Positions 1 to 64,000 of a stretch of 64,000 bases of DNA are shown here, one piece after another. Source of the stretch: an uncultured Armatimonadota bacterium. GTDB lineage: Bacteria; Armatimonadota; Armatimonadia; Armatimonadales; Armatimonadaceae. The notes beneath the pieces are model-generated. The model was not told the DNA's origin. It made no database searches and worked only from the letters and a program-made list of their open reading frames with translations. How positions within the stretch are numbered: position 1 is the first letter of the stretch; each line of letters starts with the position of its first letter. The stretch covers positions 1 through 64,000 of the forward strand of contig CAIVZM010000017.1 in NCBI GenBank assembly GCA_903910385.1, given 5' to 3'. The position numbers were made by a program, and so were the translations under genes.

Positions 1-76
1 CTTCGCAATTCGCTGAACCCCCGCGATTTGCTTCGCAATTCGCTGAACCCCGGCGATTTGCTTCGCAATTCGCTGA
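1..76. repeat. 30-bp tandem repeat, about 2.5 copies
   Basis: Two consecutive 30-bp units (1-30 and 31-60) differ at a single base, and a third copy (61-76) matches for its first 16 bases before diverging. Each unit starts with CTTCGCAATTCGCTGA. The array touches the window edge, so more copies may lie to the left. There are no unique spacers, so it is not a CRISPR array. It sits about 80 bases upstream of a membrane protein gene; no function is evident. Confidence 0.9.
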
Positions 77-158
77 GCAGGTTTCCGGTTGTAATAAGTC
101 GAATTGAACAGAAATTAATCAGTAACGGCAAAATCGCCGTGATGCAGGGATAAACCTC

Positions 159-2117
159 ATGGCGGAGGGCGGCGAAAAGCAGGAGCGAATGGCGACGGGG
201 CGAGCAATTCTGCTCGGGCTGGCGCTTATTCCCATCAATGCTTTCTGGGTTATCAAGATGGAGGTCGTGCGTTATGCAGGGCATCCTACGACAATGGCGC
301 TGTTCTTCAATGTCGTCTTCTGGCTTGCGCTGCTGATTAGTGTGAATGCGATAGTGCGTCGCATTTCTCCCCGATGGGCGTTTGCGCCGGGGGAGTTGCT
401 GACGGTCTACCTGATGCTGGCATTGTCTTCTGCAATCACCGGACATGACACGATTGAAGTGCTGACGCCGATTCTCGCTCACGCGGATCATTATTCCGAT
501 GGCGTCAACGAGTGGCGTGACCGGATTCTTCCTTATCTCCCCTCGTTCCTTCATGTGACCAACAAGCAAGCCCTGAAAGAATTCTATGAGGGTACGGGGA
601 CGCTCTACTCCACGCAGAACCTGGGCGCCTGGATAGTTCCAGTACTCTGCTGGACTGGCTTCCTGACACTGCTGGCGTTCATCGGACTCTGCCTGAATAC
701 CATCCTGAGGCGGCAATGGACCGAGGCGGAAAAGCTGGCGTATCCGCTGGTGACACTGCCGCTGGAGATGGTCAATCCCCGTACCTCACTGTTTTCCGGA
801 CGCCTGTTCTGGATTGGTATCGGATTGAGCGCGGTCATGGAAGCCTATAACGGGATCGCGTTCTTTTATCCGTCATTGCCGCCGTTGCCGCTTCGTATGG
901 CGAACGGTTCACAGGATTTGAGCGCCTTTCTCGTGCATCCCTATAAAGCGATAGGGTGGACGCCGATGACGCTCTATCCGTTCGGAATGGCCCTCGGTAT
1001 GCTATTGCCGACCGACCTGTTGTTCTCCGCATGGTTCTTTTCATGGGTGTGGCGTGCGGAGCGTGTGGTAGGCGTCATGTACAGCCTGGACGGCATGCCG
1101 GACTTCCCCTATGTCGAGTCCCAATCGCTGGGGGCGTATCTGGGGGTAGGGCTTTTCGCGCTCTGGAATGGGCGAGCGTTCTTTATGCGGATTTTCGACG
1201 GGCTGTTCGATCGAAAAATCGATTTGCAGGATGCGAACGAACCATTACCGTATCGGGTGGCGGTATGGTCTTTGCTCCTGGCGATTGCGGCGCTGTTCGC
1301 GTTCTGCCGTCTGTGCGGCATGAGCTACTGGGTAATCGCCGCATTCTTCGGGATATATTTCCTGATCGCTGTCGCCATCACGCGAATGCGAGCGGAACTG
1401 GGACCTCCCGCGCATGATTTGCACATGGCAGGTCCGGACACGATGATTCCCAAACTGGTAGACCCGCATTCGCTTTCGCGGCAGGAGTTGGGAATGTTTT
1501 CCCTGTTTTATGGGTTCAACCGCGCCTATCGCGGCCATCCCATGCCGATCCAGCTCGAAGGCTTCAAGATGGCACAACAGATGAATCAGGGCGCCAGCGG
1601 CTACCGTTCGCTATGTCTGGCGATGTTACTGGCATTGGTATTTGGCGCGTTTTGCGGATTCTGGGCGGTTCTGGATCAGGGTTATCGCTTCGGGGCGGGG
1701 GCGCGAATCGGCCCACCGAACGTTTTGATGATTTTTGGCGGCGAACCCTGGAACCGGTTTACCAGTTGGTTCCGACAGGGACCGCGTTCGTTGGAGCAAT
1801 ATCATCATGCCGTCGCTATTGGCATTGGATTCGCGGTGACTGTTTTCCTCAACGTTTTCCGTCTCCGATTTGCCGGATTCCCCTTCCATCCGGTCGGGTA
1901 CGCCATTTCGAGTTCGTGGTCGCTGAGTCTGTTATGGATGCCTCTGCTGATCGCCTGGATCATTAAGACATTGCTTTTGCGATACGGCGGGCTTCGCGCC
2001 TATCGGCGTGCTCTGCCGTTCTTTCTGGGGATTATTCTGGGCGAGTGTATTCTGGGCAGTCTGTGGACATTGATCGGTATTGCGCTCGATGTGCCTACTT
2101 ACTCCTTCTGGCCCTGA
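159..2117 (+). CDS. DUF6785/DUF6784-type multipass membrane protein
   Basis: The 652-residue protein is almost entirely hydrophobic, with a dozen or more predicted membrane segments starting near residue 15. It resembles the large uncharacterised integral membrane family (DUF6785 with C-terminal DUF6784) common in Armatimonadota and Planctomycetes. Landmarks are PGELLTVYLMLALSS near residue 75, FWIGIGLSAVMEAYN near 220 and the C-terminal GGLRAYRRALPFFLG block. A paralogue with the same landmarks lies at 60782-62791. The start is supported by AGGGA about 8 nt upstream. The charged first 15 residues should be cytoplasmic. The function is unknown; transport is possible but nothing here proves it. 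It is apparently monocistronic and ends at a hairpin shared with the convergent lipoprotein gene. Confidence 0.8.
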   Translation: MAEGGEKQERMATGRAILLGLALIPINAFWVIKMEVVRYAGHPTTMALFFNVVFWLALLISVNAIVRRISPRWAFAPGELLTVYLMLALSSAITGHDTIEVLTPILAHADHYSDGVNEWRDRILPYLPSFLHVTNKQALKEFYEGTGTLYSTQNLGAWIVPVLCWTGFLTLLAFIGLCLNTILRRQWTEAEKLAYPLVTLPLEMVNPRTSLFSGRLFWIGIGLSAVMEAYNGIAFFYPSLPPLPLRMANGSQDLSAFLVHPYKAIGWTPMTLYPFGMALGMLLPTDLLFSAWFFSWVWRAERVVGVMYSLDGMPDFPYVESQSLGAYLGVGLFALWNGRAFFMRIFDGLFDRKIDLQDANEPLPYRVAVWSLLLAIAALFAFCRLCGMSYWVIAAFFGIYFLIAVAITRMRAELGPPAHDLHMAGPDTMIPKLVDPHSLSRQELGMFSLFYGFNRAYRGHPMPIQLEGFKMAQQMNQGASGYRSLCLAMLLALVFGAFCGFWAVLDQGYRFGAGARIGPPNVLMIFGGEPWNRFTSWFRQGPRSLEQYHHAVAIGIGFAVTVFLNVFRLRFAGFPFHPVGYAISSSWSLSLLWMPLLIAWIIKTLLLRYGGLRAYRRALPFFLGIILGECILGSLWTLIGIALDVPTYSFWP

Positions 2118-2146
2118 CAAAAACGAGCAACGACACCTGATGAGAA

Positions 2147-2189
2147 GAGCCTGCCTTCATTCGTGCGTCGCGAAGGGGAAGGCAGGCTC
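2147..2189. terminator. Hairpin between convergent genes
   Basis: An 11-bp perfect stem (GAGCCTGCCTT at 2147-2157 with AAGGCAGGCTC at 2179-2189) lies between the stop of the DUF6785 gene and the stop of the convergent lipoprotein gene. It lacks a good T-tract on either strand, so it is a weak terminator candidate. Confidence 0.4.
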
Positions 2190-2213
2190 GAAAGGGAGTT
2201 TGAAGTTTCGTCT

Positions 2214-2507
2214 TTATTTGGTCGCGGGCGCTGCCGGGCCGGGAGGGACTGCAGCGGGCGGAGCGCCGGCAGGAGCCGCTCCCGCCGGAGCGCCGCCGGG
2301 GGCTCCCGCTCCGGGTGGCGGTCCGCCCTGACCCATCTTTTCCATATACGCTTTCGCTTCAGCAGGCATCGGCTGACCGAGCGGCGCAGTAAACTTCGCC
2401 TTGTCTTCCGGAGTGTACGAAGTCGCCTTTTCCGAGGAGCAGCCTGCCGAAAGAACAGTACAGGCGATTGTGGCGAGAAGAGCGAAAGTTGCCTTTGATT
2501 TCAGCAT
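2214..2507 (-). CDS. Small proline/alanine/glycine-rich lipoprotein
   Basis: This 97-residue protein has a lipoprotein signal peptide: a charged start (MLKSK), a hydrophobic stretch and the lipobox LSAGC, placing the lipidated cysteine at residue 23. The mature part has a short polar segment and then a tail from about residue 60 made of repeated PAGA, GAP and APP units, likely extended and disordered. It should be anchored to a membrane facing the periplasm or outside. No known domain is recognised. It lies downstream of, and on the same strand as, the pilin-like gene, separated from it by a hairpin terminator. The codon bias of the low-complexity tail also opens a shadow frame on the other strand, which is not a gene. 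Confidence 0.7.
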   Translation of the reverse strand: MLKSKATFALLATIACTVLSAGCSSEKATSYTPEDKAKFTAPLGQPMPAEAKAYMEKMGQGGPPPGAGAPGGAPAGAAPAGAPPAAVPPGPAAPATK

Positions 2508-2523
2508 AATGGTTCTTTCATAG

Positions 2524-2557
2524 AAAATCCCCGCATGACGGCATACGCCATGCGGGG
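2524..2557 (-). terminator. Rho-independent terminator of the pilin-like gene
   Basis: A stem CCCCGCATG (2529-2537) / CATGCGGGG (2549-2557) with a short loop, read on the minus strand, is followed by ATTTTC. It lies directly after the stop of the pilin-like gene and before the lipoprotein start, so it probably separates the two transcripts at least partly. Confidence 0.55.
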
Positions 2558-2567
2558 AACAGGGTGA

Positions 2568-3392
2568 TTACGGAGTGACAGGAGCGCTGTCAGGACGAGT
2601 GGCGTCCCACATGTTCAGGTCAGGTCGCTTTACCGGATCCGGGTTGGTCGCCTTCGGTTCCATCGCCTTGGCATGACCGTCTGCGAAGCAGAAGTTGGTC
2701 TTGCCCTGATGCGACGGCAGAATGCTACCATTCGGGCCGGTCGGGTCGGTCAGATCCGTCGTAGCGGCGCGAGTTCCGTCCGGGATCAGGCTCGGCGAAC
2801 CGGAGGTGTCCCACCAGTTAACGCCGGTGACCATACAGCCAGGACCCCACATCAGCACGTTACCCGGGTAAGTTGCCTGATTTTTGAAAAGATGCGGGCG
2901 CTCCGCCAGCATGATCGTATCAGCTGCCTTGCCTACCCCTGCCTGAGCCTGAGTTGTACCCGCCATCCAGGACTGAGACATGCCCATCAGTCCCACAACG
3001 CGCCAGCCACCATCCTTGTAGACCTGAAGTCCATTGGAAACGACTGTCAAGCGCGGTCCTGCCCAGGTGACAGAAGAAGTCCCGATCGGGTCAGACGCGC
3101 TGCGGAAGATATCAACGTTCTTCACGTAGGGCGCGGTGACGCGGTACCAGGTATTATCCCACCAGCTCTGCTGAAGACCGGTCGGGAACAGTTCATCGTA
3201 GTCCTGCGAATACATCAGGACGCCGAGGCCGAGCTGCTTGATGTTGGACAGGGCGGAAATCTGTCGCGCTTTGGCGCGAGCCTGTGCGAACACCGGGAAA
3301 AGAATAGCGGCAAGAATAGCGATAATAGCTATAACGACAAGTAACTCAATGAGCGTGAAGGCGGATGCCTTGCTCGTATTACGACGATTCAT
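2568..3392 (-). CDS. DUF1559 type IV pilin-like protein with prepilin leader
   Basis: The 274-residue protein starts with a short basic leader (MNRRNTSKASA) followed by FTLIELLVVIAIIAILAAIL, a textbook class III prepilin N-terminus: the peptidase would cut before Phe12 and methylate it, and Glu5 of the mature protein is present. The residue before the cut is Ala rather than the usual Gly. The globular part contains FCFADGHAKAM near residue 235, matching the H-x-G-D-G/DGH C-terminal motif of DUF1559 proteins. The downstream stretch FPVFAQARAKARQ is characteristic of Armatimonadota pilin-like proteins. AGGAAAGG lies about 9 nt upstream of the start. No pilus assembly genes are adjacent, so it may be a pseudopilin or a structural fibre subunit exported by a machinery encoded elsewhere. 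Confidence 0.9.
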   Translation of the reverse strand: MNRRNTSKASAFTLIELLVVIAIIAILAAILFPVFAQARAKARQISALSNIKQLGLGVLMYSQDYDELFPTGLQQSWWDNTWYRVTAPYVKNVDIFRSASDPIGTSSVTWAGPRLTVVSNGLQVYKDGGWRVVGLMGMSQSWMAGTTQAQAGVGKAADTIMLAERPHLFKNQATYPGNVLMWGPGCMVTGVNWWDTSGSPSLIPDGTRAATTDLTDPTGPNGSILPSHQGKTNFCFADGHAKAMEPKATNPDPVKRPDLNMWDATRPDSAPVTP

Positions 3393-3476
3393 TGTCTCGA
3401 ACCTTTCCTACAATAGCCAGGTAAATGAGGTGGGAGGCTATATCCATCAATACCTCATCTTCAGATAAAATTAACT

Positions 3477-4568
3477 CTACAAATGTTCCGGCGCTCGCCT
3501 GGTAGAGGCGCGAACGATCAAATTTACCGGCAATAAGTAGCGAGCGACGGGGAGGGTAACTCCGCCGCCCGCCGCCTCGCTCAATCGCGCCTGCAATCGA
3601 CGAAGCGCTAGCCGGCCCATTGCCTGCTTATCGACATGGACTGTCGTCAGGGGCGGATTACAATGCGCCGCTGACTCTCCGTCATCGAACCCTGCGATAC
3701 TGATATCCTCCGGTACGCGCAGTCCCAGCGCCTGACAGACCTGCAGGGCTTGTAGGGCGTAAAAATCATTCGCTACCACAATCGCTGTCGGTCTTTGTCT
3801 CCCACGTTCTTTCAGATATATCGCCAGAAACGCCGATACATCGCAACCGCCTTCATAAAGACCGCCATTCCCTTCCAGACAAAGCGTTGGATCAAGAGGA
3901 ATTCCCGATTCCGCCAGTGCGCAGAGATAGCCGCGTTGACGATCACGAAAAGTCGCTGTGTCCTTCTCCGGGTTCAGAAAAGCGATTCTTCTATGTCCCC
4001 ATTCGATAAGGCGTTGCGTTACCGCATACGCTCCGCCAAATCCGTCCGAAAGAATGCAATCGTGAGCGTCCGTTGAGTCATAGGCATCTACAATAACGAT
4101 GTGCGGAATATGCTCCGCAAAAGCCTGTAAAACTGTTGTATTTGCCGCGCCCACCAATAATAATCCACTGATCGCTCGTTCGTGAACCATACGCGGCAGC
4201 TCACGATCAAAGGTGTGGCGGTCGGTCGTATGCACCAGAATATGCAGACCCACTGCCGCCGCTTCCGCCTGAACGCCAAACAGCACCGGCGCATAAAATG
4301 TGTTAAAGGGCAGGGCGTCGTTTCCTGCCGCAAAAAACTGAAAGCCTACCGTGCTCAAAGCCGGGTTTTGACTTGTCTGACTTCGCCGCATCGCTGCTCG
4401 TAAACGTGGGGCGTCCGGCGCTCCGCGAGGACAATAGTTCAAAGCTTGCGCCGCTTCCAGAACACGACTTCGCGTTTTGTCGCTTATTTTTTCAGGCGCT
4501 CCAAAGGTTCTGCTCACCGTCGCCGTGGAAACTCCCGCCCGCTTCGCTACATCGTGAATACTAGGCAT
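3477..4568 (-). CDS. LacI family transcriptional regulator
   Basis: This 363-residue regulator begins with the canonical LacI helix-turn-helix (MPSIHDVAKRAGVSTATVSR) and hinge helix, followed by a periplasmic-binding-protein-like ligand domain (residues about 65-355). IAGFDDGESAAHCNPPLTTV near residue 290 is the family-typical second subdomain motif. Ligand is unknown, probably a sugar. The start has no Shine-Dalgarno; instead TACTAT on the minus strand (4575-4580) ends 6 nt before the ATG, suggesting a leaderless transcript. The divergent neighbour is an S1/P1 nuclease, and the shared 130-bp intergenic region holds TTTGCAT/ATGCAAA palindromes that fit a LacI operator, so autoregulation is likely. 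Confidence 0.92.
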   Translation of the reverse strand: MPSIHDVAKRAGVSTATVSRTFGAPEKISDKTRSRVLEAAQALNYCPRGAPDAPRLRAAMRRSQTSQNPALSTVGFQFFAAGNDALPFNTFYAPVLFGVQAEAAAVGLHILVHTTDRHTFDRELPRMVHERAISGLLLVGAANTTVLQAFAEHIPHIVIVDAYDSTDAHDCILSDGFGGAYAVTQRLIEWGHRRIAFLNPEKDTATFRDRQRGYLCALAESGIPLDPTLCLEGNGGLYEGGCDVSAFLAIYLKERGRQRPTAIVVANDFYALQALQVCQALGLRVPEDISIAGFDDGESAAHCNPPLTTVHVDKQAMGRLALRRLQARLSEAAGGGVTLPVARYLLPVNLIVRASTRRAPEHL

Positions 4569-4586
4569 GACTGCATAGTACGTCTA

Positions 4587-4632
4587 TTTGCACGATTTGT
4601 CAATGCAATTTGCATAGTTTGCATCATGCAAA
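4587..4632. promoter_or_regulatory. Putative LacI operator cluster (TTTGCAT palindromes)
   Basis: TTTGCATCATGCAAA at 4618-4632 is a perfect 15-bp palindrome with an odd centre. Another TTTGCAT half lies at 4609-4615, and a spaced pair TTTGCA (4587-4592) / ATGCAA (4603-4608) adds further half sites. All lie between the divergent lacI-type gene and the nuclease gene, where an autoregulatory operator is expected. Assignment to this regulator is by position and symmetry only. Confidence 0.55.
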
Positions 4633-4674
4633 TCATGACTTTTTTTGTTCCTGTTCTTTGCATGTCAGGGGACG

Positions 4675-4680
4675 TATAAT
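4675..4680 (+). promoter_or_regulatory. Predicted -10 element of the S1/P1 nuclease gene
   Basis: A perfect TATAAT lies 18 nt before the ATG at 4699, with GGGGAG between the two as ribosome binding site. No good -35 hexamer is visible at 16-18 nt spacing. The element is 42 nt downstream of the palindrome at 4618-4632, so a bound repressor would lie just upstream of or within the promoter. Confidence 0.5.
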
Positions 4681-4698
4681 CGTCCGGGGAGCAAATCA

Positions 4699-5748
4699 AT
4701 GTCACCACTTTTTGCTACAGGTCGTCAAAGTATGGGACGGTTTCGGGCGAGCGTCGCATTTCTGGTCGCGCTATCATTGCTGACGATTCAAAGCGCTCCG
4801 GTCTTTGGCTGGTTTTTTGAAGGTCATGCACAGATCGCCGATATCGCCTGGACACGGCTGACGCCCCGCGCCCGGGCGGCGATCACCGATATCCTAAAAC
4901 TGGGACCGCAGGCGTACCGCCCGAAGTCCGATTCGGAAGCCGATGTTCGCGCCGCCTTCGCCCGCGCCTCCGGCTTTGCAGATGATATCAAGAACGACCG
5001 CCAGACACCCGCCGAATACAGCGCTCTTCTTCCGCAGATGAACCGTCTCTTCTTCGACGGGGAACCGCCCGCCAACGATAACGAAGCGAACCGTTGCAAG
5101 ACCTGGCATTACTATGATGTTCCTCTGCGACTCCCGGAAGGCGTTACTGCTCCGCCGCGCCGCACTTCCAGTATCCTGATCGCTTATCCCTACGCCATCG
5201 TGCAATTGAAGCGGTTGAGTAAAACGCCGGAGAAGGAACGTGCTCTACAATTCTGGTGGCTGGCATGGATCGAACATCTGGCGGGAGATGCGCACCAACC
5301 CCTGCACTGCGCCGAAAGTTTCCAATTTGAAAAGGAAGGCGATGCCGGAGGCAACCTGTTCCTGCTGGGTTTCAAGGATGAACGGGATCGTCAGGTACGA
5401 CTGCACGCTTACTGGGACGGCGCCCCGAACGATATCATCACCCATGAGAAAGCGCAAAACCTTGCGGTCAATCTTTCCGCCGTTACAGACCGCTGGACGA
5501 AGGAATTGCCTGAATCCGCTTTCGGCACGGCAGTACAGCGACTTTCGCTTTTCCGATGGGTAGCGGATGGCGCAAGTGAAGCGCAGTTCGAAGTGTATGA
5601 GGATATCAAACCCGGTGAGAAAAGAGACGACCTGAAGCGCTCCGGCTACGAGTCCCGCCGTGACGAACTGGCGAAACGTAAAGCCGTTCTGGCAGGCTAC
5701 CGTCTGGCGGCGACCCTGAACCGAATTTTCGAGTCCCCGGATCAATGA
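4699..5748 (+). CDS. Secreted S1/P1-type zinc nuclease
   Basis: The protein (349 residues from ATG 4699) belongs to the S1/P1 nuclease family, which cleaves single-stranded nucleic acids and removes 3'-phosphates using three zinc ions. After a signal peptide ending near APVFG, the mature N-terminus starts with Trp (WFFEGHAQIADIAW), whose main-chain N and ring are a zinc ligand environment in this family; further ligands are visible in HYYDVP, GDAHQPLH and LHAYWDG. I prefer 4699 over the in-frame ATG at 4645 because GGGGA sits 8 nt upstream and the TATAAT lies between the two. ATG 4732 (MGRFRAS) is another possibility. It should act outside the cytoplasm in nucleic acid scavenging or phosphate acquisition. 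Confidence 0.88.
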   Translation: MSPLFATGRQSMGRFRASVAFLVALSLLTIQSAPVFGWFFEGHAQIADIAWTRLTPRARAAITDILKLGPQAYRPKSDSEADVRAAFARASGFADDIKNDRQTPAEYSALLPQMNRLFFDGEPPANDNEANRCKTWHYYDVPLRLPEGVTAPPRRTSSILIAYPYAIVQLKRLSKTPEKERALQFWWLAWIEHLAGDAHQPLHCAESFQFEKEGDAGGNLFLLGFKDERDRQVRLHAYWDGAPNDIITHEKAQNLAVNLSAVTDRWTKELPESAFGTAVQRLSLFRWVADGASEAQFEVYEDIKPGEKRDDLKRSGYESRRDELAKRKAVLAGYRLAATLNRIFESPDQ

Positions 5749-5790
5749 TCAATCTGTGATTGGTCTATGGCGTGGTAAAACATTTTCAAG

Positions 5791-6309
5791 ATGAATAAAG
5801 AAACAATGTCTCCGTTAGTCGGGGTGATTATGGGCAGTAAATCGGACTGGGAAACCATGCGTCATGCCCACGAGACGCTCACCAATTTTGGCGTTCCCCA
5901 TGAATGCAAGATCGTTTCCGCCCACAGAACGCCCGATGCGATGACGGAATACGCCGAGTCTGCGACCGTGCGTGGTCTGGAAGTCATCATCGCTGGGGCG
6001 GGCGGCGCAGCGCATCTGCCGGGCATGGTGGCTTCGTACACAATTCTCCCCGTGCTGGGCGTTCCCGTGGAAAGTCATGCTCTGCGGGGGCAGGATTCCC
6101 TTCTTTCGATTGTACAAATGCCTGCCGGTATCCCGGTCGGGACGCTGGCTATCGGTAAAGCCGGAGCGGTGAACGCCGCCTTACTGGCAATCGCTATTCT
6201 GGCGAACTCTCGCCCCGAATTACGATTGAAGTTACAGATGTTCCGTGATGAACAGGCAGCGCGGGTACGAGCGGATGTCCTGCCATTGGAAACCCCGGAG
6301 GCGTCCTGA
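5791..6309 (+). CDS. purE: N5-carboxyaminoimidazole ribonucleotide mutase PurE
   Basis: The 172-residue protein is a class I Pur[15 protein letters not shown] at the N-terminus is the phosphate/nucleotide-binding motif, SAHRTP holds the catalytic His, and [11 protein letters not shown] and PVLGVPVES are the conserved glycine-rich loops. It converts N5-CAIR to CAIR in de novo purine synthesis. The class I type agrees with the presence of purK, which makes N5-CAIR, 2 nt downstream. No strong ribosome binding site is seen; ATG 5806 (MSPLVG) is an alternative start that would fit the usual N-terminus better. Confidence 0.97.
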
Positions 6310-6311
6310 TC

Positions 6312-7481
6312 GTGAGCGCATCCGCAAGGAATAAACCCATTCTTCCCGGCGCCACTATCGGCATTCTGGGAAGCGGTCAGTTAGGGCGAATGCTGGCGAT
6401 TGCGGCGCGTCAGATGGGGTATCGCGTCCATACACTGTCGCCGGAATCGGGTTCTCCTACCGGGCAGATCGCTGAGCGTGAAGTGGTAGCTGCCTACGAC
6501 GATCTGGATGCGGTGCGCGATTTCGCTCGTGGCGTCGATGTCGTCACCTTCGAGTTTGAGAATGTTTCCCATACGGCTGCGGAAGCCGCCAGCGAATACG
6601 CGCCGGTGCGTCCGGGTGGGAATGTCTTACACATTACGCAGAACCGACTGCGTGAAAAGCTGTTTCTCCGCGACAAAGGCTTCCCGGTGACGCCTTTCGC
6701 CCCTATCACCAATACCGCTGAACTGGAAGACGCTCTACTGTCGGTGGGGCTTCCCGCCGTGCTGAAAACGGCTGGATTCGGTTATGATGGTAAGGGGCAA
6801 CGCATTGTCCGTACGCCGGAAGCGCTACGGGAAGCATGGACAGAACTCAGCGGCGAGGGTACTGCTTCCTGTATCCTCGAAGGATTCGTTTCCTTCTCCT
6901 GTGAAGCGTCCGTGGTTGCGGTACGGGGCGTCGATGGCGAAGTTAAGGCGTTTCCCGTTGTTCGGAATGACCACGCGCATCATATTCTGGATATAACGAC
7001 TGCGCCTGCCCCGGAGACTGATGTTTCCCTTGCGCTGGCGACGGAAGCGAGGGAGACAGCACAGAGCGTTCTGGAAACGATCGATGTGGTAGGCGTCCTC
7101 TGCGTGGAGTACTTCATTACTGCTGATGGAAGACTGTTGATCAACGAACTGGCGCCGCGCCCGCATAACTCCGGTCACTGGACGATTGAGGGGACGCCCG
7201 CCAGTCAGTTTGAACAGCAACTTCGCGCCGTCTGCGGTCTGCCGCTGGGCGAGATTTCCTTACGCCGTCCCGCCGCCATGGCGAATCTGCTGGGCGATCT
7301 GTGGGAGGGAGGCGAACCGGACTGGGCGGCCGCCCTTACTCTGCCAGATGTCCACCTGCATCTCTACGGGAAAAAAGAGCCGCGTCCCGGTCGGAAAATG
7401 GGGCACCTCACCGCTCTGGCTGACAGCGCTGAAGAAGCCGCCGCCCTCGCCCGCTCCGCCCGTAGTCTTCTGGCGCGGTAG
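6312..7481 (+). CDS. purK: N5-carboxyaminoimidazole ribonucleotide synthase PurK
   Basis: The 389-residue ATP-grasp enzyme carboxylates AIR at N5 using ATP and bicarbonate. Landmarks are IGILGSGQLGRMLAIAARQM (N-terminal Rossmann-like region), FEFENV, KTAGFGYDGKGQ (ATP-binding glycine loop, about residue 150) and LLINELAPRPHNSGHWTIEG (metal/ATP site, about residue 280). It starts at GTG with GGAGG 9 nt upstream, inside the end of purE, so the two are one transcriptional unit and probably translationally coupled. Length is normal for the family. Confidence 0.97.
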   Translation: MSASARNKPILPGATIGILGSGQLGRMLAIAARQMGYRVHTLSPESGSPTGQIAEREVVAAYDDLDAVRDFARGVDVVTFEFENVSHTAAEAASEYAPVRPGGNVLHITQNRLREKLFLRDKGFPVTPFAPITNTAELEDALLSVGLPAVLKTAGFGYDGKGQRIVRTPEALREAWTELSGEGTASCILEGFVSFSCEASVVAVRGVDGEVKAFPVVRNDHAHHILDITTAPAPETDVSLALATEARETAQSVLETIDVVGVLCVEYFITADGRLLINELAPRPHNSGHWTIEGTPASQFEQQLRAVCGLPLGEISLRRPAAMANLLGDLWEGGEPDWAAALTLPDVHLHLYGKKEPRPGRKMGHLTALADSAEEAAALARSARSLLAR

Positions 7482-7485
7482 CAAT

Positions 7486-7524
7486 AAAAAGGCTGTCTTT
7501 CCGCAATGATAGGGAAAGACAGCC
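7486..7524 (-). terminator. Rho-independent terminator of the sugar isomerase gene
   Basis: A 12-bp perfect stem GGCTGTCTTTCC (7491-7502) / GGAAAGACAGCC (7513-7524) is followed on the minus strand by TTTTT (7486-7490). It lies between purK and the convergent isomerase gene and serves the minus strand; the plus strand lacks a T-tract. Confidence 0.75.
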
Positions 7525-7548
7525 CCCGGATTTACCCTGCCTGCCTGA

Positions 7549-8322
7549 TCAAATCATGAACTGACGCAGGTACTTGTGAGAAAGGCGCAGGAAATCATGG
7601 CGCTTCTCCCCGGTATAGATCGCGCTATGTGGCTCGATACAGACTGCGCCATCGTAGGCGATGTGGTTGAGAATGCCAAAGAACGATTCCCACCGGATAT
7701 CGCCGAGACCCGGGTTGGGATCGGCGATGAATTTCCCGCCGACATTCAGAACATCCTTGGCGTGCGCATGCTTGAGATTCGGACCCGCCGCCAGGAGTTC
7801 CGCCTTCCAGTCGCGTCCCATTTGTATCGGGTGCGAAGGGTCGAACTTGATGCCGACGCCGGGAAGTTGCGGCAGAGCGATTTCCCATGCCGAGGGTCGA
7901 TCGATGAAATTTTCCCAGTGGCAGTTGTAGAAAGCCACCGTCAACCCGTTACCCTGTGCATGAGAAATGATCGGGCGGAATTTCTCTACGCCCGCGCTAA
8001 CCCACTCCTGCTCCGTATTGCCGGGAAGCGTGCTTCCGGTTCCGAAAACAAAGATCGGTGATTCCAGAGCGGCGGTCAGATCAGCGACCTTTTTCAGGCG
8101 AGTCATGCGGCTCTCGCCTTCGGTGGGATCGAAATAGTTCTGTCCGAAGATGCTCACCGCCGCAAGCGGTATGCCCGTTTCCGTCAGAGCGGATTTGAAG
8201 GCGGAGTGATCCTCAAAAAGCGGCGTGTCGCCGAAAAGCGCAAGCTCCAGACAATCGAAACCTTCGGTGGCGGCGAAATGAACATCCGCCGGGTTACCAT
8301 CGGTCAAAAATCCTAATTTCAT
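7549..8322 (-). CDS. Sugar phosphate isomerase/epimerase (xylose isomerase-like TIM barrel)
   Basis: The 257-residue protein matches the AP-endonuclease-2/xylose isomerase-like TIM barrel family. Likely metal ligands and catalytic residues are visible in FYNCHWENF (about residue 133), GIKFDPSH (about 157), HAHAKD (about 185) and VCIEPH (about 232). Such enzymes isomerise or epimerise free or derivatised sugars; the substrate cannot be told. AGGAG lies 8 nt before the ATG. It is followed by its own terminator, so it is monocistronic or the last gene of a unit with the upstream esterase gene, which is 91 nt away on the same strand. Confidence 0.88.
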   Translation of the reverse strand: MKLGFLTDGNPADVHFAATEGFDCLELALFGDTPLFEDHSAFKSALTETGIPLAAVSIFGQNYFDPTEGESRMTRLKKVADLTAALESPIFVFGTGSTLPGNTEQEWVSAGVEKFRPIISHAQGNGLTVAFYNCHWENFIDRPSAWEIALPQLPGVGIKFDPSHPIQMGRDWKAELLAAGPNLKHAHAKDVLNVGGKFIADPNPGLGDIRWESFFGILNHIAYDGAVCIEPHSAIYTGEKRHDFLRLSHKYLRQFMI

Positions 8323-8413
8323 ACAAAATTCTCCTGAGAATGAAAGAATATTTCCACTGCCTCCCGGCGTTCACCTGCCGAAAGGGAAAAAATCGTCGTT
8401 AAATGTCAGGGGG

Positions 8414-9739
8414 TCATGGCATCATTTCACGCACGACGGGCGCCAGATTACTGGCGTAGATTTCGTATCCCTTCGCGTTGGGATGGAGTGCATCGGGTAA
8501 CAACTCACGGGAGATCGCGCCGTCTGGTAGAAGAAACTTTTCGCCGAAGTCGACAAAGCGAACGCTCTGGATTGTCGTGCCGTCGTAACGCCGTGCTAAC
8601 AATCCGTTGATTTCCCTGATACGAGCGCGGAACGGATTGTCCGGCGAAGCGGCGGTAGGGAAGATTCCGATCACCAGAATTCGGGATGCCGGGCATTTCT
8701 TCCGGATTTCCTGTATGCAGGCGATGACGCCGTCCGTGATGTTTGCGGATGCAAAATCGCCGCGCCAGAGGTTATTGACGCCAACCGCCAGCACAATCAA
8801 TCGCGGTGACAACTCATCCAATGCCCCGTGGCGAATGCGCCAGAGTATCTGGCAGGTCTTGTCCGATCCGATGCCGAAGTTCAATGCTCCCAATGGCGCA
8901 AAATATTTGTCCCATTGTTCTTTCCCCCCGGTTTCCCATCCTTGCGTGATGGAATCGCCCAGAAATATCAGGGGAGCGCCCGGATTCTTCTTCGCACGCT
9001 CCCGATACATCTTGTGCAGATTCAGCCAGGAAAGGGGATACTCGGTAAAGTAGCCGTTGAAGGGTTGCGTCGGGTCTTGCAAATCGGGCGGGGGAATAAT
9101 CGACCTGTCCATCGGCGTGACGCCTTCCAGAGTGACACCGTCCAGATAGGCGGCTCCCTCTCCTTCCAGTTGCAGGGTAACGCTGAAACGTTTGGTCCGG
9201 GGCGGCATCGTGATTTCTTTGCGGAATGGTGTCCAGTCCGAATCGTTCTTGACTGAACCGACTGGTATGATCCCTATCGGATTCCATTCCAGATCAAAGG
9301 GCTGAATGCTGACAACCGCTTTGATTTTCCATGAGGAACGCACCCATCCGGAGACCACGACTTTCGCGCCCGCTTCCGCATCGACAAGTTGCGCCGCCTG
9401 TCCCTGCGCCGCGCCGCCATCGCTTTCCAGTTTCAGCGAGGCATTGCCGCTGTGGAACAGGGTCGTATCCCGACTGAGGATCAATTTTCCTGCGCTGACT
9501 GATTTGATGTTCCACCGGGTTGGAATCGCCGCGCCGGATTCCATGTCGCCATTCTTGAGCAGGACAGGCCAGACGGGAGTGACATTATAGGGAGGAAGGG
9601 ACGTTGCAGCTACCGATTTCCGGACGACACCCGACTTGCCGACGATATCGTGAGCGTAGACCGGACCGGAACAAACTCGGTGCGAAATTAAACAAAGGGC
9701 GAACGCGGAAACAAGACAGATGACACGATTACAGTCCAT
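8414..9739 (-). CDS. Secreted SGNH/GDSL esterase with N-terminal carbohydrate-binding-like domain
   Basis: The 441-residue protein has a signal peptide, then a beta-sandwich domain (about residues 55-215) resembling CBM4/9-type carbohydrate-binding modules (NGDMESGAAIPTRWN at its start), and a C-terminal SGNH hydrolase. Catalytic blocks are FLGDSITQGW (nucleophile Ser), NFGIGSDKT (oxyanion Gly), VGVNNLW (Asn) and LPDALHPNAKGY (Asp-x-x-His). The order resembles PAF-acetylhydrolase-like enzymes. It probably deacetylates a polysaccharide outside the cell. No clear ribosome binding site precedes the ATG. Confidence 0.87.
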   Translation of the reverse strand: MDCNRVICLVSAFALCLISHRVCSGPVYAHDIVGKSGVVRKSVAATSLPPYNVTPVWPVLLKNGDMESGAAIPTRWNIKSVSAGKLILSRDTTLFHSGNASLKLESDGGAAQGQAAQLVDAEAGAKVVVSGWVRSSWKIKAVVSIQPFDLEWNPIGIIPVGSVKNDSDWTPFRKEITMPPRTKRFSVTLQLEGEGAAYLDGVTLEGVTPMDRSIIPPPDLQDPTQPFNGYFTEYPLSWLNLHKMYRERAKKNPGAPLIFLGDSITQGWETGGKEQWDKYFAPLGALNFGIGSDKTCQILWRIRHGALDELSPRLIVLAVGVNNLWRGDFASANITDGVIACIQEIRKKCPASRILVIGIFPTAASPDNPFRARIREINGLLARRYDGTTIQSVRFVDFGEKFLLPDGAISRELLPDALHPNAKGYEIYASNLAPVVREMMP

Positions 9740-9818
9740 GAGCGAATCAAACTTACTCCAGCATTTTACTGAGAACGAGCGGATCTCCAGCGGTGATTCC
9801 GTGTTTTTTGACAGAATG

Positions 9819-11663
9819 TCACAACGACTTCAGGAAAGCGATCATATCCGCTAACTCCGTCGGCGTACAATCTGGTTTCCCGGTGAGTTGCGAGGGAGTA
9901 TGGTACTCGGTCAGGACTTCCTCAAGGGTGCGGGCGCGTCCATCATGCAGGTAAGGGGCGCGATTATAGACGCCCCGGAGCGAGGGGGGATTGTAACCTT
10001 TATAGAAATCGTCTTTTTCTTCCAGACCGACAGTTGCGATCCGGGGCGTCGTATAGTTCGGTGCGGCATGGCAGGTATTGCAGTCTTTGGCGGCAAAAAC
10101 CGCCTCGCCACGTTTTGCTGCGTCGGTCAGGGAACCATCCGGGTTGCGGAAAGGGCTTTGCTTCCATTCCAGCGTTTTCAAATAAGCTTCAACAGCGGCG
10201 ACATCCTCCGCCGTAGGCTCCGGCCCCTGCATGGTATTGACCAGCGAATCGTGGATAACCTGACGTAAATCCTTGTTCCATCCGTGCCATGTGTACGGCG
10301 CGGTGTACTGAATTCCGCGCAGGGAAAGCGTCTTCTTGGGCTTTCCCAGTCCGCCATCGTTAAGCGTGTCGAAATTTCCGCCGTTGGTGTGTCCTTCAGT
10401 ATGGCAGGAGTTACAGGAGTACCAGGAATTGAAGGAGCGGTCACCGTCCAGAAAGATCGCTTCGCCACGACGTGCAAGGGACGGTTGCGACGGTCCCCCC
10501 AGCGGAATCGTGCGGATCATTCTGCCAGAAGCGGCATCGACGATCTGTACGGCGTTCAGGAGATAATTCGCGACGGCGACGCTCTTACCATCCGCTGTGT
10601 AGGTGGCGCCGACCGGACGACCGCCGAGTTTCACCCGCCGAAAACGTTGCGGATCATCCAAAACATCAGGGTCGATATGGTCGCCGGGACCGCCAAATGC
10701 GATAAAGGGCAAGTCCGTGAGGCGCATCAAGAGCAGTTCGTGCGTTCCGCCTGCGGTCAGGGCGATTTGCTTGCCGTCCGGGCGTATGCTCAGACCATCT
10801 ACATCAGCGACGGCGTTTCCCTGCGTATCCAGTGTGGTCGCTTCTCGCGTGGGGCGCTCATCCTCTGGCGTTTCCAGAGGGACACGGGTCAGGCGATTGC
10901 CGACGACCCAACCCCGGTCGATATTAGGGCGCGTGACGCCCAGCATGCGCTCGGCGATTGTCGGCACATACGCCCACTTGCCATCCGGCGAGACGGCGAC
11001 ATGGCGCAGATTACGACCGACGACTTTGATCGTTTGCTCTTTTTTACCGGTGGTCGCGCTTAACAGGTTGACGGAGCGACCTCGTGCGCATCCGACAATG
11101 ATGCGTTTACCATCCGGCGTCACGGTGATGTGCCAGGGCTCGGCATCGGTAGGATAACGGGCAATAGTTTTGCCTGCCGTGACATCCAATACGGCAAGAG
11201 CCGATTCGCCGCCCAGCGCAACGAACGCTTTGTTTCCCGCAACGCCGTTGACAGCGCCGCCGATATAAGTCAGTCCGCGCGGTTCATCGCCGACAGGGAT
11301 AATTCGTAGAACGGAAACCTTGTCGCCGTTGATAGCCAGGACGCTGACGGTGTTCGCCAGAGTATTGGAAATCAGGGCTTCCTTACCATCCGGTCGAAGC
11401 GCGATATCGAAGGGACGACGACCGACCGGAATTTCCGTCAACACTTTTCCCGCCGTCAGATCGATCAGCGATACGGAATCCGCCGTCGCGTTCGCAGTCA
11501 GGGCGCGTCGCCCATCCGAAAACAGAGCGATATCTATCGGCGAGCGGTCGACATTCGCCGCCGGTGCGACGACAGTTTCCTTCGGCGCCGTAAACCCACT
11601 GACGGCAAGCAGGGCAAGGAGAGGCAAGGAAAATAAAGGCAGTGCGAAAGTCCAGCGATTCAC
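9819..11663 (-). CDS. YVTN beta-propeller fused to diheme cytochrome c (peroxidase-like)
   Basis: The 614-residue protein has a signal peptide, an N-terminal seven-bladed propeller made of YVTN-type repeats (about residues 40-395; for example VGRRPFDIALRPDGKEALIS), and a C-terminal part with two heme c sites, CNSCH (residues 417-421) and CNTCH (528-532), in the arrangement of di-heme cytochrome c peroxidase/MauG-like domains. It should sit in the periplasm and transfer electrons, with the propeller as a docking or binding platform. The GTG start is preceded on the minus strand by a perfect TATAAT (11670-11675) ending 6 nt away with no ribosome binding site, so a leaderless mRNA is likely. A redoxin gene lies just upstream on the same strand. 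Confidence 0.88.
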   Translation of the reverse strand: MNRWTFALPLFSLPLLALLAVSGFTAPKETVVAPAANVDRSPIDIALFSDGRRALTANATADSVSLIDLTAGKVLTEIPVGRRPFDIALRPDGKEALISNTLANTVSVLAINGDKVSVLRIIPVGDEPRGLTYIGGAVNGVAGNKAFVALGGESALAVLDVTAGKTIARYPTDAEPWHITVTPDGKRIIVGCARGRSVNLLSATTGKKEQTIKVVGRNLRHVAVSPDGKWAYVPTIAERMLGVTRPNIDRGWVVGNRLTRVPLETPEDERPTREATTLDTQGNAVADVDGLSIRPDGKQIALTAGGTHELLLMRLTDLPFIAFGGPGDHIDPDVLDDPQRFRRVKLGGRPVGATYTADGKSVAVANYLLNAVQIVDAASGRMIRTIPLGGPSQPSLARRGEAIFLDGDRSFNSWYSCNSCHTEGHTNGGNFDTLNDGGLGKPKKTLSLRGIQYTAPYTWHGWNKDLRQVIHDSLVNTMQGPEPTAEDVAAVEAYLKTLEWKQSPFRNPDGSLTDAAKRGEAVFAAKDCNTCHAAPNYTTPRIATVGLEEKDDFYKGYNPPSLRGVYNRAPYLHDGRARTLEEVLTEYHTPSQLTGKPDCTPTELADMIAFLKSL

Positions 11664-11669
11664 GACGGC

Positions 11670-11675
11670 ATTATA
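11670..11675 (-). promoter_or_regulatory. -10 element giving a predicted leaderless transcript
   Basis: TATAAT on the minus strand, 6 nt before the GTG of the propeller-cytochrome gene. With normal -10 geometry, transcription would start at or within one base of the start codon. No -35 match is seen. Confidence 0.5.
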
Positions 11676-11769
11676 CCCGTTCTATCGGCGCTCGTTACGC
11701 CAGTGCATTCTATCCTAACAGACTCTTCTGCCGCTATTATAAGAAATATCGCTTTCATCCGGGGGAACG

Positions 11770-12480
11770 CTACTTTGTCGTGTTCTTCGGACGTATCGTT
11801 AACGCACAACCCAGAGCGCGGGAAGTCTTGACGGTGACCGGCTTTCCGGCAAGAATCGCGTCCAGAGCCGGGCGGACATACATGATATTCTCATCGGAGA
11901 ACTTGTCAAAGGCTCCCTTGTAGCGTAGAACGCCCTCCCGATCAATGATATAGAAAAGCGGCGTTACCGTCGCGCTCGCGTACGAAGCCAGGCTTTGCGT
12001 CGGCTTGTCATCCAGAATGGGCATCGTCAAATTGCGTTGTTCAAATTGCCCGATAATCTCTTTGTCGGATTCTTCGTAAGGACTATGGACAGTCATGAAG
12101 GCGACAGGCTTATCTTTGTAATCCGCCAGCATCTTGCCGATTTTAGGTTCATAAGTCCAGGTTGCGCCGCAACGGTTCGCCATGAAGATCAGTACCACCG
12201 CTTTCTGTCCCCGGAAAGACGCCAGCGAAACCTTCTCGCTCAGCGAACCTTTCTCAGCAGTCAGATCACGAAGCGTAAAATCTTTGAAGGGTTTGTCTAT
12301 CGCCGCGAGTTCGACTTTTTCCGTAGCATGCGCCGGTTTTGTCTGCGCCCTACCCGGCGTCGCCACTGTCGCGCAGACGATAACGCTCATAATGCCTGCC
12401 ATCATGGCGCTCGTTATCCCGGCGGAAATCCGCTCTGTCTGTATTTTCAATGCTCTTGTCATCTTCGCTTTCTGATTCAT
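11770..12480 (-). CDS. Exported redoxin/peroxiredoxin-like thioredoxin-fold protein
   Basis: Starting at ATG 12480 the protein has 236 residues with an N-terminal signal segment (about residues 15-45) and an AhpC/TSA-type thioredoxin fold (DFTLRDLTAEKG, VVLIFMANRCGATWTYEPKI, VTPLFYIIDREGVLRYKGAFD). The active site shows a single Cys in ANRCGAT rather than a CxxC pair, so it looks like a peroxiredoxin-like member rather than a disulfide exchanger. AAGGGAG lies 8 nt before 12480, which decides this start against the longer frame from 12561. It may cooperate with the neighbouring periplasmic cytochrome in oxidant handling, an inference from position. Confidence 0.85.
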   Translation of the reverse strand: MNQKAKMTRALKIQTERISAGITSAMMAGIMSVIVCATVATPGRAQTKPAHATEKVELAAIDKPFKDFTLRDLTAEKGSLSEKVSLASFRGQKAVVLIFMANRCGATWTYEPKIGKMLADYKDKPVAFMTVHSPYEESDKEIIGQFEQRNLTMPILDDKPTQSLASYASATVTPLFYIIDREGVLRYKGAFDKFSDENIMYVRPALDAILAGKPVTVKTSRALGCALTIRPKNTTK

Positions 12481-12585
12481 TAACCGCGCTCCCTTTCTAT
12501 CGGTTTCCTGAGTACTCCAGTTCCTGAGAATTAGGAGAGAATGTAAGGAAAAGTTCAGCATTTTAAGGGAGCAGGTAAGGCAATC

Positions 12586-12614
12586 TTGCCAATCGGGGGG
12601 AGTTGTGTTACAAT
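12586..12614 (+). promoter_or_regulatory. Sigma-70-type promoter of tRNA-Ser
   Basis: TTGCCA at 12586-12591, a 17-nt spacer and TACAAT at 12609-12614; the mature tRNA begins 12 nt after the -10 element. This is one of the two clearest housekeeping promoters in the window. Confidence 0.75.
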
Positions 12615-12626
12615 CGCAGGCGTTGG

Positions 12627-12715
12627 GGAGAGATGGCTGAGTGGTCGAAAGCGGCGGTTTGCTAAACCGTTGTAGGCGTTAAACCCTACCTCGGGTTCGA
12701 ATCCCGATCTCTCCG
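12627..12715 (+). tRNA. tRNA-Ser (anticodon GCT)
   Basis: The 89-nt cloverleaf has a perfect acceptor stem GGAGAGA (12627-12633) / TCTCTCC (12708-12714) with discriminator G12715, a D-arm, anticodon GCT at 12661-12663 in the loop TTGCTAA, a long class II variable arm as expected of serine tRNAs, and the T-loop GGTTCGAATCC. The CCA end is not encoded. It decodes AGC/AGU. Confidence 0.97.
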
Positions 12716-12792
12716 CTTTTGTTCGAATTGCGAACGCCGTGCAGCTTCCCGCCGTGCGGCGTTTCGTTTTTCTCCGTCGCACGAAAACGACG

Positions 12793-14052
12793 ATGTGCCA
12801 ACGAATGGTTCTATCAATGCGCTTTTCCTCTTTCTCTATCTGTTCCGGCAAGGCGTTTCTGGCTGTTGCGGTCGCCTTTTCCCTTTTTTGCCCTTCCGCT
12901 ATGGCGCAGACGCCGAAGACGCCCGCCAATTATAATCTCCTTTCTCCAACCGAGCAGTATCTGACGCTCCGTCGTCTGTATCCGCCGGTCGCGGGACTGA
13001 CGCCGGACGCTATCGCGCAAAACGCCAATGCTTACCGGGGCGTCACGCTGGAACTGGAAGGAACCCTGACCGGGATCGCAGGACGAGGGCAGACGGCTGC
13101 CGGACAAGCGTCTGCGGATGCGACGGGCGGAACGCTTTTGATGCTGGAAGCCGATGGCTTCGGCAGTTTGAATCTGCGAATGAGCGCATTGCCGACCTGG
13201 GTACAGACAGGAAACCGTCTGCGCGTCCTTGTCGTCGTTCCTCCGGCGGCGGACGGCAATATAACGGTCGGAATGCCGGATTTGCAGGTAGTGGCTGTCG
13301 CGGGGGCGTCCGATATTGCAGCGGTAGAGTTCCAGTGGCGCAAAAGCGAGGAAAAACGGATTGCGGAAGTTCGTCAGCGGGAAGCGGCGGTCGCCGCCTA
13401 CCGGGCGCGTATGGCGGCGACTGCCACTCGCACGTCGGCTGTTTCCTCGTCGGCGTCCCGTGCGACGCGTTCCTCACGCTCCGCTCCGCTCAGTTTTTCC
13501 CGTATCGCGGGCTCAGCGGTCATCGCATCGCTATCGGCGGACGCCCAGAGGGTCTTTCCAGAGTACCGTAATTTTATTACCCGATGGAATCCGCGGCTGA
13601 CCGATAATCAGGCGGATGGAATTACCGCTTCGTTACTTCTGTATTGCGAACGATATGATGTAGACCCTCGCCTGATGGTAGCCCTGATCATTGCCGAATC
13701 GGACTTCCGTCCGGGAATCACGTCGAACAAGGGCGCGATGGGAATCGCTCAGTTGATGCCCGACGAAACGCAGGAACTGGGGTTGACCAACCCGTATGAC
13801 CCGGTTCAGAATATTGCCGGAGCGGTGTATCTGATGCGTCGGCGACTGGATAAGTACTCCGGCGGGGCGTCTCAGCAAGAGTTGCAGATGCAACACATCA
13901 TTCTGGCGCTGGCATCGTACAATGCGGGCGAGGGCGCGGTCAAAAAATACAAAGGCGTTCCGCCCTACCGTGAGACGCAGAACTACGTGAAGAAGATCGA
14001 GCGTATCTACCGGCAACTCTGCCAGAGCGAGACGCAGGGGCCAACCCGATGA
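12793..14052 (+). CDS. Secreted SLT-type lytic transglycosylase
   Basis: The protein (419 residues from ATG 12793) has a signal peptide ending near FCPSAMA, a middle region without recognised domain that includes an OB-like stretch and a Ser/Arg-rich linker, and a C-terminal lysozyme-like SLT domain. The catalytic Glu is in LIIAESDFRP; GAMGIAQLMP, NPYDPVQNI and LALASYNAGEGAV are the other family motifs. It cleaves peptidoglycan to 1,6-anhydro-muropeptides. The start is uncertain: ATG 12805 and ATG 12817 (MRFSSFS) would also give a signal peptide and none has a ribosome binding site. It overlaps the next gene by 4 nt (ATGA). Confidence 0.9.
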   Translation: MCQRMVLSMRFSSFSICSGKAFLAVAVAFSLFCPSAMAQTPKTPANYNLLSPTEQYLTLRRLYPPVAGLTPDAIAQNANAYRGVTLELEGTLTGIAGRGQTAAGQASADATGGTLLMLEADGFGSLNLRMSALPTWVQTGNRLRVLVVVPPAADGNITVGMPDLQVVAVAGASDIAAVEFQWRKSEEKRIAEVRQREAAVAAYRARMAATATRTSAVSSSASRATRSSRSAPLSFSRIAGSAVIASLSADAQRVFPEYRNFITRWNPRLTDNQADGITASLLLYCERYDVDPRLMVALIIAESDFRPGITSNKGAMGIAQLMPDETQELGLTNPYDPVQNIAGAVYLMRRRLDKYSGGASQQELQMQHIILALASYNAGEGAVKKYKGVPPYRETQNYVKKIERIYRQLCQSETQGPTR

Positions 14053-14447
14053 TAGCCGCCGTTCATGCCGTCGTGGGCGCCAGTATCGGGAAGTTCGCCG
14101 GAGATTCCAAGAGCGCCGTTATGGGCGGAGTCGCCTCGCACCTGCTCATGGATCTGCTGCCCCACCGTGACTTCGATGCCAAGACGGAGGCTTTGCTTCT
14201 CGCCCCGACAATGGGGATGATTGCCTGGAAGTTCGGTCTGACATCGCCGGAGTTTGTCGGCGCATTCGGCGCAATCTCACCTGATCTGGAAAACGCCGCC
14301 TCTCGCGTGGGGATTATCCCTCAGGAGGCGATGCGCTTTCCGACGCATCTGGGAGAAGATAAGCACGGACCGAAGACCGAATCCGCGCTTCCGCAGGGAA
14401 TCCTCGCCGCTGTGTGTGTCGCTTTTCTCCTGTGGCCGCGCAAATAA
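14049..14447 (+). CDS. Small membrane-associated protein, metal-dependent hydrolase-like N-terminus
   Basis: The 132-residue protein starts with AAVHAVVGASIG and has SHLLMDLLPHRDFD near residue 36, a His/Asp pattern similar to the small membrane-bound metal-dependent hydrolases of the YdjM/LexA-regulated type. It also has hydrophobic segments near residues 50-75 and 118-130. The resemblance is weak and no catalytic role is shown. It overlaps the transglycosylase stop by ATGA, so the two are translationally coupled and likely act together at the envelope. Confidence 0.7.
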   Translation: MIAAVHAVVGASIGKFAGDSKSAVMGGVASHLLMDLLPHRDFDAKTEALLLAPTMGMIAWKFGLTSPEFVGAFGAISPDLENAASRVGIIPQEAMRFPTHLGEDKHGPKTESALPQGILAAVCVAFLLWPRK

Positions 14448-14483
14448 TGCCGATTCGCTTTTGCGGTATGTGGTAAGTTAGGC

Positions 14484-15449
14484 GTGATGAATCTTTCCGT
14501 TCCCTCTATCAAACCCGATATACTGTCGCTCTTGCCTTCGGTAGATACTGTCATTTTCGATGTGGATGGTGTCTTGCTGGATACATCCCAATCTATTCGG
14601 AAGATGAATCTGGAAGTGATCCCCGCTTACCTGCGAATGCTCGGCTGTACAGCGTCGGACAATCTTGTCGCCAGTGACGAGATCGAACGCTTCAAATGGG
14701 CGGGCGGATTCAATGACGATTGGGACCTTTCCTGCGCTCTCATATTGCTCTTTCTTTTCAAATCCGTGCGGTACGGAACAAAGGACGCCGATGCCGTCCA
14801 CCCGATGTCGCCGACTGTGGAGGAGTTTACGAAAGAGATTTTCCGCCGCGGAGGATGGCTCCATGCGGCGGAAGCGATCCTGTTTGAACAGGCGACCCCT
14901 GCGGAAGAGCATCTCATCCGTGACGCCTATGATCAAACTTTGATCCATCGTCTCTGTCAGGAGATTTATGCAGGCGACCTTTCCCCGCGCATTCACGGGT
15001 ACGAACCAATCTATTTTCCCGGCCCCGGTAAAGTCCTACAAGACCGACCCATTCTCGATGTCTCGCTGTTGCCCCAGAACAAGACTCTGGCGCTACTAAC
15101 CGGGCGTACCCGCAGTGAGGCGGAAATCGCCGTCGAAATGATAGGGATCGGATCATACCTTCGATTTCCAGAGTTCGCGATGACGCGAACGGACGGGAAC
15201 GCCAAGCCTGACCCGGACGGTCTACGCCGACTCCTCGCCCTCACCGGCGCCCGGGTCGCGCTTTATATCGGGGATGCCGTGGATGATTTGCGCACCGTTT
15301 TGCGATTCCGCCAGTTGCCGGAAGCGGAAAGCGTCGTGACGCTTTCCGCTCAGGTATTGACGGGAACGACGGGGGTGGAAGCCGCACAACTCTTCGCCGA
15401 AGCGGACATTATCGCCCCGGATGTGAACGCCATTCTTCGATTGCTGTAA
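14484..15449 (+). CDS. HAD superfamily hydrolase
   Basis: The 321-residue protein has HAD motif I VIFDVDGVLLDTS (nucleophile Asp and acid Asp, about residue 28), a long alpha-helical cap, motif II region LALLTGRTRSE, Lys in GNAKPDPDGL and motif III ALYIGDAVDDLRT with the two metal-binding Asp residues. It is probably a phosphatase acting on a small phosphorylated metabolite; the substrate is unknown. The frame opens at GTG 14484 immediately followed by ATG 14487. TAAGTT at 14474-14479 ends 7 nt before the ATG, and no ribosome binding site is present. Confidence 0.88.
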   Translation: MMNLSVPSIKPDILSLLPSVDTVIFDVDGVLLDTSQSIRKMNLEVIPAYLRMLGCTASDNLVASDEIERFKWAGGFNDDWDLSCALILLFLFKSVRYGTKDADAVHPMSPTVEEFTKEIFRRGGWLHAAEAILFEQATPAEEHLIRDAYDQTLIHRLCQEIYAGDLSPRIHGYEPIYFPGPGKVLQDRPILDVSLLPQNKTLALLTGRTRSEAEIAVEMIGIGSYLRFPEFAMTRTDGNAKPDPDGLRRLLALTGARVALYIGDAVDDLRTVLRFRQLPEAESVVTLSAQVLTGTTGVEAAQLFAEADIIAPDVNAILRLL

Positions 15450-15482
15450 TCCTCTCCTGCAAGGATGATCCCCCAAGAGAGG

Positions 15483-16304
15483 TTACGAAACGTCATTAAC
15501 CGGCGGGCGATTCGGCGCGAGTGGTTGAAGAATAGCGCGACGTTCCGGAGTCAGACGATCTAGCAGGGATGCGGAATATTCGTAGCCGAAGCGTGTTGCG
15601 CCCCAGAGCGGGCCGTAGCGGTAGATCGTAATGCGTCGTTCCCCTTCATTGGTGCGGGAAGAGCCGCCGTGCATCAGACCGTCCACAAAGAGAAGCGCAT
15701 CGCCTTTTTCCATGTAGACCGGAATCGCTCCGGGCAGATCGTCCATGCGGTCACCTTTGCCGTAGTCTCCTTGCAGGGGATGCGGAAAATTGGATTTGTG
15801 TGAACCCGGTATGACCATCGTCGGGCCGTCACCGGGGCCAATATCGGTCAGGGCGACGATGATATTGCACTGTCCGCATCGGAAGACGCCATTCTCATAG
15901 TGATATTTCCCGCGTAACGCTCCCTTGTATCCGCCGGAGTGAACCGGATGATGCCCTCCTGATCGGCGTATAGATGCGATGCACTCGTCGATGAATAATC
16001 CCTGCACATACGATTCTTCCTCGCCGCAATAATGGCGCAGGTAATCGACCCACGAAGGATGGTCGATCAGTTTTTCGAACGGTTCGCCCACCTCGACGCA
16101 GTTATGCAATTCAAAACCAGTGTCGCCGGTGTAGTCACGCCGCTGGGCGTTGCCCCACCAGTCTCCGCGCTCCAGTGGCGGAAAATGGTCGAAAACCGTA
16201 TTCAGTTCCGCCAGCAGTTCCGTATCCACCGCGTTTTTCAAGATCAAATAGCCATAAAGATCAAAAAAGAAATCATCCAACCGGGAGGGGAGTTTCCGTT
16301 CCAT
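15483..16304 (-). CDS. Phytanoyl-CoA dioxygenase family protein (PhyH-like)
   Basis: This 273-residue protein belongs to the Fe(II)/2-oxoglutarate-dependent PhyH superfamily. FFFDLYGYLILKNAVD is the family start; the pattern QCNIIVALTDIGPGDGPTMV, VIPGSHKSN and LLFVDGLMHGGSSRTNEGERR provides the C-terminal iron-binding His and the 2-oxoglutarate-binding Arg. The upstream iron-binding HxD cannot be assigned with certainty (HYENGVF or HHPVHSGG regions). AAAGGAA lies just before the start. The substrate is unknown. A second PhyH protein follows upstream on the same strand, 89 nt away, so the pair may be cotranscribed. Confidence 0.85.
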   Translation of the reverse strand: MERKLPSRLDDFFFDLYGYLILKNAVDTELLAELNTVFDHFPPLERGDWWGNAQRRDYTGDTGFELHNCVEVGEPFEKLIDHPSWVDYLRHYCGEEESYVQGLFIDECIASIRRSGGHHPVHSGGYKGALRGKYHYENGVFRCGQCNIIVALTDIGPGDGPTMVIPGSHKSNFPHPLQGDYGKGDRMDDLPGAIPVYMEKGDALLFVDGLMHGGSSRTNEGERRITIYRYGPLWGATRFGYEYSASLLDRLTPERRAILQPLAPNRPPVNDVS

Positions 16305-16393
16305 ACTGTTCCTTTCAAAATTCTGGAGTGAGTCTGCGTGGGGTGAGTCTGGTTCAGGAATGCTTGAGCGCGTCTTTCCTGAACCGTAACCGG

Positions 16394-17359
16394 CTACTTG
16401 CGCCAGTAGTCTCCGTGTACGTAGCGGTACGTGGGTAATTCCTCGCTGGGCGCCAGGGTGACGCCATCGAAGGGGGCGCGGGGTCGGTACGTGAAGGGAA
16501 TCTCTCCCTGAGCATAAGATGTCGCCTGACGATGTTCGAGCGTCTTGAGAAGGAGTTTTTGCTTCAGTGGCAGGTACTCCGGTCGGTGCGGGCCGATTGC
16601 CATCTCGATTTCGGCGGGGCGGAATTCATAGTAGACAACCCGGCGTAGCTTCGATTGCGCGGCGGGAGAACCATGTAGGGCGAGGATGTTGTGGAAAATC
16701 ACGTCGCCGGGTTGCATGGGGATGGGAACGGCTTCGGGTGGAGTCTGGAACACGCCTCCGTCGTTTAATTCCGCGATACGGGCGTTCGCCTGTTCCTGCG
16801 ACCATCCCGTTGTGCCGAGGATTCCCCAGAGGCAGTTGGTCAGATCGGCAGGATCCAGGTAAAAATCGACATTAAAAATCGGCGCGAAATCCTCGCGTGA
16901 TTGTACGGTTCCTGCATCCCGATGCCAGGGAATGGCGACGCCTGCGCCTTCGTTCTTGAAGACCATCGCATCCCAGGTAGGAATAAAATTTGGTCCCTGT
17001 AATTTTTCCACCGAGTGCAAGATGAATGGGTTACCGAGCAGAGCTTTTCCCGCCGTCGTTTTGTCGATAATGTATTCGATACGGAAGGGGACGCGTTTTC
17101 CGGTGATTTCGTGTGTCTTGTACGCATAATCTGGTTCGTCCGTACCAGCGACCGCTTTGTCTACCAGCATCTGCGTTTCGCGTTGCATTGCCGCCAGTTC
17201 TTCGCCGCGAAGAACATTACGGATTACCAGCAAGCCATTATCACGGAAAAACTGCGCCTGTTCATCGGTGATACAGTCCTGTGTCGCCGCGTCGATGTAC
17301 GGAAATGCGCTTTCCGCTAATCCGCCCCGCTCCGTCGAGGGCATTGTTATCATCGTCAT
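16394..17359 (-). CDS. Phytanoyl-CoA dioxygenase family protein (PhyH)
   Basis: The 321-residue enzyme has the PhyH layout: QAQFFRDNGLLVIRNVLRGE at the N-terminus, the iron-binding HxD in IPWHRDAG (about residue 142), NVDFYLDPADLTNC, and the distal His and co-substrate Arg region in FHNILALHGSP and LRRVVYYEFRP. It should hydroxylate a small organic substrate using O2 and 2-oxoglutarate. GGAGG lies about 8 nt before the ATG; TACAAT on the minus strand at 17398-17403 is a candidate -10 element. It is divergent to an AraC-type regulator across 105 nt, so that regulator is the likely controller of both PhyH genes. Confidence 0.9.
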   Translation of the reverse strand: MTMITMPSTERGGLAESAFPYIDAATQDCITDEQAQFFRDNGLLVIRNVLRGEELAAMQRETQMLVDKAVAGTDEPDYAYKTHEITGKRVPFRIEYIIDKTTAGKALLGNPFILHSVEKLQGPNFIPTWDAMVFKNEGAGVAIPWHRDAGTVQSREDFAPIFNVDFYLDPADLTNCLWGILGTTGWSQEQANARIAELNDGGVFQTPPEAVPIPMQPGDVIFHNILALHGSPAAQSKLRRVVYYEFRPAEIEMAIGPHRPEYLPLKQKLLLKTLEHRQATSYAQGEIPFTYRPRAPFDGVTLAPSEELPTYRYVHGDYWRK

Positions 17360-17464
17360 TGTTTTTGCCTCCGAAATTGATGTTGCATTAACGCTTTATT
17401 GTAGACGGTAAAACTAGGAAGGAAAATACCTGTTTCCGGGCAATTTATATCGTATTCTCAGGTT

Positions 17465-18283
17465 ATGACCGCTGTCGATTTTGTATTTAGCGAATTGCCC
17501 TTTCATGCCTGGCGTTCGACGCCGCAGGTCATGCCGGGGGCGCATGTCCATACCGATATAGAACTGAACTTTTTGCTGTCCGGTCAGGCGGATTATTTTC
17601 ATGCCGGAAGGTTCTATACGGTTCCGCCGCGTCGCCTTGTCGTTTTCTGGGCGGGAATGCCGCATCGTCTTACCGCGCTTGCTCCTGGTACGGAATACTA
17701 TTGTATGACCCTACCTCTGGCATGGTTTCTGGAATGGAATCTGGGCGGCGCCCTGCCGAACCGCCTTTTGACAGGGGAGTTGATTCTCGAACCCTCAGAC
17801 CAGGCGGCCGCCTATGATGAAGCGACCATGGCGCGGTGGGCGGAGGATCTTACCCGTGGGGACGCCGAAGGGCGGCGTATCGCCCTGCTGGAAACGGAGG
17901 CGCGTCTGCGGCGGCTGGGCGGGACGATAGGTATGGAACCGGGTATGGAAAAAGCGATCAGCTCGGCGCGAGGTCGGCAGTGGGAGCGAATCGCCGACTA
18001 TATCGGGCGTCATTACCGGGAGCCGTTGACAGTCGCCCGTATTGCGGAAGCGGTGGGACTACATGCCAATTATGCAGCGACGGCGTTTCGGGAAGGGGCG
18101 GGTCTGAGTCTATGGGAATACGTTACCCGATTACGAATCTCTCACGCGCAACGCCTCCTGTTGACGACGGACTGGACAGCGGAGCGTATCGCTCTGGACT
18201 GCGGCTTCCGTTCTCCCGCCCGTTTCTTCGCTACCTTCAAGCGTCTTTGCGGCGTCACGCCCCGGCAATATCGCCACCGTTGA
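17465..18283 (+). CDS. AraC family transcriptional regulator
   Basis: The 272-residue protein combines an N-terminal cupin sensor (about residues 10-90; HVHTDIELNFLLSGQADYFH and GMPHRL) with a C-terminal double helix-turn-helix (about residues 175-272; VARIAEAVGLHANYAATAFR and ALDCGFRSPARFFATFKR). The cupin type suggests a small, perhaps sugar-like, inducer. The start has TATTCT at 17453-17458 ending 6 nt before the ATG and no Shine-Dalgarno. It is divergent to the PhyH pair and precedes the ThuA-like gene by about 130 nt on the same strand, so it may regulate both sides. Confidence 0.92.
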   Translation: MTAVDFVFSELPFHAWRSTPQVMPGAHVHTDIELNFLLSGQADYFHAGRFYTVPPRRLVVFWAGMPHRLTALAPGTEYYCMTLPLAWFLEWNLGGALPNRLLTGELILEPSDQAAAYDEATMARWAEDLTRGDAEGRRIALLETEARLRRLGGTIGMEPGMEKAISSARGRQWERIADYIGRHYREPLTVARIAEAVGLHANYAATAFREGAGLSLWEYVTRLRISHAQRLLLTTDWTAERIALDCGFRSPARFFATFKRLCGVTPRQYRHR

Positions 18284-18412
18284 GCGAAATCCTCTCAAAG
18301 ACGCCTTTGAGCGTTTCGCAGGGGAGACAGAGGCTAAAGCAGGAAACCGGAAACGCGACGGGGAACAAAAAAGCGACGTAGACGTTACGCGTTGCAAGGA
18401 GTATCGGGAGTT

Positions 18413-19090
18413 ATGGCGAATCGTAAGGCTCTTGTTGTTTGGGGCGGTTGGGATGGGCATCAGCCGAAGGAAGTGGCGGAAATTTCCCGCGAGCAGTTGG
18501 CGAAGCATGGTTTCGACGTGGAAGTGTCCGACACGTTAGATGCGTATCTGGATGGCGAAAAGCTCAAGTCTCTGGACTTGATCGTACCGGTCTGGACGAT
18601 GGGGACGATCAGTGGAGATCAGGAGCGCAATCTTCTGGAAGCCGTCAAGTCGGGCGTCGGAATCGGCGGTTGTCATGGCGGTATGTGCGATTCCTTCCGT
18701 AACAGCACCGAGTATCAGTTTATGACCGGGGGACAGTGGGTATCACATCCGGGCAATGATGGCACCAACTACACGGTGGATATCAAAGACCCTGATCATT
18801 TCATCACGCAGGGGACCCCGCTTTCCTTCGCGGTCAGTTCAGAACAGTATTATATGCATGTCGATCCGGCGGTTCGCGTCCTCGCATCCACACGGATGCC
18901 GGTCGCCGATGGGCCTCATGTGAAAAATGGCAACTTCGATATGCCCGTGGTCTGGACCAAGTACTATGGCGAGGGACGGGTATTTTACTCGTCGCTGGGA
19001 CATCAGGCGAATATCGTCGCTCAGGAAGACCCGTTGCGCATTCTGACCCGTGGCCTGTTGTGGGCGGCGCACGCGGAAGACGCTGCTTAA
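18413..19090 (+). CDS. ThuA-like glutamine amidotransferase-fold protein
   Basis: From ATG 18413 the protein has 225 residues and matches the ThuA (trehalose utilisation) family, which has a class I glutamine-amidotransferase-like fold. Seen: KALVVWGGWDGHQPKE at the N-terminus, VPVWTMGTIS, GVGIGGCHGGMCDSF with Cys in the nucleophile-elbow position, and TKYYGEGRVFYSSLGHQ near the C-terminus. The AAGGAG at 18396-18401 supports 18413 rather than the TTG at 18392. These proteins occur in sugar-processing clusters; the reaction is not established here. A long hairpin follows the stop. Confidence 0.88.
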   Translation: MANRKALVVWGGWDGHQPKEVAEISREQLAKHGFDVEVSDTLDAYLDGEKLKSLDLIVPVWTMGTISGDQERNLLEAVKSGVGIGGCHGGMCDSFRNSTEYQFMTGGQWVSHPGNDGTNYTVDIKDPDHFITQGTPLSFAVSSEQYYMHVDPAVRVLASTRMPVADGPHVKNGNFDMPVVWTKYYGEGRVFYSSLGHQANIVAQEDPLRILTRGLLWAAHAEDAA

Positions 19091-19100
19091 TGCCTTCCCT

Positions 19101-19134
19101 TTCCCCGTCCGATGTTCGCGCATCGGACGGGGAA
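19101..19134 (+). terminator. Hairpin after the ThuA-like gene
   Basis: A 14-bp perfect stem TTCCCCGTCCGATG (19101-19114) / CATCGGACGGGGAA (19121-19134) with a 6-nt loop starts 10 nt after the stop codon. It lacks a T-tract on the plus strand, so it is a terminator or mRNA 3'-end stabiliser by position. Confidence 0.45.
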
Positions 19135-19201
19135 ATACGCTCCGCTTGCGCCTCCTGAACCATTCAGATTCCCCCAACTTTTGAAGCGGTGAGAACCGAC
19201 T

Positions 19202-20404
19202 ATGCCAACGCCCACCCCCTCACCTGCCCCGGTTCCAACGCCCTCGCCTCTGTCTTCGCCATTGACGGATGCGTTACTGATGCCGAAATTAGATTTCTTT
19301 TCTACTACTCCCATCACGACGACAAACCATCCGCTGATCGATTTCGCTCTTTCGATGGGCTTTCTCTTTGGCGGTATCGCTCTGGGGAGTCTGGTGGGAC
19401 GTCTAATCCGCGCCTATGTCAAGAAGTCCGGCAACAGTCAGGATCAGGAATGGGGCGAACTCGTGGCGCGAGGTCTCGCCAATATGCCGGGAATCCTCAT
19501 CTGCATGCTGGGGGCTTATCTGGCGTTACTGAGCTGGCCGATAGAGATACGGGAAGAAACGAAGCGGATTATTGTACAGACGATATTCGTGATTGCGGCG
19601 CTTTCCGTTACCTTTGCGACCTCCCGTCTGGCGCTGCTCCTTTTGCAACGCTACTCTGCGAACGCGCCCGGAATATTGCCGACTACCTCTATCTTTGGCA
19701 ACTTCATCAAGCTTGTGGTTGTCCTTCTGGGTATCCTGATCATCCTGCAATCGCTGGGCATTTCGATCACCCCGATCCTCACCGCCCTTGGCGTTGGCGG
19801 TCTGGCGGTCGCTCTGGCGTTGCAGGATACGCTCTCTAACCTGTTCTCCGGCTTTCAGATTCTGGCATCCCGGCAGTTTGCGCCGGGCGATTATGTTCGG
19901 CTTTCCAGCGGCGAGGAAGGAAATGTTTCCGATATCGCCTGGCGGAACACGACTATTCGTAGTCTGCAACAGTTCGATATCGTGGTCCCGAACTCCACCC
20001 TCTCCAAAGCGATTTTGACCAACTTCGGGCAAGCGGACGCTATTTACAATTTTCAGATTCCCTTCAGCATCGCTTATGGAACGGATCTGGCACGGGCGGA
20101 AGAAGTGATCCGGGAAGTCGGCAGAGAAACCCTGAGCGTCGTGCCGGGAGGCGATAAAGACTATGAACCGGTGGTGCGTTACCAGAACTTCGCCGATATG
20201 GGACTGCAGGGGCAGGTGACGCTTGGTGTGATGTCTTATACCGACCAGTTCGCTGTCCGGCATGAGTTTATCAAAAGGCTGGATGCTCGCCTTCGTGCGG
20301 ATGATATCCTCCTCGGCCGCAATCCCGGCGCTTTGCTTGCTCCGGAAGCGACGCCGGACGCTGTCAAAAAGGAGAGTGGGAACGCGACAGGCGAGGGCGA
20401 TTGA
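19202..20404 (+). CDS. MscS family mechanosensitive ion channel
   Basis: The 400-residue protein has a Pro/Ser/Thr-rich start, three or four membrane segments (about residues 45-70, 90-115, 130-155 and a pore helix at 165-200 containing TALGVGGLAVALALQDTLSN), followed by the MscS beta domain (APGDYVRLSSGEEGNVSDIAWRNTTIRS and VVPNSTLSKAILTNF) and a C-terminal alpha/beta domain. The Gly/Ala-rich pore helix packing and the LQDTLSNLFSG block are diagnostic. It should open under membrane tension to release solutes during hypo-osmotic shock. Confidence 0.93.
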   Translation: MPTPTPSPAPVPTPSPLSSPLTDALLMPKLDFFSTTPITTTNHPLIDFALSMGFLFGGIALGSLVGRLIRAYVKKSGNSQDQEWGELVARGLANMPGILICMLGAYLALLSWPIEIREETKRIIVQTIFVIAALSVTFATSRLALLLLQRYSANAPGILPTTSIFGNFIKLVVVLLGILIILQSLGISITPILTALGVGGLAVALALQDTLSNLFSGFQILASRQFAPGDYVRLSSGEEGNVSDIAWRNTTIRSLQQFDIVVPNSTLSKAILTNFGQADAIYNFQIPFSIAYGTDLARAEEVIREVGRETLSVVPGGDKDYEPVVRYQNFADMGLQGQVTLGVMSYTDQFAVRHEFIKRLDARLRADDILLGRNPGALLAPEATPDAVKKESGNATGEGD

Positions 20405-20492
20405 ATCCGCGAAGCCGTACCCTGCAAACCATGAGAGTCAACGGTATCGACACCAGCGAAAACCCGTGCTAAGCTACATTAGAAGCGAAAAT

Positions 20493-21791
20493 ATGCAAAA
20501 CCATAATAAATCCGCCGCGTTGTTCGAGGAAGCGGTGCAGGTCATACCCGGCGGGGTCAACTCGCCCGTACGCGCCTTCAAAAGCGTTGGCGGCGCTCCC
20601 CTGTTTATCGAAAGGGGCGAAGGTCCTTTCCTCTACGATGTCGATGGGAACCGTTATCTTGATTTGATAGGGTCGTGGGGACCATTGATTTTCGGACACG
20701 CCGATCCGGCGATCCTGGCGGCGATTACGGACGCCGCGCAGCGAGGAACCTCTTTCGGTGCGGCGACAGAAGGCGAAGTGCGCTTCGCGGAGGAAATCTG
20801 CGCGGCGGTTCCCTCGGTTGAAAAAGTGCGTCTGGTATCCTCTGGCACGGAGGCGGCGATGAGTTTTCTCCGGGCGGCGCGTGGCTTCACCGGCAGGACG
20901 AAGATCGTCAAGTTCGAGGGGTGTTACCATGGACATAGCGACGCTCTACTTTCCAAAGCGGGAAGCGGTCTTGCCACTTTCGGATTGCCCGATTCGGCAG
21001 GCGTTCCCGCCTCGATGACCGCAGGGACGATTACGCTTCCGTACAATGATCTGGATGCCGTTCACGAGCTTTTCGCTGTCGATGGCGCGGAGATCGCCGC
21101 CGTTGCGCTGGAACCTGTCGTGGGAAATATGGGGTGTGTGCCCCCCGATGAAGGCTATCTGGCGGGATTGCGCGAAATCACGACCCGGCACGGCGCTTTA
21201 TTGCTGTTCGATGAGGTAATGACCGGCTTCCGACTCGCTTACGGTGGGGCGCAGGAACGGTTTGGAATCACGCCGGACTTGACGGCGATGGGCAAGATCA
21301 TCGGCGGCGGGCTTCCGCTGGCGGCATACGGCGGGAGAGCGGACATCATGGATGTCATCGCTCCGGTGGGACCAGTCTATCAGGCAGGGACGCTTTCCGG
21401 TAACCCGGTCGCCGTCGCCGCCGGGCGGGCGATGCTCAAGCGACTGCGCGAACAACCTCCCTACGACTATCTGGAGACGCAGACCGCAAAACTTGCCGCT
21501 TCCCTGCGCGAATCCGCCGCATCAGCGGGAATCCCGGTGACCGTGAATCAGGTCGGTTCCATGTTGACAATCTTTTTCACGCCGACGGCGAATGCTTCCA
21601 TACGCAACTACGCCGACGCCAAAACCAGTGACGCCGCACGTTACGCTCGTTTCTTCCATGCGATGCTCGAACGCGGCGTGTATCTTCCGCCCTCGCAGTT
21701 CGAAGCCGCATTCCTTTCCGCCGCGCTGGAACCCTCGCACTTCGACGAAATCGCCGCCGTCGCGCAGGACGCCTTTTCGACGCTCCGTTAA
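20493..21791 (+). CDS. hemL: Glutamate-1-semialdehyde 2,1-aminomutase
   Basis: The 432-residue PLP enzyme converts glutamate-1-semialdehyde to 5-aminolevulinate in C5-pathway tetrapyrrole synthesis. Motifs: VIPGGVNSPVRAFKSVGG at the N-terminus, SSGTEAAM (phosphate cup), GCYHGHSD, LLLFDEVMTGFR (Asp to PLP nitrogen) and AMGKIIGGGLP (Schiff-base Lys). The aminomutase-typical gate loop PVYQAGTLSGNP is present. The ATG at 20493 fits the normal family N-terminus; the frame is open further upstream into the MscS gene but that part is not conserved. A strong terminator follows. Confidence 0.97.
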   Translation: MQNHNKSAALFEEAVQVIPGGVNSPVRAFKSVGGAPLFIERGEGPFLYDVDGNRYLDLIGSWGPLIFGHADPAILAAITDAAQRGTSFGAATEGEVRFAEEICAAVPSVEKVRLVSSGTEAAMSFLRAARGFTGRTKIVKFEGCYHGHSDALLSKAGSGLATFGLPDSAGVPASMTAGTITLPYNDLDAVHELFAVDGAEIAAVALEPVVGNMGCVPPDEGYLAGLREITTRHGALLLFDEVMTGFRLAYGGAQERFGITPDLTAMGKIIGGGLPLAAYGGRADIMDVIAPVGPVYQAGTLSGNPVAVAAGRAMLKRLREQPPYDYLETQTAKLAASLRESAASAGIPVTVNQVGSMLTIFFTPTANASIRNYADAKTSDAARYARFFHAMLERGVYLPPSQFEAAFLSAALEPSHFDEIAAVAQDAFSTLR

Positions 21792-21807
21792 AAACGCAGA
21801 CGGAAAG

Positions 21808-21840
21808 TGGCGCGACGATAAAATCGTCGCGCCATTTTTT
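21808..21840 (+). terminator. Rho-independent terminator of hemL
   Basis: A 12-bp perfect stem TGGCGCGACGAT (21808-21819) / ATCGTCGCGCCA (21823-21834) with AAA loop followed by TTTTTT. It lies between the convergent hemL and ABC permease genes. Confidence 0.88.
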
Positions 21841-21849
21841 GTAACTCCT

Positions 21850-23523
21850 CTATGCCTGAGGACGGGCGCTTCGACGGCGATTTGCTGAAATACCATTCGC
21901 AATGACAAACGCCACCACGCCGAAGCAAGCCGCAATCATGCCGGACCGAACCAGAGACTCGGTGAAGGCGCCCACATGATCTGTAGCGAGAGCGGGGCTT
22001 AAGATCCACAGGGACGTCAGGGGATTGGTTTCCCATGAACTTTGCCCCATTGTCAGGACAAGCATCGGCAGTCCGGCGACGGCGATGAGCAAGGCGAAAG
22101 CGGTCGCCCGTGCCGACGATAATTGGGTGACCATACTTCCGGCAAGGCGCGATAACGTCCAGATCAGAAAGCCGACACAGATTGCGTAGAATCCGCCTGC
22201 GATCAGGATTCCGCTCAAGAAGGACAGAAAGCCCGGACGAAACGACGCGCCGATTACTGCTCCCAGAAGAGCCGTAGATACCCAGAGCAGATAGAAGGGC
22301 ATCGACCCGCTATGTTCCGTATGGAACGCCCGGTTCCAGACGATCCGGCGCTGGCGGGAAGGTTCGTCTGCGGCATTCGCAACCGCTCCCGGAGGCGCGT
22401 CCGCTCCTGTTGCGGGAACGAATAATCCCGGCAAGAAAGGCATCGCTACCGCCAGAGGGAAAATCATAACCCATAGAATAGGCGTTGATGACACGGTGAA
22501 CGATTGGGTTTCGCTATAACCCATCATGTCCATCGTCACATGACTGGCGGCGCTATACATCGTCCCGGCGACGGTGACAAAAGTCAACAGGAGTATCTGC
22601 TTGCGCAGAGAGGGACCGCTCGCCGCGCCGAATAACCCGAGGCGGTAGGTCGATGCGGTAAGTAACAGGCGGATGATCAAACTGGCGATACCCAGAAACA
22701 GAACCATTCTCGTCAGCAATGCCAGCGATGAGCCTTCTCCGTTCATCACGGGCATCACCGCAAGGACAGGATTCAACCACGCAATTTCCAATCCCGGCGC
22801 CAGAGGCATGCTGAAGTTGTTGGTGGAACCTGATAGGGACATCGCTCCTGCTACATAGGTGGCGGCGAAATAGCCTGCCACCGCCGCATAAGTCCAGATT
22901 GTCGCCAGTAGGGGCGCGGGAACGGCGCAGGAAAAGAACAGCCCGATTGCGGAAAGGATCACGCTATCGACCGCCAGAAGGAAGTAGACGCGGAAAACGT
23001 CCGCCAGAGTCGCGCCGCCCAGAAGGATACACAGCGCCGAGGCGGGCAGGGATAGAATGAGCAGAAGACTCAGGAAGGCGATGCTCGACATCAATTTGCC
23101 AATCAGGATATGCCCTGAGGTCAACGGAGTCGTGACCAGCAAATCGAAGGATTGACGCTGTCGTTCCCCGACAATGGACGCCGCCGTCAGAGCGGGAGCG
23201 ATCAACGTGATCAATGCGCTCAGCGTGATGAAGATAAAGTAATAAAAACCTTCCAGTTTGCCCTGAGCGTCCACGATGTTGAACGCCGGTCGATCCCCGC
23301 CATAGGTGAGAGGATTGAGGCTCTGTCCGGTGGAAACGGCATACCCGGAGACGGCAAGAATGCCCATCAGCAGTAGATACCCGCCCATGAACCAGTAGGA
23401 ACGAGAGCCGCGCATCTGCGCCCGTAAATCGCGTATTACGATGGGATTGGCGACAAACTGCTTGAGGCCGGGAAAGCGGCGCAACAGCGCATCGATGGGG
23501 GATGGCGCTACTTTGGTTGTCAT
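21850..23523 (-). CDS. ABC-2 type transporter permease
   Basis: This 557-residue integral membrane protein starts with a cytoplasmic segment typical of ABC-2 permeases (NPIVIRDLRAQMRGSRSYWFMGGYLLLMG) and has roughly twelve membrane segments. EGFYYFIFITLSALITLIAPALTAASIVGERQRQSFDLLVTTPL carries the conserved SIVGERQ..T/DLL..TPL element of this family, described here in two pieces. It is the last gene of a five-gene operon: 2 nt separate it from the ATPase gene upstream. It presumably forms the translocation path together with the 307-residue permease. AGGAAAGG is the ribosome binding site, inside the ATPase 3' end. Confidence 0.9.
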   Translation of the reverse strand: MTTKVAPSPIDALLRRFPGLKQFVANPIVIRDLRAQMRGSRSYWFMGGYLLLMGILAVSGYAVSTGQSLNPLTYGGDRPAFNIVDAQGKLEGFYYFIFITLSALITLIAPALTAASIVGERQRQSFDLLVTTPLTSGHILIGKLMSSIAFLSLLLILSLPASALCILLGGATLADVFRVYFLLAVDSVILSAIGLFFSCAVPAPLLATIWTYAAVAGYFAATYVAGAMSLSGSTNNFSMPLAPGLEIAWLNPVLAVMPVMNGEGSSLALLTRMVLFLGIASLIIRLLLTASTYRLGLFGAASGPSLRKQILLLTFVTVAGTMYSAASHVTMDMMGYSETQSFTVSSTPILWVMIFPLAVAMPFLPGLFVPATGADAPPGAVANAADEPSRQRRIVWNRAFHTEHSGSMPFYLLWVSTALLGAVIGASFRPGFLSFLSGILIAGGFYAICVGFLIWTLSRLAGSMVTQLSSARATAFALLIAVAGLPMLVLTMGQSSWETNPLTSLWILSPALATDHVGAFTESLVRSGMIAACFGVVAFVIANGISANRRRSARPQA

Positions 23524-23525
23524 GA

Positions 23526-24479
23526 TTAATGCACCTTTCCTGTTGTCACGCGCAGGAAGACGTCTTCGAGATCCATCGCGCTCTCGGCGAACGAAGTCAA
23601 TGGGTGTTCTTCTGCGATCAGGGAACGCAGTAGAATCGCCTGTTGCTCCACATTGCCGGTAAAGGCGACGCGAACAGTGTACGGCGTATCCGTATCGCGG
23701 GTCACTTTTTCGATCAGCGGATGATCGCGCAGGGTTTCCAGCAAACGGGTTACTGCGGAATCGTCATTCCGGACGGAAATCATCAACTGGCGGGTCGGTT
23801 GCAACTGGCGGACAATGGTCTCGACATCGCCGCTGACCAGCAGTTTCCCGCGCTCCTGAATCCCGATCTTGTTGCAGAAATCCGCCAGTTCCGGCAGGAT
23901 ATGCGACGAGACGATAATCGTCTTGCCCAGAGCCCCCAGACGCGCAATCAGTTTTTTGATATCGATACGGGCGCGCGGGTCGAGACCGGATGCCGGTTCA
24001 TCCAGCAGTAATACTTTGGGATCATGCACCAGGCACTTGGCAAGGCATAACCGCTGTTGCATACCGCGAGAAAGCGTCTGAACATAGGCGTCCCGCTTTT
24101 CCATCAGGTCTGTCACGGTCAGGACGCGTTCGATAATTTCCGGGCGCGATTCCTTCGGCGGGTCGTAAGCCGCGCAGAAGAAATCCAGATATTCCCACAC
24201 CTTGATGTCGTCGTAAACGCCGAAGGCGTCCGGCATGTATCCGATATAGGGGCGCACTTCACGGGGAAAGCGCACGACATCAATCCCATTGACGGTGGCG
24301 GAACCGGAGGTCGGCTGGATCAGGGTCGCCAGCATTTTGATGGTGGTCGTCTTGCCCGCGCCGTTCGGTCCGATAAACCCGAAGATATCGCCGGGATAGA
24401 GGTCCAGAGTCCATCCTTCTACAGCAACCAGAGTTCCGTAGGTCTTGCGGAGGTTTTCCGCGCTAATCATGGGTTGCAT
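23526..24479 (-). CDS. ABC transporter ATP-binding protein
   Basis: The 317-residue ATPase has Walker A GPNGAGKTTTIKML (about residue 37), Q-loop region YMPDAFGVYDD, signature LSRGMQQRLCLAK (about 140), Walker B VLLLDEPASGLDP (about 160) and switch His in VSSHILPEL. A C-terminal domain of about 90 residues follows, as in exporters of the CcmA/NatA/DrrA type. It energises the flanking ABC-2 permeases. It is 6 nt downstream of the 307-residue permease and 2 nt before the 557-residue one. Confidence 0.95.
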   Translation of the reverse strand: MQPMISAENLRKTYGTLVAVEGWTLDLYPGDIFGFIGPNGAGKTTTIKMLATLIQPTSGSATVNGIDVVRFPREVRPYIGYMPDAFGVYDDIKVWEYLDFFCAAYDPPKESRPEIIERVLTVTDLMEKRDAYVQTLSRGMQQRLCLAKCLVHDPKVLLLDEPASGLDPRARIDIKKLIARLGALGKTIIVSSHILPELADFCNKIGIQERGKLLVSGDVETIVRQLQPTRQLMISVRNDDSAVTRLLETLRDHPLIEKVTRDTDTPYTVRVAFTGNVEQQAILLRSLIAEEHPLTSFAESAMDLEDVFLRVTTGKVH

Positions 24480-24485
24480 CAGCGG

Positions 24486-25409
24486 TTAACCTCCTTTCTC
24501 TTTTCGTGTCGCCTGCATCGGCATACCCAACCGCGCCAGCGCCTTGAGCGTTCCCGCAACGCAAAGTCCCGCCCCGATAAGGTAAAGGAAAGGCGCTATC
24601 AGGAAAATGCCGCTATCGCGCCACATATCGCTGGAAATCATGGTCTGCGAGGAATTTTCCATCCAGAGAATCACCAGAGCGGGATTCAAATGCGCGATCA
24701 GCGAGGACACAATCCATGCGGTAGGCGGACGGGTATTCTCGTACCCATACGTATAGCCTTGAGTGAACGCGCTATCGCTCGTCATGCTCACGCCGAAAAC
24801 GCTCATCAGCATGGGTAACAGAACCAGGGTGAAGAGCAACGACAGAGTGACTATCGACAGAGTAGCGACGGAGCGTTTCGTATTCGCGGAGATATAAACC
24901 GTAAAGGTCGCCAGAAAGACGCACCATGCGGCAAGCAGGAACTGTATCCACAACAGCGCAGGCAGGGCATAGGACTTGTTGTAATGCGACGTACAGTGCG
25001 TCAGTAGCAGTGGCGGCAAGAAGATCAGCATGATGATTCCCGCCAGACTCAGACGCCAGAGCAGCTTTCCCGCCAGAATACGCGACGGTGACAGATTAGT
25101 CAGGATCAGAGAGTCCCAGGTCATCCGCTCGCGTTCGCCGGAAATCGCGGTGTACAGCGATCCCGGAATCAATAAGGTCAGCAGGCCGAATTCGAACCAG
25201 AGAATGCCCTGACTCATGTCGTCCTTGTACATGACGATGGTCACCAGAAACCAGGCGTACAGTACATACAGGAGTCCGAACAGGATACGCGTAATGGTTC
25301 GTTGCGTCGTTGCGGTGTAGTCGCCGGACACGGTGAATCGTCGGATAGCCCGTGTCGTTTCGATTTGCATCGGGTTTTCCCGAAGCAGATAGCGCCAGAG
25401 ATGGCTCAT
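24486..25409 (-). CDS. ABC-2 type transporter permease (second subunit)
   Basis: The 307-residue protein has about six membrane segments and the family element PGSLYTAISGERERMTWDSL near residue 80, equivalent to the SGERE-type coupling motif of ABC-2 permeases. Its ATG overlaps the stop of the 865-residue upstream gene by 4 nt, so translation is coupled. Together with the 557-residue permease and the ATPase it makes a plausible heterodimeric exporter. The cargo is unknown. Confidence 0.88.
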   Translation of the reverse strand: MSHLWRYLLRENPMQIETTRAIRRFTVSGDYTATTQRTITRILFGLLYVLYAWFLVTIVMYKDDMSQGILWFEFGLLTLLIPGSLYTAISGERERMTWDSLILTNLSPSRILAGKLLWRLSLAGIIMLIFLPPLLLTHCTSHYNKSYALPALLWIQFLLAAWCVFLATFTVYISANTKRSVATLSIVTLSLLFTLVLLPMLMSVFGVSMTSDSAFTQGYTYGYENTRPPTAWIVSSLIAHLNPALVILWMENSSQTMISSDMWRDSGIFLIAPFLYLIGAGLCVAGTLKALARLGMPMQATRKEKGG

Positions 25410-28003
25410 TTCGCGCCTCCCTTCGTTACGGTCGTCGCCGGGACAGTCCCGGGCTTAGTGGTGGGCTGAGCGGCGGCAGGGCGTGGCATTGACTCCGCTA
25501 CGTAACCGCCACCGGTCGGTAATGTTGCCCCGCGACTATCTGACGCTATGGGACCGCCGTAACCGCCAACAGAGGGCGGATTGGATGTTGTAGGCATCGG
25601 CGTTTTCAGGTCTTTTCCGGTATTTATGTCCAGTCCGACCACCAGAGTTACAGAATCCTTTGCGGATACATCCCCGCCGATCTGCGGACCGAACTTCGTT
25701 CCCGGTAACTTCGCCATCAACGTCGGACGACGAAGACTGACATCCCCAAAGTTCATATCGGGAGTCGCTCGATATTGCAGATAAGAGTTGCCGTTCGGAC
25801 TTTCATCTCCATAAATCGCCGTCGTAATCTGGCGCGCCGGGATAACCACTTCCGCCGCTCCCGGTCTCAGAGAACCGAGCGTAAAGGTAGTGTATTGCCA
25901 GCGCCGCCAGTCCGGATGATGGGCGTCCGGCGTCACGATGCGCCACACGGTGATTATCGCATCCTGCAGGGTTTCGCCGGTCTGGTTGTCGATGGACGCT
26001 ATCGCTTCCCCGTTGGAACCACCCCGTAAGGTCGCGGTAATGCCGCCGGGCAGACGGATACTTTGCTCGTGACCGAGACGTCTAAAAGCGAGATTATTGA
26101 CGCTGAACGCCGGGGCGACGAGATTTCCCTCTGCATCTTCCGCTGTGGTCAGGGAGCTTGCCCTGTCATCCACTTTCAACCGTTCTTCCAGTAGTTCCAT
26201 GCCCGGAATGGCGATTTTGTAGTTTCCGGCATGAGGGAAGAACATTTCGGTGTATCCGGAAAAATGACCCAGCGGGTCGTTCTGCGCCAGCGTGAGCACT
26301 CCCGCCGTTCGCCGTGACGTTGGCATGAAATACAGTTGCACGGTCAGCAAATGAATGCCTGCGGCGAAGAGCGCAGCCAGCGCCGGGCCGGTAAACCAGG
26401 CGAGGTTCATGCGGCGCGTATGCTTGAGAACGACGAAGGTTACGGGAATGGCAAGCAGGAAATACGCCAGGAAGAAGTAGGTTACTGTCGGCGTTGAGGG
26501 AAGCGCAAGGTAGAAGGGATCATTAAGACCATTCGCGCCATTTTCGCTCATGATACGGTTTCGCGCCGCCAGTGTCAGCAACTGACGTTGATTCAGCGAA
26601 CCGGTTCCCTTCAGTTGACTCAACTTTTGCCATAGCGTAGTGTAATTTTCCCATTCGCGCAAGTTGTCGTTTGTCGCGTCAAAGTTGGTATAAAGCGTTG
26701 ATCCTGCACCCAGAGGCTTCCAGATGATGGTAGGACGATTTCCCGCCTCAATATTCGTATCCGCAGGAAGCGCCAGGTCCAGCGCCTGTGATATCGCTCC
26801 GTCCGAAGGCGTAATCGTTGTTTTGCCTGAGACGGTTTTGGACAACTTCACCGGAGCGAGTTTCGCCCCCTCCGCTGTTTGCAGCAGAGGGTTATCCTCG
26901 CCGCCCATCATGTAGACGGCCCCGCCTGTTTTTACCCATTCACGAATCGCTGTCCATTGTGCGCTGTTCAAATCTCTGCCGTCATGACTGATGACCAGCA
27001 GTCGCAGTCCGGAGTAACCGATGGCGCGATCCGGCGCATTTTCGACCGTGGCGTATGCGCCGGGCAACTGAGAACCGTTCGGCATGCCGTTATTCGCGTT
27101 CAGATTTGGTCTTCCCGGAATTTGCCTCGGTTCGAGGGCTCCCAGTTTTTTACCGATGTACCCGATTACCGAGTCGCTAGATCCGCCACGGAAAGGAATG
27201 GGTGTGGAATTGATCTTCCCGTTCAGCGATACCGTGACTGTCATGGAACAACCATAGGATAAGGTTGCCGGGTCTGGTCGGGGATAAAGGGTGACTTTCG
27301 ATTTCTGATAACCCGGTAAATGGACGATCCGTCGGTAGGTTCTCACGTTGCCATTGCCAGCGACATTGACTGTGAAGGTGGCATTCCCCTCTGGACCATT
27401 ATTGGTCACGGTCGCTATCAGCGGCATCGTCTCCGCAGTGTCCAAGCCTTCGAATGCCGGAATGACTGTCAGATCGGTAGCTCTCGCTTGCATGATCGCC
27501 GATGCAGGGCGCACGGTAGCTTGCATCGCTTGCGGATTGAACGAAGGCGTTATCTGGTCTTCCTGATGGCTTTCGATGGCTCCGGGATCGTTCCTGAACG
27601 GGGAGGGAAACGCCACAGCGACAAAACCCGCCGCCAGCGCCAGCGCCGCCGCCGTCAGGGATCGACCGCTCAGAAGTGGCCATTTCTGGCGTCGTTCGGT
27701 CTGTAGCGTGCGTGCCCCGGTCGATGGCGTCTCAGATTGTAATCTGGCTTTGACCGCTGACCAATCGCCCGGCCGCTCCGGGGTAGGGGCGCTGGCAAAA
27801 GCGTTCCATGCGGCGCCCGTCCGCTGATACTCCTGAGCGGCATCGCGGCATTTGTCACACTTCGCCAGATGCGCTTCGATCTGGCGACGCTCGTCTTCGG
27901 GGACTCCCGCTGGAGTCATGTAGTCTTCCAGACGGGGTTCGATGGCGTCGCAATCGTCGCCCCCGCCGTTTCTGTTCCGGAATGTCCAGAATGCGCTTTT
28001 CAT
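25406..28003 (-). CDS. Anti-sigma zinc finger fused to a large ABC-associated membrane protein
   Basis: This 865-residue protein begins with a cytoplasmic zinc-binding anti-sigma (ZAS/zf-HC2) finger: His45, Cys49 and Cys52 in HLAKCDKC. A membrane segment follows at about 108-130, then an extracytoplasmic beta domain (about 180-270), a flavodoxin/GATase-like segment (LLVISHDGRDL, TGGAVYMMGGED, about 330-370), two membrane helices (about 505-550; FFLAYFLLAIPVTFVVLK) and a long C-terminal beta-rich region ending in a Gly/Pro-rich tail. The latter part resembles auxiliary proteins of GldG-like ABC systems and is paralogous to the 667-residue protein at 53607-55610. It is 6 nt downstream of an ECF sigma gene and overlaps the permease gene by 4 nt. 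I infer that it holds the sigma factor and links its release to the exporter or envelope state. Confidence 0.8.
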   Translation of the reverse strand: MKSAFWTFRNRNGGGDDCDAIEPRLEDYMTPAGVPEDERRQIEAHLAKCDKCRDAAQEYQRTGAAWNAFASAPTPERPGDWSAVKARLQSETPSTGARTLQTERRQKWPLLSGRSLTAAALALAAGFVAVAFPSPFRNDPGAIESHQEDQITPSFNPQAMQATVRPASAIMQARATDLTVIPAFEGLDTAETMPLIATVTNNGPEGNATFTVNVAGNGNVRTYRRIVHLPGYQKSKVTLYPRPDPATLSYGCSMTVTVSLNGKINSTPIPFRGGSSDSVIGYIGKKLGALEPRQIPGRPNLNANNGMPNGSQLPGAYATVENAPDRAIGYSGLRLLVISHDGRDLNSAQWTAIREWVKTGGAVYMMGGEDNPLLQTAEGAKLAPVKLSKTVSGKTTITPSDGAISQALDLALPADTNIEAGNRPTIIWKPLGAGSTLYTNFDATNDNLREWENYTTLWQKLSQLKGTGSLNQRQLLTLAARNRIMSENGANGLNDPFYLALPSTPTVTYFFLAYFLLAIPVTFVVLKHTRRMNLAWFTGPALAALFAAGIHLLTVQLYFMPTSRRTAGVLTLAQNDPLGHFSGYTEMFFPHAGNYKIAIPGMELLEERLKVDDRASSLTTAEDAEGNLVAPAFSVNNLAFRRLGHEQSIRLPGGITATLRGGSNGEAIASIDNQTGETLQDAIITVWRIVTPDAHHPDWRRWQYTTFTLGSLRPGAAEVVIPARQITTAIYGDESPNGNSYLQYRATPDMNFGDVSLRRPTLMAKLPGTKFGPQIGGDVSAKDSVTLVVGLDINTGKDLKTPMPTTSNPPSVGGYGGPIASDSRGATLPTGGGYVAESMPRPAAAQPTTKPGTVPATTVTKGGAK

Positions 28004-28009
28004 AGCGGA

Positions 28010-28708
28010 TTATTCCCCCTCCTCTTTCAGTAGCGACAGGAAGATATTTTTGAAACGCTGTCGCGCACGGAAAGCTCGCACCGGAGCGCTGATTCGGGTG
28101 CAACCGATCGCCGCCGCAATATCGTCCATGTTCATACCTTCTACATATCGCAAGAGTAAAATTTCCCGGTCGTCGGGCGCAAGACGGCGCAAGGCGGTCT
28201 GCACCTGCGCCGCATCGGCGGCGCGTTCCATAGAGTGAAAGGGATCATCGAAGTCGTGGGAGGAGTTCAGGACGAGATTGGTCGCGCCTTCCGGCGTCGT
28301 CAGTCCATATCCGTGTTCGGCGTGTCGTTTCTTCTGTCGCAGACGGTCGCGGCAAATGTTGCCGCAAATGGAGAACAAATAAGTGCGAATCCGACAATCG
28401 CCACGGAACTTTGCAAGCGACTGACATGCCCGAATGAACGTTTCCTGCCGTATATCATCCGCCTCTTCCACATTTTCCATCATGCGATACGCATGGCGGA
28501 AGACGGACGCTTCGTACCGATCATAGACCAGTCCGAAGGCTTCTATATCGCCGGTCCGGGCGCGGGCGATCCATTCCTCTTCTTCGACGCGTCGGGCGAT
28601 TTCTTCCAGCACGCCTCGTTCCGAGGCCGCTACCGCCTGCCATGCCGCTGTGGTCGCCGCAGAGGATGCGGAGTTCGTCACCGTCGCTGAAACTGACACG
28701 CTTTTCAT
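28010..28708 (-). CDS. ECF-type RNA polymerase sigma factor
   Basis: The 232-residue protein has sigma region 2 (YDRYEASVFRHAYRMMENVEEADDIRQETFIRACQSL, split here as YDRYEASVFRHAYRMM and ADDIRQETFIRACQSL, about residues 63-100) and region 4 (LRRLAPDDREILLLRYVEG and MDDIAAAIGCT, about residues 168-205) and no regions 1 or 3, as in ECF sigma factors. The 50-residue N-terminal extension is Ala/Ser/Thr-rich. GAAAGGGT lies immediately before the ATG. It heads the operon with its presumed anti-sigma partner. The unusual end of region 4 (CTRISAPVRAFRARQRF) replaces the more common SxxxVKSRLxRA, but the basic character is kept. Confidence 0.9.
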   Translation of the reverse strand: MKSVSVSATVTNSASSAATTAAWQAVAASERGVLEEIARRVEEEEWIARARTGDIEAFGLVYDRYEASVFRHAYRMMENVEEADDIRQETFIRACQSLAKFRGDCRIRTYLFSICGNICRDRLRQKKRHAEHGYGLTTPEGATNLVLNSSHDFDDPFHSMERAADAAQVQTALRRLAPDDREILLLRYVEGMNMDDIAAAIGCTRISAPVRAFRARQRFKNIFLSLLKEEGE

Positions 28709-28840
28709 ACCCTTTCACCACGTTTGGACGTTGTTGAGAGGCAGTTCATTACATTAGGAACGGGGCGACGATAAAAAAAGTTACGGAACGCTCACCTATC
28801 CCGGTATAAACCATTGGTAACAGCGCGATCGTCATCGTTG

Positions 28841-28846
28841 TATAAT
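28841..28846 (+). promoter_or_regulatory. Predicted -10 element of the cyclophilin gene
   Basis: Perfect TATAAT 42 nt before the ATG at 28889, with GGAG at 28871-28874 in between. The best -35 candidate (TTGGTA at 28814-28819) is 21 nt away, too far for a standard promoter, so only the -10 is proposed. Confidence 0.4.
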
Positions 28847-28888
28847 GACATAGTTTTCACTTTACCCTTTGGAGTTAGAATCAAATCT

Positions 28889-29566
28889 ATGACTATAGCC
28901 AGAGCATTAATGGCAGGTATCGCCCTTGCGACCATGACCTGTTTGACAACCGTCGTCACTCCCCAGTCTGCGAACGCGCAGACGACTGACCCCAAAATCA
29001 AAGCGGCTCTCAAAGATCCCGCTACGCTCAAGGAAAAAGCGCCGACGAAGTTCCAGGCGAAGTTTGAAACCAGCAAGGGCGACTTTTATGTGGACGTCAA
29101 CCGCTCCTGGTCGCCGAACGGAGCGGATCGCTTCTACAATCTGGTGAAGAACGGATTCTTCAACAATATCCGCTTTTTCCGTGTCGTTCCGGGCTTCGTC
29201 GTTCAGTTCGGCATCCATGGTGATCCCGATCTGGCAAAGAAATGGCTTCAGTCGAATATCCCCGACGATGAAAAAGTGGTCAAGGGTAATATGCGCGGGT
29301 TTATGACCTTCGCCAAGTCCGGCGCGCCCAATAGCCGCTCGACACAGATTTTCATCAACCTGCGTGATAACGAACGTCTGGATTCGATGGGCTTTTCCGC
29401 CTTTGCTCAGGTAACCAAAGGCATGGATGTCGTGGATAAACTTTACGATGGCTATGGCGAGCAAATCACGCAGTTACAGGTTGAGATCGCGCAGGGCGGA
29501 AACGCCTACCTGGCAAAAGAGTGGCCCAAACTGGATTACATCAAGCAAGCCACTATTGTAAAGTAG
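28889..29566 (+). CDS. Exported cyclophilin-type peptidyl-prolyl isomerase
   Basis: From ATG 28889 the protein has 225 residues: a signal peptide (TIARALMAGIALATMTCLTT to SANA), then a cyclophilin domain with FKTSKGDF-like start (FETSKGDFYVDVNR), RFYNLVKNGFFNNIRFFRVV, GFMTFAKSGAPNSRSTQIFI and FSAFAQVTKGMDVVDKL. It catalyses proline cis-trans isomerisation, here probably in the periplasm. The catalytic Arg of FHR (FFRVV here) is kept. The longer frame from 28814 is rejected because the GGAG at 28871 and the TATAAT at 28841 point to 28889. Confidence 0.92.
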   Translation: MTIARALMAGIALATMTCLTTVVTPQSANAQTTDPKIKAALKDPATLKEKAPTKFQAKFETSKGDFYVDVNRSWSPNGADRFYNLVKNGFFNNIRFFRVVPGFVVQFGIHGDPDLAKKWLQSNIPDDEKVVKGNMRGFMTFAKSGAPNSRSTQIFINLRDNERLDSMGFSAFAQVTKGMDVVDKLYDGYGEQITQLQVEIAQGGNAYLAKEWPKLDYIKQATIVK

Positions 29567-29585
29567 CGGGTATAGACTACGTCAA

Positions 29586-29665
29586 CAAAACGAAGTGGTA
29601 GCGGAAACGGTCGGTAAGATCAACAGGCATATCTTGCCAACCGTTTCCGCTACCGCTCCGTTTTG
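29586..29665. terminator. Long imperfect hairpin between convergent genes
   Basis: Two 35-nt arms (29586-29620 and 29631-29665) flank a 10-nt loop. They pair at 31 of 35 positions; on either strand two of the four exceptions become G-U wobbles. Arms begin and end with CAAAACG / CGTTTTG, so each transcript direction ends its stem in a short T-run, as in bidirectional terminators. It starts 20 nt after the cyclophilin stop; the convergent rel gene ends 227 nt to the right. Confidence 0.55.
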
Positions 29666-29891
29666 TGATCATTGATAAGATACCCTCCGGGTAGTCCCAT
29701 TCAAAAAACGCAGGAACGGGATGTACGCTAATCCGCGCCCGAAAAAATGATGATGAAAACGCTGCATTGCCGGGGCGTCCCGTTCTGATAGGCGGTCGAT
29801 AAAATTAATTTGTTGCAGGTTGATCGGCTTTTTCTGCTCTGTACAAGCGGTATGCTGTCCGCGCACAGCGTGATGCCGTCTGCTTAAAAGT
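29666..29891. other. Stretch without a convincing gene
   Basis: Together with the hairpin this makes a gap of 325 nt between the cyclophilin gene and rel. A 65-codon frame on the minus strand (29669-29866) has no ribosome binding site, no recognisable domain and a random-looking composition, so I do not call it. Confidence 0.5.
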
Positions 29892-32342
29892 TCAGGTGAG
29901 GTAGGGTGGAGGAGGGGTTTTTCGCTTGCGAGCAGGCGTTTTCTGAATATTGGTCACCGGGGCGGGAGCCTCTTCCGCTCCCACACCGAGACGGTAGACG
30001 GCGAGCATATCTTCTAATCCGCGAAGTTTTCGCATGAGCGTCTCCGCGTATTCCACGGAGGCCGCCTGATAATCGATGCGGAGGATGGCAGTGCCGGAAG
30101 ACACGTTCGACTTTGTGTTGATGGAAAGAATGAAGGTCTTGTTTTCCGAGAAAACTTCGGTGACATCGCGTAATAACCCGACACGGTCGATACTTTCCAG
30201 AATAACCCCTGTCTCGAATCGGGAATTCTCCGAAGGTTGCCAGTCTACCGCCGTCAATCGTTGACGTTCGGATTCATCGTTGCGGAAATTGACGACATTG
30301 ATACAGCCTTCGCGATGCAACATAATCCCGCGTCCCCGCGAGATATATCCGATCACTTCATCGCCGGGCAGGGGCAGGCAACAACCGGCTCGCTTGATCT
30401 CGACGCCATTGACGCCCCCGGGAGCGATGGCGAGTTTACTTTCTGTGGAGTAACCGCGCCGTTTGATCGGGACGGGAATCGAGCCATCGGCGGCGGGCGC
30501 AGGAGGCGCGGAAGATTCGATCTCGTGACGCAGGCGATTGATCAGACTGCCCAGCGCAACATCGCCGAAACCGACGGCGGCGTAGAGGTCTTCTGGACTG
30601 ATCTTGTTGAGTTGCAGGGCGATATCCTGCATCCTCTTATGATCCTTCAGAATTTCCTGCGGCAGTCCATGACGACCTAACTCCTCATAGATGGAGGAAT
30701 GACCGTTCGCGACATTGTCATCGAAGCGTAAACGTCGGAAATAATGCTTGATCTTCGAACGGGCATGGCTACTTTTCGCCAGTTGGAGCCAGTCCAGCGA
30801 GGGTTTCGCCTGAGGACGGGTCACGACGGAACAGATATCGCCGTTCTGAAATTCGTAAGATACCGGGACGATTTTCCCGTTCACCTTCGCCGCCGCCAGA
30901 TGCTCCCCGACATCGGAGTGGATACGGAAAGCGAAATCCACCGGGGTCGCCCCGGCGGGCAGATCGATCACGTCGCCTTTCGGGGTGAATACGAAGACCT
31001 GATCGGTAAAGAGATCGGAAACGACCGACTTCAGGAATTGCGAAGAGTCTTTGGAGTCCTGTTGCCAGTCGAACAGTTGCTGACGCAGGAACGCCATACG
31101 CCGCTCAAACTCATTATCTCCCGCTTTGGCTCCTTCACCGCGCTCTTTATATGCCCAGTGCGCCGCAACCCCGAACTCGGCGACCCGGTGCATTTCCCAT
31201 GTGCGGATTTGCACTTCCAGCGGCTGACCATGCGGCCCAGATACTTTGGTATGGATACTCTGATACAGGTTGGGCTTGGTGCGAGCGATATAATCGTCGA
31301 ATTTCCCCGCCAGCGGCATAAAGACAGTGTGGACGATTCCAATGGCTGCGTAGCATTGCGCAATCGAGGCGCGTTCACGAGCGGTAGCCTCCTCAGACGT
31401 ATCGCTGTCGTTACGCCGCTCACCGACAATCACACGCAGGGCGATAAGGTCATAGAGTTCGGAAAGATCCAGTTCCTGCTTCTTCATCTTGTTATAGATG
31501 CTCCACAGGTGCTTGGGCCGACCCTGAATCTCTACATCCGGCATCCCAGAGGCAGCGAAAGTGACGCGGAGGTGATGGATAGCGTCGGAGATATCCTTCT
31601 CGCGTTCACGCCGCGTCTTCGTAATCCGCTCCGTGAGGGAGTTGTACTCTTCCGGGTAAAGGTTTTTAAATGCCAGGTCTTCCAGTTGCCATTTGATTTG
31701 CCAGATTCCCAGACGGTGCGCCAGCGGAGCGAAGATTTGCATGGTCTCCTCCGCCACTTTTTTACGCCGCTCCTCGGAGAGTCCCTGAAGCGTCCGCATA
31801 TTGTGCAGGCGGTCCGCCAGTTTGATGACCATGACCCGGAAGTCCTTCGCCATGGCGAGGAGGATTTTACGCAAATTTTCCGCTGAGGAGCGGGTCTCCA
31901 TGCGCTTTTTCCGCCGTGGGTCGTTTTTTGCGGCGATTGCGGCATCGGACTCTTTTTCGCGGGGCGGCAATTCCAATCCGGGCAAGGTTCTGCTGACTTC
32001 CGCGTTGCGTCGCTCAAAATCCGCCAGTTTTAATTTTGTGACGCCATCAACCAGAGTTGCGATTTCCGGCGTGAAGGCGGCGGCAAGCTCATCGTAGACG
32101 ACTCCCTGATCTTCGATGACATCGTGCAATAACCCTGCCGCCAGCGAGGGAACATCCATTTCCAGGTCTGCCAGAATGTCCGTAACCGCCAGTGGGTGAA
32201 TAATGTAAGGCTCGCCCGTCTTGCGTTTCTGATCCTTGTGCTTTTCGGCGGCGAAATCATAGGCGCGACGCAACAGAGCGATATCGCCCTCCGGGGCGTA
32301 ACGCTTGAGCTTATTGATAATGGTTTCAATATTCGCTGCCAT
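29892..32342 (-). CDS. rel: Bifunctional (p)ppGpp synthetase/hydrolase (RelA/SpoT family)
   Basis: The 816-residue protein has the full long-RSH layout: HD hydrolase domain (HPLAVTDIL, LLHDVIEDQG and LADRLHNMRTL, residues about 25-200) with intact metal-binding His-Asp; synthetase domain (RPKHLWSIYNKMKKQELDLS, KFDDYIARTKPNLYQSIHTK and EVQIRTWEMHRVAEFGVAAHW in part, about 255-420); TGS (VFVFTPKGDVIDLPAGATPV, about 455-515); a zinc-finger-like helical region with CCLPLPGDEVIGY; and a C-terminal ACT domain. Both activities are expected. Between RVIV and CYAAIG the synthetase carries a charged insertion of about 20 residues. A GGAA lies 7 nt before the ATG. Confidence 0.96.
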   Translation of the reverse strand: MAANIETIINKLKRYAPEGDIALLRRAYDFAAEKHKDQKRKTGEPYIIHPLAVTDILADLEMDVPSLAAGLLHDVIEDQGVVYDELAAAFTPEIATLVDGVTKLKLADFERRNAEVSRTLPGLELPPREKESDAAIAAKNDPRRKKRMETRSSAENLRKILLAMAKDFRVMVIKLADRLHNMRTLQGLSEERRKKVAEETMQIFAPLAHRLGIWQIKWQLEDLAFKNLYPEEYNSLTERITKTRREREKDISDAIHHLRVTFAASGMPDVEIQGRPKHLWSIYNKMKKQELDLSELYDLIALRVIVGERRNDSDTSEEATARERASIAQCYAAIGIVHTVFMPLAGKFDDYIARTKPNLYQSIHTKVSGPHGQPLEVQIRTWEMHRVAEFGVAAHWAYKERGEGAKAGDNEFERRMAFLRQQLFDWQQDSKDSSQFLKSVVSDLFTDQVFVFTPKGDVIDLPAGATPVDFAFRIHSDVGEHLAAAKVNGKIVPVSYEFQNGDICSVVTRPQAKPSLDWLQLAKSSHARSKIKHYFRRLRFDDNVANGHSSIYEELGRHGLPQEILKDHKRMQDIALQLNKISPEDLYAAVGFGDVALGSLINRLRHEIESSAPPAPAADGSIPVPIKRRGYSTESKLAIAPGGVNGVEIKRAGCCLPLPGDEVIGYISRGRGIMLHREGCINVVNFRNDESERQRLTAVDWQPSENSRFETGVILESIDRVGLLRDVTEVFSENKTFILSINTKSNVSSGTAILRIDYQAASVEYAETLMRKLRGLEDMLAVYRLGVGAEEAPAPVTNIQKTPARKRKTPPPPYLT

Positions 32343-32757
32343 AAAGAGTTCCGAGGCTAAATTCGAGTTAGAGGTAATGTTTATTATGCGCTATCAGAGG
32401 GCGATTTTCAATCACAACAAGAATGAGCGGGAGATTGTTCTCGCGCTCAATTTTGTATGCTGATTTTGAGGATGCTGATTTATTTACCCGACGGGCTTTT
32501 CTTTTCATCAATACCCCGGGGGCTTGCCCCGTTCTGACTGTCTGCGACTCTCAGTCGGCAGACCTACGGCAAATACCCCGGGGCTTGCCCCAGAGAACCT
32601 TATTGTCGCGGTAGAGAATGGTATCTGTCTATTCGCTCCATAGGACAAGATGCCCCGTCAGAACCCTGTTCCGCAAAGTGGCATGGTGACGCGCCTAGCG
32701 ATAAAATTTCCTACACCGAACGTCGCCTGAAAAGATTTGTTGACATTATGGCAAATC
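32343..32757. other. Intergenic region with a repeated CCCCGGGG motif and the lon promoter region
   Basis: There is no convincing gene in these 415 nt between the divergent rel and lon genes. The motif AATACCCCGGGGCTTGCCCC occurs at 32572-32591 and again, with one extra G, at 32510-32530. A 63-codon plus-strand frame at 32423-32614 spans these repeats and looks random. The inverted repeat near lon is listed separately. Confidence 0.6.
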
Positions 32758-32764
32758 ATGTCAA
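32740..32764. promoter_or_regulatory. Inverted repeat at the 5' end of lon
   Basis: TTGACAT (32740-32746) and ATGTCAA (32758-32764) are perfect 7-bp inverted arms separated by 11 nt, giving a spacing of about two helical turns between centres typical of a dimeric repressor site. The left arm contains TTGACA, a consensus -35 hexamer, although no good -10 follows at 16-18 nt. The right arm covers the ATG at 32758; if lon starts at TTG 32803, the site lies in the promoter or leader. Confidence 0.4.
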
Positions 32765-35250
32765 ATCGCTATCGCGCCGTTCGTAGATTGGAGAACCCCT
32801 TCTTGGCACGTTCGCCCCGACCTAAAGCCGCCCCCGCTGAAGAGACGCCGCTGGAACTGGACATGCTTCCCGATTTACTCGTGGAGGGAGAAGATCCGTT
32901 CGGCGAACGAGACGCCACCATTCTCCCGGCGGTTCTGCCGCTGGTACCCATTCGCGATAACGTTTATTTTCCCCATATGCTGTTCCCCCTGCTAGTCGGG
33001 CGCGATCGCTCCGTTCGTGCTGTCGAAGCGGCGATGGAAAGCGGCGAGCGGAAGATCGTTCTTGCGGCGCAACGGGAAATTGCAACCGAAGACCCGGAGC
33101 CAGAAGATATCTATTCCATTGGTGTCATCGCTGAGGTCATGCAATTACTGCGATTGCCGGATAATGCCGTGCGGGTCATGCTGTCGGCGGGCAAGCGGGT
33201 TCAACTGACCGCATTTCCCCGCACCGAACCATACATGATGGTTCGTGCGGAAGCAGTAACCGAGGCGGTGGGTGGAACGGAAGTCGAGATCGAGTCACTG
33301 GTACGGGTCGTCACCGGGCAATTCGAGCGCCTTGTGATCGAAGGAAAGAACATTCCCCCGGAATCCCTGATTAGTATTTTGAATCTGGCGGACGCTTCTG
33401 AAATTACCGACAGCATTATCCCCTACCTGAACCTCCGGATCAGCCAGAAGCAGGCGCTGCTGGAGACGCTGCCGGTGCGTGAACGTCTGGAACGTCTGAT
33501 CGCCGCCCTTGCCCGTGAGCAGGAAATTCTGGAGATACAGAAAAATATCCGGAATCGTGTCGAAAGCGAGATGGGGGACAACCAGCGGGAGTTTCTTCTG
33601 CGTGAGCAGATGAAGGCGATACAGGTCGAACTGGGCGAACGTGACGAGCAGGCGGAAGAAATTGTTGAGCTTCGAGAAAAAATCGAAGCGGCAGGGATGC
33701 CTGATGCGGTGCGAGAGAAGGCGCTTAAGGAGTTAGACCGCTATGAACGGACGCCCCCCGCCTCGCCGGAATCTGGAGTGTTGCGAAACTATCTGGACTG
33801 GCTGTCCGAGATGCCCTGGAACAAGCTTGCTGAGGAAAAACTCGAAATGTTCGAGGCGGAGGATATCCTGAACGCCGACCATTGCGGTCTGGAAAAGGTG
33901 AAGGAGCGTATTCTGGAGTTTCTGGCAGTACGCAAACTTTCTGGCGGAAAGACGAAAAGCCCGATTCTCTGTTTCGCCGGACCTCCCGGTGTCGGCAAGA
34001 CTTCTCTGGGAAGGTCGGTGGCGCGGTCGCTGGGACGCCCTTTTGTGCGCATCAGTCTGGGCGGCGTCCGAGATGAAGCGGAAATACGCGGTCATCGCCG
34101 CACCTATGTCGGGGCATTGCCGGGGCGCATCATTCAGGCGATTCGGCAATGCGGGTCTCGTAACCCGGTCTTTCTGCTGGATGAAGTCGATAAGATCGGA
34201 ACCGATTTCCGGGGCGATCCTTCGTCTGCGTTGTTAGAGGCGCTGGACCCGGAACAGAATAAAGAGTTTACCGACCACTATCTGGAAGCGCCGTTCGATC
34301 TATCGTCCGTGCTTTTTATCGCGACGGCGAACCTGATCGAACCCATTCCCCCCGCTCTGCGCGACCGCATGGAAATCATTCCGTTCAGCGGGTATATCGA
34401 AGCGGAGAAACTCGATATTGCGACGCGCCACCTGACGCCCCGGCAGATTATCGAAAACGGCATGACTGCCGAACAACTAAGTTTCACCTCCGACGCCCTC
34501 TTACGGATCATTAGGGAGTTTACCCGTGAATCGGGCGTGCGTAATCTGGAGCGTGAGATTGGGTCGATCTGTCGCAAAGTCGCCCGACGGTTTGCAAATG
34601 TACAGGAATCCGATCGTGGTCCGATTGTGGTGGATGTCGCCGATGTCCCCGCTTTCCTCGGAAGACCGAAAACCCGATGGGGAATCGCCGAAGAACATGA
34701 TGAAGTCGGCGCGGCGACCGGACTTGCCTACACCGAGACCGGGGGCGATACGATGAGTATCGAAATCGCACTGACGCGTGCACCCGAACGCGAGGGGCGT
34801 CTGACGCTGACAGGTCAATTGGGCGATGTCATGAAAGAATCTGCGCAGGCGGCATGGACATTCATCCGTTCGCGTATCGCGACGCTGGAAGTAGACGAAT
34901 CGGCGGTAACAAAGAACGATATCCATATCCATGTTCCCGCAGGAGCGGTTCCCAAAGACGGACCGAGCGCAGGTGTCACAATCGCTGTCGCTCTGGCGTC
35001 CGCCCTGACAAATCGCCCGGTGCGTAAGGATATCGCGATGACCGGGGAGATTACGTTGCGCGGTAAGATTCTTCCCGTTGGCGGCGTGAAGGAAAAAGCC
35101 CTGGCGGCTCACCGGGCGGGGCTACGGCATATCCTTCTGCCTGCTGAAAATGAACGCGATCTGGAAGATCTGCCTGCCGATGTGCGGGCGGAAATGCAGT
35201 TCACGCTCCTGACCAATGCCGATGAGGCGCTCAGAATCAGTCTTCGATAG
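32758..35250 (+). CDS. lon: ATP-dependent protease Lon
   Basis: The protein has the LonA architecture: N-terminal substrate-binding domain (LPLVPIRDNVYFPHMLFPLL), coiled region, AAA+ module with Walker A GPPGVGKTSLGRSVAR and Walker B VFLLDEVDKIG, sensor region, and the serine protease domain with catalytic Ser in PKDGPSAGVTIA and Lys in GGVKEKALAAHRAG. It degrades misfolded and regulatory proteins in the cytoplasm. The start is uncertain: ATG 32758 has no ribosome binding site (830 residues), whereas TTG 32803 has GGAGAA 7 nt upstream and gives MARSPRPKAAPAE; conserved sequence begins after both. A strong terminator follows. Confidence 0.97.
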   Translation: MSNRYRAVRRLENPFLARSPRPKAAPAEETPLELDMLPDLLVEGEDPFGERDATILPAVLPLVPIRDNVYFPHMLFPLLVGRDRSVRAVEAAMESGERKIVLAAQREIATEDPEPEDIYSIGVIAEVMQLLRLPDNAVRVMLSAGKRVQLTAFPRTEPYMMVRAEAVTEAVGGTEVEIESLVRVVTGQFERLVIEGKNIPPESLISILNLADASEITDSIIPYLNLRISQKQALLETLPVRERLERLIAALAREQEILEIQKNIRNRVESEMGDNQREFLLREQMKAIQVELGERDEQAEEIVELREKIEAAGMPDAVREKALKELDRYERTPPASPESGVLRNYLDWLSEMPWNKLAEEKLEMFEAEDILNADHCGLEKVKERILEFLAVRKLSGGKTKSPILCFAGPPGVGKTSLGRSVARSLGRPFVRISLGGVRDEAEIRGHRRTYVGALPGRIIQAIRQCGSRNPVFLLDEVDKIGTDFRGDPSSALLEALDPEQNKEFTDHYLEAPFDLSSVLFIATANLIEPIPPALRDRMEIIPFSGYIEAEKLDIATRHLTPRQIIENGMTAEQLSFTSDALLRIIREFTRESGVRNLEREIGSICRKVARRFANVQESDRGPIVVDVADVPAFLGRPKTRWGIAEEHDEVGAATGLAYTETGGDTMSIEIALTRAPEREGRLTLTGQLGDVMKESAQAAWTFIRSRIATLEVDESAVTKNDIHIHVPAGAVPKDGPSAGVTIAVALASALTNRPVRKDIAMTGEITLRGKILPVGGVKEKALAAHRAGLRHILLPAENERDLEDLPADVRAEMQFTLLTNADEALRISLR

Positions 35251-35265
35251 GAATGGGTTGAAACT

Positions 35266-35301
35266 GAAAAAGCGGATTCCTGTATAGGAATCCGCTTTTT
35301 C
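35266..35301 (+). terminator. Rho-independent terminator of lon
   Basis: A 15-bp perfect stem GAAAAAGCGGATTCC (35266-35280) / GGAATCCGCTTTTTC (35287-35301) with a 6-nt loop lies 16 nt after the lon stop. The A/T runs at the stem base make it work in both directions, serving also the convergent receiver gene. Confidence 0.8.
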
Positions 35302-35351
35302 GCCATGAATCTCAGAAAAGAACTCTGAGGAATTCTAAACTCTGAGGAATT

Positions 35352-35747
35352 CTACAACCGATACGCGCCGTCGTCACCGCTCATATCGCTGAGGAGACGC
35401 TTGACGAACTGCTTCAATTCCATCGGGTTGAACGGTTTTGTCAGATAGAGGTCTGCTCCTCGCTGATATCCTTCCAGAACATCGCGATCCTGCGCTTTGG
35501 CAGTCAGCATGATAATGGGTAAATCCGCGAGACTGGCATCCATACGGATGTTTTTCACCAGTTCGAAACCATCCATCTCCGGCATCATAACGTCGGTTAC
35601 CAGTAAATCGGGCTTGTTGGCGCGAATTTTGGCAAGCGCCTGGGCGCCATTTTCTGCCGTTTCCATCTGATATCCCTCGCGCGCCAGGTTGACCTCAATC
35701 AGGCGGCGGATGCTCGGTTCATCATCTACGGCAAGTATGCGGGGCAT
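35352..35747 (-). CDS. Single-domain response regulator (CheY-like receiver)
   Basis: The 131-residue protein is a stand-alone receiver domain: acidic pocket in LAVDDEPSIRRL, phosphoacceptor Asp in LLVTDVMMPEMDGFEL (about residue 55), Thr in IIMLTAKAQD and the conserved Lys in LTKPFNPMEL. There is no output domain, so it acts through protein contacts or in a phosphorelay. No histidine kinase gene is adjacent. AAAGGA lies about 10 nt before the ATG. Confidence 0.93.
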   Translation of the reverse strand: MPRILAVDDEPSIRRLIEVNLAREGYQMETAENGAQALAKIRANKPDLLVTDVMMPEMDGFELVKNIRMDASLADLPIIMLTAKAQDRDVLEGYQRGADLYLTKPFNPMELKQFVKRLLSDMSGDDGAYRL

Positions 35748-36155
35748 ATCGTTCTTATCCTTTCAGGGCATCAATTCCGGCGCCGCCCTCGCCGCGCAGA
35801 AAAGTCGCTCTTCACTCTTCTATCTTCAATTTGGTACTGACTGACCTGTCTCCCAAGCGCGTCAGGGCGCTAACTTCGGAGCGATTGCACCTATTCTACC
35901 CATCAGCGCCGCATGTGTCAATCCAGAGAATGCATCGAGGAAACTTACGGGAATTCAAGAGGTTTCTTATTTTAATTTGAAACATTTATAGGGTGAAACC
36001 ATTCAGGACAGATATCCAATTCCAGAGCATTCATTTCGAATACTGATGGCGTACAGTCTCCTCTCACTGACGAGACAATAGCTCTAATTCAGAATACAGG
36101 TCAATTGGGGAGGATTCGTCCTGTGAAAGAAAACATCGCTTCTGGGAGAAATGGA
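35748..36155. other. Intergenic region without recognised features
   Basis: These 408 nt between the receiver gene and a small divergent open frame are AT-richer than the surroundings from about 35930 to 36100. I see no RNA gene, repeat or terminator. Promoters for the two divergent frames are expected here but no consensus pair stands out. Confidence 0.5.
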
Positions 36156-36317
36156 ATGTCGCTATCGCGACCGGGCCTCCAGTCTCCCTACGCCTTCGTG
36201 ATGACCATCCTGTTACTGCCGATGGCATTGATCATCGGCGCAACCCTGTTTGCAACGGTGCGGCGTGCTGTTATCGAACGTTTAGAATCCACTCACGCGG
36301 AACGGGCAGGATTCTGA
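36156..36317 (+). CDS. Possible small single-pass membrane protein or truncated sensor N-terminus
   Basis: A 53-codon frame starts at ATG 36156 with GGGAG 7 nt upstream. It encodes one strong membrane helix (about residues 12-35; FVMTILLLPMALIIGATLFA) followed by a basic/acidic juxtamembrane stretch (TVRRAVIERLESTHAERAGF) and a TGA. This looks like the beginning of a membrane-bound sensor or a complete small protein. After the TGA the same frame stays open to 36497 but shows no recognisable domain. The good ribosome binding site and hydrophobic pattern favour translation; function is unknown. Confidence 0.4.
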   Translation: MSLSRPGLQSPYAFVMTILLLPMALIIGATLFATVRRAVIERLESTHAERAGF

Positions 36318-36634
36318 CTCACCAGGTTTCCGCTCAAGGCGATAAATGCGACAAGTAGTCAGGGTTATTCTCACTGGCGACAAAATCCGATACCTGTCTG
36401 GGGAGTGAGTTTCATTGGTCGAACAGGGTCTTATCGCTTGTTTAGCAGACGCACCATCAATGTCGCTATCAATATAATACGGGTGAACTTGAGATGATCT
36501 GGAACGCCTCTGGCGGATTAAAGCGTTGCGTATCGCTCTCTGATGGCGGAGGGAATGTCTTATTTTGTTTGATCTTCCGTCTCAGAACGCCATTACCCAT
36601 CGATCCCTGTCGAGAAGTGGCTATAATGGAGCGT
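36318..36634. other. Intergenic region upstream of lysR
   Basis: No gene is recognised in these 317 nt. The lysR frame is open upstream to 36494 but the LysR family N-terminus starts at 36635. TATAAT at 36622-36627 is the only promoter-like element I can point to. Confidence 0.5.
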
Positions 36635-37504
36635 ATGGAATTTTTCCAGTTGCGTTATTTCGTTGCAGCGGCGCGTCATCTGAATTTTTCGCGGGCGGCG
36701 ACAGAAGTTTTTATTGCACAGCCCTCGCTCTCTCAGCAAATCGCGAATCTGGAGAGAGAATTGGGAACGCCGCTTTTTGCAAGGACCGGGCGCGCCGTGC
36801 GTCTGACGGACGCCGGAATTGCATTGCTGGAACATGCGGAACGTATTCTGGCGCAGGAAGACGCAGCGCGAAGGGCAGTACGGGCCGTGGCGGGGTTAGA
36901 AGCAGGTCGCCTGATCATCGAAACTCTGCCGACGCCGAGTCAGCATCTCTTACCGCCGTATCTTGCCCGGTTCCGTCAGGAGTATCCGAAAATCGAATTG
37001 CAGGTGCGTGAAGCAGTCCCCGCGCGAGCGGTCGGTGAGGCGGTAGCTGCCGGGAGAGCGGATCTGGGAATCCTGCACCTGCCCTGTGCAGTGGACAATC
37101 TGGAAATGCGGCAGTTGCTGATTGAGGAACTGGTAATCGTCGCGCCGGAAAACCACCCATTGACACGCCGGGAAACGCCGCCCGCTCTGGGCGATCTTGC
37201 CGATGAAAACTTCGTCTGGGTTCCGGAAGGAACCACCGCCGAACATCCCTTTTACGCCGCCTGCCTCGCCGCTGGGTTCGCTCCCCGAATCGCCTGTATT
37301 TCCGGTTCTGGGGCGGGTATGCAGGCATTAGTGGCGGCGGGACTGGGCATTTCGCTATTGCCTCGCCTCGCCGCGCATCCGCCTGCCGGCGCAGTCGTTT
37401 TGGAACTCGCTCCCCCGCGCCCGACACGTACGCTCGCGATTGTCTGGCGGGGCGATGGCGCGCTGTCGCATGCAGCCGCCACCTTTCTGAAAATGCTGGG
37501 ATGA
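36635..37504 (+). CDS. LysR family transcriptional regulator
   Basis: The protein (289 residues from ATG 36635) starts MEFFQLRYFVAAARHLNFSR, the normal LysR helix-turn-helix beginning, continues with AQPSLSQQIANLERELGTPL, and has a C-terminal periplasmic-binding-like effector domain (about residues 90-285). The effector is unknown. The frame is open upstream and ATG 36626 is also possible, but TATAAT at 36622-36627 overlaps it and ends 7 nt before 36635, favouring a leaderless message from 36635. No divergent target gene adjoins it; the downstream neighbour is convergent. Confidence 0.92.
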   Translation: MEFFQLRYFVAAARHLNFSRAATEVFIAQPSLSQQIANLERELGTPLFARTGRAVRLTDAGIALLEHAERILAQEDAARRAVRAVAGLEAGRLIIETLPTPSQHLLPPYLARFRQEYPKIELQVREAVPARAVGEAVAAGRADLGILHLPCAVDNLEMRQLLIEELVIVAPENHPLTRRETPPALGDLADENFVWVPEGTTAEHPFYAACLAAGFAPRIACISGSGAGMQALVAAGLGISLLPRLAAHPPAGAVVLELAPPRPTRTLAIVWRGDGALSHAAATFLKMLG

Positions 37505-37533
37505 TACGCGTCGTGGGAAAGCCTGACGCTGAC

Positions 37534-38460
37534 CTAAATCCTGTCCAGAGAGGGAATGAGAGTCAATGCCCCATCGGCGGCTTCCGCGACCCGTTCTATA
37601 AGCTGAAGTTCTGTCGGAAACCGGCGTAGCGCCGCTCGTAAAGTGCGGAAGCCGCGTGACTCCACAGTATTGCGGAAATCATCGATTCTGAAAAGCATAT
37701 TGTCGCCGTTATCAAGTTGATACCAGATTTCCGGAACCACGGCGAGGACCCGAAGGGTGGCATATAACGCCAGCGCAGGGCAGTCATCCATACGGAAATT
37801 ATAATCGGCGACTGTACGGCGGGGATGCTGATAGGCAGGGTGCCCCGCCTCGCGCAAAGGGTAGCCTGCCCGCGCCGGAACCCACGCCCCGTCGTAATCG
37901 ATCAACCGGATGGCTCCATCTGACTCAATCAGGATATTGCCGTGCTGCAGATCGCCATGCGCGAACCGTGCGGCGCGCATATCACTGATAACGGCGCGAA
38001 GGTTTTCGGCAACGCCTCGAATCGCGACGGCGTTATAAAGGTTCTCTTCCACCCAGAGATTCAGCGGAGTTCCGGAAACCCATGACATTTTCTGAACCGG
38101 AAACCATGTCCCCCGTACGAGTATTCCCTGAGGCTGATAGTGAAAAAGCGCCAGAAACGGCGGATAGGTCGGTAAGGAGGCAAGGTGCGCTGCTATAGCC
38201 TGATAATGCGTATCGCGTCCGGGGCGATCCCGCAAAAAAACGCGCACCGCGTATTCTGTCGTTCCGTTATAGTCGTCCGGGACGCTCATATGGTACACAT
38301 TGGCGAATTGACCGGATATCGGTTGCGGCAACCCGAAGGCGGTTCGTGTTACCCGCGCTTTTCGTAATACGGGGTCGGCAAGGTACAAATCGGGAGCGGC
38401 GAAGGCTTCCTGATATTCGATTTGCGTGGGCCACGAGGAAGGGAGAACGCCACCGTTCAT
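37534..38460 (-). CDS. Protein kinase-like protein of a VWA-phosphatase-kinase triad
   Basis: The 308-residue protein has a protein kinase fold: glycine loop SGQFANVYHM (residues 49-58), YAVRVFLRD with Arg73 where kinases have the ATP-binding Lys, the catalytic loop HGDLQHGN (Asp170, Asn175) and IDYDG (Asp188) in place of DFG. The last third is family-specific. The Arg in place of Lys seems to be a family trait rather than a mutation, from my memory of similar triad kinases. It lies 31 nt downstream of the PP2C gene, with AAGGAG about 12 nt before the ATG. It likely phosphorylates a protein whose phosphate the PP2C neighbour removes. Confidence 0.82.
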   Translation of the reverse strand: MNGGVLPSSWPTQIEYQEAFAAPDLYLADPVLRKARVTRTAFGLPQPISGQFANVYHMSVPDDYNGTTEYAVRVFLRDRPGRDTHYQAIAAHLASLPTYPPFLALFHYQPQGILVRGTWFPVQKMSWVSGTPLNLWVEENLYNAVAIRGVAENLRAVISDMRAARFAHGDLQHGNILIESDGAIRLIDYDGAWVPARAGYPLREAGHPAYQHPRRTVADYNFRMDDCPALALYATLRVLAVVPEIWYQLDNGDNMLFRIDDFRNTVESRGFRTLRAALRRFPTELQLIERVAEAADGALTLIPSLDRI

Positions 38461-38491
38461 CTTCTGCTATAACTCCTTCCTGTAACAGGCC

Positions 38492-39211
38492 TTAAGGCGA
38501 ATATCGGAGACGGACGAGGGTCGCATCATCGTCGCGGAGGCGCTGACTCGTTCTTAAATGACGCAAACGGTGGGCGAATGTTTCGGGCGGACTGATTTTT
38601 TCGAACCACACGCCGGGTTTTTCGCCCCGTCCCGTTTCCTGTAAGTACCAGTGCGCCAGAGCATCGGTCATCAGGAGCAACTCATCGCCTTCTTCCAGCG
38701 TTCCCTTCATCGTCCATTTTTGCGTCTCTGCGCTACGCACCGGGTCGGTGTGTAACAACAGCGGCAAGTCCGGAAAATCATCGACGCTGGTAAAAGGAAA
38801 CGAGAGCGCCAGAGATTTATCCTGCCGTAGATGCGCCAGTAAGCAATCGCCCACAGCGACTGCCTGCCAGACGCCGTCGGGTGAGATCGCGACGCCCAGA
38901 AACGCCGCCGCCGCTCCCTGCGCGAGTCGCGCCGCCATATTCCACGGCAACGGTTTTTCCGCCGCCTTTTCTCGCCAGAACTGTCGAAGCGGTTCCAGAG
39001 GCGGTAAGCTTGCGGTTCGTTCTGGTAGCCAGGCTTGCGTCAATATTTCCGCCCAGAACCGGGAAAAGATGCCGTCGCTCGCCCCATCCGCAATAGCGGC
39101 GCGGAATATGCCGTCCTCTCCCCGCCGAATCGCATAGGCATCCTCCGCCGTATCACTGGAACCGCCCGTTTGTTCCGCTACCGCGCAGAAGATCGCTTCG
39201 ACCTTTGGCAT
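38492..39211 (-). CDS. PP2C-family serine/threonine phosphatase
   Basis: The 239-residue protein has the compact bacterial PP2C pattern: SDTAEDAYAI with metal-binding Asp (about residue 20), AAIADGASDGIFSRFWAEIL (DGAS block), QAVAVGDCLLAHLR (GDC/GDS block), LLLMTDALAHWYL and the C-terminal RDDDATLVRL. It should be a metal-dependent phosphatase acting on phospho-Ser/Thr. Its start codon overlaps the VWA gene stop by 1 nt (TGATG), which indicates tight coupling. It probably opposes the kinase encoded downstream. Confidence 0.88.
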   Translation of the reverse strand: MPKVEAIFCAVAEQTGGSSDTAEDAYAIRRGEDGIFRAAIADGASDGIFSRFWAEILTQAWLPERTASLPPLEPLRQFWREKAAEKPLPWNMAARLAQGAAAAFLGVAISPDGVWQAVAVGDCLLAHLRQDKSLALSFPFTSVDDFPDLPLLLHTDPVRSAETQKWTMKGTLEEGDELLLMTDALAHWYLQETGRGEKPGVWFEKISPPETFAHRLRHLRTSQRLRDDDATLVRLRYSP

Positions 39212-40092
39212 CAGCGTACATATCCCGCTCGTGTGCCGATATCCATCGCCAGCGCCAGCAGCGAAGGATCAGCGTTCATGACGAACGCTCGCGCCGATTG
39301 CGAAGGGGTCATGCCGTTATCCCAGGCGACCGAGCGCATATATTCCGTCAGATAGCTGGCTGTCAGGAAGAGGGTGCGCGAAAAATTATCGGGCAGATTA
39401 TCCGGCGATTCTGGAAAGAAGAGGGGGGACGCCTCCCGGGAAGACGAAAGGTGGACATTGAACAGGGACACCGATCCCGCCGATGTTTGCATCCGGGCGA
39501 TCGACGCCATCAACTCCGCCGGATCGCCATCGGTGGCTTCCCCATCGGTGATATGGACGATGACCGGCGGATACGCCGTTTGATTTCGGAGAATCCATCC
39601 CTGCAAAACATTACGCGCCAGTTCCAGTCCCTGACACATCAGGGTGCTGCCCTTCGCTACCGACTCGATCCATACCGGGATAGGTGTCGACCGCTCGGAG
39701 ACGACGCCCTGAATATCGGTCGCCGCTTGCATCCGCTCCTCGGTGCGGGTGTAAAATTGCACTACATCACGAATGGATACCAGTTCCCGACCATACAGGG
39801 GGCCGCTCCATGCTGCTCCGACCCTCTCCCCGTACCCGATCACTCCAACATCGAAGTAATGACGAACGCCTTCGCTCTTCGTACAGGTGATAATGAGATT
39901 CCGCAGAAGGTCATTCAGCGTCCGCGCCACGGCGTCCGCTTTCGTCACGCCTTCTCCCCGTTCTCCGAATTCCTGCGCCATCGATGAGGACTGATCGATG
40001 ATAAAAAGGACGCATGTCGGGTTATTACGTGTGATAGAGACGCGACCCCCCATATAGCTGGTGGGTTGCATAATCTGAACCCGTTCGGTCAT
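39211..40092 (-). CDS. VWA domain protein (TerY-like)
   Basis: The 293-residue protein is a von Willebrand factor A domain with the MIDAS metal motif DQSSSM (about residue 34) and a predicted Rossmann-like core reaching PPVIVHITDGEATDGDP (about 175) whose Asp residues complete the site. It resembles TerY-type VWA proteins, which sit with a PP2C phosphatase and a kinase in Ter stress/metal-response systems. AAGGGG lies 8 nt before the ATG. It is the first gene of the three-gene unit and may be the substrate or scaffold of the kinase/phosphatase pair. Confidence 0.88.
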   Translation of the reverse strand: MTERVQIMQPTSYMGGRVSITRNNPTCVLFIIDQSSSMAQEFGERGEGVTKADAVARTLNDLLRNLIITCTKSEGVRHYFDVGVIGYGERVGAAWSGPLYGRELVSIRDVVQFYTRTEERMQAATDIQGVVSERSTPIPVWIESVAKGSTLMCQGLELARNVLQGWILRNQTAYPPVIVHITDGEATDGDPAELMASIARMQTSAGSVSLFNVHLSSSREASPLFFPESPDNLPDNFSRTLFLTASYLTEYMRSVAWDNGMTPSQSARAFVMNADPSLLALAMDIGTRAGYVR

Positions 40093-40244
40093 CTTACTGC
40101 CCCTTTTCCGAGTAGCGATGAAACTTCTCTGTAACTCTATTTCAGAAATTTCTTCCGAAAAAATCTTCGGTTATATGCCGGATTCTCTGCATTATACTAC
40201 AGAAACGTTTTGGCGCTCAAGACCGTTATTACCGTGTAGACAAA

Positions 40245-40901
40245 ATGATTTCCATTATACTTTTGACATTTGCCGGGGCATGGATCGGATATCTGCTTTT
40301 GCGGGATGCGCTCTATGACGCCCCAAACCGGCGGTTACGGCGCGAGCGTGTCCTATCACGGCAGGCGTCGGTGCGAATTTCGCCTGCATCGCCCGCCGCG
40401 CATGAACAACTCGCGGACGCTCTGCGAGAGGCGGATTATCTGGAAGAAGCCATTGCGTCCTACGAAAAAGCCCTGTCGCTGGAAAGCCGTTCGCCGGTAC
40501 AACAGGGAGCGAGCGCTCTCAGTAGCGTCGGCGTCGAACATAAATTACGCCTTACCCGGCTGGAACTCGCGGAGAAACTTCGACCGGAAGAACATGGTCT
40601 GACACTGCGAACGCGACAGGGCGTCTGCCCGCAATGCGGGAACCTCAGCATGCCCGATGAGCGCAACTGTGCGACCTGTGGATTTCCGCTACCCGTCAAT
40701 ACCATGTGGGACACCCTGCGTCGCCCGGATATGCGCTCCTCGATTATATGGGAGGGGGCGCAGATGTTTATTGGTCTCACCATTGTCGGCATCGCTCTGT
40801 ATGTAGCTTCCTGGATGCCTATTTTGCTCCGTTTTGCCGTAATGCTCTCTACAGTGATGGTTCTTGCCTGGCGGTTCCTCAAGAGCGTCGGCCCGGATTG
40901 A
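40245..40901 (+). CDS. Membrane protein with TPR-like helices and a zinc ribbon
   Basis: The 218-residue protein has an N-terminal membrane helix (about residues 2-18), a helical TPR-like stretch (AAHEQLADALREADYLEEAI, EKALSLES, about 48-85), a zinc ribbon CPQC-x12-CATC (about residues 126-145) and two C-terminal membrane helices (about 165-210). The ribbon would be cytoplasmic if the topology is as drawn. It is divergent to the VWA-PP2C-kinase unit. Since triad kinases are often linked to a zinc ribbon, it may be its membrane partner, but this is inference. Confidence 0.75.
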   Translation: MISIILLTFAGAWIGYLLLRDALYDAPNRRLRRERVLSRQASVRISPASPAAHEQLADALREADYLEEAIASYEKALSLESRSPVQQGASALSSVGVEHKLRLTRLELAEKLRPEEHGLTLRTRQGVCPQCGNLSMPDERNCATCGFPLPVNTMWDTLRRPDMRSSIIWEGAQMFIGLTIVGIALYVASWMPILLRFAVMLSTVMVLAWRFLKSVGPD

Positions 40902-40953
40902 TCGCGGTAAAACCGAATCGATAGCGTAGGAAATGCCATCGAGAGCAAGGCGA

Positions 40954-40959
40954 TAGAAT
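40954..40959 (+). promoter_or_regulatory. -10 element giving a predicted leaderless transcript
   Basis: TAGAAT ends 6 nt before the ATG of the Clp1/Grc3-like gene. No ribosome binding site and no -35 match are present. Confidence 0.4.
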
Positions 40960-40965
40960 ACCTGC

Positions 40966-42066
40966 ATGGCAGATGCGGTGACAGTCCCTGATGAATGGTT
41001 ACCGGGAATCGATGCGTTGCGCAAAGCCCCCGAAGGAGCGGCGATATTTCTTCTCGGAGGGGTTGACCGGGGAAAAACCACCTTCACGACGCATGCCGCA
41101 CGGATTCTGGCGGCGGAGTTTGAACGAGTCGCCGTCGTCGATTGTGATATCGGGCAATCCGAAATCGGTCCGCCGGGGACAGTGGGAGTCGCCCGCGCAC
41201 GAGCGGATGCCGAACGTCTGACGGATTTGAAACCTGCCGGAATCTACTTTGTCGGCGCTTTTTCCCCGGCGCAGGTCGCGCTTGAGACGGTAACGGCGAC
41301 AGCGGAAGCGATTGCACGAGCGCGGGTCGCGAAGGCGAACCGGATACTGGTAGACACCAGCGGATTTGTCAGTGGACCGGCGGCGCGTCGGCTCAAAGTG
41401 GCGAAGGCGCAAGTCGTCGCTCCGAGCCTGATTCTTGGCTTCGGCGCTCAGGCGGAAATCGGCGGACTGCTTTCCGCCGTATCTAACGCAACGGGTGCGA
41501 AAACCCTGCGTCTGGAAACCCCGGCGGCGGTCGGGCGAAAACTAACCGCCTTACGAACCACTCGTCGTCTCACCCGGTTGGCGCGCGCCTTGGAAAACGG
41601 GCGCGAAATCGATTTGCCGTTGCGGGAAGTATCGCTGGTAGGAGCGACTCTGGGAGCGGGCGAACCTCTGCCGCCGGAACTGATCCGCTGGTCGGCGAAG
41701 GTTCTGCGAATGCCGCTGGCGTATGGCGAATCCGCGGATGGTCTGTTGACGTTATTCCTGCGGGATGGCGTTCCGCGCCGGGATTGGGAAGTGGACGCCG
41801 AACCGGTCTCCGCTCACTTCAAAGCGAAAAGTGTTCGCGTTCTATCGCTGGGGAGCTATGTTGGGGCGTATCTGGGGCTTCATGATACGCGGGGACAATT
41901 GCTCTCTGTCGCCCGATGCATCGGGTTAGACCCGGTACGCGATGTTCTTACGGTCTTCGCGCCGCCGCCTGCCACCCCGGAAAGAGTCCGACTGGTTTCC
42001 TTCGGGCGCGTTCGGCTCAATGAGGACGGAAGCCAGCATTCGGATATTCGGCCCGGAGAGATATAA
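40966..42066 (+). CDS. Clp1/Grc3-like polynucleotide 5'-hydroxyl kinase family protein
   Basis: The 366-residue P-loop protein has Walker A LLGGVDRGKTTFTTH (about residue 30), the Walker B/lid block VVDCDIGQSEIGPPGTVGVA (about 60) and VDTSGFVSG (about 125), the arrangement of the Clp1/Grc3/Nol9 family that phosphorylates RNA or DNA 5'-OH ends. A C-terminal beta domain (about 265-350) follows. The family is well studied in eukaryotes and archaea and rarer in bacteria. It could act in RNA repair or processing; no ligase gene is next to it. It ends 18 nt from the convergent GNAT gene. Confidence 0.82.
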   Translation: MADAVTVPDEWLPGIDALRKAPEGAAIFLLGGVDRGKTTFTTHAARILAAEFERVAVVDCDIGQSEIGPPGTVGVARARADAERLTDLKPAGIYFVGAFSPAQVALETVTATAEAIARARVAKANRILVDTSGFVSGPAARRLKVAKAQVVAPSLILGFGAQAEIGGLLSAVSNATGAKTLRLETPAAVGRKLTALRTTRRLTRLARALENGREIDLPLREVSLVGATLGAGEPLPPELIRWSAKVLRMPLAYGESADGLLTLFLRDGVPRRDWEVDAEPVSAHFKAKSVRVLSLGSYVGAYLGLHDTRGQLLSVARCIGLDPVRDVLTVFAPPPATPERVRLVSFGRVRLNEDGSQHSDIRPGEI

Positions 42067-42084
42067 GCGAAAAGAATGCGGATT

Positions 42085-42906
42085 TTATCCGCGCTTCTTG
42101 CTTTCGCCCAGTGGCAGATGTTGTGGTTCGACATAGCGGGCGCACAGGGCGAGGGGACGGAAACCAAGCCGTCGGAAGAGCGGTAATGCAAGGCGGGGCG
42201 CCTGCGTCGCGCATTCCGACAGACCGCACTCCCAGCAGGCTTCGTCCAGGGCATGACGGATCAACGCCGAACCGATTCCGCGCCTTCGGTAGGTGGGGTG
42301 GACGCCCAGATTATACAATCCCGCAATGCCTGCGCCTTCGAAAATGGCGGCTGTCGCTACCGGGTCTCCCGCGATATAGGCGACGTACAATCGCAAAGGT
42401 GGCGGCGGCATCTCCGGGATCAGTAGATCGGTGACATAGCCGGGAATACCGAACGATTCCGCCAGCGCTTCGCGATGATCGGAAAGGGAGTCACGGTCTT
42501 CGACGCGTTCTATCGTGATATCTGGATGGAAGCGAGGCCAGTCGGCATCGCGTGGAGTCGGGCGTATCAGCAGTGGAACGATGCCAGCAGGAACCATTCC
42601 GGCATCTCGCAAGCGTTCTTCCGTAACATGAGGCGGGTTATCCTGCTCCCGTATCACGATCAGTGACCACGGCAATCCGCCTCGCGCTTCATAAAACGCG
42701 CGCGCCCGCCGTTGAAAGCCTTCGACATCATCTGGCGAACGATAAAGGAACACCGGGTTGAAGAATGCATTGGGCACTCCGGTAGCGACATGGCATGCGC
42801 CATCTACTTCCAGTATTGCGCCTTCCGCCGCTCCTCGCGCCAGAAAGCGAAAGGCTTCTCGCATATTTTCCTCCGCTCGCCAGCGGAGGTCGTCGCTTTC
42901 TTTCAT
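42085..42906 (-). CDS. GNAT family N-acetyltransferase
   Basis: The 273-residue protein carries a C-terminal GNAT domain (about residues 125-262). The acetyl-CoA pyrophosphate loop is HPTYRRRGIGSALIRHA, preceded by IAGLYNLGV and followed by LPLFRRLGFRPLALCARYV. The N-terminal 120 residues are a divergent, possibly degenerate, GNAT-like half (PNAFFNPVFLYRSPDDVEG). The acceptor is unknown. No clear ribosome binding site is seen. Confidence 0.88.
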   Translation of the reverse strand: MKESDDLRWRAEENMREAFRFLARGAAEGAILEVDGACHVATGVPNAFFNPVFLYRSPDDVEGFQRRARAFYEARGGLPWSLIVIREQDNPPHVTEERLRDAGMVPAGIVPLLIRPTPRDADWPRFHPDITIERVEDRDSLSDHREALAESFGIPGYVTDLLIPEMPPPPLRLYVAYIAGDPVATAAIFEGAGIAGLYNLGVHPTYRRRGIGSALIRHALDEACWECGLSECATQAPRLALPLFRRLGFRPLALCARYVEPQHLPLGESKKRG

Positions 42907-43004
42907 GGCTTGTTTCGTGAGTACGGTCTTCCTGACAATAATAATTTACGCTCGCTTCGCGCTCTCACTCCCTGATTCAAAGAAGCGCTTATATAGATAT
43001 GATC

Positions 43005-43589
43005 TTACTTGACCCGCGTTACATCGTTTCCCGCAGGGGGGAGCACCGGAATATCGACAAGGGTCGGCTTTCGTACCGGCGAGGCGGCATCCGCCTTTGC
43101 GGCGTTTTCCAGAAACGAGGGGACAGAATTTTCCAGTTCCCGATCTATCGCCTCTGCCATCTCCAGCAAAGCGGTTCTCTGTGCGCCGGTATCGGGAGTC
43201 GCTACCAGATTGAGCTCCGCCAGTTTCGTGGCGATATCCAACAGGTTCGGTATCGTCGCCTCGGTGGTCTGAGCGGTCTTTAACAGGGTGGAGGCTTTCT
43301 GAAGTCGCTCCTGCGCTGTTCCAAAGTTGCGTTTATCAAGTTCCAGCAACCCAAGAGAAACCTGACGTCGCGCTTCCAGTTGCTGGGATACCGCCAACCG
43401 CAGCCGCAGGTCTCGTTGCGCGGTTCGGTAGTCGCGTTCGGCGACTTTGCGTTGCTCGTCGATATCGTGTATCCGTTTCGACTGCGACCGCATGCCACTG
43501 CCGTACGCGATAGCCAGAACGATCAGGGAACCAATGATCAGAATGCTCAGACGCACGAATCTGTCTTTGGCTGAAGTTTTTGTTTCCAT
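43005..43589 (-). CDS. Membrane-anchored coiled-coil protein
   Basis: The 194-residue protein has one membrane helix (about residues 13-32; LSILIIGSLIVLAIAYGSG) followed by a long helical, probably coiled-coil segment (about 35-150) rich in Arg, Gln, Glu and Leu, and a Pro/Val-rich tail. No family is recognised. GGAG lies about 10 nt before the ATG, and TACAAT on the minus strand about 25 nt upstream is a candidate -10 element. It appears to be transcribed alone. Confidence 0.72.
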   Translation of the reverse strand: METKTSAKDRFVRLSILIIGSLIVLAIAYGSGMRSQSKRIHDIDEQRKVAERDYRTAQRDLRLRLAVSQQLEARRQVSLGLLELDKRNFGTAQERLQKASTLLKTAQTTEATIPNLLDIATKLAELNLVATPDTGAQRTALLEMAEAIDRELENSVPSFLENAAKADAASPVRKPTLVDIPVLPPAGNDVTRVK

Positions 43590-43788
43590 CTATTTTGCGC
43601 TCCGCAGTCGTATTGTACCCTCGGTTCTGGCGGATTCCTACGTGTTTTTACTGTGCGGCATCAGAAATGTCTTTCCCCCGGCGCTATCGAGATCAATAGG
43701 AAATAGAACCGGTTAGACAAATTATCCCATAAATGCGCTGGCAAAAATAATGAAATCAACTTAGGAAGCATACTGACAGGAGTAACGC

Positions 43789-45372
43789 TTAACGGTTAAT
43801 GATATTTTCTGCTGTCCGGTATGCCAGCGCCATAATGGTCAGGAAGGGATTGAATCCGCCGTTCGTAACATGGATCGAACCATCGCCGACGTACAGATTT
43901 TCAATGTCATGTACGCGGCAATCACGATCTACGACGCTCGTTCGGGGATCGTCGCCCATGCGACAGGTTCCTGCCTGATGCTGTCCGCCGGAAAGCCCCA
44001 GCCCGGGTGGGTCTCCCCAGATTTCCGTCGCCCCGCAGGCTCGAATCCATTCCTTCGCCTTTTCGTGCATGAAGGCGGAGGTGCGTACGGTTTCCGGGTG
44101 CGTCGTTCCTGTAAAGCGCGCGACTGGGACGCCCCAGGCGTCCCGAATATCTGGATCGACGCTTACGCGGGCGTTCGGTGACGGAATATCCTGTACCGGC
44201 CCCATGATTTTCAGAACGCGTTGATGGTTCTCGCGCATCCAGTCTTTCGCCTTCTGACCCCAGCGGGGAATATAGGACGGTGTATAACCCTTCCAGAAGC
44301 TGGCAGGGAGGGGGATGAAGTCATCCGCCAGCATTCCGCCGCCGATAATTCCCTCGTTACCGTGGTTGAACTCCGTCATCGCGGTGGTGACGCCGGGGCC
44401 GATCCCGTCCCATATCGATTCCGGCAATAATCCTGCCGCTCCGGGATAGTAATGTCCCTGAAGATTCCGCCCGATATTGTCATTCTCAAGACCCGACAGC
44501 AGTAACAACCGCGCTGTTTCCACCGCGCCGCCCGCCGCCACGATAATGTCCGCCGATTCGGTGATTCGCTCCCCTGTCGCAAGCTGAATATAGGTGACGC
44601 TCGTCGCCCTGCCGTCTCTGATCGTAATCTTTTCCGCCATGACCTCTGTCAGAAGGTCACAGCGACCGGTCATCAACGCACGAGGGATGAGGGTATTTTG
44701 CGTCCCATTTTTGGCATCTACCGGACAGGCGAATCCGACGCAGTGCTGACAATGGATACACGCCGGGCGACCATCGCGGGGAATTGTGTTCACCGCCAGC
44801 GGAACCGGGAGAGTGCGCCACCCCAGCGCCGCCGCACCTTTACGGACGGTCGCTCCTTGCTTATTCAGAAGGGTAGGCGGCATCGGATAGTCAGCCGCGT
44901 AGGTTGGCAGATGCCACATTGCGGAGGCATCCCCGGCGACTCCTAATTCATGCTCCGCCTTTGCATAGAACGGCGCAAGCTCTTCATGAGTTATGGGCCA
45001 GTCAGCGAGCGAGGAACTGTCCGGGACGCCGTAGGTCGACGCCATCTTGAAATCGGTTGGCATAAAACGCCATGCCTGCCCGCCGTAGACTCGTGTCCCA
45101 CCGCCAACAATCGCGGCATTATTCTGGTAACCCCAGTGATTGGGACGAATCGCCTGCCCGCCGACACTGCGTACATGTCGTGGTTCCGGTCCGGCATTGA
45201 CGCCGTACTGCGAAAGGCGCTGGTTCCGGAGATGATCGCGTCCGATTTCCCGGAACGATTCAGAACGACCTCGCTCCAGTAAAAGGACGCGCCGTCCCGC
45301 TTCCGCCAATATGCCAGCGACCACGCCGCCGCCCGCTCCCGCTCCGATGATAATGACATCGTATTTCGCCAT
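43789..45372 (-). CDS. GMC family oxidoreductase, large subunit
   Basis: The 527-residue FAD enzyme starts with the dinucleotide fold VIIIGAGAGGGVVAGILAEA. HCQHCVGFACPVDAKNG (about residue 205) is the Cys-containing motif of membrane-associated sugar-acid or alcohol dehydrogenases, and the C-terminal GLSGGQHQAGTCRMGDDP and DGSIHVTNGGFNPFLTIMAL carry the active-site His/Asn pair. It should oxidise a sugar or alcohol, passing electrons to a cytochrome or quinone. It starts 4 nt after the stop of the small-subunit gene, so the two form one complex. Confidence 0.92.
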   Translation of the reverse strand: MAKYDVIIIGAGAGGGVVAGILAEAGRRVLLLERGRSESFREIGRDHLRNQRLSQYGVNAGPEPRHVRSVGGQAIRPNHWGYQNNAAIVGGGTRVYGGQAWRFMPTDFKMASTYGVPDSSSLADWPITHEELAPFYAKAEHELGVAGDASAMWHLPTYAADYPMPPTLLNKQGATVRKGAAALGWRTLPVPLAVNTIPRDGRPACIHCQHCVGFACPVDAKNGTQNTLIPRALMTGRCDLLTEVMAEKITIRDGRATSVTYIQLATGERITESADIIVAAGGAVETARLLLLSGLENDNIGRNLQGHYYPGAAGLLPESIWDGIGPGVTTAMTEFNHGNEGIIGGGMLADDFIPLPASFWKGYTPSYIPRWGQKAKDWMRENHQRVLKIMGPVQDIPSPNARVSVDPDIRDAWGVPVARFTGTTHPETVRTSAFMHEKAKEWIRACGATEIWGDPPGLGLSGGQHQAGTCRMGDDPRTSVVDRDCRVHDIENLYVGDGSIHVTNGGFNPFLTIMALAYRTAENIINR

Positions 45373-45376
45373 GCCG

Positions 45377-45718
45377 CTAACCCTTTATCTCCCAGCCAAT
45401 CATTTTCATCCCGGCAGGCGAGGTGTAAAATCCTTCCTGAGCATACTCGCACAGACGCCGAAAGAATGCCCGATGCATATCACTGTCAGCGAGGCGTTGA
45501 AGCTCCGTGTCCTGCGCTTCTACCGGCAGAGTAGCGAATTCCGAGCCTAACTCGGTCAGAAACGCACGGCAATTTTCTGCATCCTGTGCCAGATCGCCGG
45601 AGAGCATAGTGACGAGATAATCGAAAGCTCCTGCCTCCGATCCCCCCGGCGCGTATTCATCCGGGGGAATAATGCGGTCAACGACGGCCCGGAGCGCGTT
45701 TTGTTCGATAGGATTCAT
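45377..45718 (-). CDS. Gluconate 2-dehydrogenase subunit 3 family protein
   Basis: The 113-residue protein matches the small gamma-like subunit of membrane dehydrogenases: LRAVVDRIIPPDEYAPGGSEAGAFDYL split as LRAVVDRIIPPDEYAPGG and SEAGAFDYL, and the C-terminal FYTSPAGMKMIGWEIKG. Most family members have a Tat signal; this one has none visible, so it may be carried by its partner or stay cytoplasmic. It is 4 nt upstream of the GMC gene. No clear ribosome binding site precedes ATG 45718. Confidence 0.88.
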   Translation of the reverse strand: MNPIEQNALRAVVDRIIPPDEYAPGGSEAGAFDYLVTMLSGDLAQDAENCRAFLTELGSEFATLPVEAQDTELQRLADSDMHRAFFRRLCEYAQEGFYTSPAGMKMIGWEIKG

Positions 45719-45742
45719 TATTTACGGGTCAACGGTGATGGC

Positions 45743-46015
45743 TTAAAGGTTCGTGGGAGGCTCGGTGCGAACGACTTCCAGTGTGCAATGTGTCAGGGCC
45801 GCGCCCAGAGCGGCGACCGCCGCCAGAAGGGGAGCGACAATGACCGCCGCAAGCCCGCCTGCCACTCCCACCGTGACCGGAATATCCAGAATGACATGTT
45901 CGTCATGCCGGATGCGTATATGATTCACGTTTCCTTCATGAATCAATTCTTTCACTTTGTCTACCAGTTCATCGCCTGAGAGGTGGAAATGTTCGTTATT
46001 GTCGGGGCTTGCCAT
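45743..46015 (-). CDS. DUF4342 domain protein
   Basis: The 90-residue protein, from ATG 46015 with AAGGAG 6 nt upstream, matches DUF4342: LSGDELVDKVKELIHEGNVNH, ILDIPVTVGVAGGLAAVIVAP and a hydrophobic Ala-rich segment ending in LEVVR. It probably has one membrane hairpin. Function is unknown. The frame is open further upstream to 46120, but that part would overlap the divergent gene region and lacks a ribosome binding site. It lies 25 nt upstream of the GMC operon on the same strand. Confidence 0.82.
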   Translation of the reverse strand: MASPDNNEHFHLSGDELVDKVKELIHEGNVNHIRIRHDEHVILDIPVTVGVAGGLAAVIVAPLLAAVAALGAALTHCTLEVVRTEPPTNL

Positions 46016-46150
46016 ATTGGCTCCTTGATTTGGATTATATAGTTTCGTTCGTGTTTTATCGGGCGTTTTCCTTCCCGCAAAGGGTGTGGCATGACAGAAT
46101 TTATCCCTTGGGCGTCCCAAAAAGAGCGGCGAGAGATCGTGAGAAGCGCG

Positions 46151-46156
46151 TATAAT
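46151..46156 (+). promoter_or_regulatory. -10 element giving a predicted leaderless transcript
   Basis: Perfect TATAAT ending 6 nt before ATG 46163 of the DUF1592 gene, with no Shine-Dalgarno in between. Confidence 0.5.
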
Positions 46157-46162
46157 TGGGTT

Positions 46163-48133
46163 ATGATTTCAAGCGCTCCTGCTCCGCTGATGCGGAAGTT
46201 ACTGCTGATTGCTCCCCTGGCGATTCTGACCGGTTTCGCATTGCTACCGGCAGGCGTCACTGCCGATGCGCCGCCCACCGACCAGCAAGCTTTCGATACA
46301 CAGGTCAGACCGATGTACGACAAGTACTGCTTCCCCTGCCATACGGAAAAAGACCCTTCGTCCGGGACGAGTCTGGCGCAATACAAAACGGTGGAAAGCA
46401 TTCAGAAAGCCCCGGCGGAGTGGCGCAAGGTGGTAGGGCGGATTCGGGATCAGACAATGCCTCCCAAAAACATGCCACAACCGACCCCGCAGGAACGTGA
46501 AATTATGGCGCTCTGGGTAGCGCACACGCTGGATCGGACGCCCGAAGACCTTGCCCCGAAAGACCCCGGTAAAGTTCTGATACGCCGCCTGAGCCGGACG
46601 GAATACAACAATACCATCCGTGACCTTTTCGGAGTCGATACCCGGCCAGCGGATAAATTCCCCGGCGATGCAGGCGGCGGCGGCGGGTTCGACAACAACG
46701 CCGATACATTATATATCCAGCCGATTTTGATGGAGCGTTACCTGTCGGCGACGGGCGATATTCTGGATGCGGCGAAGCCGGATCGTCTTTTTGTCGTCCG
46801 ACCTTCGCAAAAAGTCCCAGCGCGTTCGGCGGCGAAGCAAACGCTGGCATTCCATGCGACCCGCGCTTATCGTCGCCCGGTAACGACGGAAGAGACGAAT
46901 GTTCTGCTTGGTCTCTATGATATCGGGATCAAGCAGGGAAAGAACTTCGAAAACGCCGTCAAGTTCGCTCTGAAAGGCGTTCTGATCTCTCCGAACTTCC
47001 TCTTCCGTTCGGAAAGTCTGTTCGGCAAACCGGGACCCTACCCCATCGATGACTACGCGCTTGCCAGTCGCCTTTCGTACTTTCTCTGGTCTTCTATGCC
47101 GGATGAGGAACTGTTCCGCCTTGCCGCCGCGAAAAAACTGCACGCGCCGGAGGTTCTGGATGCGCAGACCTTGCGTATGCTAAAAGACCCGAAGTCGGCC
47201 TCCTTTGCGGACTCGTTCGCCGGGCAATGGTTGCGCGTTCGGGAGTTATACAGCAATTCTCAACCGGATACCGGCAAGTTTCCTGAATTCAAGCCCGCTT
47301 TGCGCGATGCTATGTATCAGGAATCGATACTCTTTTTCCAGAGCGTCTTTCAGGAGAACGCCAGCCTGCTCCGTTTGCTGGACGCGAACTACACCTACCT
47401 GAACGAAGACCTGGCGAAGCATTACGGCATTCTGAACGTGGCAGGAGCAAATATGCGTCGTGTCGCTTTGACCGGCGATACCGGGCGACGGCGCGGTGGG
47501 GTATTGACTCAGGCGGCAACGCTTACCCTTTCCTCCTATCCGCAGCGAACCTCTCCTGTACTGCGCGGCAAGTGGATTCTCTCGGAATTGCTCGGGACGC
47601 CTCCGCCGCCTCCGCCGCCTGTCGTAGCGACGCTGGGAACCGATGACGCCCCGTCTAAAGAAGGGCTCACTTTCCGTCAACGATTGGAAAAACACCGTGA
47701 AAAGCCGGAATGCGCGGGATGCCATAGCCGTCTGGACCCGCTCGGATTCGGACTGGAAAATTATGATGCGATAGGTCGGTGGCGCGACGAAATCGGCGGT
47801 AAGCCGGTGGATTCAGTCGGCGCGTTCCCGAACGGGGAAAAGTTCAACGGTTCGGTAGAGCTCAAGCAATATATGTTCGCTCAAAAACGGGGCGAATTCA
47901 CACGGCACCTGACCGAAAAAATGCTTGCCTATGCGCTGGGACGCGGGCTGGAAGCCTATGATGCGCCGACGGTACAGAAAATCACGAAGACGCTTGAGGC
48001 GAATAACTACCGCTCGATCCGTTTGATTACCGAAATCGTCAAGTCATATCCCTTCCAGTATCGGCAGGACGCTCCACCGCCTGCGGTCAAACAGGCGACG
48101 AACGCGCCTGCCATTAAAACGGCGAGTCGGTAA
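46163..48133 (+). CDS. Cytochrome c-type DUF1592/DUF1588/DUF1585 protein
   Basis: From ATG 46163 the protein has 656 residues. After a signal peptide it has a planctomycete-type cytochrome c segment with YCFPCH (about residue 55), then the DUF1587 block (RLSRTEYNNTIRDLFGVD), DUF1595/DUF1592 (AYRRPVTTEE, ALKGVLISPNFLFRSE, LSYFLWSSMPDEEL), DUF1588 (TSPVLRGKWILSELLGTPPP, CAGCHSRLDPLGFGLENYD) and DUF1585 (LTEKMLAYALGRGLEAYD). Two heme motifs are therefore present. It is shorter than many relatives, lacking an inserted carbohydrate-binding part. It should be periplasmic or surface-bound and is normally paired with DUF1552, found 662 nt downstream. The start follows the TATAAT at 46151-46156. Confidence 0.92.
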   Translation: MISSAPAPLMRKLLLIAPLAILTGFALLPAGVTADAPPTDQQAFDTQVRPMYDKYCFPCHTEKDPSSGTSLAQYKTVESIQKAPAEWRKVVGRIRDQTMPPKNMPQPTPQEREIMALWVAHTLDRTPEDLAPKDPGKVLIRRLSRTEYNNTIRDLFGVDTRPADKFPGDAGGGGGFDNNADTLYIQPILMERYLSATGDILDAAKPDRLFVVRPSQKVPARSAAKQTLAFHATRAYRRPVTTEETNVLLGLYDIGIKQGKNFENAVKFALKGVLISPNFLFRSESLFGKPGPYPIDDYALASRLSYFLWSSMPDEELFRLAAAKKLHAPEVLDAQTLRMLKDPKSASFADSFAGQWLRVRELYSNSQPDTGKFPEFKPALRDAMYQESILFFQSVFQENASLLRLLDANYTYLNEDLAKHYGILNVAGANMRRVALTGDTGRRRGGVLTQAATLTLSSYPQRTSPVLRGKWILSELLGTPPPPPPPVVATLGTDDAPSKEGLTFRQRLEKHREKPECAGCHSRLDPLGFGLENYDAIGRWRDEIGGKPVDSVGAFPNGEKFNGSVELKQYMFAQKRGEFTRHLTEKMLAYALGRGLEAYDAPTVQKITKTLEANNYRSIRLITEIVKSYPFQYRQDAPPPAVKQATNAPAIKTASR

Positions 48134-48256
48134 GTTTTTATCGGTTGGACATGTAACTGTATGTCGTGTGGCGCGTCTGAGAAATACACGCCGCGCCCTG
48201 ATTCGACGGGAAAGACGGAATCAGGATTACTGCGGCTGGTTTGAGGAGAAATTGCC

Positions 48257-48574
48257 ATGTTTACTCTGGGACACGATGGAAGTGGATTGATCTGGTTGCT
48301 GGTTTTCTTTTTGCTGGTGTTGCCTGTATTGCGCGGACGGTTCCGACCGGGTCGTGACCACTGGCGCGAACGCCAGCAGGAATGGAAGGAACGTGGCGAA
48401 CAGCGGCGGGATGAGGAGCGGGCGTTCCGCGATCAATTGCTCTCGGAACTGAAACGTCATAACGCGGTCGCGGAACGCCAGAACGAACTGATGGCGCAGG
48501 CCATTGAGCGGTTGAATAAGGTTTCTGAGCCCCAGAAAGGTTCATCCAAACCGCCCCTGTCGCCGGAAATCTGA
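48257..48574 (+). CDS. Small membrane-anchored coiled-coil protein
   Basis: The 105-residue protein has one membrane helix (about residues 10-26; LIWLLVFFLLVLPVL) followed by a strongly charged Arg/Glu/Gln helix (about 30-90) likely to form a coiled coil, and a short Pro/Ser tail. GAGGAG about 9 nt upstream gives a good start. It lies between the DUF1592 and DUF1552 genes, on the same strand, but has its own terminator. No family is recognised. Confidence 0.75.
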   Translation: MFTLGHDGSGLIWLLVFFLLVLPVLRGRFRPGRDHWRERQQEWKERGEQRRDEERAFRDQLLSELKRHNAVAERQNELMAQAIERLNKVSEPQKGSSKPPLSPEI

Positions 48575-48601
48575 CGCAATAGGAACGGAATTGAGGGAAT
48601 A

Positions 48602-48636
48602 AAGAAAGGGACAGCGCTCACGCTGTCCCTTTCTTA
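48602..48636 (+). terminator. Rho-independent terminator
   Basis: A 15-bp perfect stem AAGAAAGGGACAGCG (48602-48616) / CGCTGTCCCTTTCTT (48621-48635) with a CTCA loop, 27 nt after the stop of the small coiled-coil gene. The T-rich stem end and following AAATTTT support termination. Confidence 0.7.
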
Positions 48637-48795
48637 AATTTTAGAGGTGAACGCTTTATTTGAGTAGCGAAGAAAATCCTGTGAACTCCCAGGGATAATT
48701 ATTGTCTAAAGGAGCGTAACCGGGCATAATAGGAATGTAATTCCAAAGATGTAAATGTTTGTGGATTGTGATGGGAAAGGCGGCAATAGTCAGGG

Positions 48796-50214
48796 ATGAA
48801 AAATCAGCCGATTTCACGGCGTGAAGTTCTTAAAGGCGTTGGAGTAGCGATGTGCCTCCCGCTGATGGAAGCGATGGAACCTTTAAAGGCGTTCGCATCA
48901 GGACAGGACAGCGCGGTAGCGGGCAAAGCCCCGTTACGTTTCGCCGCCATGTATATGCCCAACGGAGTCAACCCGCACCAGTGGACTCCCACCGGGGCTG
49001 GAGCCGACTTTACGCTTGCCCCGATTATGAAGCCGTTGGAGAATCTCAAATCGGAGATTCTTGTCCTGACGAATCTGGCAAACAAGCACTCGTTCACCGG
49101 GGACGGTCACTACTATAAAGTTGCGCCCTTCCTGACCGGAACGGAAATTCAGAAGACCACCGGCGCGGATGTTCGTTGCGGCGCGACTTCGCTGGATCAG
49201 CGTATCGCCCAGCATATCGGCAGCTTCACTCCGTTGCCGTCATTGGAACTTTCTGTGGAAGCGCCGTGGACTTTTGTCGATACCAATGTCGGACTGACCA
49301 CTCTCTATGGCGGGCATATTTCCTGGAGTACGCCCACGACGCCTGTTTCCCGTGAAGTGAATCCGCAACTGGCTTTTGATCGCCTATTCCGACGCCATGC
49401 GCCGGGTAAGGGAACCGACCCGAAAGAGGCGAGCGTTCTGGATGCGGTTAAAGAGGATGCTCAGCGCCTCAAGAAGCGCATCTCTCTGGCGGATCGGTTG
49501 AAGCTGGAAGAGTATTTTGATTCCGTCCGCGCCGTCGAGAAGCGGATCGCTTTCGATGCTGCACGGCGCAAGCATGACCTGATGGACGACCCCGCCTGCC
49601 GTGCGGAAATCGACAAACTGGGTCAGCGAATCAAAACGTACTATGACGTGCCGGAAGGCAAGCGTAGCATCGACCATACCGAGCAGGTGCGCCTGATGAT
49701 GGATTTGATGGCTCTCGCATTCTGGACGGACGCTACCCGTGTCGCTACCTTTATGTTCGGGGTCGAAGTCAGCGGGAAGAATTTCTCGTTCATTCCGGGC
49801 GTGAGCGGGAGCTTCCATGAGATTTCGCACCATCAGAACGATAAGGCGAAACTGGAAGAATACGCCAAAATCAACGCCTGGCATATGGAGCAGTACGCCT
49901 ACTTCCTCAATCGTCTCCGCTCCTTCAAGGAAGGCGATAGCGATGTCCTGACAAATTCCATCACCCTGTGCGGCGCGGGTATACGCGATGGGAACGCCCA
50001 TGACCCGCACAATATCCCGGTAATTCTTGCCGGACGCGGCGGCGGAACCATTGCAACCGGTCGGCATCTGGTTTATGAACCCAATACGGCCTTCTGTGAT
50101 GTTCACCTGGGAATCGCCCATCGTATGGGGCTTTCGCTCAAGGAGTTCGGTGACAGCACACAGGAACTGAAAGGTCTCACTGACCCGACTTTCAAAGGGA
50201 CGGTGAAGGCATAG
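48796..50214 (+). CDS. DUF1552 protein with Tat-like signal
   Basis: The 472-residue protein begins with a twin-arginine-like signal (ISRREVLKGVGVAMCLPLM) and matches DUF1552, a secreted family always seen with DUF1592/DUF1588 cytochromes. Seen: MYMPNGVNPHQWTPTG near residue 52, LTNLANKHSFTGDGHYYKVA near 95, GTEIQKTTGADVRCG, and the C-terminal GGGTIATGRHLVYEP. DUF1552 is related to the sulfatase/DUF1501-like fold; the reaction is unknown. A hairpin terminator follows. It likely works with the DUF1592 gene product in oxidative attack on an extracellular substrate. Confidence 0.92.
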   Translation: MKNQPISRREVLKGVGVAMCLPLMEAMEPLKAFASGQDSAVAGKAPLRFAAMYMPNGVNPHQWTPTGAGADFTLAPIMKPLENLKSEILVLTNLANKHSFTGDGHYYKVAPFLTGTEIQKTTGADVRCGATSLDQRIAQHIGSFTPLPSLELSVEAPWTFVDTNVGLTTLYGGHISWSTPTTPVSREVNPQLAFDRLFRRHAPGKGTDPKEASVLDAVKEDAQRLKKRISLADRLKLEEYFDSVRAVEKRIAFDAARRKHDLMDDPACRAEIDKLGQRIKTYYDVPEGKRSIDHTEQVRLMMDLMALAFWTDATRVATFMFGVEVSGKNFSFIPGVSGSFHEISHHQNDKAKLEEYAKINAWHMEQYAYFLNRLRSFKEGDSDVLTNSITLCGAGIRDGNAHDPHNIPVILAGRGGGTIATGRHLVYEPNTAFCDVHLGIAHRMGLSLKEFGDSTQELKGLTDPTFKGTVKA

Positions 50215-50283
50215 TACGGCATAGAATGGCGTCACTTTACCGGTAGCGACCCTGTTGTCCGTTACCCTCTTCGGAATCGTTAG

Positions 50284-50315
50284 AAAAAATAGCGTCACAT
50301 CGACGCTATTTTTTT
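50284..50315 (+). terminator. Rho-independent terminator of the DUF1552 gene
   Basis: Stem AAAAAATAGCGTC (50284-50296) / GACGCTATTTTTT (50302-50314) with a 5-nt loop, starting 69 nt after the stop codon. Confidence 0.85.
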
Positions 50316-50373
50316 GACAGGTTTGTTTCATGCCTGGCGCTCGTTAGAAATGTAGTTCACTTGAGGAGATTTT

Positions 50374-51711
50374 ATGGAGTTTGGACAAGAACCCGCTCGT
50401 TACCCCGGGCCTCTCTCCGCTCGGATGCTGGAGGAACTGGGCAAATACGTGATTGCCGAACCCTATCCGTTCGTGGTCGATCTTGAGAACAGCGAGGGGA
50501 TGTATCTGGCGACAGTCGACGCGCAACGCCTCTTCGATTGGGCGGGATACTTTGGCTCCAAGCTTATCGGTCACAATCACCCTCGTCTGTATGAGCCTGA
50601 ATATGTCAAACGGCTTGTCCTCGCCGCAAACAACAAAGTCGCCAATCCGGATTTTCTGACGCCGGAATGTCTGGAATACTACCGCCTGCTGTATCGCCTC
50701 GCCCCCGAATCGATGAAGTCATCCACGCTCGAAGTCTACGCCGTCAATAGCGGGGCGGAAGCGGTGGAAAACATGATGAAGTACCTGGTCGCCAAATTTG
50801 GCGCCAAGCGACGGGCGGAAGGAAAAAGCCTGACCAATCGCCGCTTTCTTTATTTCGATCAGGGTTTCCATGGGCGCACCGTCTTCGCTCTGAGCGTCAC
50901 GCAGACTATTGACCCGGTCGCTACCAAAGATTTTCACGGACTGACGACAGTAGGAAATGTGAAATTGCCGTTTCCGGCGGTCAATACGTCCGAGTCAATC
51001 GAGGAAAACCGGCGGCGCACTGAGGATGCCCTTCGCATTGTCGAGTTGACCCTACAACAGATGAAGGACGAGATCATCGGCATCATTATCGAACCGATTC
51101 AGGGCGCGGGCGGTCAACGGGTAGCTCAACCGCATTTTTTCCGGGGATTGTCCCAACTCGCCCATCAGTACGATGTCTATCTCGCGTTCGATGAAGTGCA
51201 GACCTCGCTGGGACCGACCGGGAAATTGTTCGCCATCGACCACTATGATTTGCCCTATCCGCCGATGGCGGTGGCGGTCGGGAAAAAGTTCGGGGTAGGC
51301 GCAGTCTATATGCGTGAGCCTCTGGAAGATGTCGGCGTGCTGGATTCCACCTGGGGTGGGACTCTGGCGGACATGGTACGGGTCGTTCAGGAAGTCAAAA
51401 TCCTCGAAGAGGAAAACCTCATCGCTCATGCGGCGCAAAACGGCGAGTATCTGGCGGAAGAATTGCGCGAATTAGCGAATCTCCCGAATTCCCCGATAAC
51501 CAATGTACGCGGTATGGGACTGTATCAGGGTTTTTCTCTCAAGGAACCTGCCAATAAGGGACGACTTATCGGGATTGCTCGTGAGAAATATGACCTCCTC
51601 CTTTTGGGGGCTGGCTCTGATGCTATACGGACACGCCCCAATCTATCCGTGACGAAAGACGACATCGACCGGTTTTTAGGAATTTTAAGGCAAGCTCTCG
51701 GGGAGATTTAA
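50374..51711 (+). CDS. lat: Class III aminotransferase, L-lysine 6-aminotransferase-like
   Basis: The 445-residue PLP enzyme resembles L-lysine epsilon-aminotransferase: EPYPFVVDLENSEGMYLATV, FDWAGYFGSKLIGHNHPRL, AVNSGAEAVENMMKYLVAKF, LYFDQGFHGRTVFALSVTQT, YLAFDEVQTSLGPTG with Asp contacting PLP, AVGKKFGVGAVYMRE with the Schiff-base Lys, and STWGGTLADMVR. It would transfer the side-chain amino group of lysine to 2-oxoglutarate, forming alpha-aminoadipate semialdehyde. GAGGAG lies 6 nt upstream of the ATG. It is alone between terminator and next gene, so the pathway partner lies elsewhere. Confidence 0.88.
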   Translation: MEFGQEPARYPGPLSARMLEELGKYVIAEPYPFVVDLENSEGMYLATVDAQRLFDWAGYFGSKLIGHNHPRLYEPEYVKRLVLAANNKVANPDFLTPECLEYYRLLYRLAPESMKSSTLEVYAVNSGAEAVENMMKYLVAKFGAKRRAEGKSLTNRRFLYFDQGFHGRTVFALSVTQTIDPVATKDFHGLTTVGNVKLPFPAVNTSESIEENRRRTEDALRIVELTLQQMKDEIIGIIIEPIQGAGGQRVAQPHFFRGLSQLAHQYDVYLAFDEVQTSLGPTGKLFAIDHYDLPYPPMAVAVGKKFGVGAVYMREPLEDVGVLDSTWGGTLADMVRVVQEVKILEEENLIAHAAQNGEYLAEELRELANLPNSPITNVRGMGLYQGFSLKEPANKGRLIGIAREKYDLLLLGAGSDAIRTRPNLSVTKDDIDRFLGILRQALGEI

Positions 51712-51777
51712 GAAACGGTCTCCACGATCCTTTTTGAGGTAACATAGGAGTAGCGAACGTAGAGATCGGAGAGCCGG

Positions 51778-52656
51778 ATGCGTCAGGCGCAATTACGATG
51801 GGAACAGATCAACCCGCAGGTCGCTGAGCGGGTGGGGGAACGTCTGCGTCTGACAGAGCGGATGGATATACCCCATGTCACCCGGCAAGGAAAGGCTGTT
51901 TCTTCCGGGGAATCCGTACGCGCATGGGCGTTTTCCGCTTTCGTCGCGACGTTATTCATCGGATTGTACCTGTGCGTCTTCTTTAATTTTGGTGAGGTGG
52001 CGACAACGGCGTTCGCCGTCCTGCCAGTCGGTCTGCTGGTTTCCACCACTTCGCCCGCCAGCGTGCGAAAGCGCGAAGCGGCGGAACGGCGTCTGCGCGG
52101 ACCGATCCGCGCCGATCAGCAACTGCGGGCTGCTTTCGATCAGATCGCTGTCAGCCGCGCGGAGCGTCTGTACGGGGAAATTGTTTGCGCTCTCGCCGCC
52201 GAACCGGAGACGGGCGACCGTCAGTTACGGCGTGAAATCCTGCGCGAATGTAATTTGCTATTGCGCGATTACTTTCGTATCCATGACAAGCGTCAACGCG
52301 CTACACGGCTCGCTACTCCCGAGCAGTCCCTCCTGAATTTGGAAATCACGTCCGAACGCGCCGCTCTGGAAGCGCGACGAGACGCCGCCAGCGACTTTAT
52401 CGCACAGGAATCCTGGCGGGAAAGTTTATCGCTTCTCGAAGAACGGGCAGACTCCGTCCGATCCCTGCACAATGCGCTCGCTCGTCTGGAAGCGCATGAG
52501 GAAGTGTTGTGTCAGGCGCTGGCGCTGGCGCATGCCGCCCTGATTCGCGCATCGATTTCTCAGGAGCAGTTTCGCGCCCCGGAAATCGCGCATTTACGCC
52601 GTGCCGTCCGTCGCCTGACCGCTCGCGCCACTGCTGAGGATGAACTGGACTCCTGA
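51778..52656 (+). CDS. Membrane protein with helical coiled-coil domain, unknown family
   Basis: The 292-residue protein has a charged N-terminus of about 45 residues, two close membrane helices (about 48-70 and 76-95; AFSAFVATLFIGLYLCVFF) and a C-terminal region of about 190 residues that is almost all helical, Arg/Glu/Leu/Ala-rich, with heptad-like spacing. Both ends would be cytoplasmic if the helices form a hairpin. No known domain is recognised. CGGAG lies 6 nt before the ATG. Confidence 0.72.
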   Translation: MRQAQLRWEQINPQVAERVGERLRLTERMDIPHVTRQGKAVSSGESVRAWAFSAFVATLFIGLYLCVFFNFGEVATTAFAVLPVGLLVSTTSPASVRKREAAERRLRGPIRADQQLRAAFDQIAVSRAERLYGEIVCALAAEPETGDRQLRREILRECNLLLRDYFRIHDKRQRATRLATPEQSLLNLEITSERAALEARRDAASDFIAQESWRESLSLLEERADSVRSLHNALARLEAHEEVLCQALALAHAALIRASISQEQFRAPEIAHLRRAVRRLTARATAEDELDS

Positions 52657-52712
52657 ATCGACAATGCGAAGTTCCGTCTCAAGATGGTAGCATTGCGGAT
52701 TGCCGCCCTGGT

Positions 52713-52742
52713 TTGACAGGGGGCTGGTATTGGCGTTACAAT
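52713..52742 (+). promoter_or_regulatory. Sigma-70-type promoter of yebC
   Basis: Consensus TTGACA (52713-52718), 18-nt spacer, TACAAT (52737-52742), about 50 nt before the yebC start. Confidence 0.75.
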
Positions 52743-52793
52743 TCTCCGTTATACGCCTGGTCGCGATGACCCGGAACAGGAGCGAATCTTTAT

Positions 52794-53540
52794 ATGTCAG
52801 GCCATAGCAAATGGCATAATATACGCCTTCGCAAAGGCAAGCAGGATGCGGAACGCGGTAAGACTTTTACCAAACTCGCAAAAGAAATTATCATGGCGGC
52901 GAAGGATGGCGGCGGTAATCCCGATACGAACATTCGCCTCCGGACGGCAGTGGAGACGGCGCGAAAATCCTCCATGCCCAACGATAATATCAAGCGAGCT
53001 ATACAGCGTGGCACCGGCGAACTGGAAGGCGTCAGTTATGAAGAATTGACCTACGAAGGGTACGGCCCCGGCGGGGCGGCCTTTCTGGTGCAGTGTTTGA
53101 CGGACAACAAGCAACGCACGGTGGCGGATGTCCGCGCTATTTTTACCAAGCTGGGTGGACGTCTTGCGGAATCTGGCTCCGTTGGCTACCTTTTCAATCC
53201 CACCGGCGTCTTTCTGATCGATCCCGGCGTCACTACGGAAGAGAGTCTGATGGAAGTTGTTCTGGATGCTGGCGCGGAAGATGTCCAGCCTACCGACGAG
53301 GGTGGCTTCGAAGTGACGACCGCTTTTGAAGACTTCGGCGCGGTCCGTGCGGCGCTGGACACCGCTAAGATTGCGGTAGCCTCCGCCGAAACGACCATGA
53401 TTCCGATGACGACGGTCACGCTGGAAGGCAAGGACGTTGAACAAGCGTTCAAACTTTACGACCGCCTGGACGATAATGATGACGTGCAAAACGTCTACGC
53501 TAATTTCGACGCTTCGGAAGAAGCGCTCGCTGCGGCGTAG
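52794..53540 (+). CDS. yebC: YebC/PmpR family protein
   Basis: The 248-residue protein begins SGHSKWHNIRLRKGKQDAER, the invariant YebC start, with NIRLRTAVETARKSSMPNDN, ELTYEGYGPGGAAFLVQCLT and DNKQRTVADVRAIFTKLGG. YebC-family proteins are described both as transcriptional regulators and as ribosome-associated factors helping translation of proline stretches. Length is normal. AGGAG lies about 12 nt before the ATG. It has a consensus promoter of its own; a possible weak hairpin after the stop overlaps the next gene start. Confidence 0.96.
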   Translation: MSGHSKWHNIRLRKGKQDAERGKTFTKLAKEIIMAAKDGGGNPDTNIRLRTAVETARKSSMPNDNIKRAIQRGTGELEGVSYEELTYEGYGPGGAAFLVQCLTDNKQRTVADVRAIFTKLGGRLAESGSVGYLFNPTGVFLIDPGVTTEESLMEVVLDAGAEDVQPTDEGGFEVTTAFEDFGAVRAALDTAKIAVASAETTMIPMTTVTLEGKDVEQAFKLYDRLDDNDDVQNVYANFDASEEALAAA

Positions 53541-53563
53541 GGTCTCGTCTTAATCAGATGGAC

Positions 53564-53606
53564 GCTCTCATCGGTCTCGCCCTGGCAGGGAAGCGCTGGT
53601 GAGAGC
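53564..53606 (+). promoter_or_regulatory. Inverted repeat covering the ribosome binding site of the 667-residue protein gene
   Basis: GCTCTCATC (53564-53572) can pair with GGTGAGAGC (53598-53606) over 9 bp with one G-U wobble. The right arm is the only Shine-Dalgarno-like sequence and directly abuts the ATG at 53607, so folding would block initiation; it could also act as the yebC terminator. Confidence 0.35.
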
Positions 53607-55610
53607 ATGACCTGGAAGACGGATACCAAAAAATATCGTTGTGAGCGCTCAAGCCTCAACACTGCGTCTCGGTATGCTCCCGGCGGCGAAGAACGTCTGG
53701 AACTCTCCTTAACGTCCCGCGCAACCCTGCGCCTCTTTCTTCAATGCGCTCTGGCGTTCTTTGTCGGTGTAAACGTTATGGCGCTTTGCGCCAACAAGGT
53801 TTTTGCCTCCCCTCCGCAACTGGATGCCGCCCCGGCGTTCGGGGACACTTTGTTCCTCTCAAAGTGGCAGACGGTCAATGTGACGGTGGCAAATCCGGCG
53901 GATGGCGATGCATTCCAGGGCGAAATTCAAGTCGCAATAGAGGATCAATCGACGGGGCAGCGCCTGATGGCGTTTGGTCGTTCGGTGGCGTTGCCGCGAG
54001 GGGCGGGAAGCGTCCGTGTCCCGATCACGATTTACCTGACGGATCGCGTCCTTAACAGCGGGCTTCATCTCTTGTTGATCGCTTCCCCGAATCAGGGTGG
54101 TAATTTGATGGCGCAGAGAACCATCAAAAGTCTGTCCAGGTGGATCAACGGCGCCGCTCTGGTGGCGGTGACGCAAGTGCCAGACGGAATCGGAGCGCCT
54201 GCGGGTACAGATATTCGATTGATTACTTCGGCGCAACCCCCGAACTCTCCGCCCGCCCTGCCAATTCGGGTAACATACGCAACGGATCCATCCGCCTTGC
54301 CAGATCGCGCCGCAGGGTATCAGGCGGCGGAAGCGGTATGGCTGGGACCGGATATATCCCCTGGCGTATTTTCAGATACTCAGGCGGAAGCTTTGCGACG
54401 ATATGTTTCCATCGGTGGACTTTTACTTCCCTCGAGCGTCGCCGCAGAAAAATTACGTAAGGATGAGCGTTTTCGCCCCTGGATACCGCCGCCGGGCGTG
54501 GCTGTGGCTCGTTCGATTGGGCGGGGAACCGTATCGATTCTCAACGACAATGCCATTCCTGCAAACGCTACGGACGCCGTGGTTTTCTGGCGGCGATTTC
54601 TGCAACAACAGATACCGCCGCAAAGCGTGGGGCGTGTGGCGAGTGACAACGATGGATTCGGATACAACTATTTCGCTAACAGCGTACTTCATCTTTCTGG
54701 ATTATCTTCCCCCAGCGTTGTCGGAGTCGGTGGGTTTCTCCTCGGTTATCTGCTTCTGATCGTTCCCGTAAATTACCTTATTCTCAAGCGTCTCGACCGA
54801 CGCGAATGGGCATGGTTCACCATTCCAACTTTCGCTGCCCTGTTTTCGCTTGGGGCGTATGGCTTCAGCTATGCCACGAAAGGAAGGCAGGTGTGGGTAA
54901 ATATCGCAAGCATCGCCGAGATGACGAACGAAAGCGGCGAAGCATTGATACATTCCGCAATAGGTCTCTATTCCCCGGTGCGCGCTCGCTACAATGTCGG
55001 TATAGATGCCGCAGACGCTGTGGTCTGGCGTCAGGATGACGGTCTTATGGGGGAAGCGAATATTTCGAATCCTCTGTTTTTCGAGCGCGACTCGGGCGGT
55101 TCCGTCGCGCAGGGCGTCACGACTCCCATGTGGGGGATGGCGGTAACGCTGGCGCAGACAACCAGTATCACATTGAAGGACGGCTTTACGATTCAGTCCG
55201 TGAGAAAGGGAAGCGAAATTGAAGGGACGGTGATAAACCGGACGGGGCGACCATTAGAGAATGTTGTGATTCGTCTTGGTTCCAACGGAAAACGTCTCGG
55301 AAACCTGGGGTCGGGTCAGACGCTTGCGTTTCGCTTTCATACTGGAAGGGAAGATCGCCTTGCGATGGAAACTGGCTTCGAACTGGAACCGCCTCAAGAA
55401 GCCAAACCGTCGGCGGAAGTGATGCGGCGTCGGGTTGCCGCCGGGATTTCGCAGGGAGCGTTCGAAGGTCTGGGACTTCAATTCAGTGAAAAACGCCTGA
55501 CGTTGACCGGTTGGTCGTATGAACCTCTAATGCCCGTGCAAATCGATGGGCGTAGCGTTAACTCCGGCGAAAACGTTTCCCTGATCATCGTTTCCAGGGA
55601 CGTTCCCTGA
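53607..55610 (+). CDS. Large extracytoplasmic membrane protein, paralogue of the ABC-associated fusion protein
   Basis: The 667-residue protein has a cytoplasmic N-terminal segment, a first membrane helix at about 45-68, an immunoglobulin-like domain (about 75-190), a flavodoxin/GATase-like segment (AEAVWLGPDISPG, RRYVSIGGLLLPSSV, about 228-275), two membrane helices (about 365-415; GGFLLGYLLLIVPVNYLILK, RREWAWFTIPTFAALFSLG) and a beta-rich C-terminal region. The order matches residues 100-865 of the protein at 25406-28003, without the zinc finger. The nearest sigma/anti-sigma genes are at 56490-57571, convergent to it. It probably forms part of a similar envelope system whose exporter is not in this window. 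Confidence 0.75.
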   Translation: MTWKTDTKKYRCERSSLNTASRYAPGGEERLELSLTSRATLRLFLQCALAFFVGVNVMALCANKVFASPPQLDAAPAFGDTLFLSKWQTVNVTVANPADGDAFQGEIQVAIEDQSTGQRLMAFGRSVALPRGAGSVRVPITIYLTDRVLNSGLHLLLIASPNQGGNLMAQRTIKSLSRWINGAALVAVTQVPDGIGAPAGTDIRLITSAQPPNSPPALPIRVTYATDPSALPDRAAGYQAAEAVWLGPDISPGVFSDTQAEALRRYVSIGGLLLPSSVAAEKLRKDERFRPWIPPPGVAVARSIGRGTVSILNDNAIPANATDAVVFWRRFLQQQIPPQSVGRVASDNDGFGYNYFANSVLHLSGLSSPSVVGVGGFLLGYLLLIVPVNYLILKRLDRREWAWFTIPTFAALFSLGAYGFSYATKGRQVWVNIASIAEMTNESGEALIHSAIGLYSPVRARYNVGIDAADAVVWRQDDGLMGEANISNPLFFERDSGGSVAQGVTTPMWGMAVTLAQTTSITLKDGFTIQSVRKGSEIEGTVINRTGRPLENVVIRLGSNGKRLGNLGSGQTLAFRFHTGREDRLAMETGFELEPPQEAKPSAEVMRRRVAAGISQGAFEGLGLQFSEKRLTLTGWSYEPLMPVQIDGRSVNSGENVSLIIVSRDVP

Positions 55611-55635
55611 GTATGGTCACCAACATGACCACGAT

Positions 55636-56490
55636 TTAACCGCGCAATTCCAGACTCGCCTCAACGGTCTCGGTAACCGCCGCGACAATGATACGATCAC
55701 CCTCGACACGCTCTATACGAACCGTCGCTCCCGGTTCCAGAAAGCCCGTTTCCGAAACGACAATTGCCTGAATCCCCATGAACTCCGCCGTTCCGGTGGG
55801 GCGCAGTGCGATCAAGGTGGTTCCGATCTGACCGGGTCTCAATAGGGGGGCATCGCTGACCGATGGATTGAGAACTGCGTGCTGTTGTTGGATGCGTAGT
55901 CGTTCCTGTTGCCATGCAGGGGATTTCGGGAGATACGCCAGAAACGCGATTCCCGTGACGACCGTCATGAACAGGGTGACAAGCGCCGCAAAGGCGGCGT
56001 TATGCGTACTGCTCAAAGCGATCAGCATCCCGGAAAAAAGGAGCGCAAACCCGCCGATCGCTAATCCTCTGCCCGGCAGAGCGTGCACTTCCAGCAAAAC
56101 TCCGGCTAGACCTGCCAACAGAAGAATGATGCCCACCCATCCTACTTCCCCGATGATGACCTGCGCGACAAAAGCGGTAATCAGAAAAAGGACGCCCAGT
56201 GTGCCACGTAAATCCCAGTCGGTAGGTGTCAGGAGATCCCAATAGACCAGAAGTAGCCCGATAGCAAGGAGGCAAAACAAAGGCAGGGGACGGACAATGA
56301 TCTGCGCCGCGCTATTGAGCCATCCGGTAGACGAGGGATGCGCTGGCGCAACAACGACTCCCTGCGCATAAGCGACTATACTCGCACACAGGGCAAGCAG
56401 AATAGCCAACCCTGCATGCAACAGCATTTGCCACAAAAATTTGACTGGGGCGCCGTCCGACCGAAACGCCGCTCGAATCATGCCTGTCAT
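55636..56490 (-). CDS. NfeD-like membrane protein
   Basis: The 284-residue protein has an N-terminal hydrophobic segment (about 15-45), a cluster of five or so membrane helices (about 65-190) including LVYWDLLTPTDWDLRGTLGV and GVLLEVHALPGRGLAIGGF, and a soluble C-terminal OB-fold domain (about 215-284; GTAEFMGIQAIVVSETGFL, GATVRIERVEGDRIIV). This is the full-length NfeD layout without the N-terminal protease domain. NfeD proteins partner with SPFH/stomatin proteins in membrane microdomains; none is next to it here. The start overlaps the anti-sigma stop by 1 nt (TGATG), giving a sigma/anti-sigma/NfeD operon. Confidence 0.87.
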   Translation of the reverse strand: MTGMIRAAFRSDGAPVKFLWQMLLHAGLAILLALCASIVAYAQGVVVAPAHPSSTGWLNSAAQIIVRPLPLFCLLAIGLLLVYWDLLTPTDWDLRGTLGVLFLITAFVAQVIIGEVGWVGIILLLAGLAGVLLEVHALPGRGLAIGGFALLFSGMLIALSSTHNAAFAALVTLFMTVVTGIAFLAYLPKSPAWQQERLRIQQQHAVLNPSVSDAPLLRPGQIGTTLIALRPTGTAEFMGIQAIVVSETGFLEPGATVRIERVEGDRIIVAAVTETVEASLELRG

Positions 56491-56921
56491 CAGGCAACCC
56501 GACTTCCTTCGTTCGCAGTGAACGGATCATTTTTGACGTACTTGCTCATACGCGCCTCCGTATTGGCGGCAAGCACCTGTGTAAAGACAATCGCTCCCGC
56601 CGCAACGGAACCGAGGAATCTACCTGCTTTGAGTTTCAGTCTCCCGCCGAATGCAAGCTTTTCTTCCTGATCGATTGCGGCGATTTTAGGCGCCATTTCC
56701 GCCCAGATGTCCAGCGCCGGCTCACGACGCGGCACCTGATGATGAAGCAGATGCATTAGCATTCGCATCTGGCGTTCCTCATGAGCGCAATCTGAACATT
56801 CCTTGATATGCCGTTCAATCAGCTGTTGCCGGGGGGAGGGAAGGGATCCCTCCACATAGTCCGACAGCGCCTCCCGGACGGGAGCGCACTGCGTCGTGCT
56901 ATTACCCATTCCGCCGCTCAT
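56490..56921 (-). CDS. Membrane anti-sigma factor with zinc finger
   Basis: The 143-residue protein has the ZAS finger: Cys12, then His38, Cys42 and Cys45 in HIKECSDC. A single membrane helix (about residues 101-118) follows, with a short outer tail. It should bind the sigma factor encoded just upstream and hold it at the membrane. Its ATG overlaps the sigma stop (ATGA), so the two are made together. No protease gene for its cleavage is near. Confidence 0.88.
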   Translation of the reverse strand: MSGGMGNSTTQCAPVREALSDYVEGSLPSPRQQLIERHIKECSDCAHEERQMRMLMHLLHHQVPRREPALDIWAEMAPKIAAIDQEEKLAFGGRLKLKAGRFLGSVAAGAIVFTQVLAANTEARMSKYVKNDPFTANEGSRVA

Positions 56922-57571
56922 CGTACATTACCCCCTTCTAAAATTGCCAGATAAGGTTGAAAACGCTTTTTAAACGCTTGTCTGGCGCGATGAATTTTCG
57001 ACTTGACATTGACCAACGAAAGTTCCGTCACCTGACAAATCTCCTCATAACTCAATTGCTCAAAATCACGCAGGATCAGCAAGAGCCGAGCCTCCGCCGG
57101 AAGAGTAACAAGAACCTTATCGACGATGCGCTGTAACTCGCGGGTCTCGCAGAGTCTGGCGACATCCATATTCGCGTCAATAGGTTCATTACCCGGATGC
57201 TCTTCCTGTGATTCTTCGAGCGAATCCTCAGTTATAACATTCTTGTGGCGCAAATGGTTCAGACAAGTATGCCGTGCGATGGTGAACAGCCAGGTGGAAA
57301 ACTTGCTATCCCCCCGGAACGTTTTGAGCGAACGATATGCCTTCAGGAAGACGTCCTGCGTCAAATCGTAGGCGTCTTCCCCGCGCACCATCCGTGTCAC
57401 CAGATTGAAAATCGGCGTCTGATACTTGCGAAATAGCGCCTCGAACGCTTTCGGGTCGCCACCGAGATGCTGGCGCACCAATACAGCGTCCGGGTCTATC
57501 ACCCGTACTCCTGTACCGACTGCCGCAGCCTGTGGCGAGAGCGTCACCCCTCCCCGTCCTGTCCAGGGCAT
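56918..57571 (-). CDS. ECF-type RNA polymerase sigma factor
   Basis: From ATG 57571 the protein has 217 residues with region 2 (LFRKYQTPIFNLVTRMVRG and DAYDLTQDVFLKAYRSLKTF) and region 4 (LPAEARLLLILRDFEQLSYE and ICQVTELSLVNVKSKIHRAR). AGGAGG (57581-57586 on the minus strand) sits 9 nt before this ATG, which supports it over the upstream ATG at 57643; the extra 24 residues would be unusual. It heads the operon with its anti-sigma factor and NfeD. Confidence 0.92.
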   Translation of the reverse strand: MPWTGRGGVTLSPQAAAVGTGVRVIDPDAVLVRQHLGGDPKAFEALFRKYQTPIFNLVTRMVRGEDAYDLTQDVFLKAYRSLKTFRGDSKFSTWLFTIARHTCLNHLRHKNVITEDSLEESQEEHPGNEPIDANMDVARLCETRELQRIVDKVLVTLPAEARLLLILRDFEQLSYEEICQVTELSLVNVKSKIHRARQAFKKRFQPYLAILEGGNVR

Positions 57572-57734
57572 ATTAATAGCCCTCCTGCGTCCTGTCGGCA
57601 ATGCCGTCCGTATCGCTTCCGCGACCTGGATGCCCGAACTCATTGTTCATGCATTCCTATTATAAACTTATAAACCGATTTCTACACGGCGCGATTGATA
57701 TTCGCGCTCTGCGATCCACTCTCGTATGGTGTTA

Positions 57735-57754
57735 TGACCCGTTGCGACGGGTCA
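57735..57754. promoter_or_regulatory. Palindrome in the sigma/feo intergenic region
   Basis: TGACCCGT (57735-57742), centre TGCG, ACGGGTCA (57747-57754): an 8-bp perfect inverted repeat without a T-tract, more like a protein-binding site than a terminator. It is 164 nt from the sigma start and 239 nt from feoA. Confidence 0.35.
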
Positions 57755-57885
57755 GGTTGCGTAATTACGCCACTTTTTTCCTGTTTGTCAAAAAAGAACA
57801 AAAATGCGTCACGAACTCTCAATAGATGGACACGTGCAGAGGGTTGTTGGTTGCGCGGTTCCGGGGAAGAATAGAGAGGCAGAAC

Positions 57886-57922
57886 ACAAAAAATAATGGC
57901 GACAAATCTGGTCGCCATTATT
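57886..57922 (-). terminator. Terminator-like hairpin on the minus strand upstream of feoA
   Basis: A 12-bp perfect stem AATAATGGCGAC (57892-57903) / GTCGCCATTATT (57911-57922) is followed on the minus strand by a T-run (the A-run at 57888-57893). No minus-strand gene precedes it, so it would stop antisense or small-RNA transcription starting upstream of feoA. Confidence 0.5.
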
Positions 57923-57992
57923 GACGCCCGAAAAGATACGGGATACCATTAAGACGACTCGCATGGTTGAGGGTGCGGAAGGTGGTTGATTC

Positions 57993-58274
57993 GTGAACGA
58001 TAAGCAGTGTGACCCGATTTGCTCTCTTGGCTTGAAGGAATGTTCGCTCGATTGTCTGGGACGTGGACAGAAGGCTCGCGTCGCGACGGTTGGCGGGCCA
58101 AATCGCGGTCGCCTTCTGGAAATGGGTTTTACGCGAGGGACTGTGGTCGAAGTTTCACGCCGCGCTGCATTCGGGGGGCCTCTGGAAATTCGCCTGCGTT
58201 CCTATCGCCTATCACTACGGGTGGACGAAGCTCAGGCTATCCGCGTCGAAACCGATTCGACAAACCCTGAATGA
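57993..58274 (+). CDS. feoA: Ferrous iron transport protein FeoA with cysteine-rich N-terminus
   Basis: The 93-residue protein has the SH3-like FeoA fold: GQKARVATVGGPNRGRLLEM, GFTRGTVVEVSRRAAFGGPL, EIRLRSYRLSLRVDEAQAI. FeoA is the small cytoplasmic partner of FeoB. Compared with ordinary FeoA it has an extension containing Cys6, Cys10, Cys17 and Cys21 (C-x3-C-x6-C-x3-C), which could bind a metal or iron-sulfur cluster. It starts at GTG, with GGAAGGTGG about 7 nt upstream. feoB follows 46 nt downstream in the same direction. Confidence 0.9.
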   Translation: MNDKQCDPICSLGLKECSLDCLGRGQKARVATVGGPNRGRLLEMGFTRGTVVEVSRRAAFGGPLEIRLRSYRLSLRVDEAQAIRVETDSTNPE

Positions 58275-58320
58275 ACGTCATTCCTGGAATGGTCGCGATT
58301 CCAGTCGTTAGTGGAAACCT

Positions 58321-60444
58321 GTGATTTTTGCGCTTGTCGGTAACCCTAACTGCGGTAAGACTACCCTGTTCAATGCGCTGACCGGGTTACGGCAGAAGGT
58401 CGGCAACTATCCGGGCGTCACCGTTGAGCATAAGCAAGGGGTGGTCGCTCTTCCCCAGGGCGAGACCGTAACCCTGATCGATTTACCGGGTTTGTACTCG
58501 CTGACCCCGCATTCTCCCGATGAACGTATCGCTCGTGATGTCCTGCTGGGCTATCTGCCCGGTACGCCTCGCCCCAACGCGATTGTCAATGTCGTGGACG
58601 CTTCCAATCTGGAGCGTAACCTTTACCTGACCTCCCAGTTGATGGATCTTGGTCTGCCGATACTGGTAGTCCTGACCATGGGAGATACGGCGGCGCAGCA
58701 GGGGATTTATGTCGATGCCGCCACTCTGGAAAAGGAGCTTGGCGTCCCTGCGCGTGCGGTTGTAGCTTCCCGTCGTAGCGGCTGGACTGAATTGTATGCC
58801 GCGCTATTGGAACTGTCGTCGCAGGAACCGCCGCCGTCGCGTCGCTGGAACCTGCCTCTCGTTGTCGAGGCTGAGGCGGAAGAGCTTGCCGACCTTTTGC
58901 AACGCGACCACCAGCTCAAGCCACGCGAAGCATTCTCGGAAGCCTTACTTTTACTTGGCTTGCCAGAGGAGCGCAGGGAGCATAAAGACCGCTGGTCCCC
59001 TGAAGTGCGTAATCACCTGGCTGGAGATCACCTCCGTCTGCTGCGAGAGGGCGTCGATGTTTCGGTTTCTATCGCCGAAGCCCGGTATGCCGATGTAGGA
59101 CGGGTAATCAGTCGTGCTATGCGTCGCGAAAGCGTCTCGCCCGCCTCAGTGTCGGATCGGGTAGACCGGGTTTTCCTCCATCGCTTCTGGGGTTATGTGA
59201 TTTTCATCGCTCTGATGTGCTTTCTTTTTCAGGCGATGTTTTCCTGGGCGACTATCCCAATGGACTGGATAAAGAGTGGCGTCGACGCCCTCGGTCAGAC
59301 TCTGGCAGGATGGATGCCCGATGGCGATCTCAAAGACCTGGTCATCAATGGCATTTTCGGGGGAGTCGGAAATACCATTGTCTTCCTGCCGCAGATTTTG
59401 ATTCTTTTCTTCTTTATCTCTTTGCTGGAAGATACGGGTTATCTGGCGCGCGCCGCCTTTCTGATGGATAGATTGATGAGCCGGGTAGGTCTACATGGCA
59501 AGTCCTTTATCCCGCTTCTCTCTTCTTACGCCTGCGCGATTCCGGGCATCATGGCGACGCGGACAATCGATTCGCCCCGCGCTCGCCTTCTGACCATTCT
59601 GGTGGCGCCGCTTATGTCGTGTTCGGCGCGTCTCCCTGTCTATGCGGTCATGATCGGCGCATTTATTCCTGCGGTGCATCTGGCAGGTTTCCATATTGGC
59701 AAGTTTTATGTGGGACTGACCCTGCCAGCGCTCGTTTTGTTCGCAATGTATGCTTTGGGTACGGTCATGGCATTCCTGATGGCGGCCCTGTTCAATCGAA
59801 CGATCCTGAAAGGCGAACCGCCTTCGTTCCTGCTCGAAATGCCGCCTTACCGCCTGCCCTCGTTACGCACCGTTCTATACCAGATGGGGGAACGCGCCTG
59901 GCTCTTCCTGAAACGCGCCGGGACGGTAATTCTCTCTATTTCGGTGGTTCTCTGGTTTCTGGCGACCTACCCGAAGTCACCTGACGGGACAAGCAAGTCC
60001 GATCAGATACGGCATTCTCTCGCGGGACAGATCGGTCGCGTTATCGAACCTGCCATCGCTCCTCTGGGCTTCGACTGGAAAATGGGGATAGGCATCGTCT
60101 CTTCCTTCGCCGCTCGTGAGGTATTCGTTTCCGCAATGGGGACGATTTACAATGTCGCTGATGACGCCGCTTCGGACGATAGTAAACTCAGCGTCGCCGT
60201 CGGTGAGAAAATGAAGTCGGATATCAATCTGCGTACCGGGAAGCCGACGTTTACGCCTCTGGTCGCCATTGCGCTCATGGTCTATTATGTCCTCGCCATG
60301 CAATGTATGAGCACCATTGCGGTTGTGCGCCGGGAAACCAACGGCTGGAAATGGCCTCTGTTCCAGATCGCCTATATGACAGGGCTGGCGTGGGTAGTCA
60401 CTTTCCTTGTTTATCAGGGCGGAAAACTTCTGGGCTTCGAATAA
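58321..60444 (+). CDS. feoB: Ferrous iron transporter FeoB
   Basis: The 707-residue protein has an N-terminal G domain, a helical linker (about 170-265) and a membrane domain with about eight helices holding two gate repeats (YACAIPGIMATRTI; SSFAAREVFVSAMGTIY). G1 is GNPNCGKT (residues 7-14), G2 Thr34 in PGVTVEH, and G3 DLPG (54-57) are intact. The G4 site NxxD reads TMGD with Thr119 instead of Asn, and the G5 region is ASRRSGW, so guanine specificity may be weakened. It imports Fe(II) across the inner membrane. It starts at GTG and forms an operon with feoA. Confidence 0.95.
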   Translation: MIFALVGNPNCGKTTLFNALTGLRQKVGNYPGVTVEHKQGVVALPQGETVTLIDLPGLYSLTPHSPDERIARDVLLGYLPGTPRPNAIVNVVDASNLERNLYLTSQLMDLGLPILVVLTMGDTAAQQGIYVDAATLEKELGVPARAVVASRRSGWTELYAALLELSSQEPPPSRRWNLPLVVEAEAEELADLLQRDHQLKPREAFSEALLLLGLPEERREHKDRWSPEVRNHLAGDHLRLLREGVDVSVSIAEARYADVGRVISRAMRRESVSPASVSDRVDRVFLHRFWGYVIFIALMCFLFQAMFSWATIPMDWIKSGVDALGQTLAGWMPDGDLKDLVINGIFGGVGNTIVFLPQILILFFFISLLEDTGYLARAAFLMDRLMSRVGLHGKSFIPLLSSYACAIPGIMATRTIDSPRARLLTILVAPLMSCSARLPVYAVMIGAFIPAVHLAGFHIGKFYVGLTLPALVLFAMYALGTVMAFLMAALFNRTILKGEPPSFLLEMPPYRLPSLRTVLYQMGERAWLFLKRAGTVILSISVVLWFLATYPKSPDGTSKSDQIRHSLAGQIGRVIEPAIAPLGFDWKMGIGIVSSFAAREVFVSAMGTIYNVADDAASDDSKLSVAVGEKMKSDINLRTGKPTFTPLVAIALMVYYVLAMQCMSTIAVVRRETNGWKWPLFQIAYMTGLAWVVTFLVYQGGKLLGFE

Positions 60445-60781
60445 GCTTACCGATAAGGCGAGTTACTTCTTCAGATGACTCCTGCAGGGGCATTCCATGG
60501 TCTGTGTCTTCATATCGAAAGACCTTGAACGGTAAGACTCTTACGAAGGGTTTGTTCCATGCCATGGTGAAATAACGATGAGGGAATCGCACTGTAGAGT
60601 AAATCCTGCATTCGTGATGCCTTACCGCAATGTCGCACAATACACCGATTGAGGTCTGTTTCGCGCCAATGTGTCCGACAAGAGTTCGTCGGCGCGAAAG
60701 GCGTAACAGAAGAGACCTTGACGCAAATGGAATGTCAGTCGTCGATATCATTCTGAGGTTTCTCCGGCAGGGCGCAATAAC
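60445..60781. other. Intergenic region without a convincing gene
   Basis: These 337 nt after feoB hold no clear terminator. A minus-strand frame of 117 codons (60398-60751) overlaps the feoB end and lacks a ribosome binding site and recognisable motifs. I see nothing else in it. Confidence 0.5.
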
Positions 60782-62791
60782 ATGGTTGTCAATAAGCCCC
60801 CGATAGTTTCTGAACCGCAGTTGTACGAGAGGGACGCATCCCGCAGCGCTTTCTGGCGTCGCGCTCTGGTCATTTATGGCTTTGGCGGAATGCTGCTCCT
60901 GATCAACGCTTGGTTTGGCACTTATTTTTATGTTGTGGTGCAGGCGCTTATCTGGACGCAGACTTCGCTATTGCGTGGTCCTCTGGTCATTCTTTTTGCG
61001 CTCGCTCTCCTCAATCTGGGCGCTGGGCGGTTCGCACGAAGGTTTTCTCTGACCCGGCAGGAGTTGTTGACGCTGTATGTCATGCTGTGCATCGGGACCT
61101 GTGCGGCGGGGTACGGGTTTGTACAGATCCTCATCAACCATATCGCCGCGCCTTTTTATTATGCGACCGGCGGCAATGGTTTCGCCGAGCGATTGCAACC
61201 CCATATTCCCTTCTGGGCAGCGCCACGCGACCCGGAGGTCTATAATGGCTTCTTTCGCGGCAATACCACTCTGTACAAGCCTGTTTATCTATGGGGTTGG
61301 TTGTTACCGGTATTGACCTGGAGTCTGTTCATCGGGGCAATATTCTGGACTTCGCTTTGTGCGACGACCCTTTTCCGCAAGCAGTGGGTTGAAGAGGAGC
61401 GATTAACATTCCCCCTTGTCCTGTTACCCTTACAACTGACGGACACATCGGACAGTAAGTCATTCTGGAAAAACCGCTGGATGTGGATCGGGTTCCTGAT
61501 CGCAGGCGTTCTGGAATCTGTCAACTTTCTAAATTTTTTGTATCCGTCCATCCCTGCGATTCCGATCAAGCCCGGGATGGGGCAAAATGAAATCGGCGCG
61601 ATGCTGACATCGCCTCCATGGAATGCCGCCGGGAGAATTGCGCTGGCGTTTTATCCCTTCGCTATTGGGATCGGTTACCTGCTGGCGCTGGATGTATCGT
61701 TTTCGTGCTGGTTCCTTTATCTGATGTCCAAAGTGGCGCTGGTGGCATGTAGCGCGATGGGTCTATCAGAGGGCGCAACAGGAAGTCCTTCGGCGCGGAT
61801 ACCGTTCATTCGTGAGCAGGGAGCGGGCGCGTTCATTGGATTGGCGGCGTTTTCCGTATACATGGCGCGGCGTTCGCTGAAAACGTCGTGGCGTGAAGCG
61901 GAACGCCCCACAGGAGTGGATCGTGATGAATTGATGTCGTTCCGCATGGCGTACGCTGGTGGTGTGGCAGGTCTGTTGATTCAGACAATCTTCCTGATCG
62001 CTCTCGGGTTTTCTCCTGCGATGGCAGGGGGGTACGTTTTCATCTATTCCTGCTTCGCTTTAGCTCTGGGGCGCATCGTTTCCGAGGTGGGCGCGGGTTG
62101 GGCATGGGCGCCGATGTGGTCGCCTACCAGTATGACGGGAGAGGGTATCGGTCTGAACTACCTCAACCCACAACAATTGACCGCGCTGATGGCGAATACG
62201 CAATGGATGAGCGATATGCGCGATAATCCGCTTCCCCAGACGGCGCAGGCGATGAAGATTTCCGGGCAGGCGGCGTTTCCTGCCCGTGCGCTTCTCCGTC
62301 CGGCGCTTTTCGCTCTGGTAATCGGTATTCTGGCGGCGTTCTGGGCGCATCTTGACATTTACTACATCTATGGCGCGGCGACAGCAAAGGTGCGACCTGC
62401 GTTGATGAATAGCGCGACAGGTCCGGCGCGACAGGCGGTATCCATGATGATTACGCCGACCTTTCAGGACTGGTCGGGCATTGGCGCTGCGGTCTTTGGC
62501 GGCGCGACCGTGATCGGGTTGTCGGCGGCGCGGCAGATGTTCAACTGGTGGCCGTTGCATCCCCTCGGCTACGCGGTCGCGATGACCAATAGCATGGAGT
62601 ATATGTGGTGTCCGTTCCTGATCGCCTGGGGTGCGAAATCGATCACGTTGCGCTATGGCGGCATTCGGGCGTATCGTGCTGCGTTGCCGTTCTTCCTCGG
62701 CTTGATTCTGGGAGATTATGTCGTCCCGACGCTCTGGGGCATTTTCGGCGCGATGTCGAAAACGCAACAATATATGGCGTTTCCTCACTGA
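60782..62791 (+). CDS. DUF6785/DUF6784-type multipass membrane protein (second copy)
   Basis: This 669-residue protein is a paralogue of the one at 159-2117. Shared landmarks are RQELLTLYVMLCIG (about residue 95), MWIGFLIAGVLESVNFLNFL (about 235), the long run of hydrophobic helices, and GGIRAYRAALPFFLGLILGD at the C-terminus. It has a polar N-terminal tail of about 25 residues. About a dozen or more membrane segments are expected. Function unknown. CAGGG 9-13 nt upstream of the ATG is a weak ribosome binding site. Confidence 0.8.
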   Translation: MVVNKPPIVSEPQLYERDASRSAFWRRALVIYGFGGMLLLINAWFGTYFYVVVQALIWTQTSLLRGPLVILFALALLNLGAGRFARRFSLTRQELLTLYVMLCIGTCAAGYGFVQILINHIAAPFYYATGGNGFAERLQPHIPFWAAPRDPEVYNGFFRGNTTLYKPVYLWGWLLPVLTWSLFIGAIFWTSLCATTLFRKQWVEEERLTFPLVLLPLQLTDTSDSKSFWKNRWMWIGFLIAGVLESVNFLNFLYPSIPAIPIKPGMGQNEIGAMLTSPPWNAAGRIALAFYPFAIGIGYLLALDVSFSCWFLYLMSKVALVACSAMGLSEGATGSPSARIPFIREQGAGAFIGLAAFSVYMARRSLKTSWREAERPTGVDRDELMSFRMAYAGGVAGLLIQTIFLIALGFSPAMAGGYVFIYSCFALALGRIVSEVGAGWAWAPMWSPTSMTGEGIGLNYLNPQQLTALMANTQWMSDMRDNPLPQTAQAMKISGQAAFPARALLRPALFALVIGILAAFWAHLDIYYIYGAATAKVRPALMNSATGPARQAVSMMITPTFQDWSGIGAAVFGGATVIGLSAARQMFNWWPLHPLGYAVAMTNSMEYMWCPFLIAWGAKSITLRYGGIRAYRAALPFFLGLILGDYVVPTLWGIFGAMSKTQQYMAFPH

Positions 62792-62830
62792 GGAAACAGG
62801 AAGATCATCTTATTCCTGACCGCTCGGAAA

Positions 62831-63121
62831 TTAGCTACCTTGAACTTTTCTTCGCTTCCGACGATTCAAGACGATCAATACGACGCCTGTCGCTACCACC
62901 CCAATCATCGCCTGAATACCGACAGACAGGAAGAAAGCGATAGCAAGACAGGCGAAGATGACCGGCGCGGCGGCGCGAATCAAAACGTTAGAGGCGCCGG
63001 GATAGTAGAAGCGGGCGTATTTCTCCGGAATCCCCGGTAAAAAAAGCAGGGACAGGAGAAGGAACATCCCGCCCAAGGAAGCGAAAAGGCTATTCACACA
63101 GGATAGAACGGGAGATACCAT
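62831..63121 (-). CDS. Small membrane protein
   Basis: From ATG 63121 the protein has 96 residues with two or three membrane helices (about 9-28; 46-62; 66-84) and a basic tail NRRKRRKVQGS that should be cytoplasmic. No family is recognised. GGGAG lies 10 nt before this ATG. The frame is open up to 63292, but that would run into the divergent oxidoreductase gene starting at 63215; ATG 63172 is an alternative. Confidence 0.65.
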   Translation of the reverse strand: MVSPVLSCVNSLFASLGGMFLLLSLLFLPGIPEKYARFYYPGASNVLIRAAAPVIFACLAIAFFLSVGIQAMIGVVATGVVLIVLNRRKRRKVQGS

Positions 63122-63214
63122 CAGAAAGTTACTCCCTGAACCCTGCTTTTGATGGGCATTATATTCGGGCATTACATTGACGATAATAAACAGGGACAAA
63201 CAAGAGAAAAACGG

Positions 63215-64000
63215 ATGAGTGAAACGATAGATTCGTCGATGAATCAGGTGAAAATCGCGACGTTGCGGGATATAAGCGCATTCCAGGCTCATGTCGCAGC
63301 GTTATCGTTGGACTTTCCCTGCGATGATGCGATAATCACCGGGACGGATGCGCCGCTGGCGCGTTCCCTGACCGCCTTCGGGAAGCGGATTGGTAACCGG
63401 TTCGCGATCCAACCGATGGAGGGGTGGGACGGGACGACAGAGGGAAGACCGTCCGAACATACTATCCGCCGCTGGCGCCGGTTTGGGGAAAGCGGGGCGA
63501 AACTGATCTGGGGCGGCGAGGCGGTCGCAGTTCGTCCGGATGGACGCGCCAACCCAAATCAGTTAATGATAAACCCGGAGACGCTTTCGGATCTTGCCGG
63601 ACTGCGTGATGCCCTGATGACGGCGCACCGGGAAGCGATGGGCAGTACGGATGATCTGGTCATCGGTCTGCAACTGACGCATTCCGGTAGGTTCGCTCGC
63701 CCGAACGATAAAAAGCGCATGGAACCGCGCATTCTGTACCGGCATCCGATCCTCGATAAGCGTTTCGGGCTAGGTGCGGATTATCCTCTGTTGACCGACG
63801 GCGAAATCCACGAATATATCGACGACATTGTGACCGGCGCGAAGCGGGCGCACGATCTGGGGTTTGATTTTGTCGATATCAAGCACTGTCACGGCTATCT
63901 CGGGCATGAGTTTCTGAGCGCATTTACCCGTGAAGGCGCGTTCGGCGGGAGTTTTGAGAACCGGACGCGGTTCCTGCGAGAGATCGTCGCCGGAATTGAG
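63215..64000 (+). CDS. Old Yellow Enzyme-family NADH:flavin oxidoreductase, truncated by the window end
   Basis: The frame from ATG 63215 runs without stop to the last base (262 codons). It matches the OYE-like FMN oxidoreductase TIM barrel: [20 protein letters not shown] near residue 64, [20 protein letters not shown] near 155, and [20 protein letters not shown] plus [16 protein letters not shown] near 220, which contain the paired His and the substrate/flavin site residues. The rest of the barrel lies past the window. Substrate is unknown. The upstream ribosome binding site is weak. It is divergent to the small membrane protein gene. Confidence 0.92.

Follow-up and report, generated by a model that had tools for sequence, protein, structure and literature searches.

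In B. subtilis the SigY operon, with yxlCDEFG, holds an ECF sigma factor, membrane anti-sigma components and an ABC exporter. The genes yxlC, yxlD and yxlE have been named as regulators of sigma-Y (PMC4326333). BceAB-BceS is an established case of an exporter that signals its state to a regulator (PMC6978683), and ECF257 is a recorded ECF group with ABC transporters nearby (PMC8999054). TolB of T. tengcongensis, a proven anti-sigma factor, consists of a cytoplasmic tail of 39 residues and one transmembrane segment in front of its outer domain (PMC3397946). In class-I anti-sigma domains helix 4 binds the sigma2 domain and probably carries the specificity of the pair; class-I domains without zinc are common, and the class-II anti-sigma factor CnrY acts with two helices (PMC7406223). 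Here we describe an operon in which a class-I anti-sigma domain has been fused to a subunit of an ABC exporter. A search of the literature for such a fusion, with partial coverage, yielded no description.

Gene content of the operon

The window, i.e. the whole stretch of 64,000 nucleotides that was analysed, contains an operon of five minus-strand genes with intergenic gaps, from the sigma factor to the second permease, of 6, -4, 6 and 2 nt, the gene of permease 1 overlapping the fusion gene by 4 nt. The first gene (28010..28708, -) encodes an ECF sigma factor of 232 aa, as judged by matches to Sigma70_r2 (E 8e-15), r4_2 (E 2e-11) and TIGR02937 (also over cut-off). It is followed by a gene for a protein of 865 aa (25406..28003, -), in which a cytoplasmic anti-sigma domain and a transmembrane helix are followed by an extracytoplasmic, exporter-associated protein that has two more hydrophobic segments. 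Next come an ABC-2-type permease of 307 aa (24486..25409, -), a DrrA/GldA-like ABC ATPase of 317 aa (23526..24479, -) and a second ABC-2-type permease of 557 aa (21850..23523, -). The assignment as an ABC-2 exporter relies on the ATPase, which matches ABC_tran over the cut-off (E 1e-27; TIGR01188 and TIGR03522 below it), and on the permeases, which are polytopic with many hydrophobic segments. Both permeases match ABC2_membrane_2 below the cut-off in hmmscan, as permease 2 does GldF; permease 1 has the same place in relatives, and permease 2 is the same gene there. The open reading frames lie exactly where the first-pass annotation had placed its five genes with these gaps, and the family models agree with its naming of a sigma factor, two ABC-2 permeases and an ATPase, at sub-threshold scores for the permeases.

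The class-I anti-sigma domain occupies residues 16-90 of the fusion (27734..27958, -) and comprises a zinc finger (C18/H45/C49/C52) and the predicted helix-4 segment GDWSAVKARLQSE, with all four ligands and this segment intact. The zf-HC2 model matches the N-terminus over all 35 positions with 25.2 bits in a genome search (cut-off 22.2), and with 21.3 bits, just below cut-off and as a half match, by hmmscan. The NCBIfam anti-sigma model NF052375 matches residues 34-157 (E 3e-11, under its own cut-off). Residues 17-87, including the expected helix 4, match a stand-alone anti-sigma factor of 193 aa encoded in the same genome (contig C28; BLAST, E 3.7e-6), adjacent to which lies the nearest own-genome paralogue of the operon's sigma factor. 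The zf-HC2 score in the genome search and this match place the domain among the class-I anti-sigma factors (ASDI), and RsiW (5wuq) and chain 3hug gave weak sequence matches. AlphaFold predicts helices in the expected places (16-28, 36-48, 50-71 and 81-90) at low confidence (pLDDT 57; 32 for the full fusion). A Foldseek search with this weak model of the N-terminus gave no match, nor did the fusion match a FecR domain at E 0.1.

The transmembrane helix (residues 112-133; 27605..27670, -), located by alignment and hydropathy, aligns where the unfused relatives have a signal peptide, so that this single N-in helix serves both as membrane anchor and as substitute for the signal peptide. The reading frame of 865 codons is open through the junction, with alike codon-position GC on both sides. 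The fusion is genuine, and the N-terminal HxxxCxxC finger is, as had been claimed from the letters alone, physically part of the transporter-associated subunit.

Upstream of the operon we identified a candidate autoregulatory promoter, GTAACTT-N14-CCGTTC (28758..28784, -), of ECF-like form and unproven. A similarly spaced GTAA...CGTC precedes the related operon discussed below. Across the genome the pattern occurs no more often than its reversed control, and it delineates no convincing regulon; because there is no excess, the candidate is not counted as evidence. Perfect copies number two, including the site of derivation. The other (63106-63132, -) lies inside a frame of 153 aa (62831-63292, -) without family match and may be there by chance.

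The exporter subunit family and the history of the fusion

The exporter-associated part (residues 178-865; 25409..27472, -) belongs to a family that is widespread in the phylum, and includes a conserved hydrophobic pair (residues 505-557; 26333..26491, -) recognised by alignment and hydropathy. Homology of the fusion to the unfused relatives starts near residue 160-180, past the finger and the first transmembrane helix. Within the phylum, 187 of 291 genomes contain the family, as a rule with neither sigma factor nor finger. Among about 140 loci that were retrieved, 139 family genes were inspected. Downstream of most of them lie genes for a permease, an ATPase and a second permease, in that order; a sigma factor gene lies directly upstream of only two, those of the window and of G016, which represents another genus of the same taxonomic family. 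Since the module of subunit, permease, ATPase and permease is kept without sigma factor in most relatives, the exporter was there first and acquired the anti-sigma domain later. Long N-terminal extensions also appear in other family members (L215, L065, L224, L191, L063 and L222); these were rejected as start-codon artefacts, a signal peptide being visible inside.

The first-pass annotation had called this part large and GldG-like. The large exporter-associated part stands, and the GldG label does not: none of 12 members matched GldG or ABC_transp_aux at E 0.01 (Pfam) or 0.1 (NCBIfam). The nearest named families are DUF4350 and DUF7408, both below cut-offs, and the likeness to Gld proteins is limited to permease 2 (GldF) and the ATPase (GldA), again sub-threshold. 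The window also encodes a second, diverged member of the family (53607-55610, +), beside which no ABC genes were recognised. Convergent with it are genes for NfeD (55636-56490, -), a small zf-HC2 anti-sigma factor (56490-56921, -) and its ECF sigma factor (56918-57643, -). A family member with a nearby convergent sigma/zf-HC2 pair is also present in G018 (L080) and G010 (L213).

The G016 operon carries both the sigma factor and the membrane fusion (L042, 980-3619), so that the co-occurrence in related genomes for which the first-pass annotation had proposed to look does exist; it is visible as far as permease 1, inside which the contig stops. Among 19 genomes of the order, the sigma ortholog is restricted to these two genomes, in both of which the gene is intact. 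The G016 sigma factor is the closest relative of that of the window (151 bits, against 95 bits for the runner-up), and the two are sisters in the sigma tree (support 100/99). The sigma factors share 46% and the fusions 30% identity; co-occurrence in spite of this divergence argues that the linkage is under selection. In the G016 fusion the cytoplasmic domain has about 56 residues, the transmembrane helix is kept and is followed by a long charged linker, and HxxxCxxC is absent, helices 2-3 and the zinc ligands having been lost. The zinc motif is thus not the conserved element. A helix-4-like stretch, GSFAALVNRLEKS, corresponds to GDWSAVKARLQSE of the window. Given what is known of helix 4, of zinc-less domains and of CnrY (PMC7406223), the loss of the finger leaves the case for sigma binding standing.

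In the subunit tree the window and G016 proteins are sisters (100/83), joined next by that of G017 (100/98), which belongs to the same family and has a plain N-terminus and no sigma factor, and then by that of G041; in a second subunit tree the support for the pair is down to 96/61. A single gain of sigma factor and anti-sigma domain by an existing exporter operon would be the simplest reading of the trees.

Anti-sigma proteins had been assumed in the first-pass annotation to be usually small, an expectation that fails in this order, in which fusions of 400-870 aa are common, with varied C-terminal parts without exporter link. The zf-HC2 matches in the 19 genomes include 16 frames of at least 400 aa, that of the window among them. 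Domain shuffling onto anti-sigma factors is therefore ordinary here, and the unusual part is the exporter subunit as fusion partner. One zf-HC2 protein of 871 aa, in a frame of 879 aa, without other named domain (L241 of G010, 3580-6195) was considered as a member of the exporter family and rejected, being another anti-sigma fusion outside it. Fusions of zf-HC2 with DUF4349 were observed in L242 (8210-9601, by model match) and L246 (5447-6811, by similar sequence).

Sigma factors beside the exporter family in a second phylum

A match at L009 was set aside, since the long protein that holds it is part of another operon, and its genome led to a survey of a second phylum. In a search of 398 genomes (E 1e-10 or better) centred on G291, a MAG titled Clostridiales, the exporter-subunit family was found in 49. 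A same-strand ECF sigma gene lies upstream in 13 of the 40 loci that were fetched. Two of the 13 (L282 and L294) have a zf-HC2 protein between sigma factor and subunit. The other 11 have a separate, membrane-anchored TolB-propeller protein of 440-490 aa, the gene order being sigma factor, propeller protein, subunit, ATPase and permease. In the propeller proteins, three of which were checked against models, an N-terminal cytoplasmic stretch and one transmembrane segment precede the TolB/PD40 propeller; by analogy with T. tengcongensis TolB they are probably anti-sigma factors. This operon, which appears to be undescribed, is found in L275 (3841-8197), L273, L277, L278, L290, L292 and L295-L299 (L295 being cut at both contig ends), and its propeller proteins share the cytoplasmic motif HMRxVRxxVPVN.

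In the second subunit tree the sigma-linked members fall into three separate clades, one of the 11 loci with a propeller protein (99/98), one of the two with a zf-HC2 protein (100/100) and one of the fused pair. Sigma linkage of the exporter family would accordingly have two further origins outside the phylum. Because genes for ECF sigma and anti-sigma factors recur beside the family in a second phylum, the link between sigma factor and exporter is no accident of one genome, and this recurrence is the strongest evidence for what may be a functional link. Coupling of sigma factor and exporter thus recurs, and physical fusion is rare; the fusion is known from two genomes only.

Possible mechanism and relation to described systems

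Gene order, intact finger, transmembrane helix, membership of the subunit family and shared descent of sigma factor and fusion in two genera can be read directly from the sequence. On balance we favour, with modest confidence, a model in which the anti-sigma N-terminus of the accessory subunit of a four-gene ABC-2 exporter keeps the ECF sigma factor at the membrane, exporter state or ligand releases it, and the sigma factor thereby autoregulates the operon. The first step is the firmest: the N-terminal arm very probably sequesters the sigma factor. By the ECF literature, helix 1 would contact sigma4 and helix 4 sigma2, keeping the sigma factor off RNA polymerase. The transmembrane/anti-sigma arm could then be moved or exposed, either because the exporter is engaged or changes its conformation or because the extracytoplasmic part binds something; that it is the state of the exporter that releases the sigma factor, much as the first-pass annotation had suggested, is plausible, and we rate it at slightly under an even chance. 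The freed sigma factor would transcribe its own operon, and the amount of exporter would follow demand. As to origin, a sigma/anti-sigma pair may have been placed upstream of an existing exporter operon, after which an in-frame fusion united the anti-sigma gene with that of the subunit, and the transmembrane helix of the anti-sigma factor took over from the signal peptide. Still more tentatively, the exporter might be its own anti-sigma factor, its transport-cycle or assembly state gating the ECF sigma factor via the cytoplasmic arm, which in G016 would have shrunk to a short sigma2-binding helix, like that of class-II CnrY; such an exporter would be the sigma-factor equivalent of flux sensing by BceAB-BceS.

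The fusion might instead be an ordinary membrane-anchored anti-sigma factor that uses its large outer part to sense envelope damage or a ligand and undergoes regulated intramembrane proteolysis; the exporter would then be no more than the regulated output, its activity not being read. Such proteolysis is the usual mechanism for membrane anti-sigma factors, and would suit both the large and varied C-terminal parts of the order's other anti-sigma factors, which have no exporter link, and the second phylum, where the candidate anti-sigma factor has a TolB-like propeller of its own, apart from the exporter subunit. Here, however, the outer part is the conserved subunit of the exporter, kept with permeases and ATPase, and not a dedicated sensor, and we consider this explanation rather unlikely. 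Less probable again is an assembly checkpoint, by which the subunit sequesters the sigma factor while free and has its anti-sigma domain masked or released once it is built into a complete exporter. The sigma factor would then report the ratio of subunit to exporter and not flux; the tight operon, with genes that overlap or nearly touch, suits such stoichiometric control, although sequence alone cannot separate it from the favoured model of release by exporter state or ligand.

The loss of helices 2-3 and zinc ligands in G016 and the borderline zf-HC2 scores in the window could mark the N-terminal domain as a relic without present function, yet the window retains all four ligands and the helix-4 segment, the sigma genes are intact in both genomes and their linkage to the fusion has survived deep divergence, so that a relic seems improbable. 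Least likely of all is that the domain senses redox state or zinc in the cytoplasm, in the manner of ChrR/RsrA, and uses the exporter subunit only as its membrane anchor, for although the window has the HxxxCxxC finger and some such fingers are redox switches, about half of the membrane anti-sigma factors carry the motif, which may thus be structural (PMC7406223), and G016 lacks it.

This natural fusion ties a sigma factor to an exporter family that is widespread, and can serve as a Rosetta stone for the sigma, anti-sigma and exporter genes that stand apart in the second phylum. If the favoured read-out of the exporter by the sigma factor is true, sigma activity would be a reporter for finding the exporter substrate, and flux sensing would extend from two-component systems to ECF sigma factors. 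The G016 version is a natural experiment from which it could be judged how many of the anti-sigma helices are required, and which.

With BceAB-BceS (PMC6978683) the proposed model shares that the activity of an ABC transporter is read by a transcription regulator of its own genes; there, however, the regulator is a histidine kinase with a response regulator instead of a sigma/anti-sigma pair, and there is no fusion. FecA-FecR-FecI (PMC9249621) likewise passes the state of a transporter via a single-pass regulator to an ECF sigma factor, but involves an outer-membrane importer and a separate regulator, FecR being a pro-sigma protein. The system of the window belongs to neither. The class-I anti-sigma factors (ZAS/ASDI: RsiW, ChrR, RslA and RseA) resemble the fusion in the zinc ligands, in helices 1-3 and helix 4, as predicted for the fusion, followed by a transmembrane segment, and in the cognate ECF gene directly upstream, whereas in the fusion about 690 aa of exporter subunit, with additional transmembrane segments, make up the C-terminal part, and the finger is lost in G016. 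RpoE1/TolB of T. tengcongensis (PMC3397946) shows the same succession of an ECF sigma factor and a membrane-anchored anti-sigma factor with a large outer domain, of the propeller type seen in the second-phylum operons, but its cluster has no such exporter subunit. The likeness to the SigY operon is drawn from gene content: both operons bring together an ECF sigma factor, membrane anti-sigma components and an ABC exporter, the anti-sigma components being small and separate in SigY, unlike those of the window.
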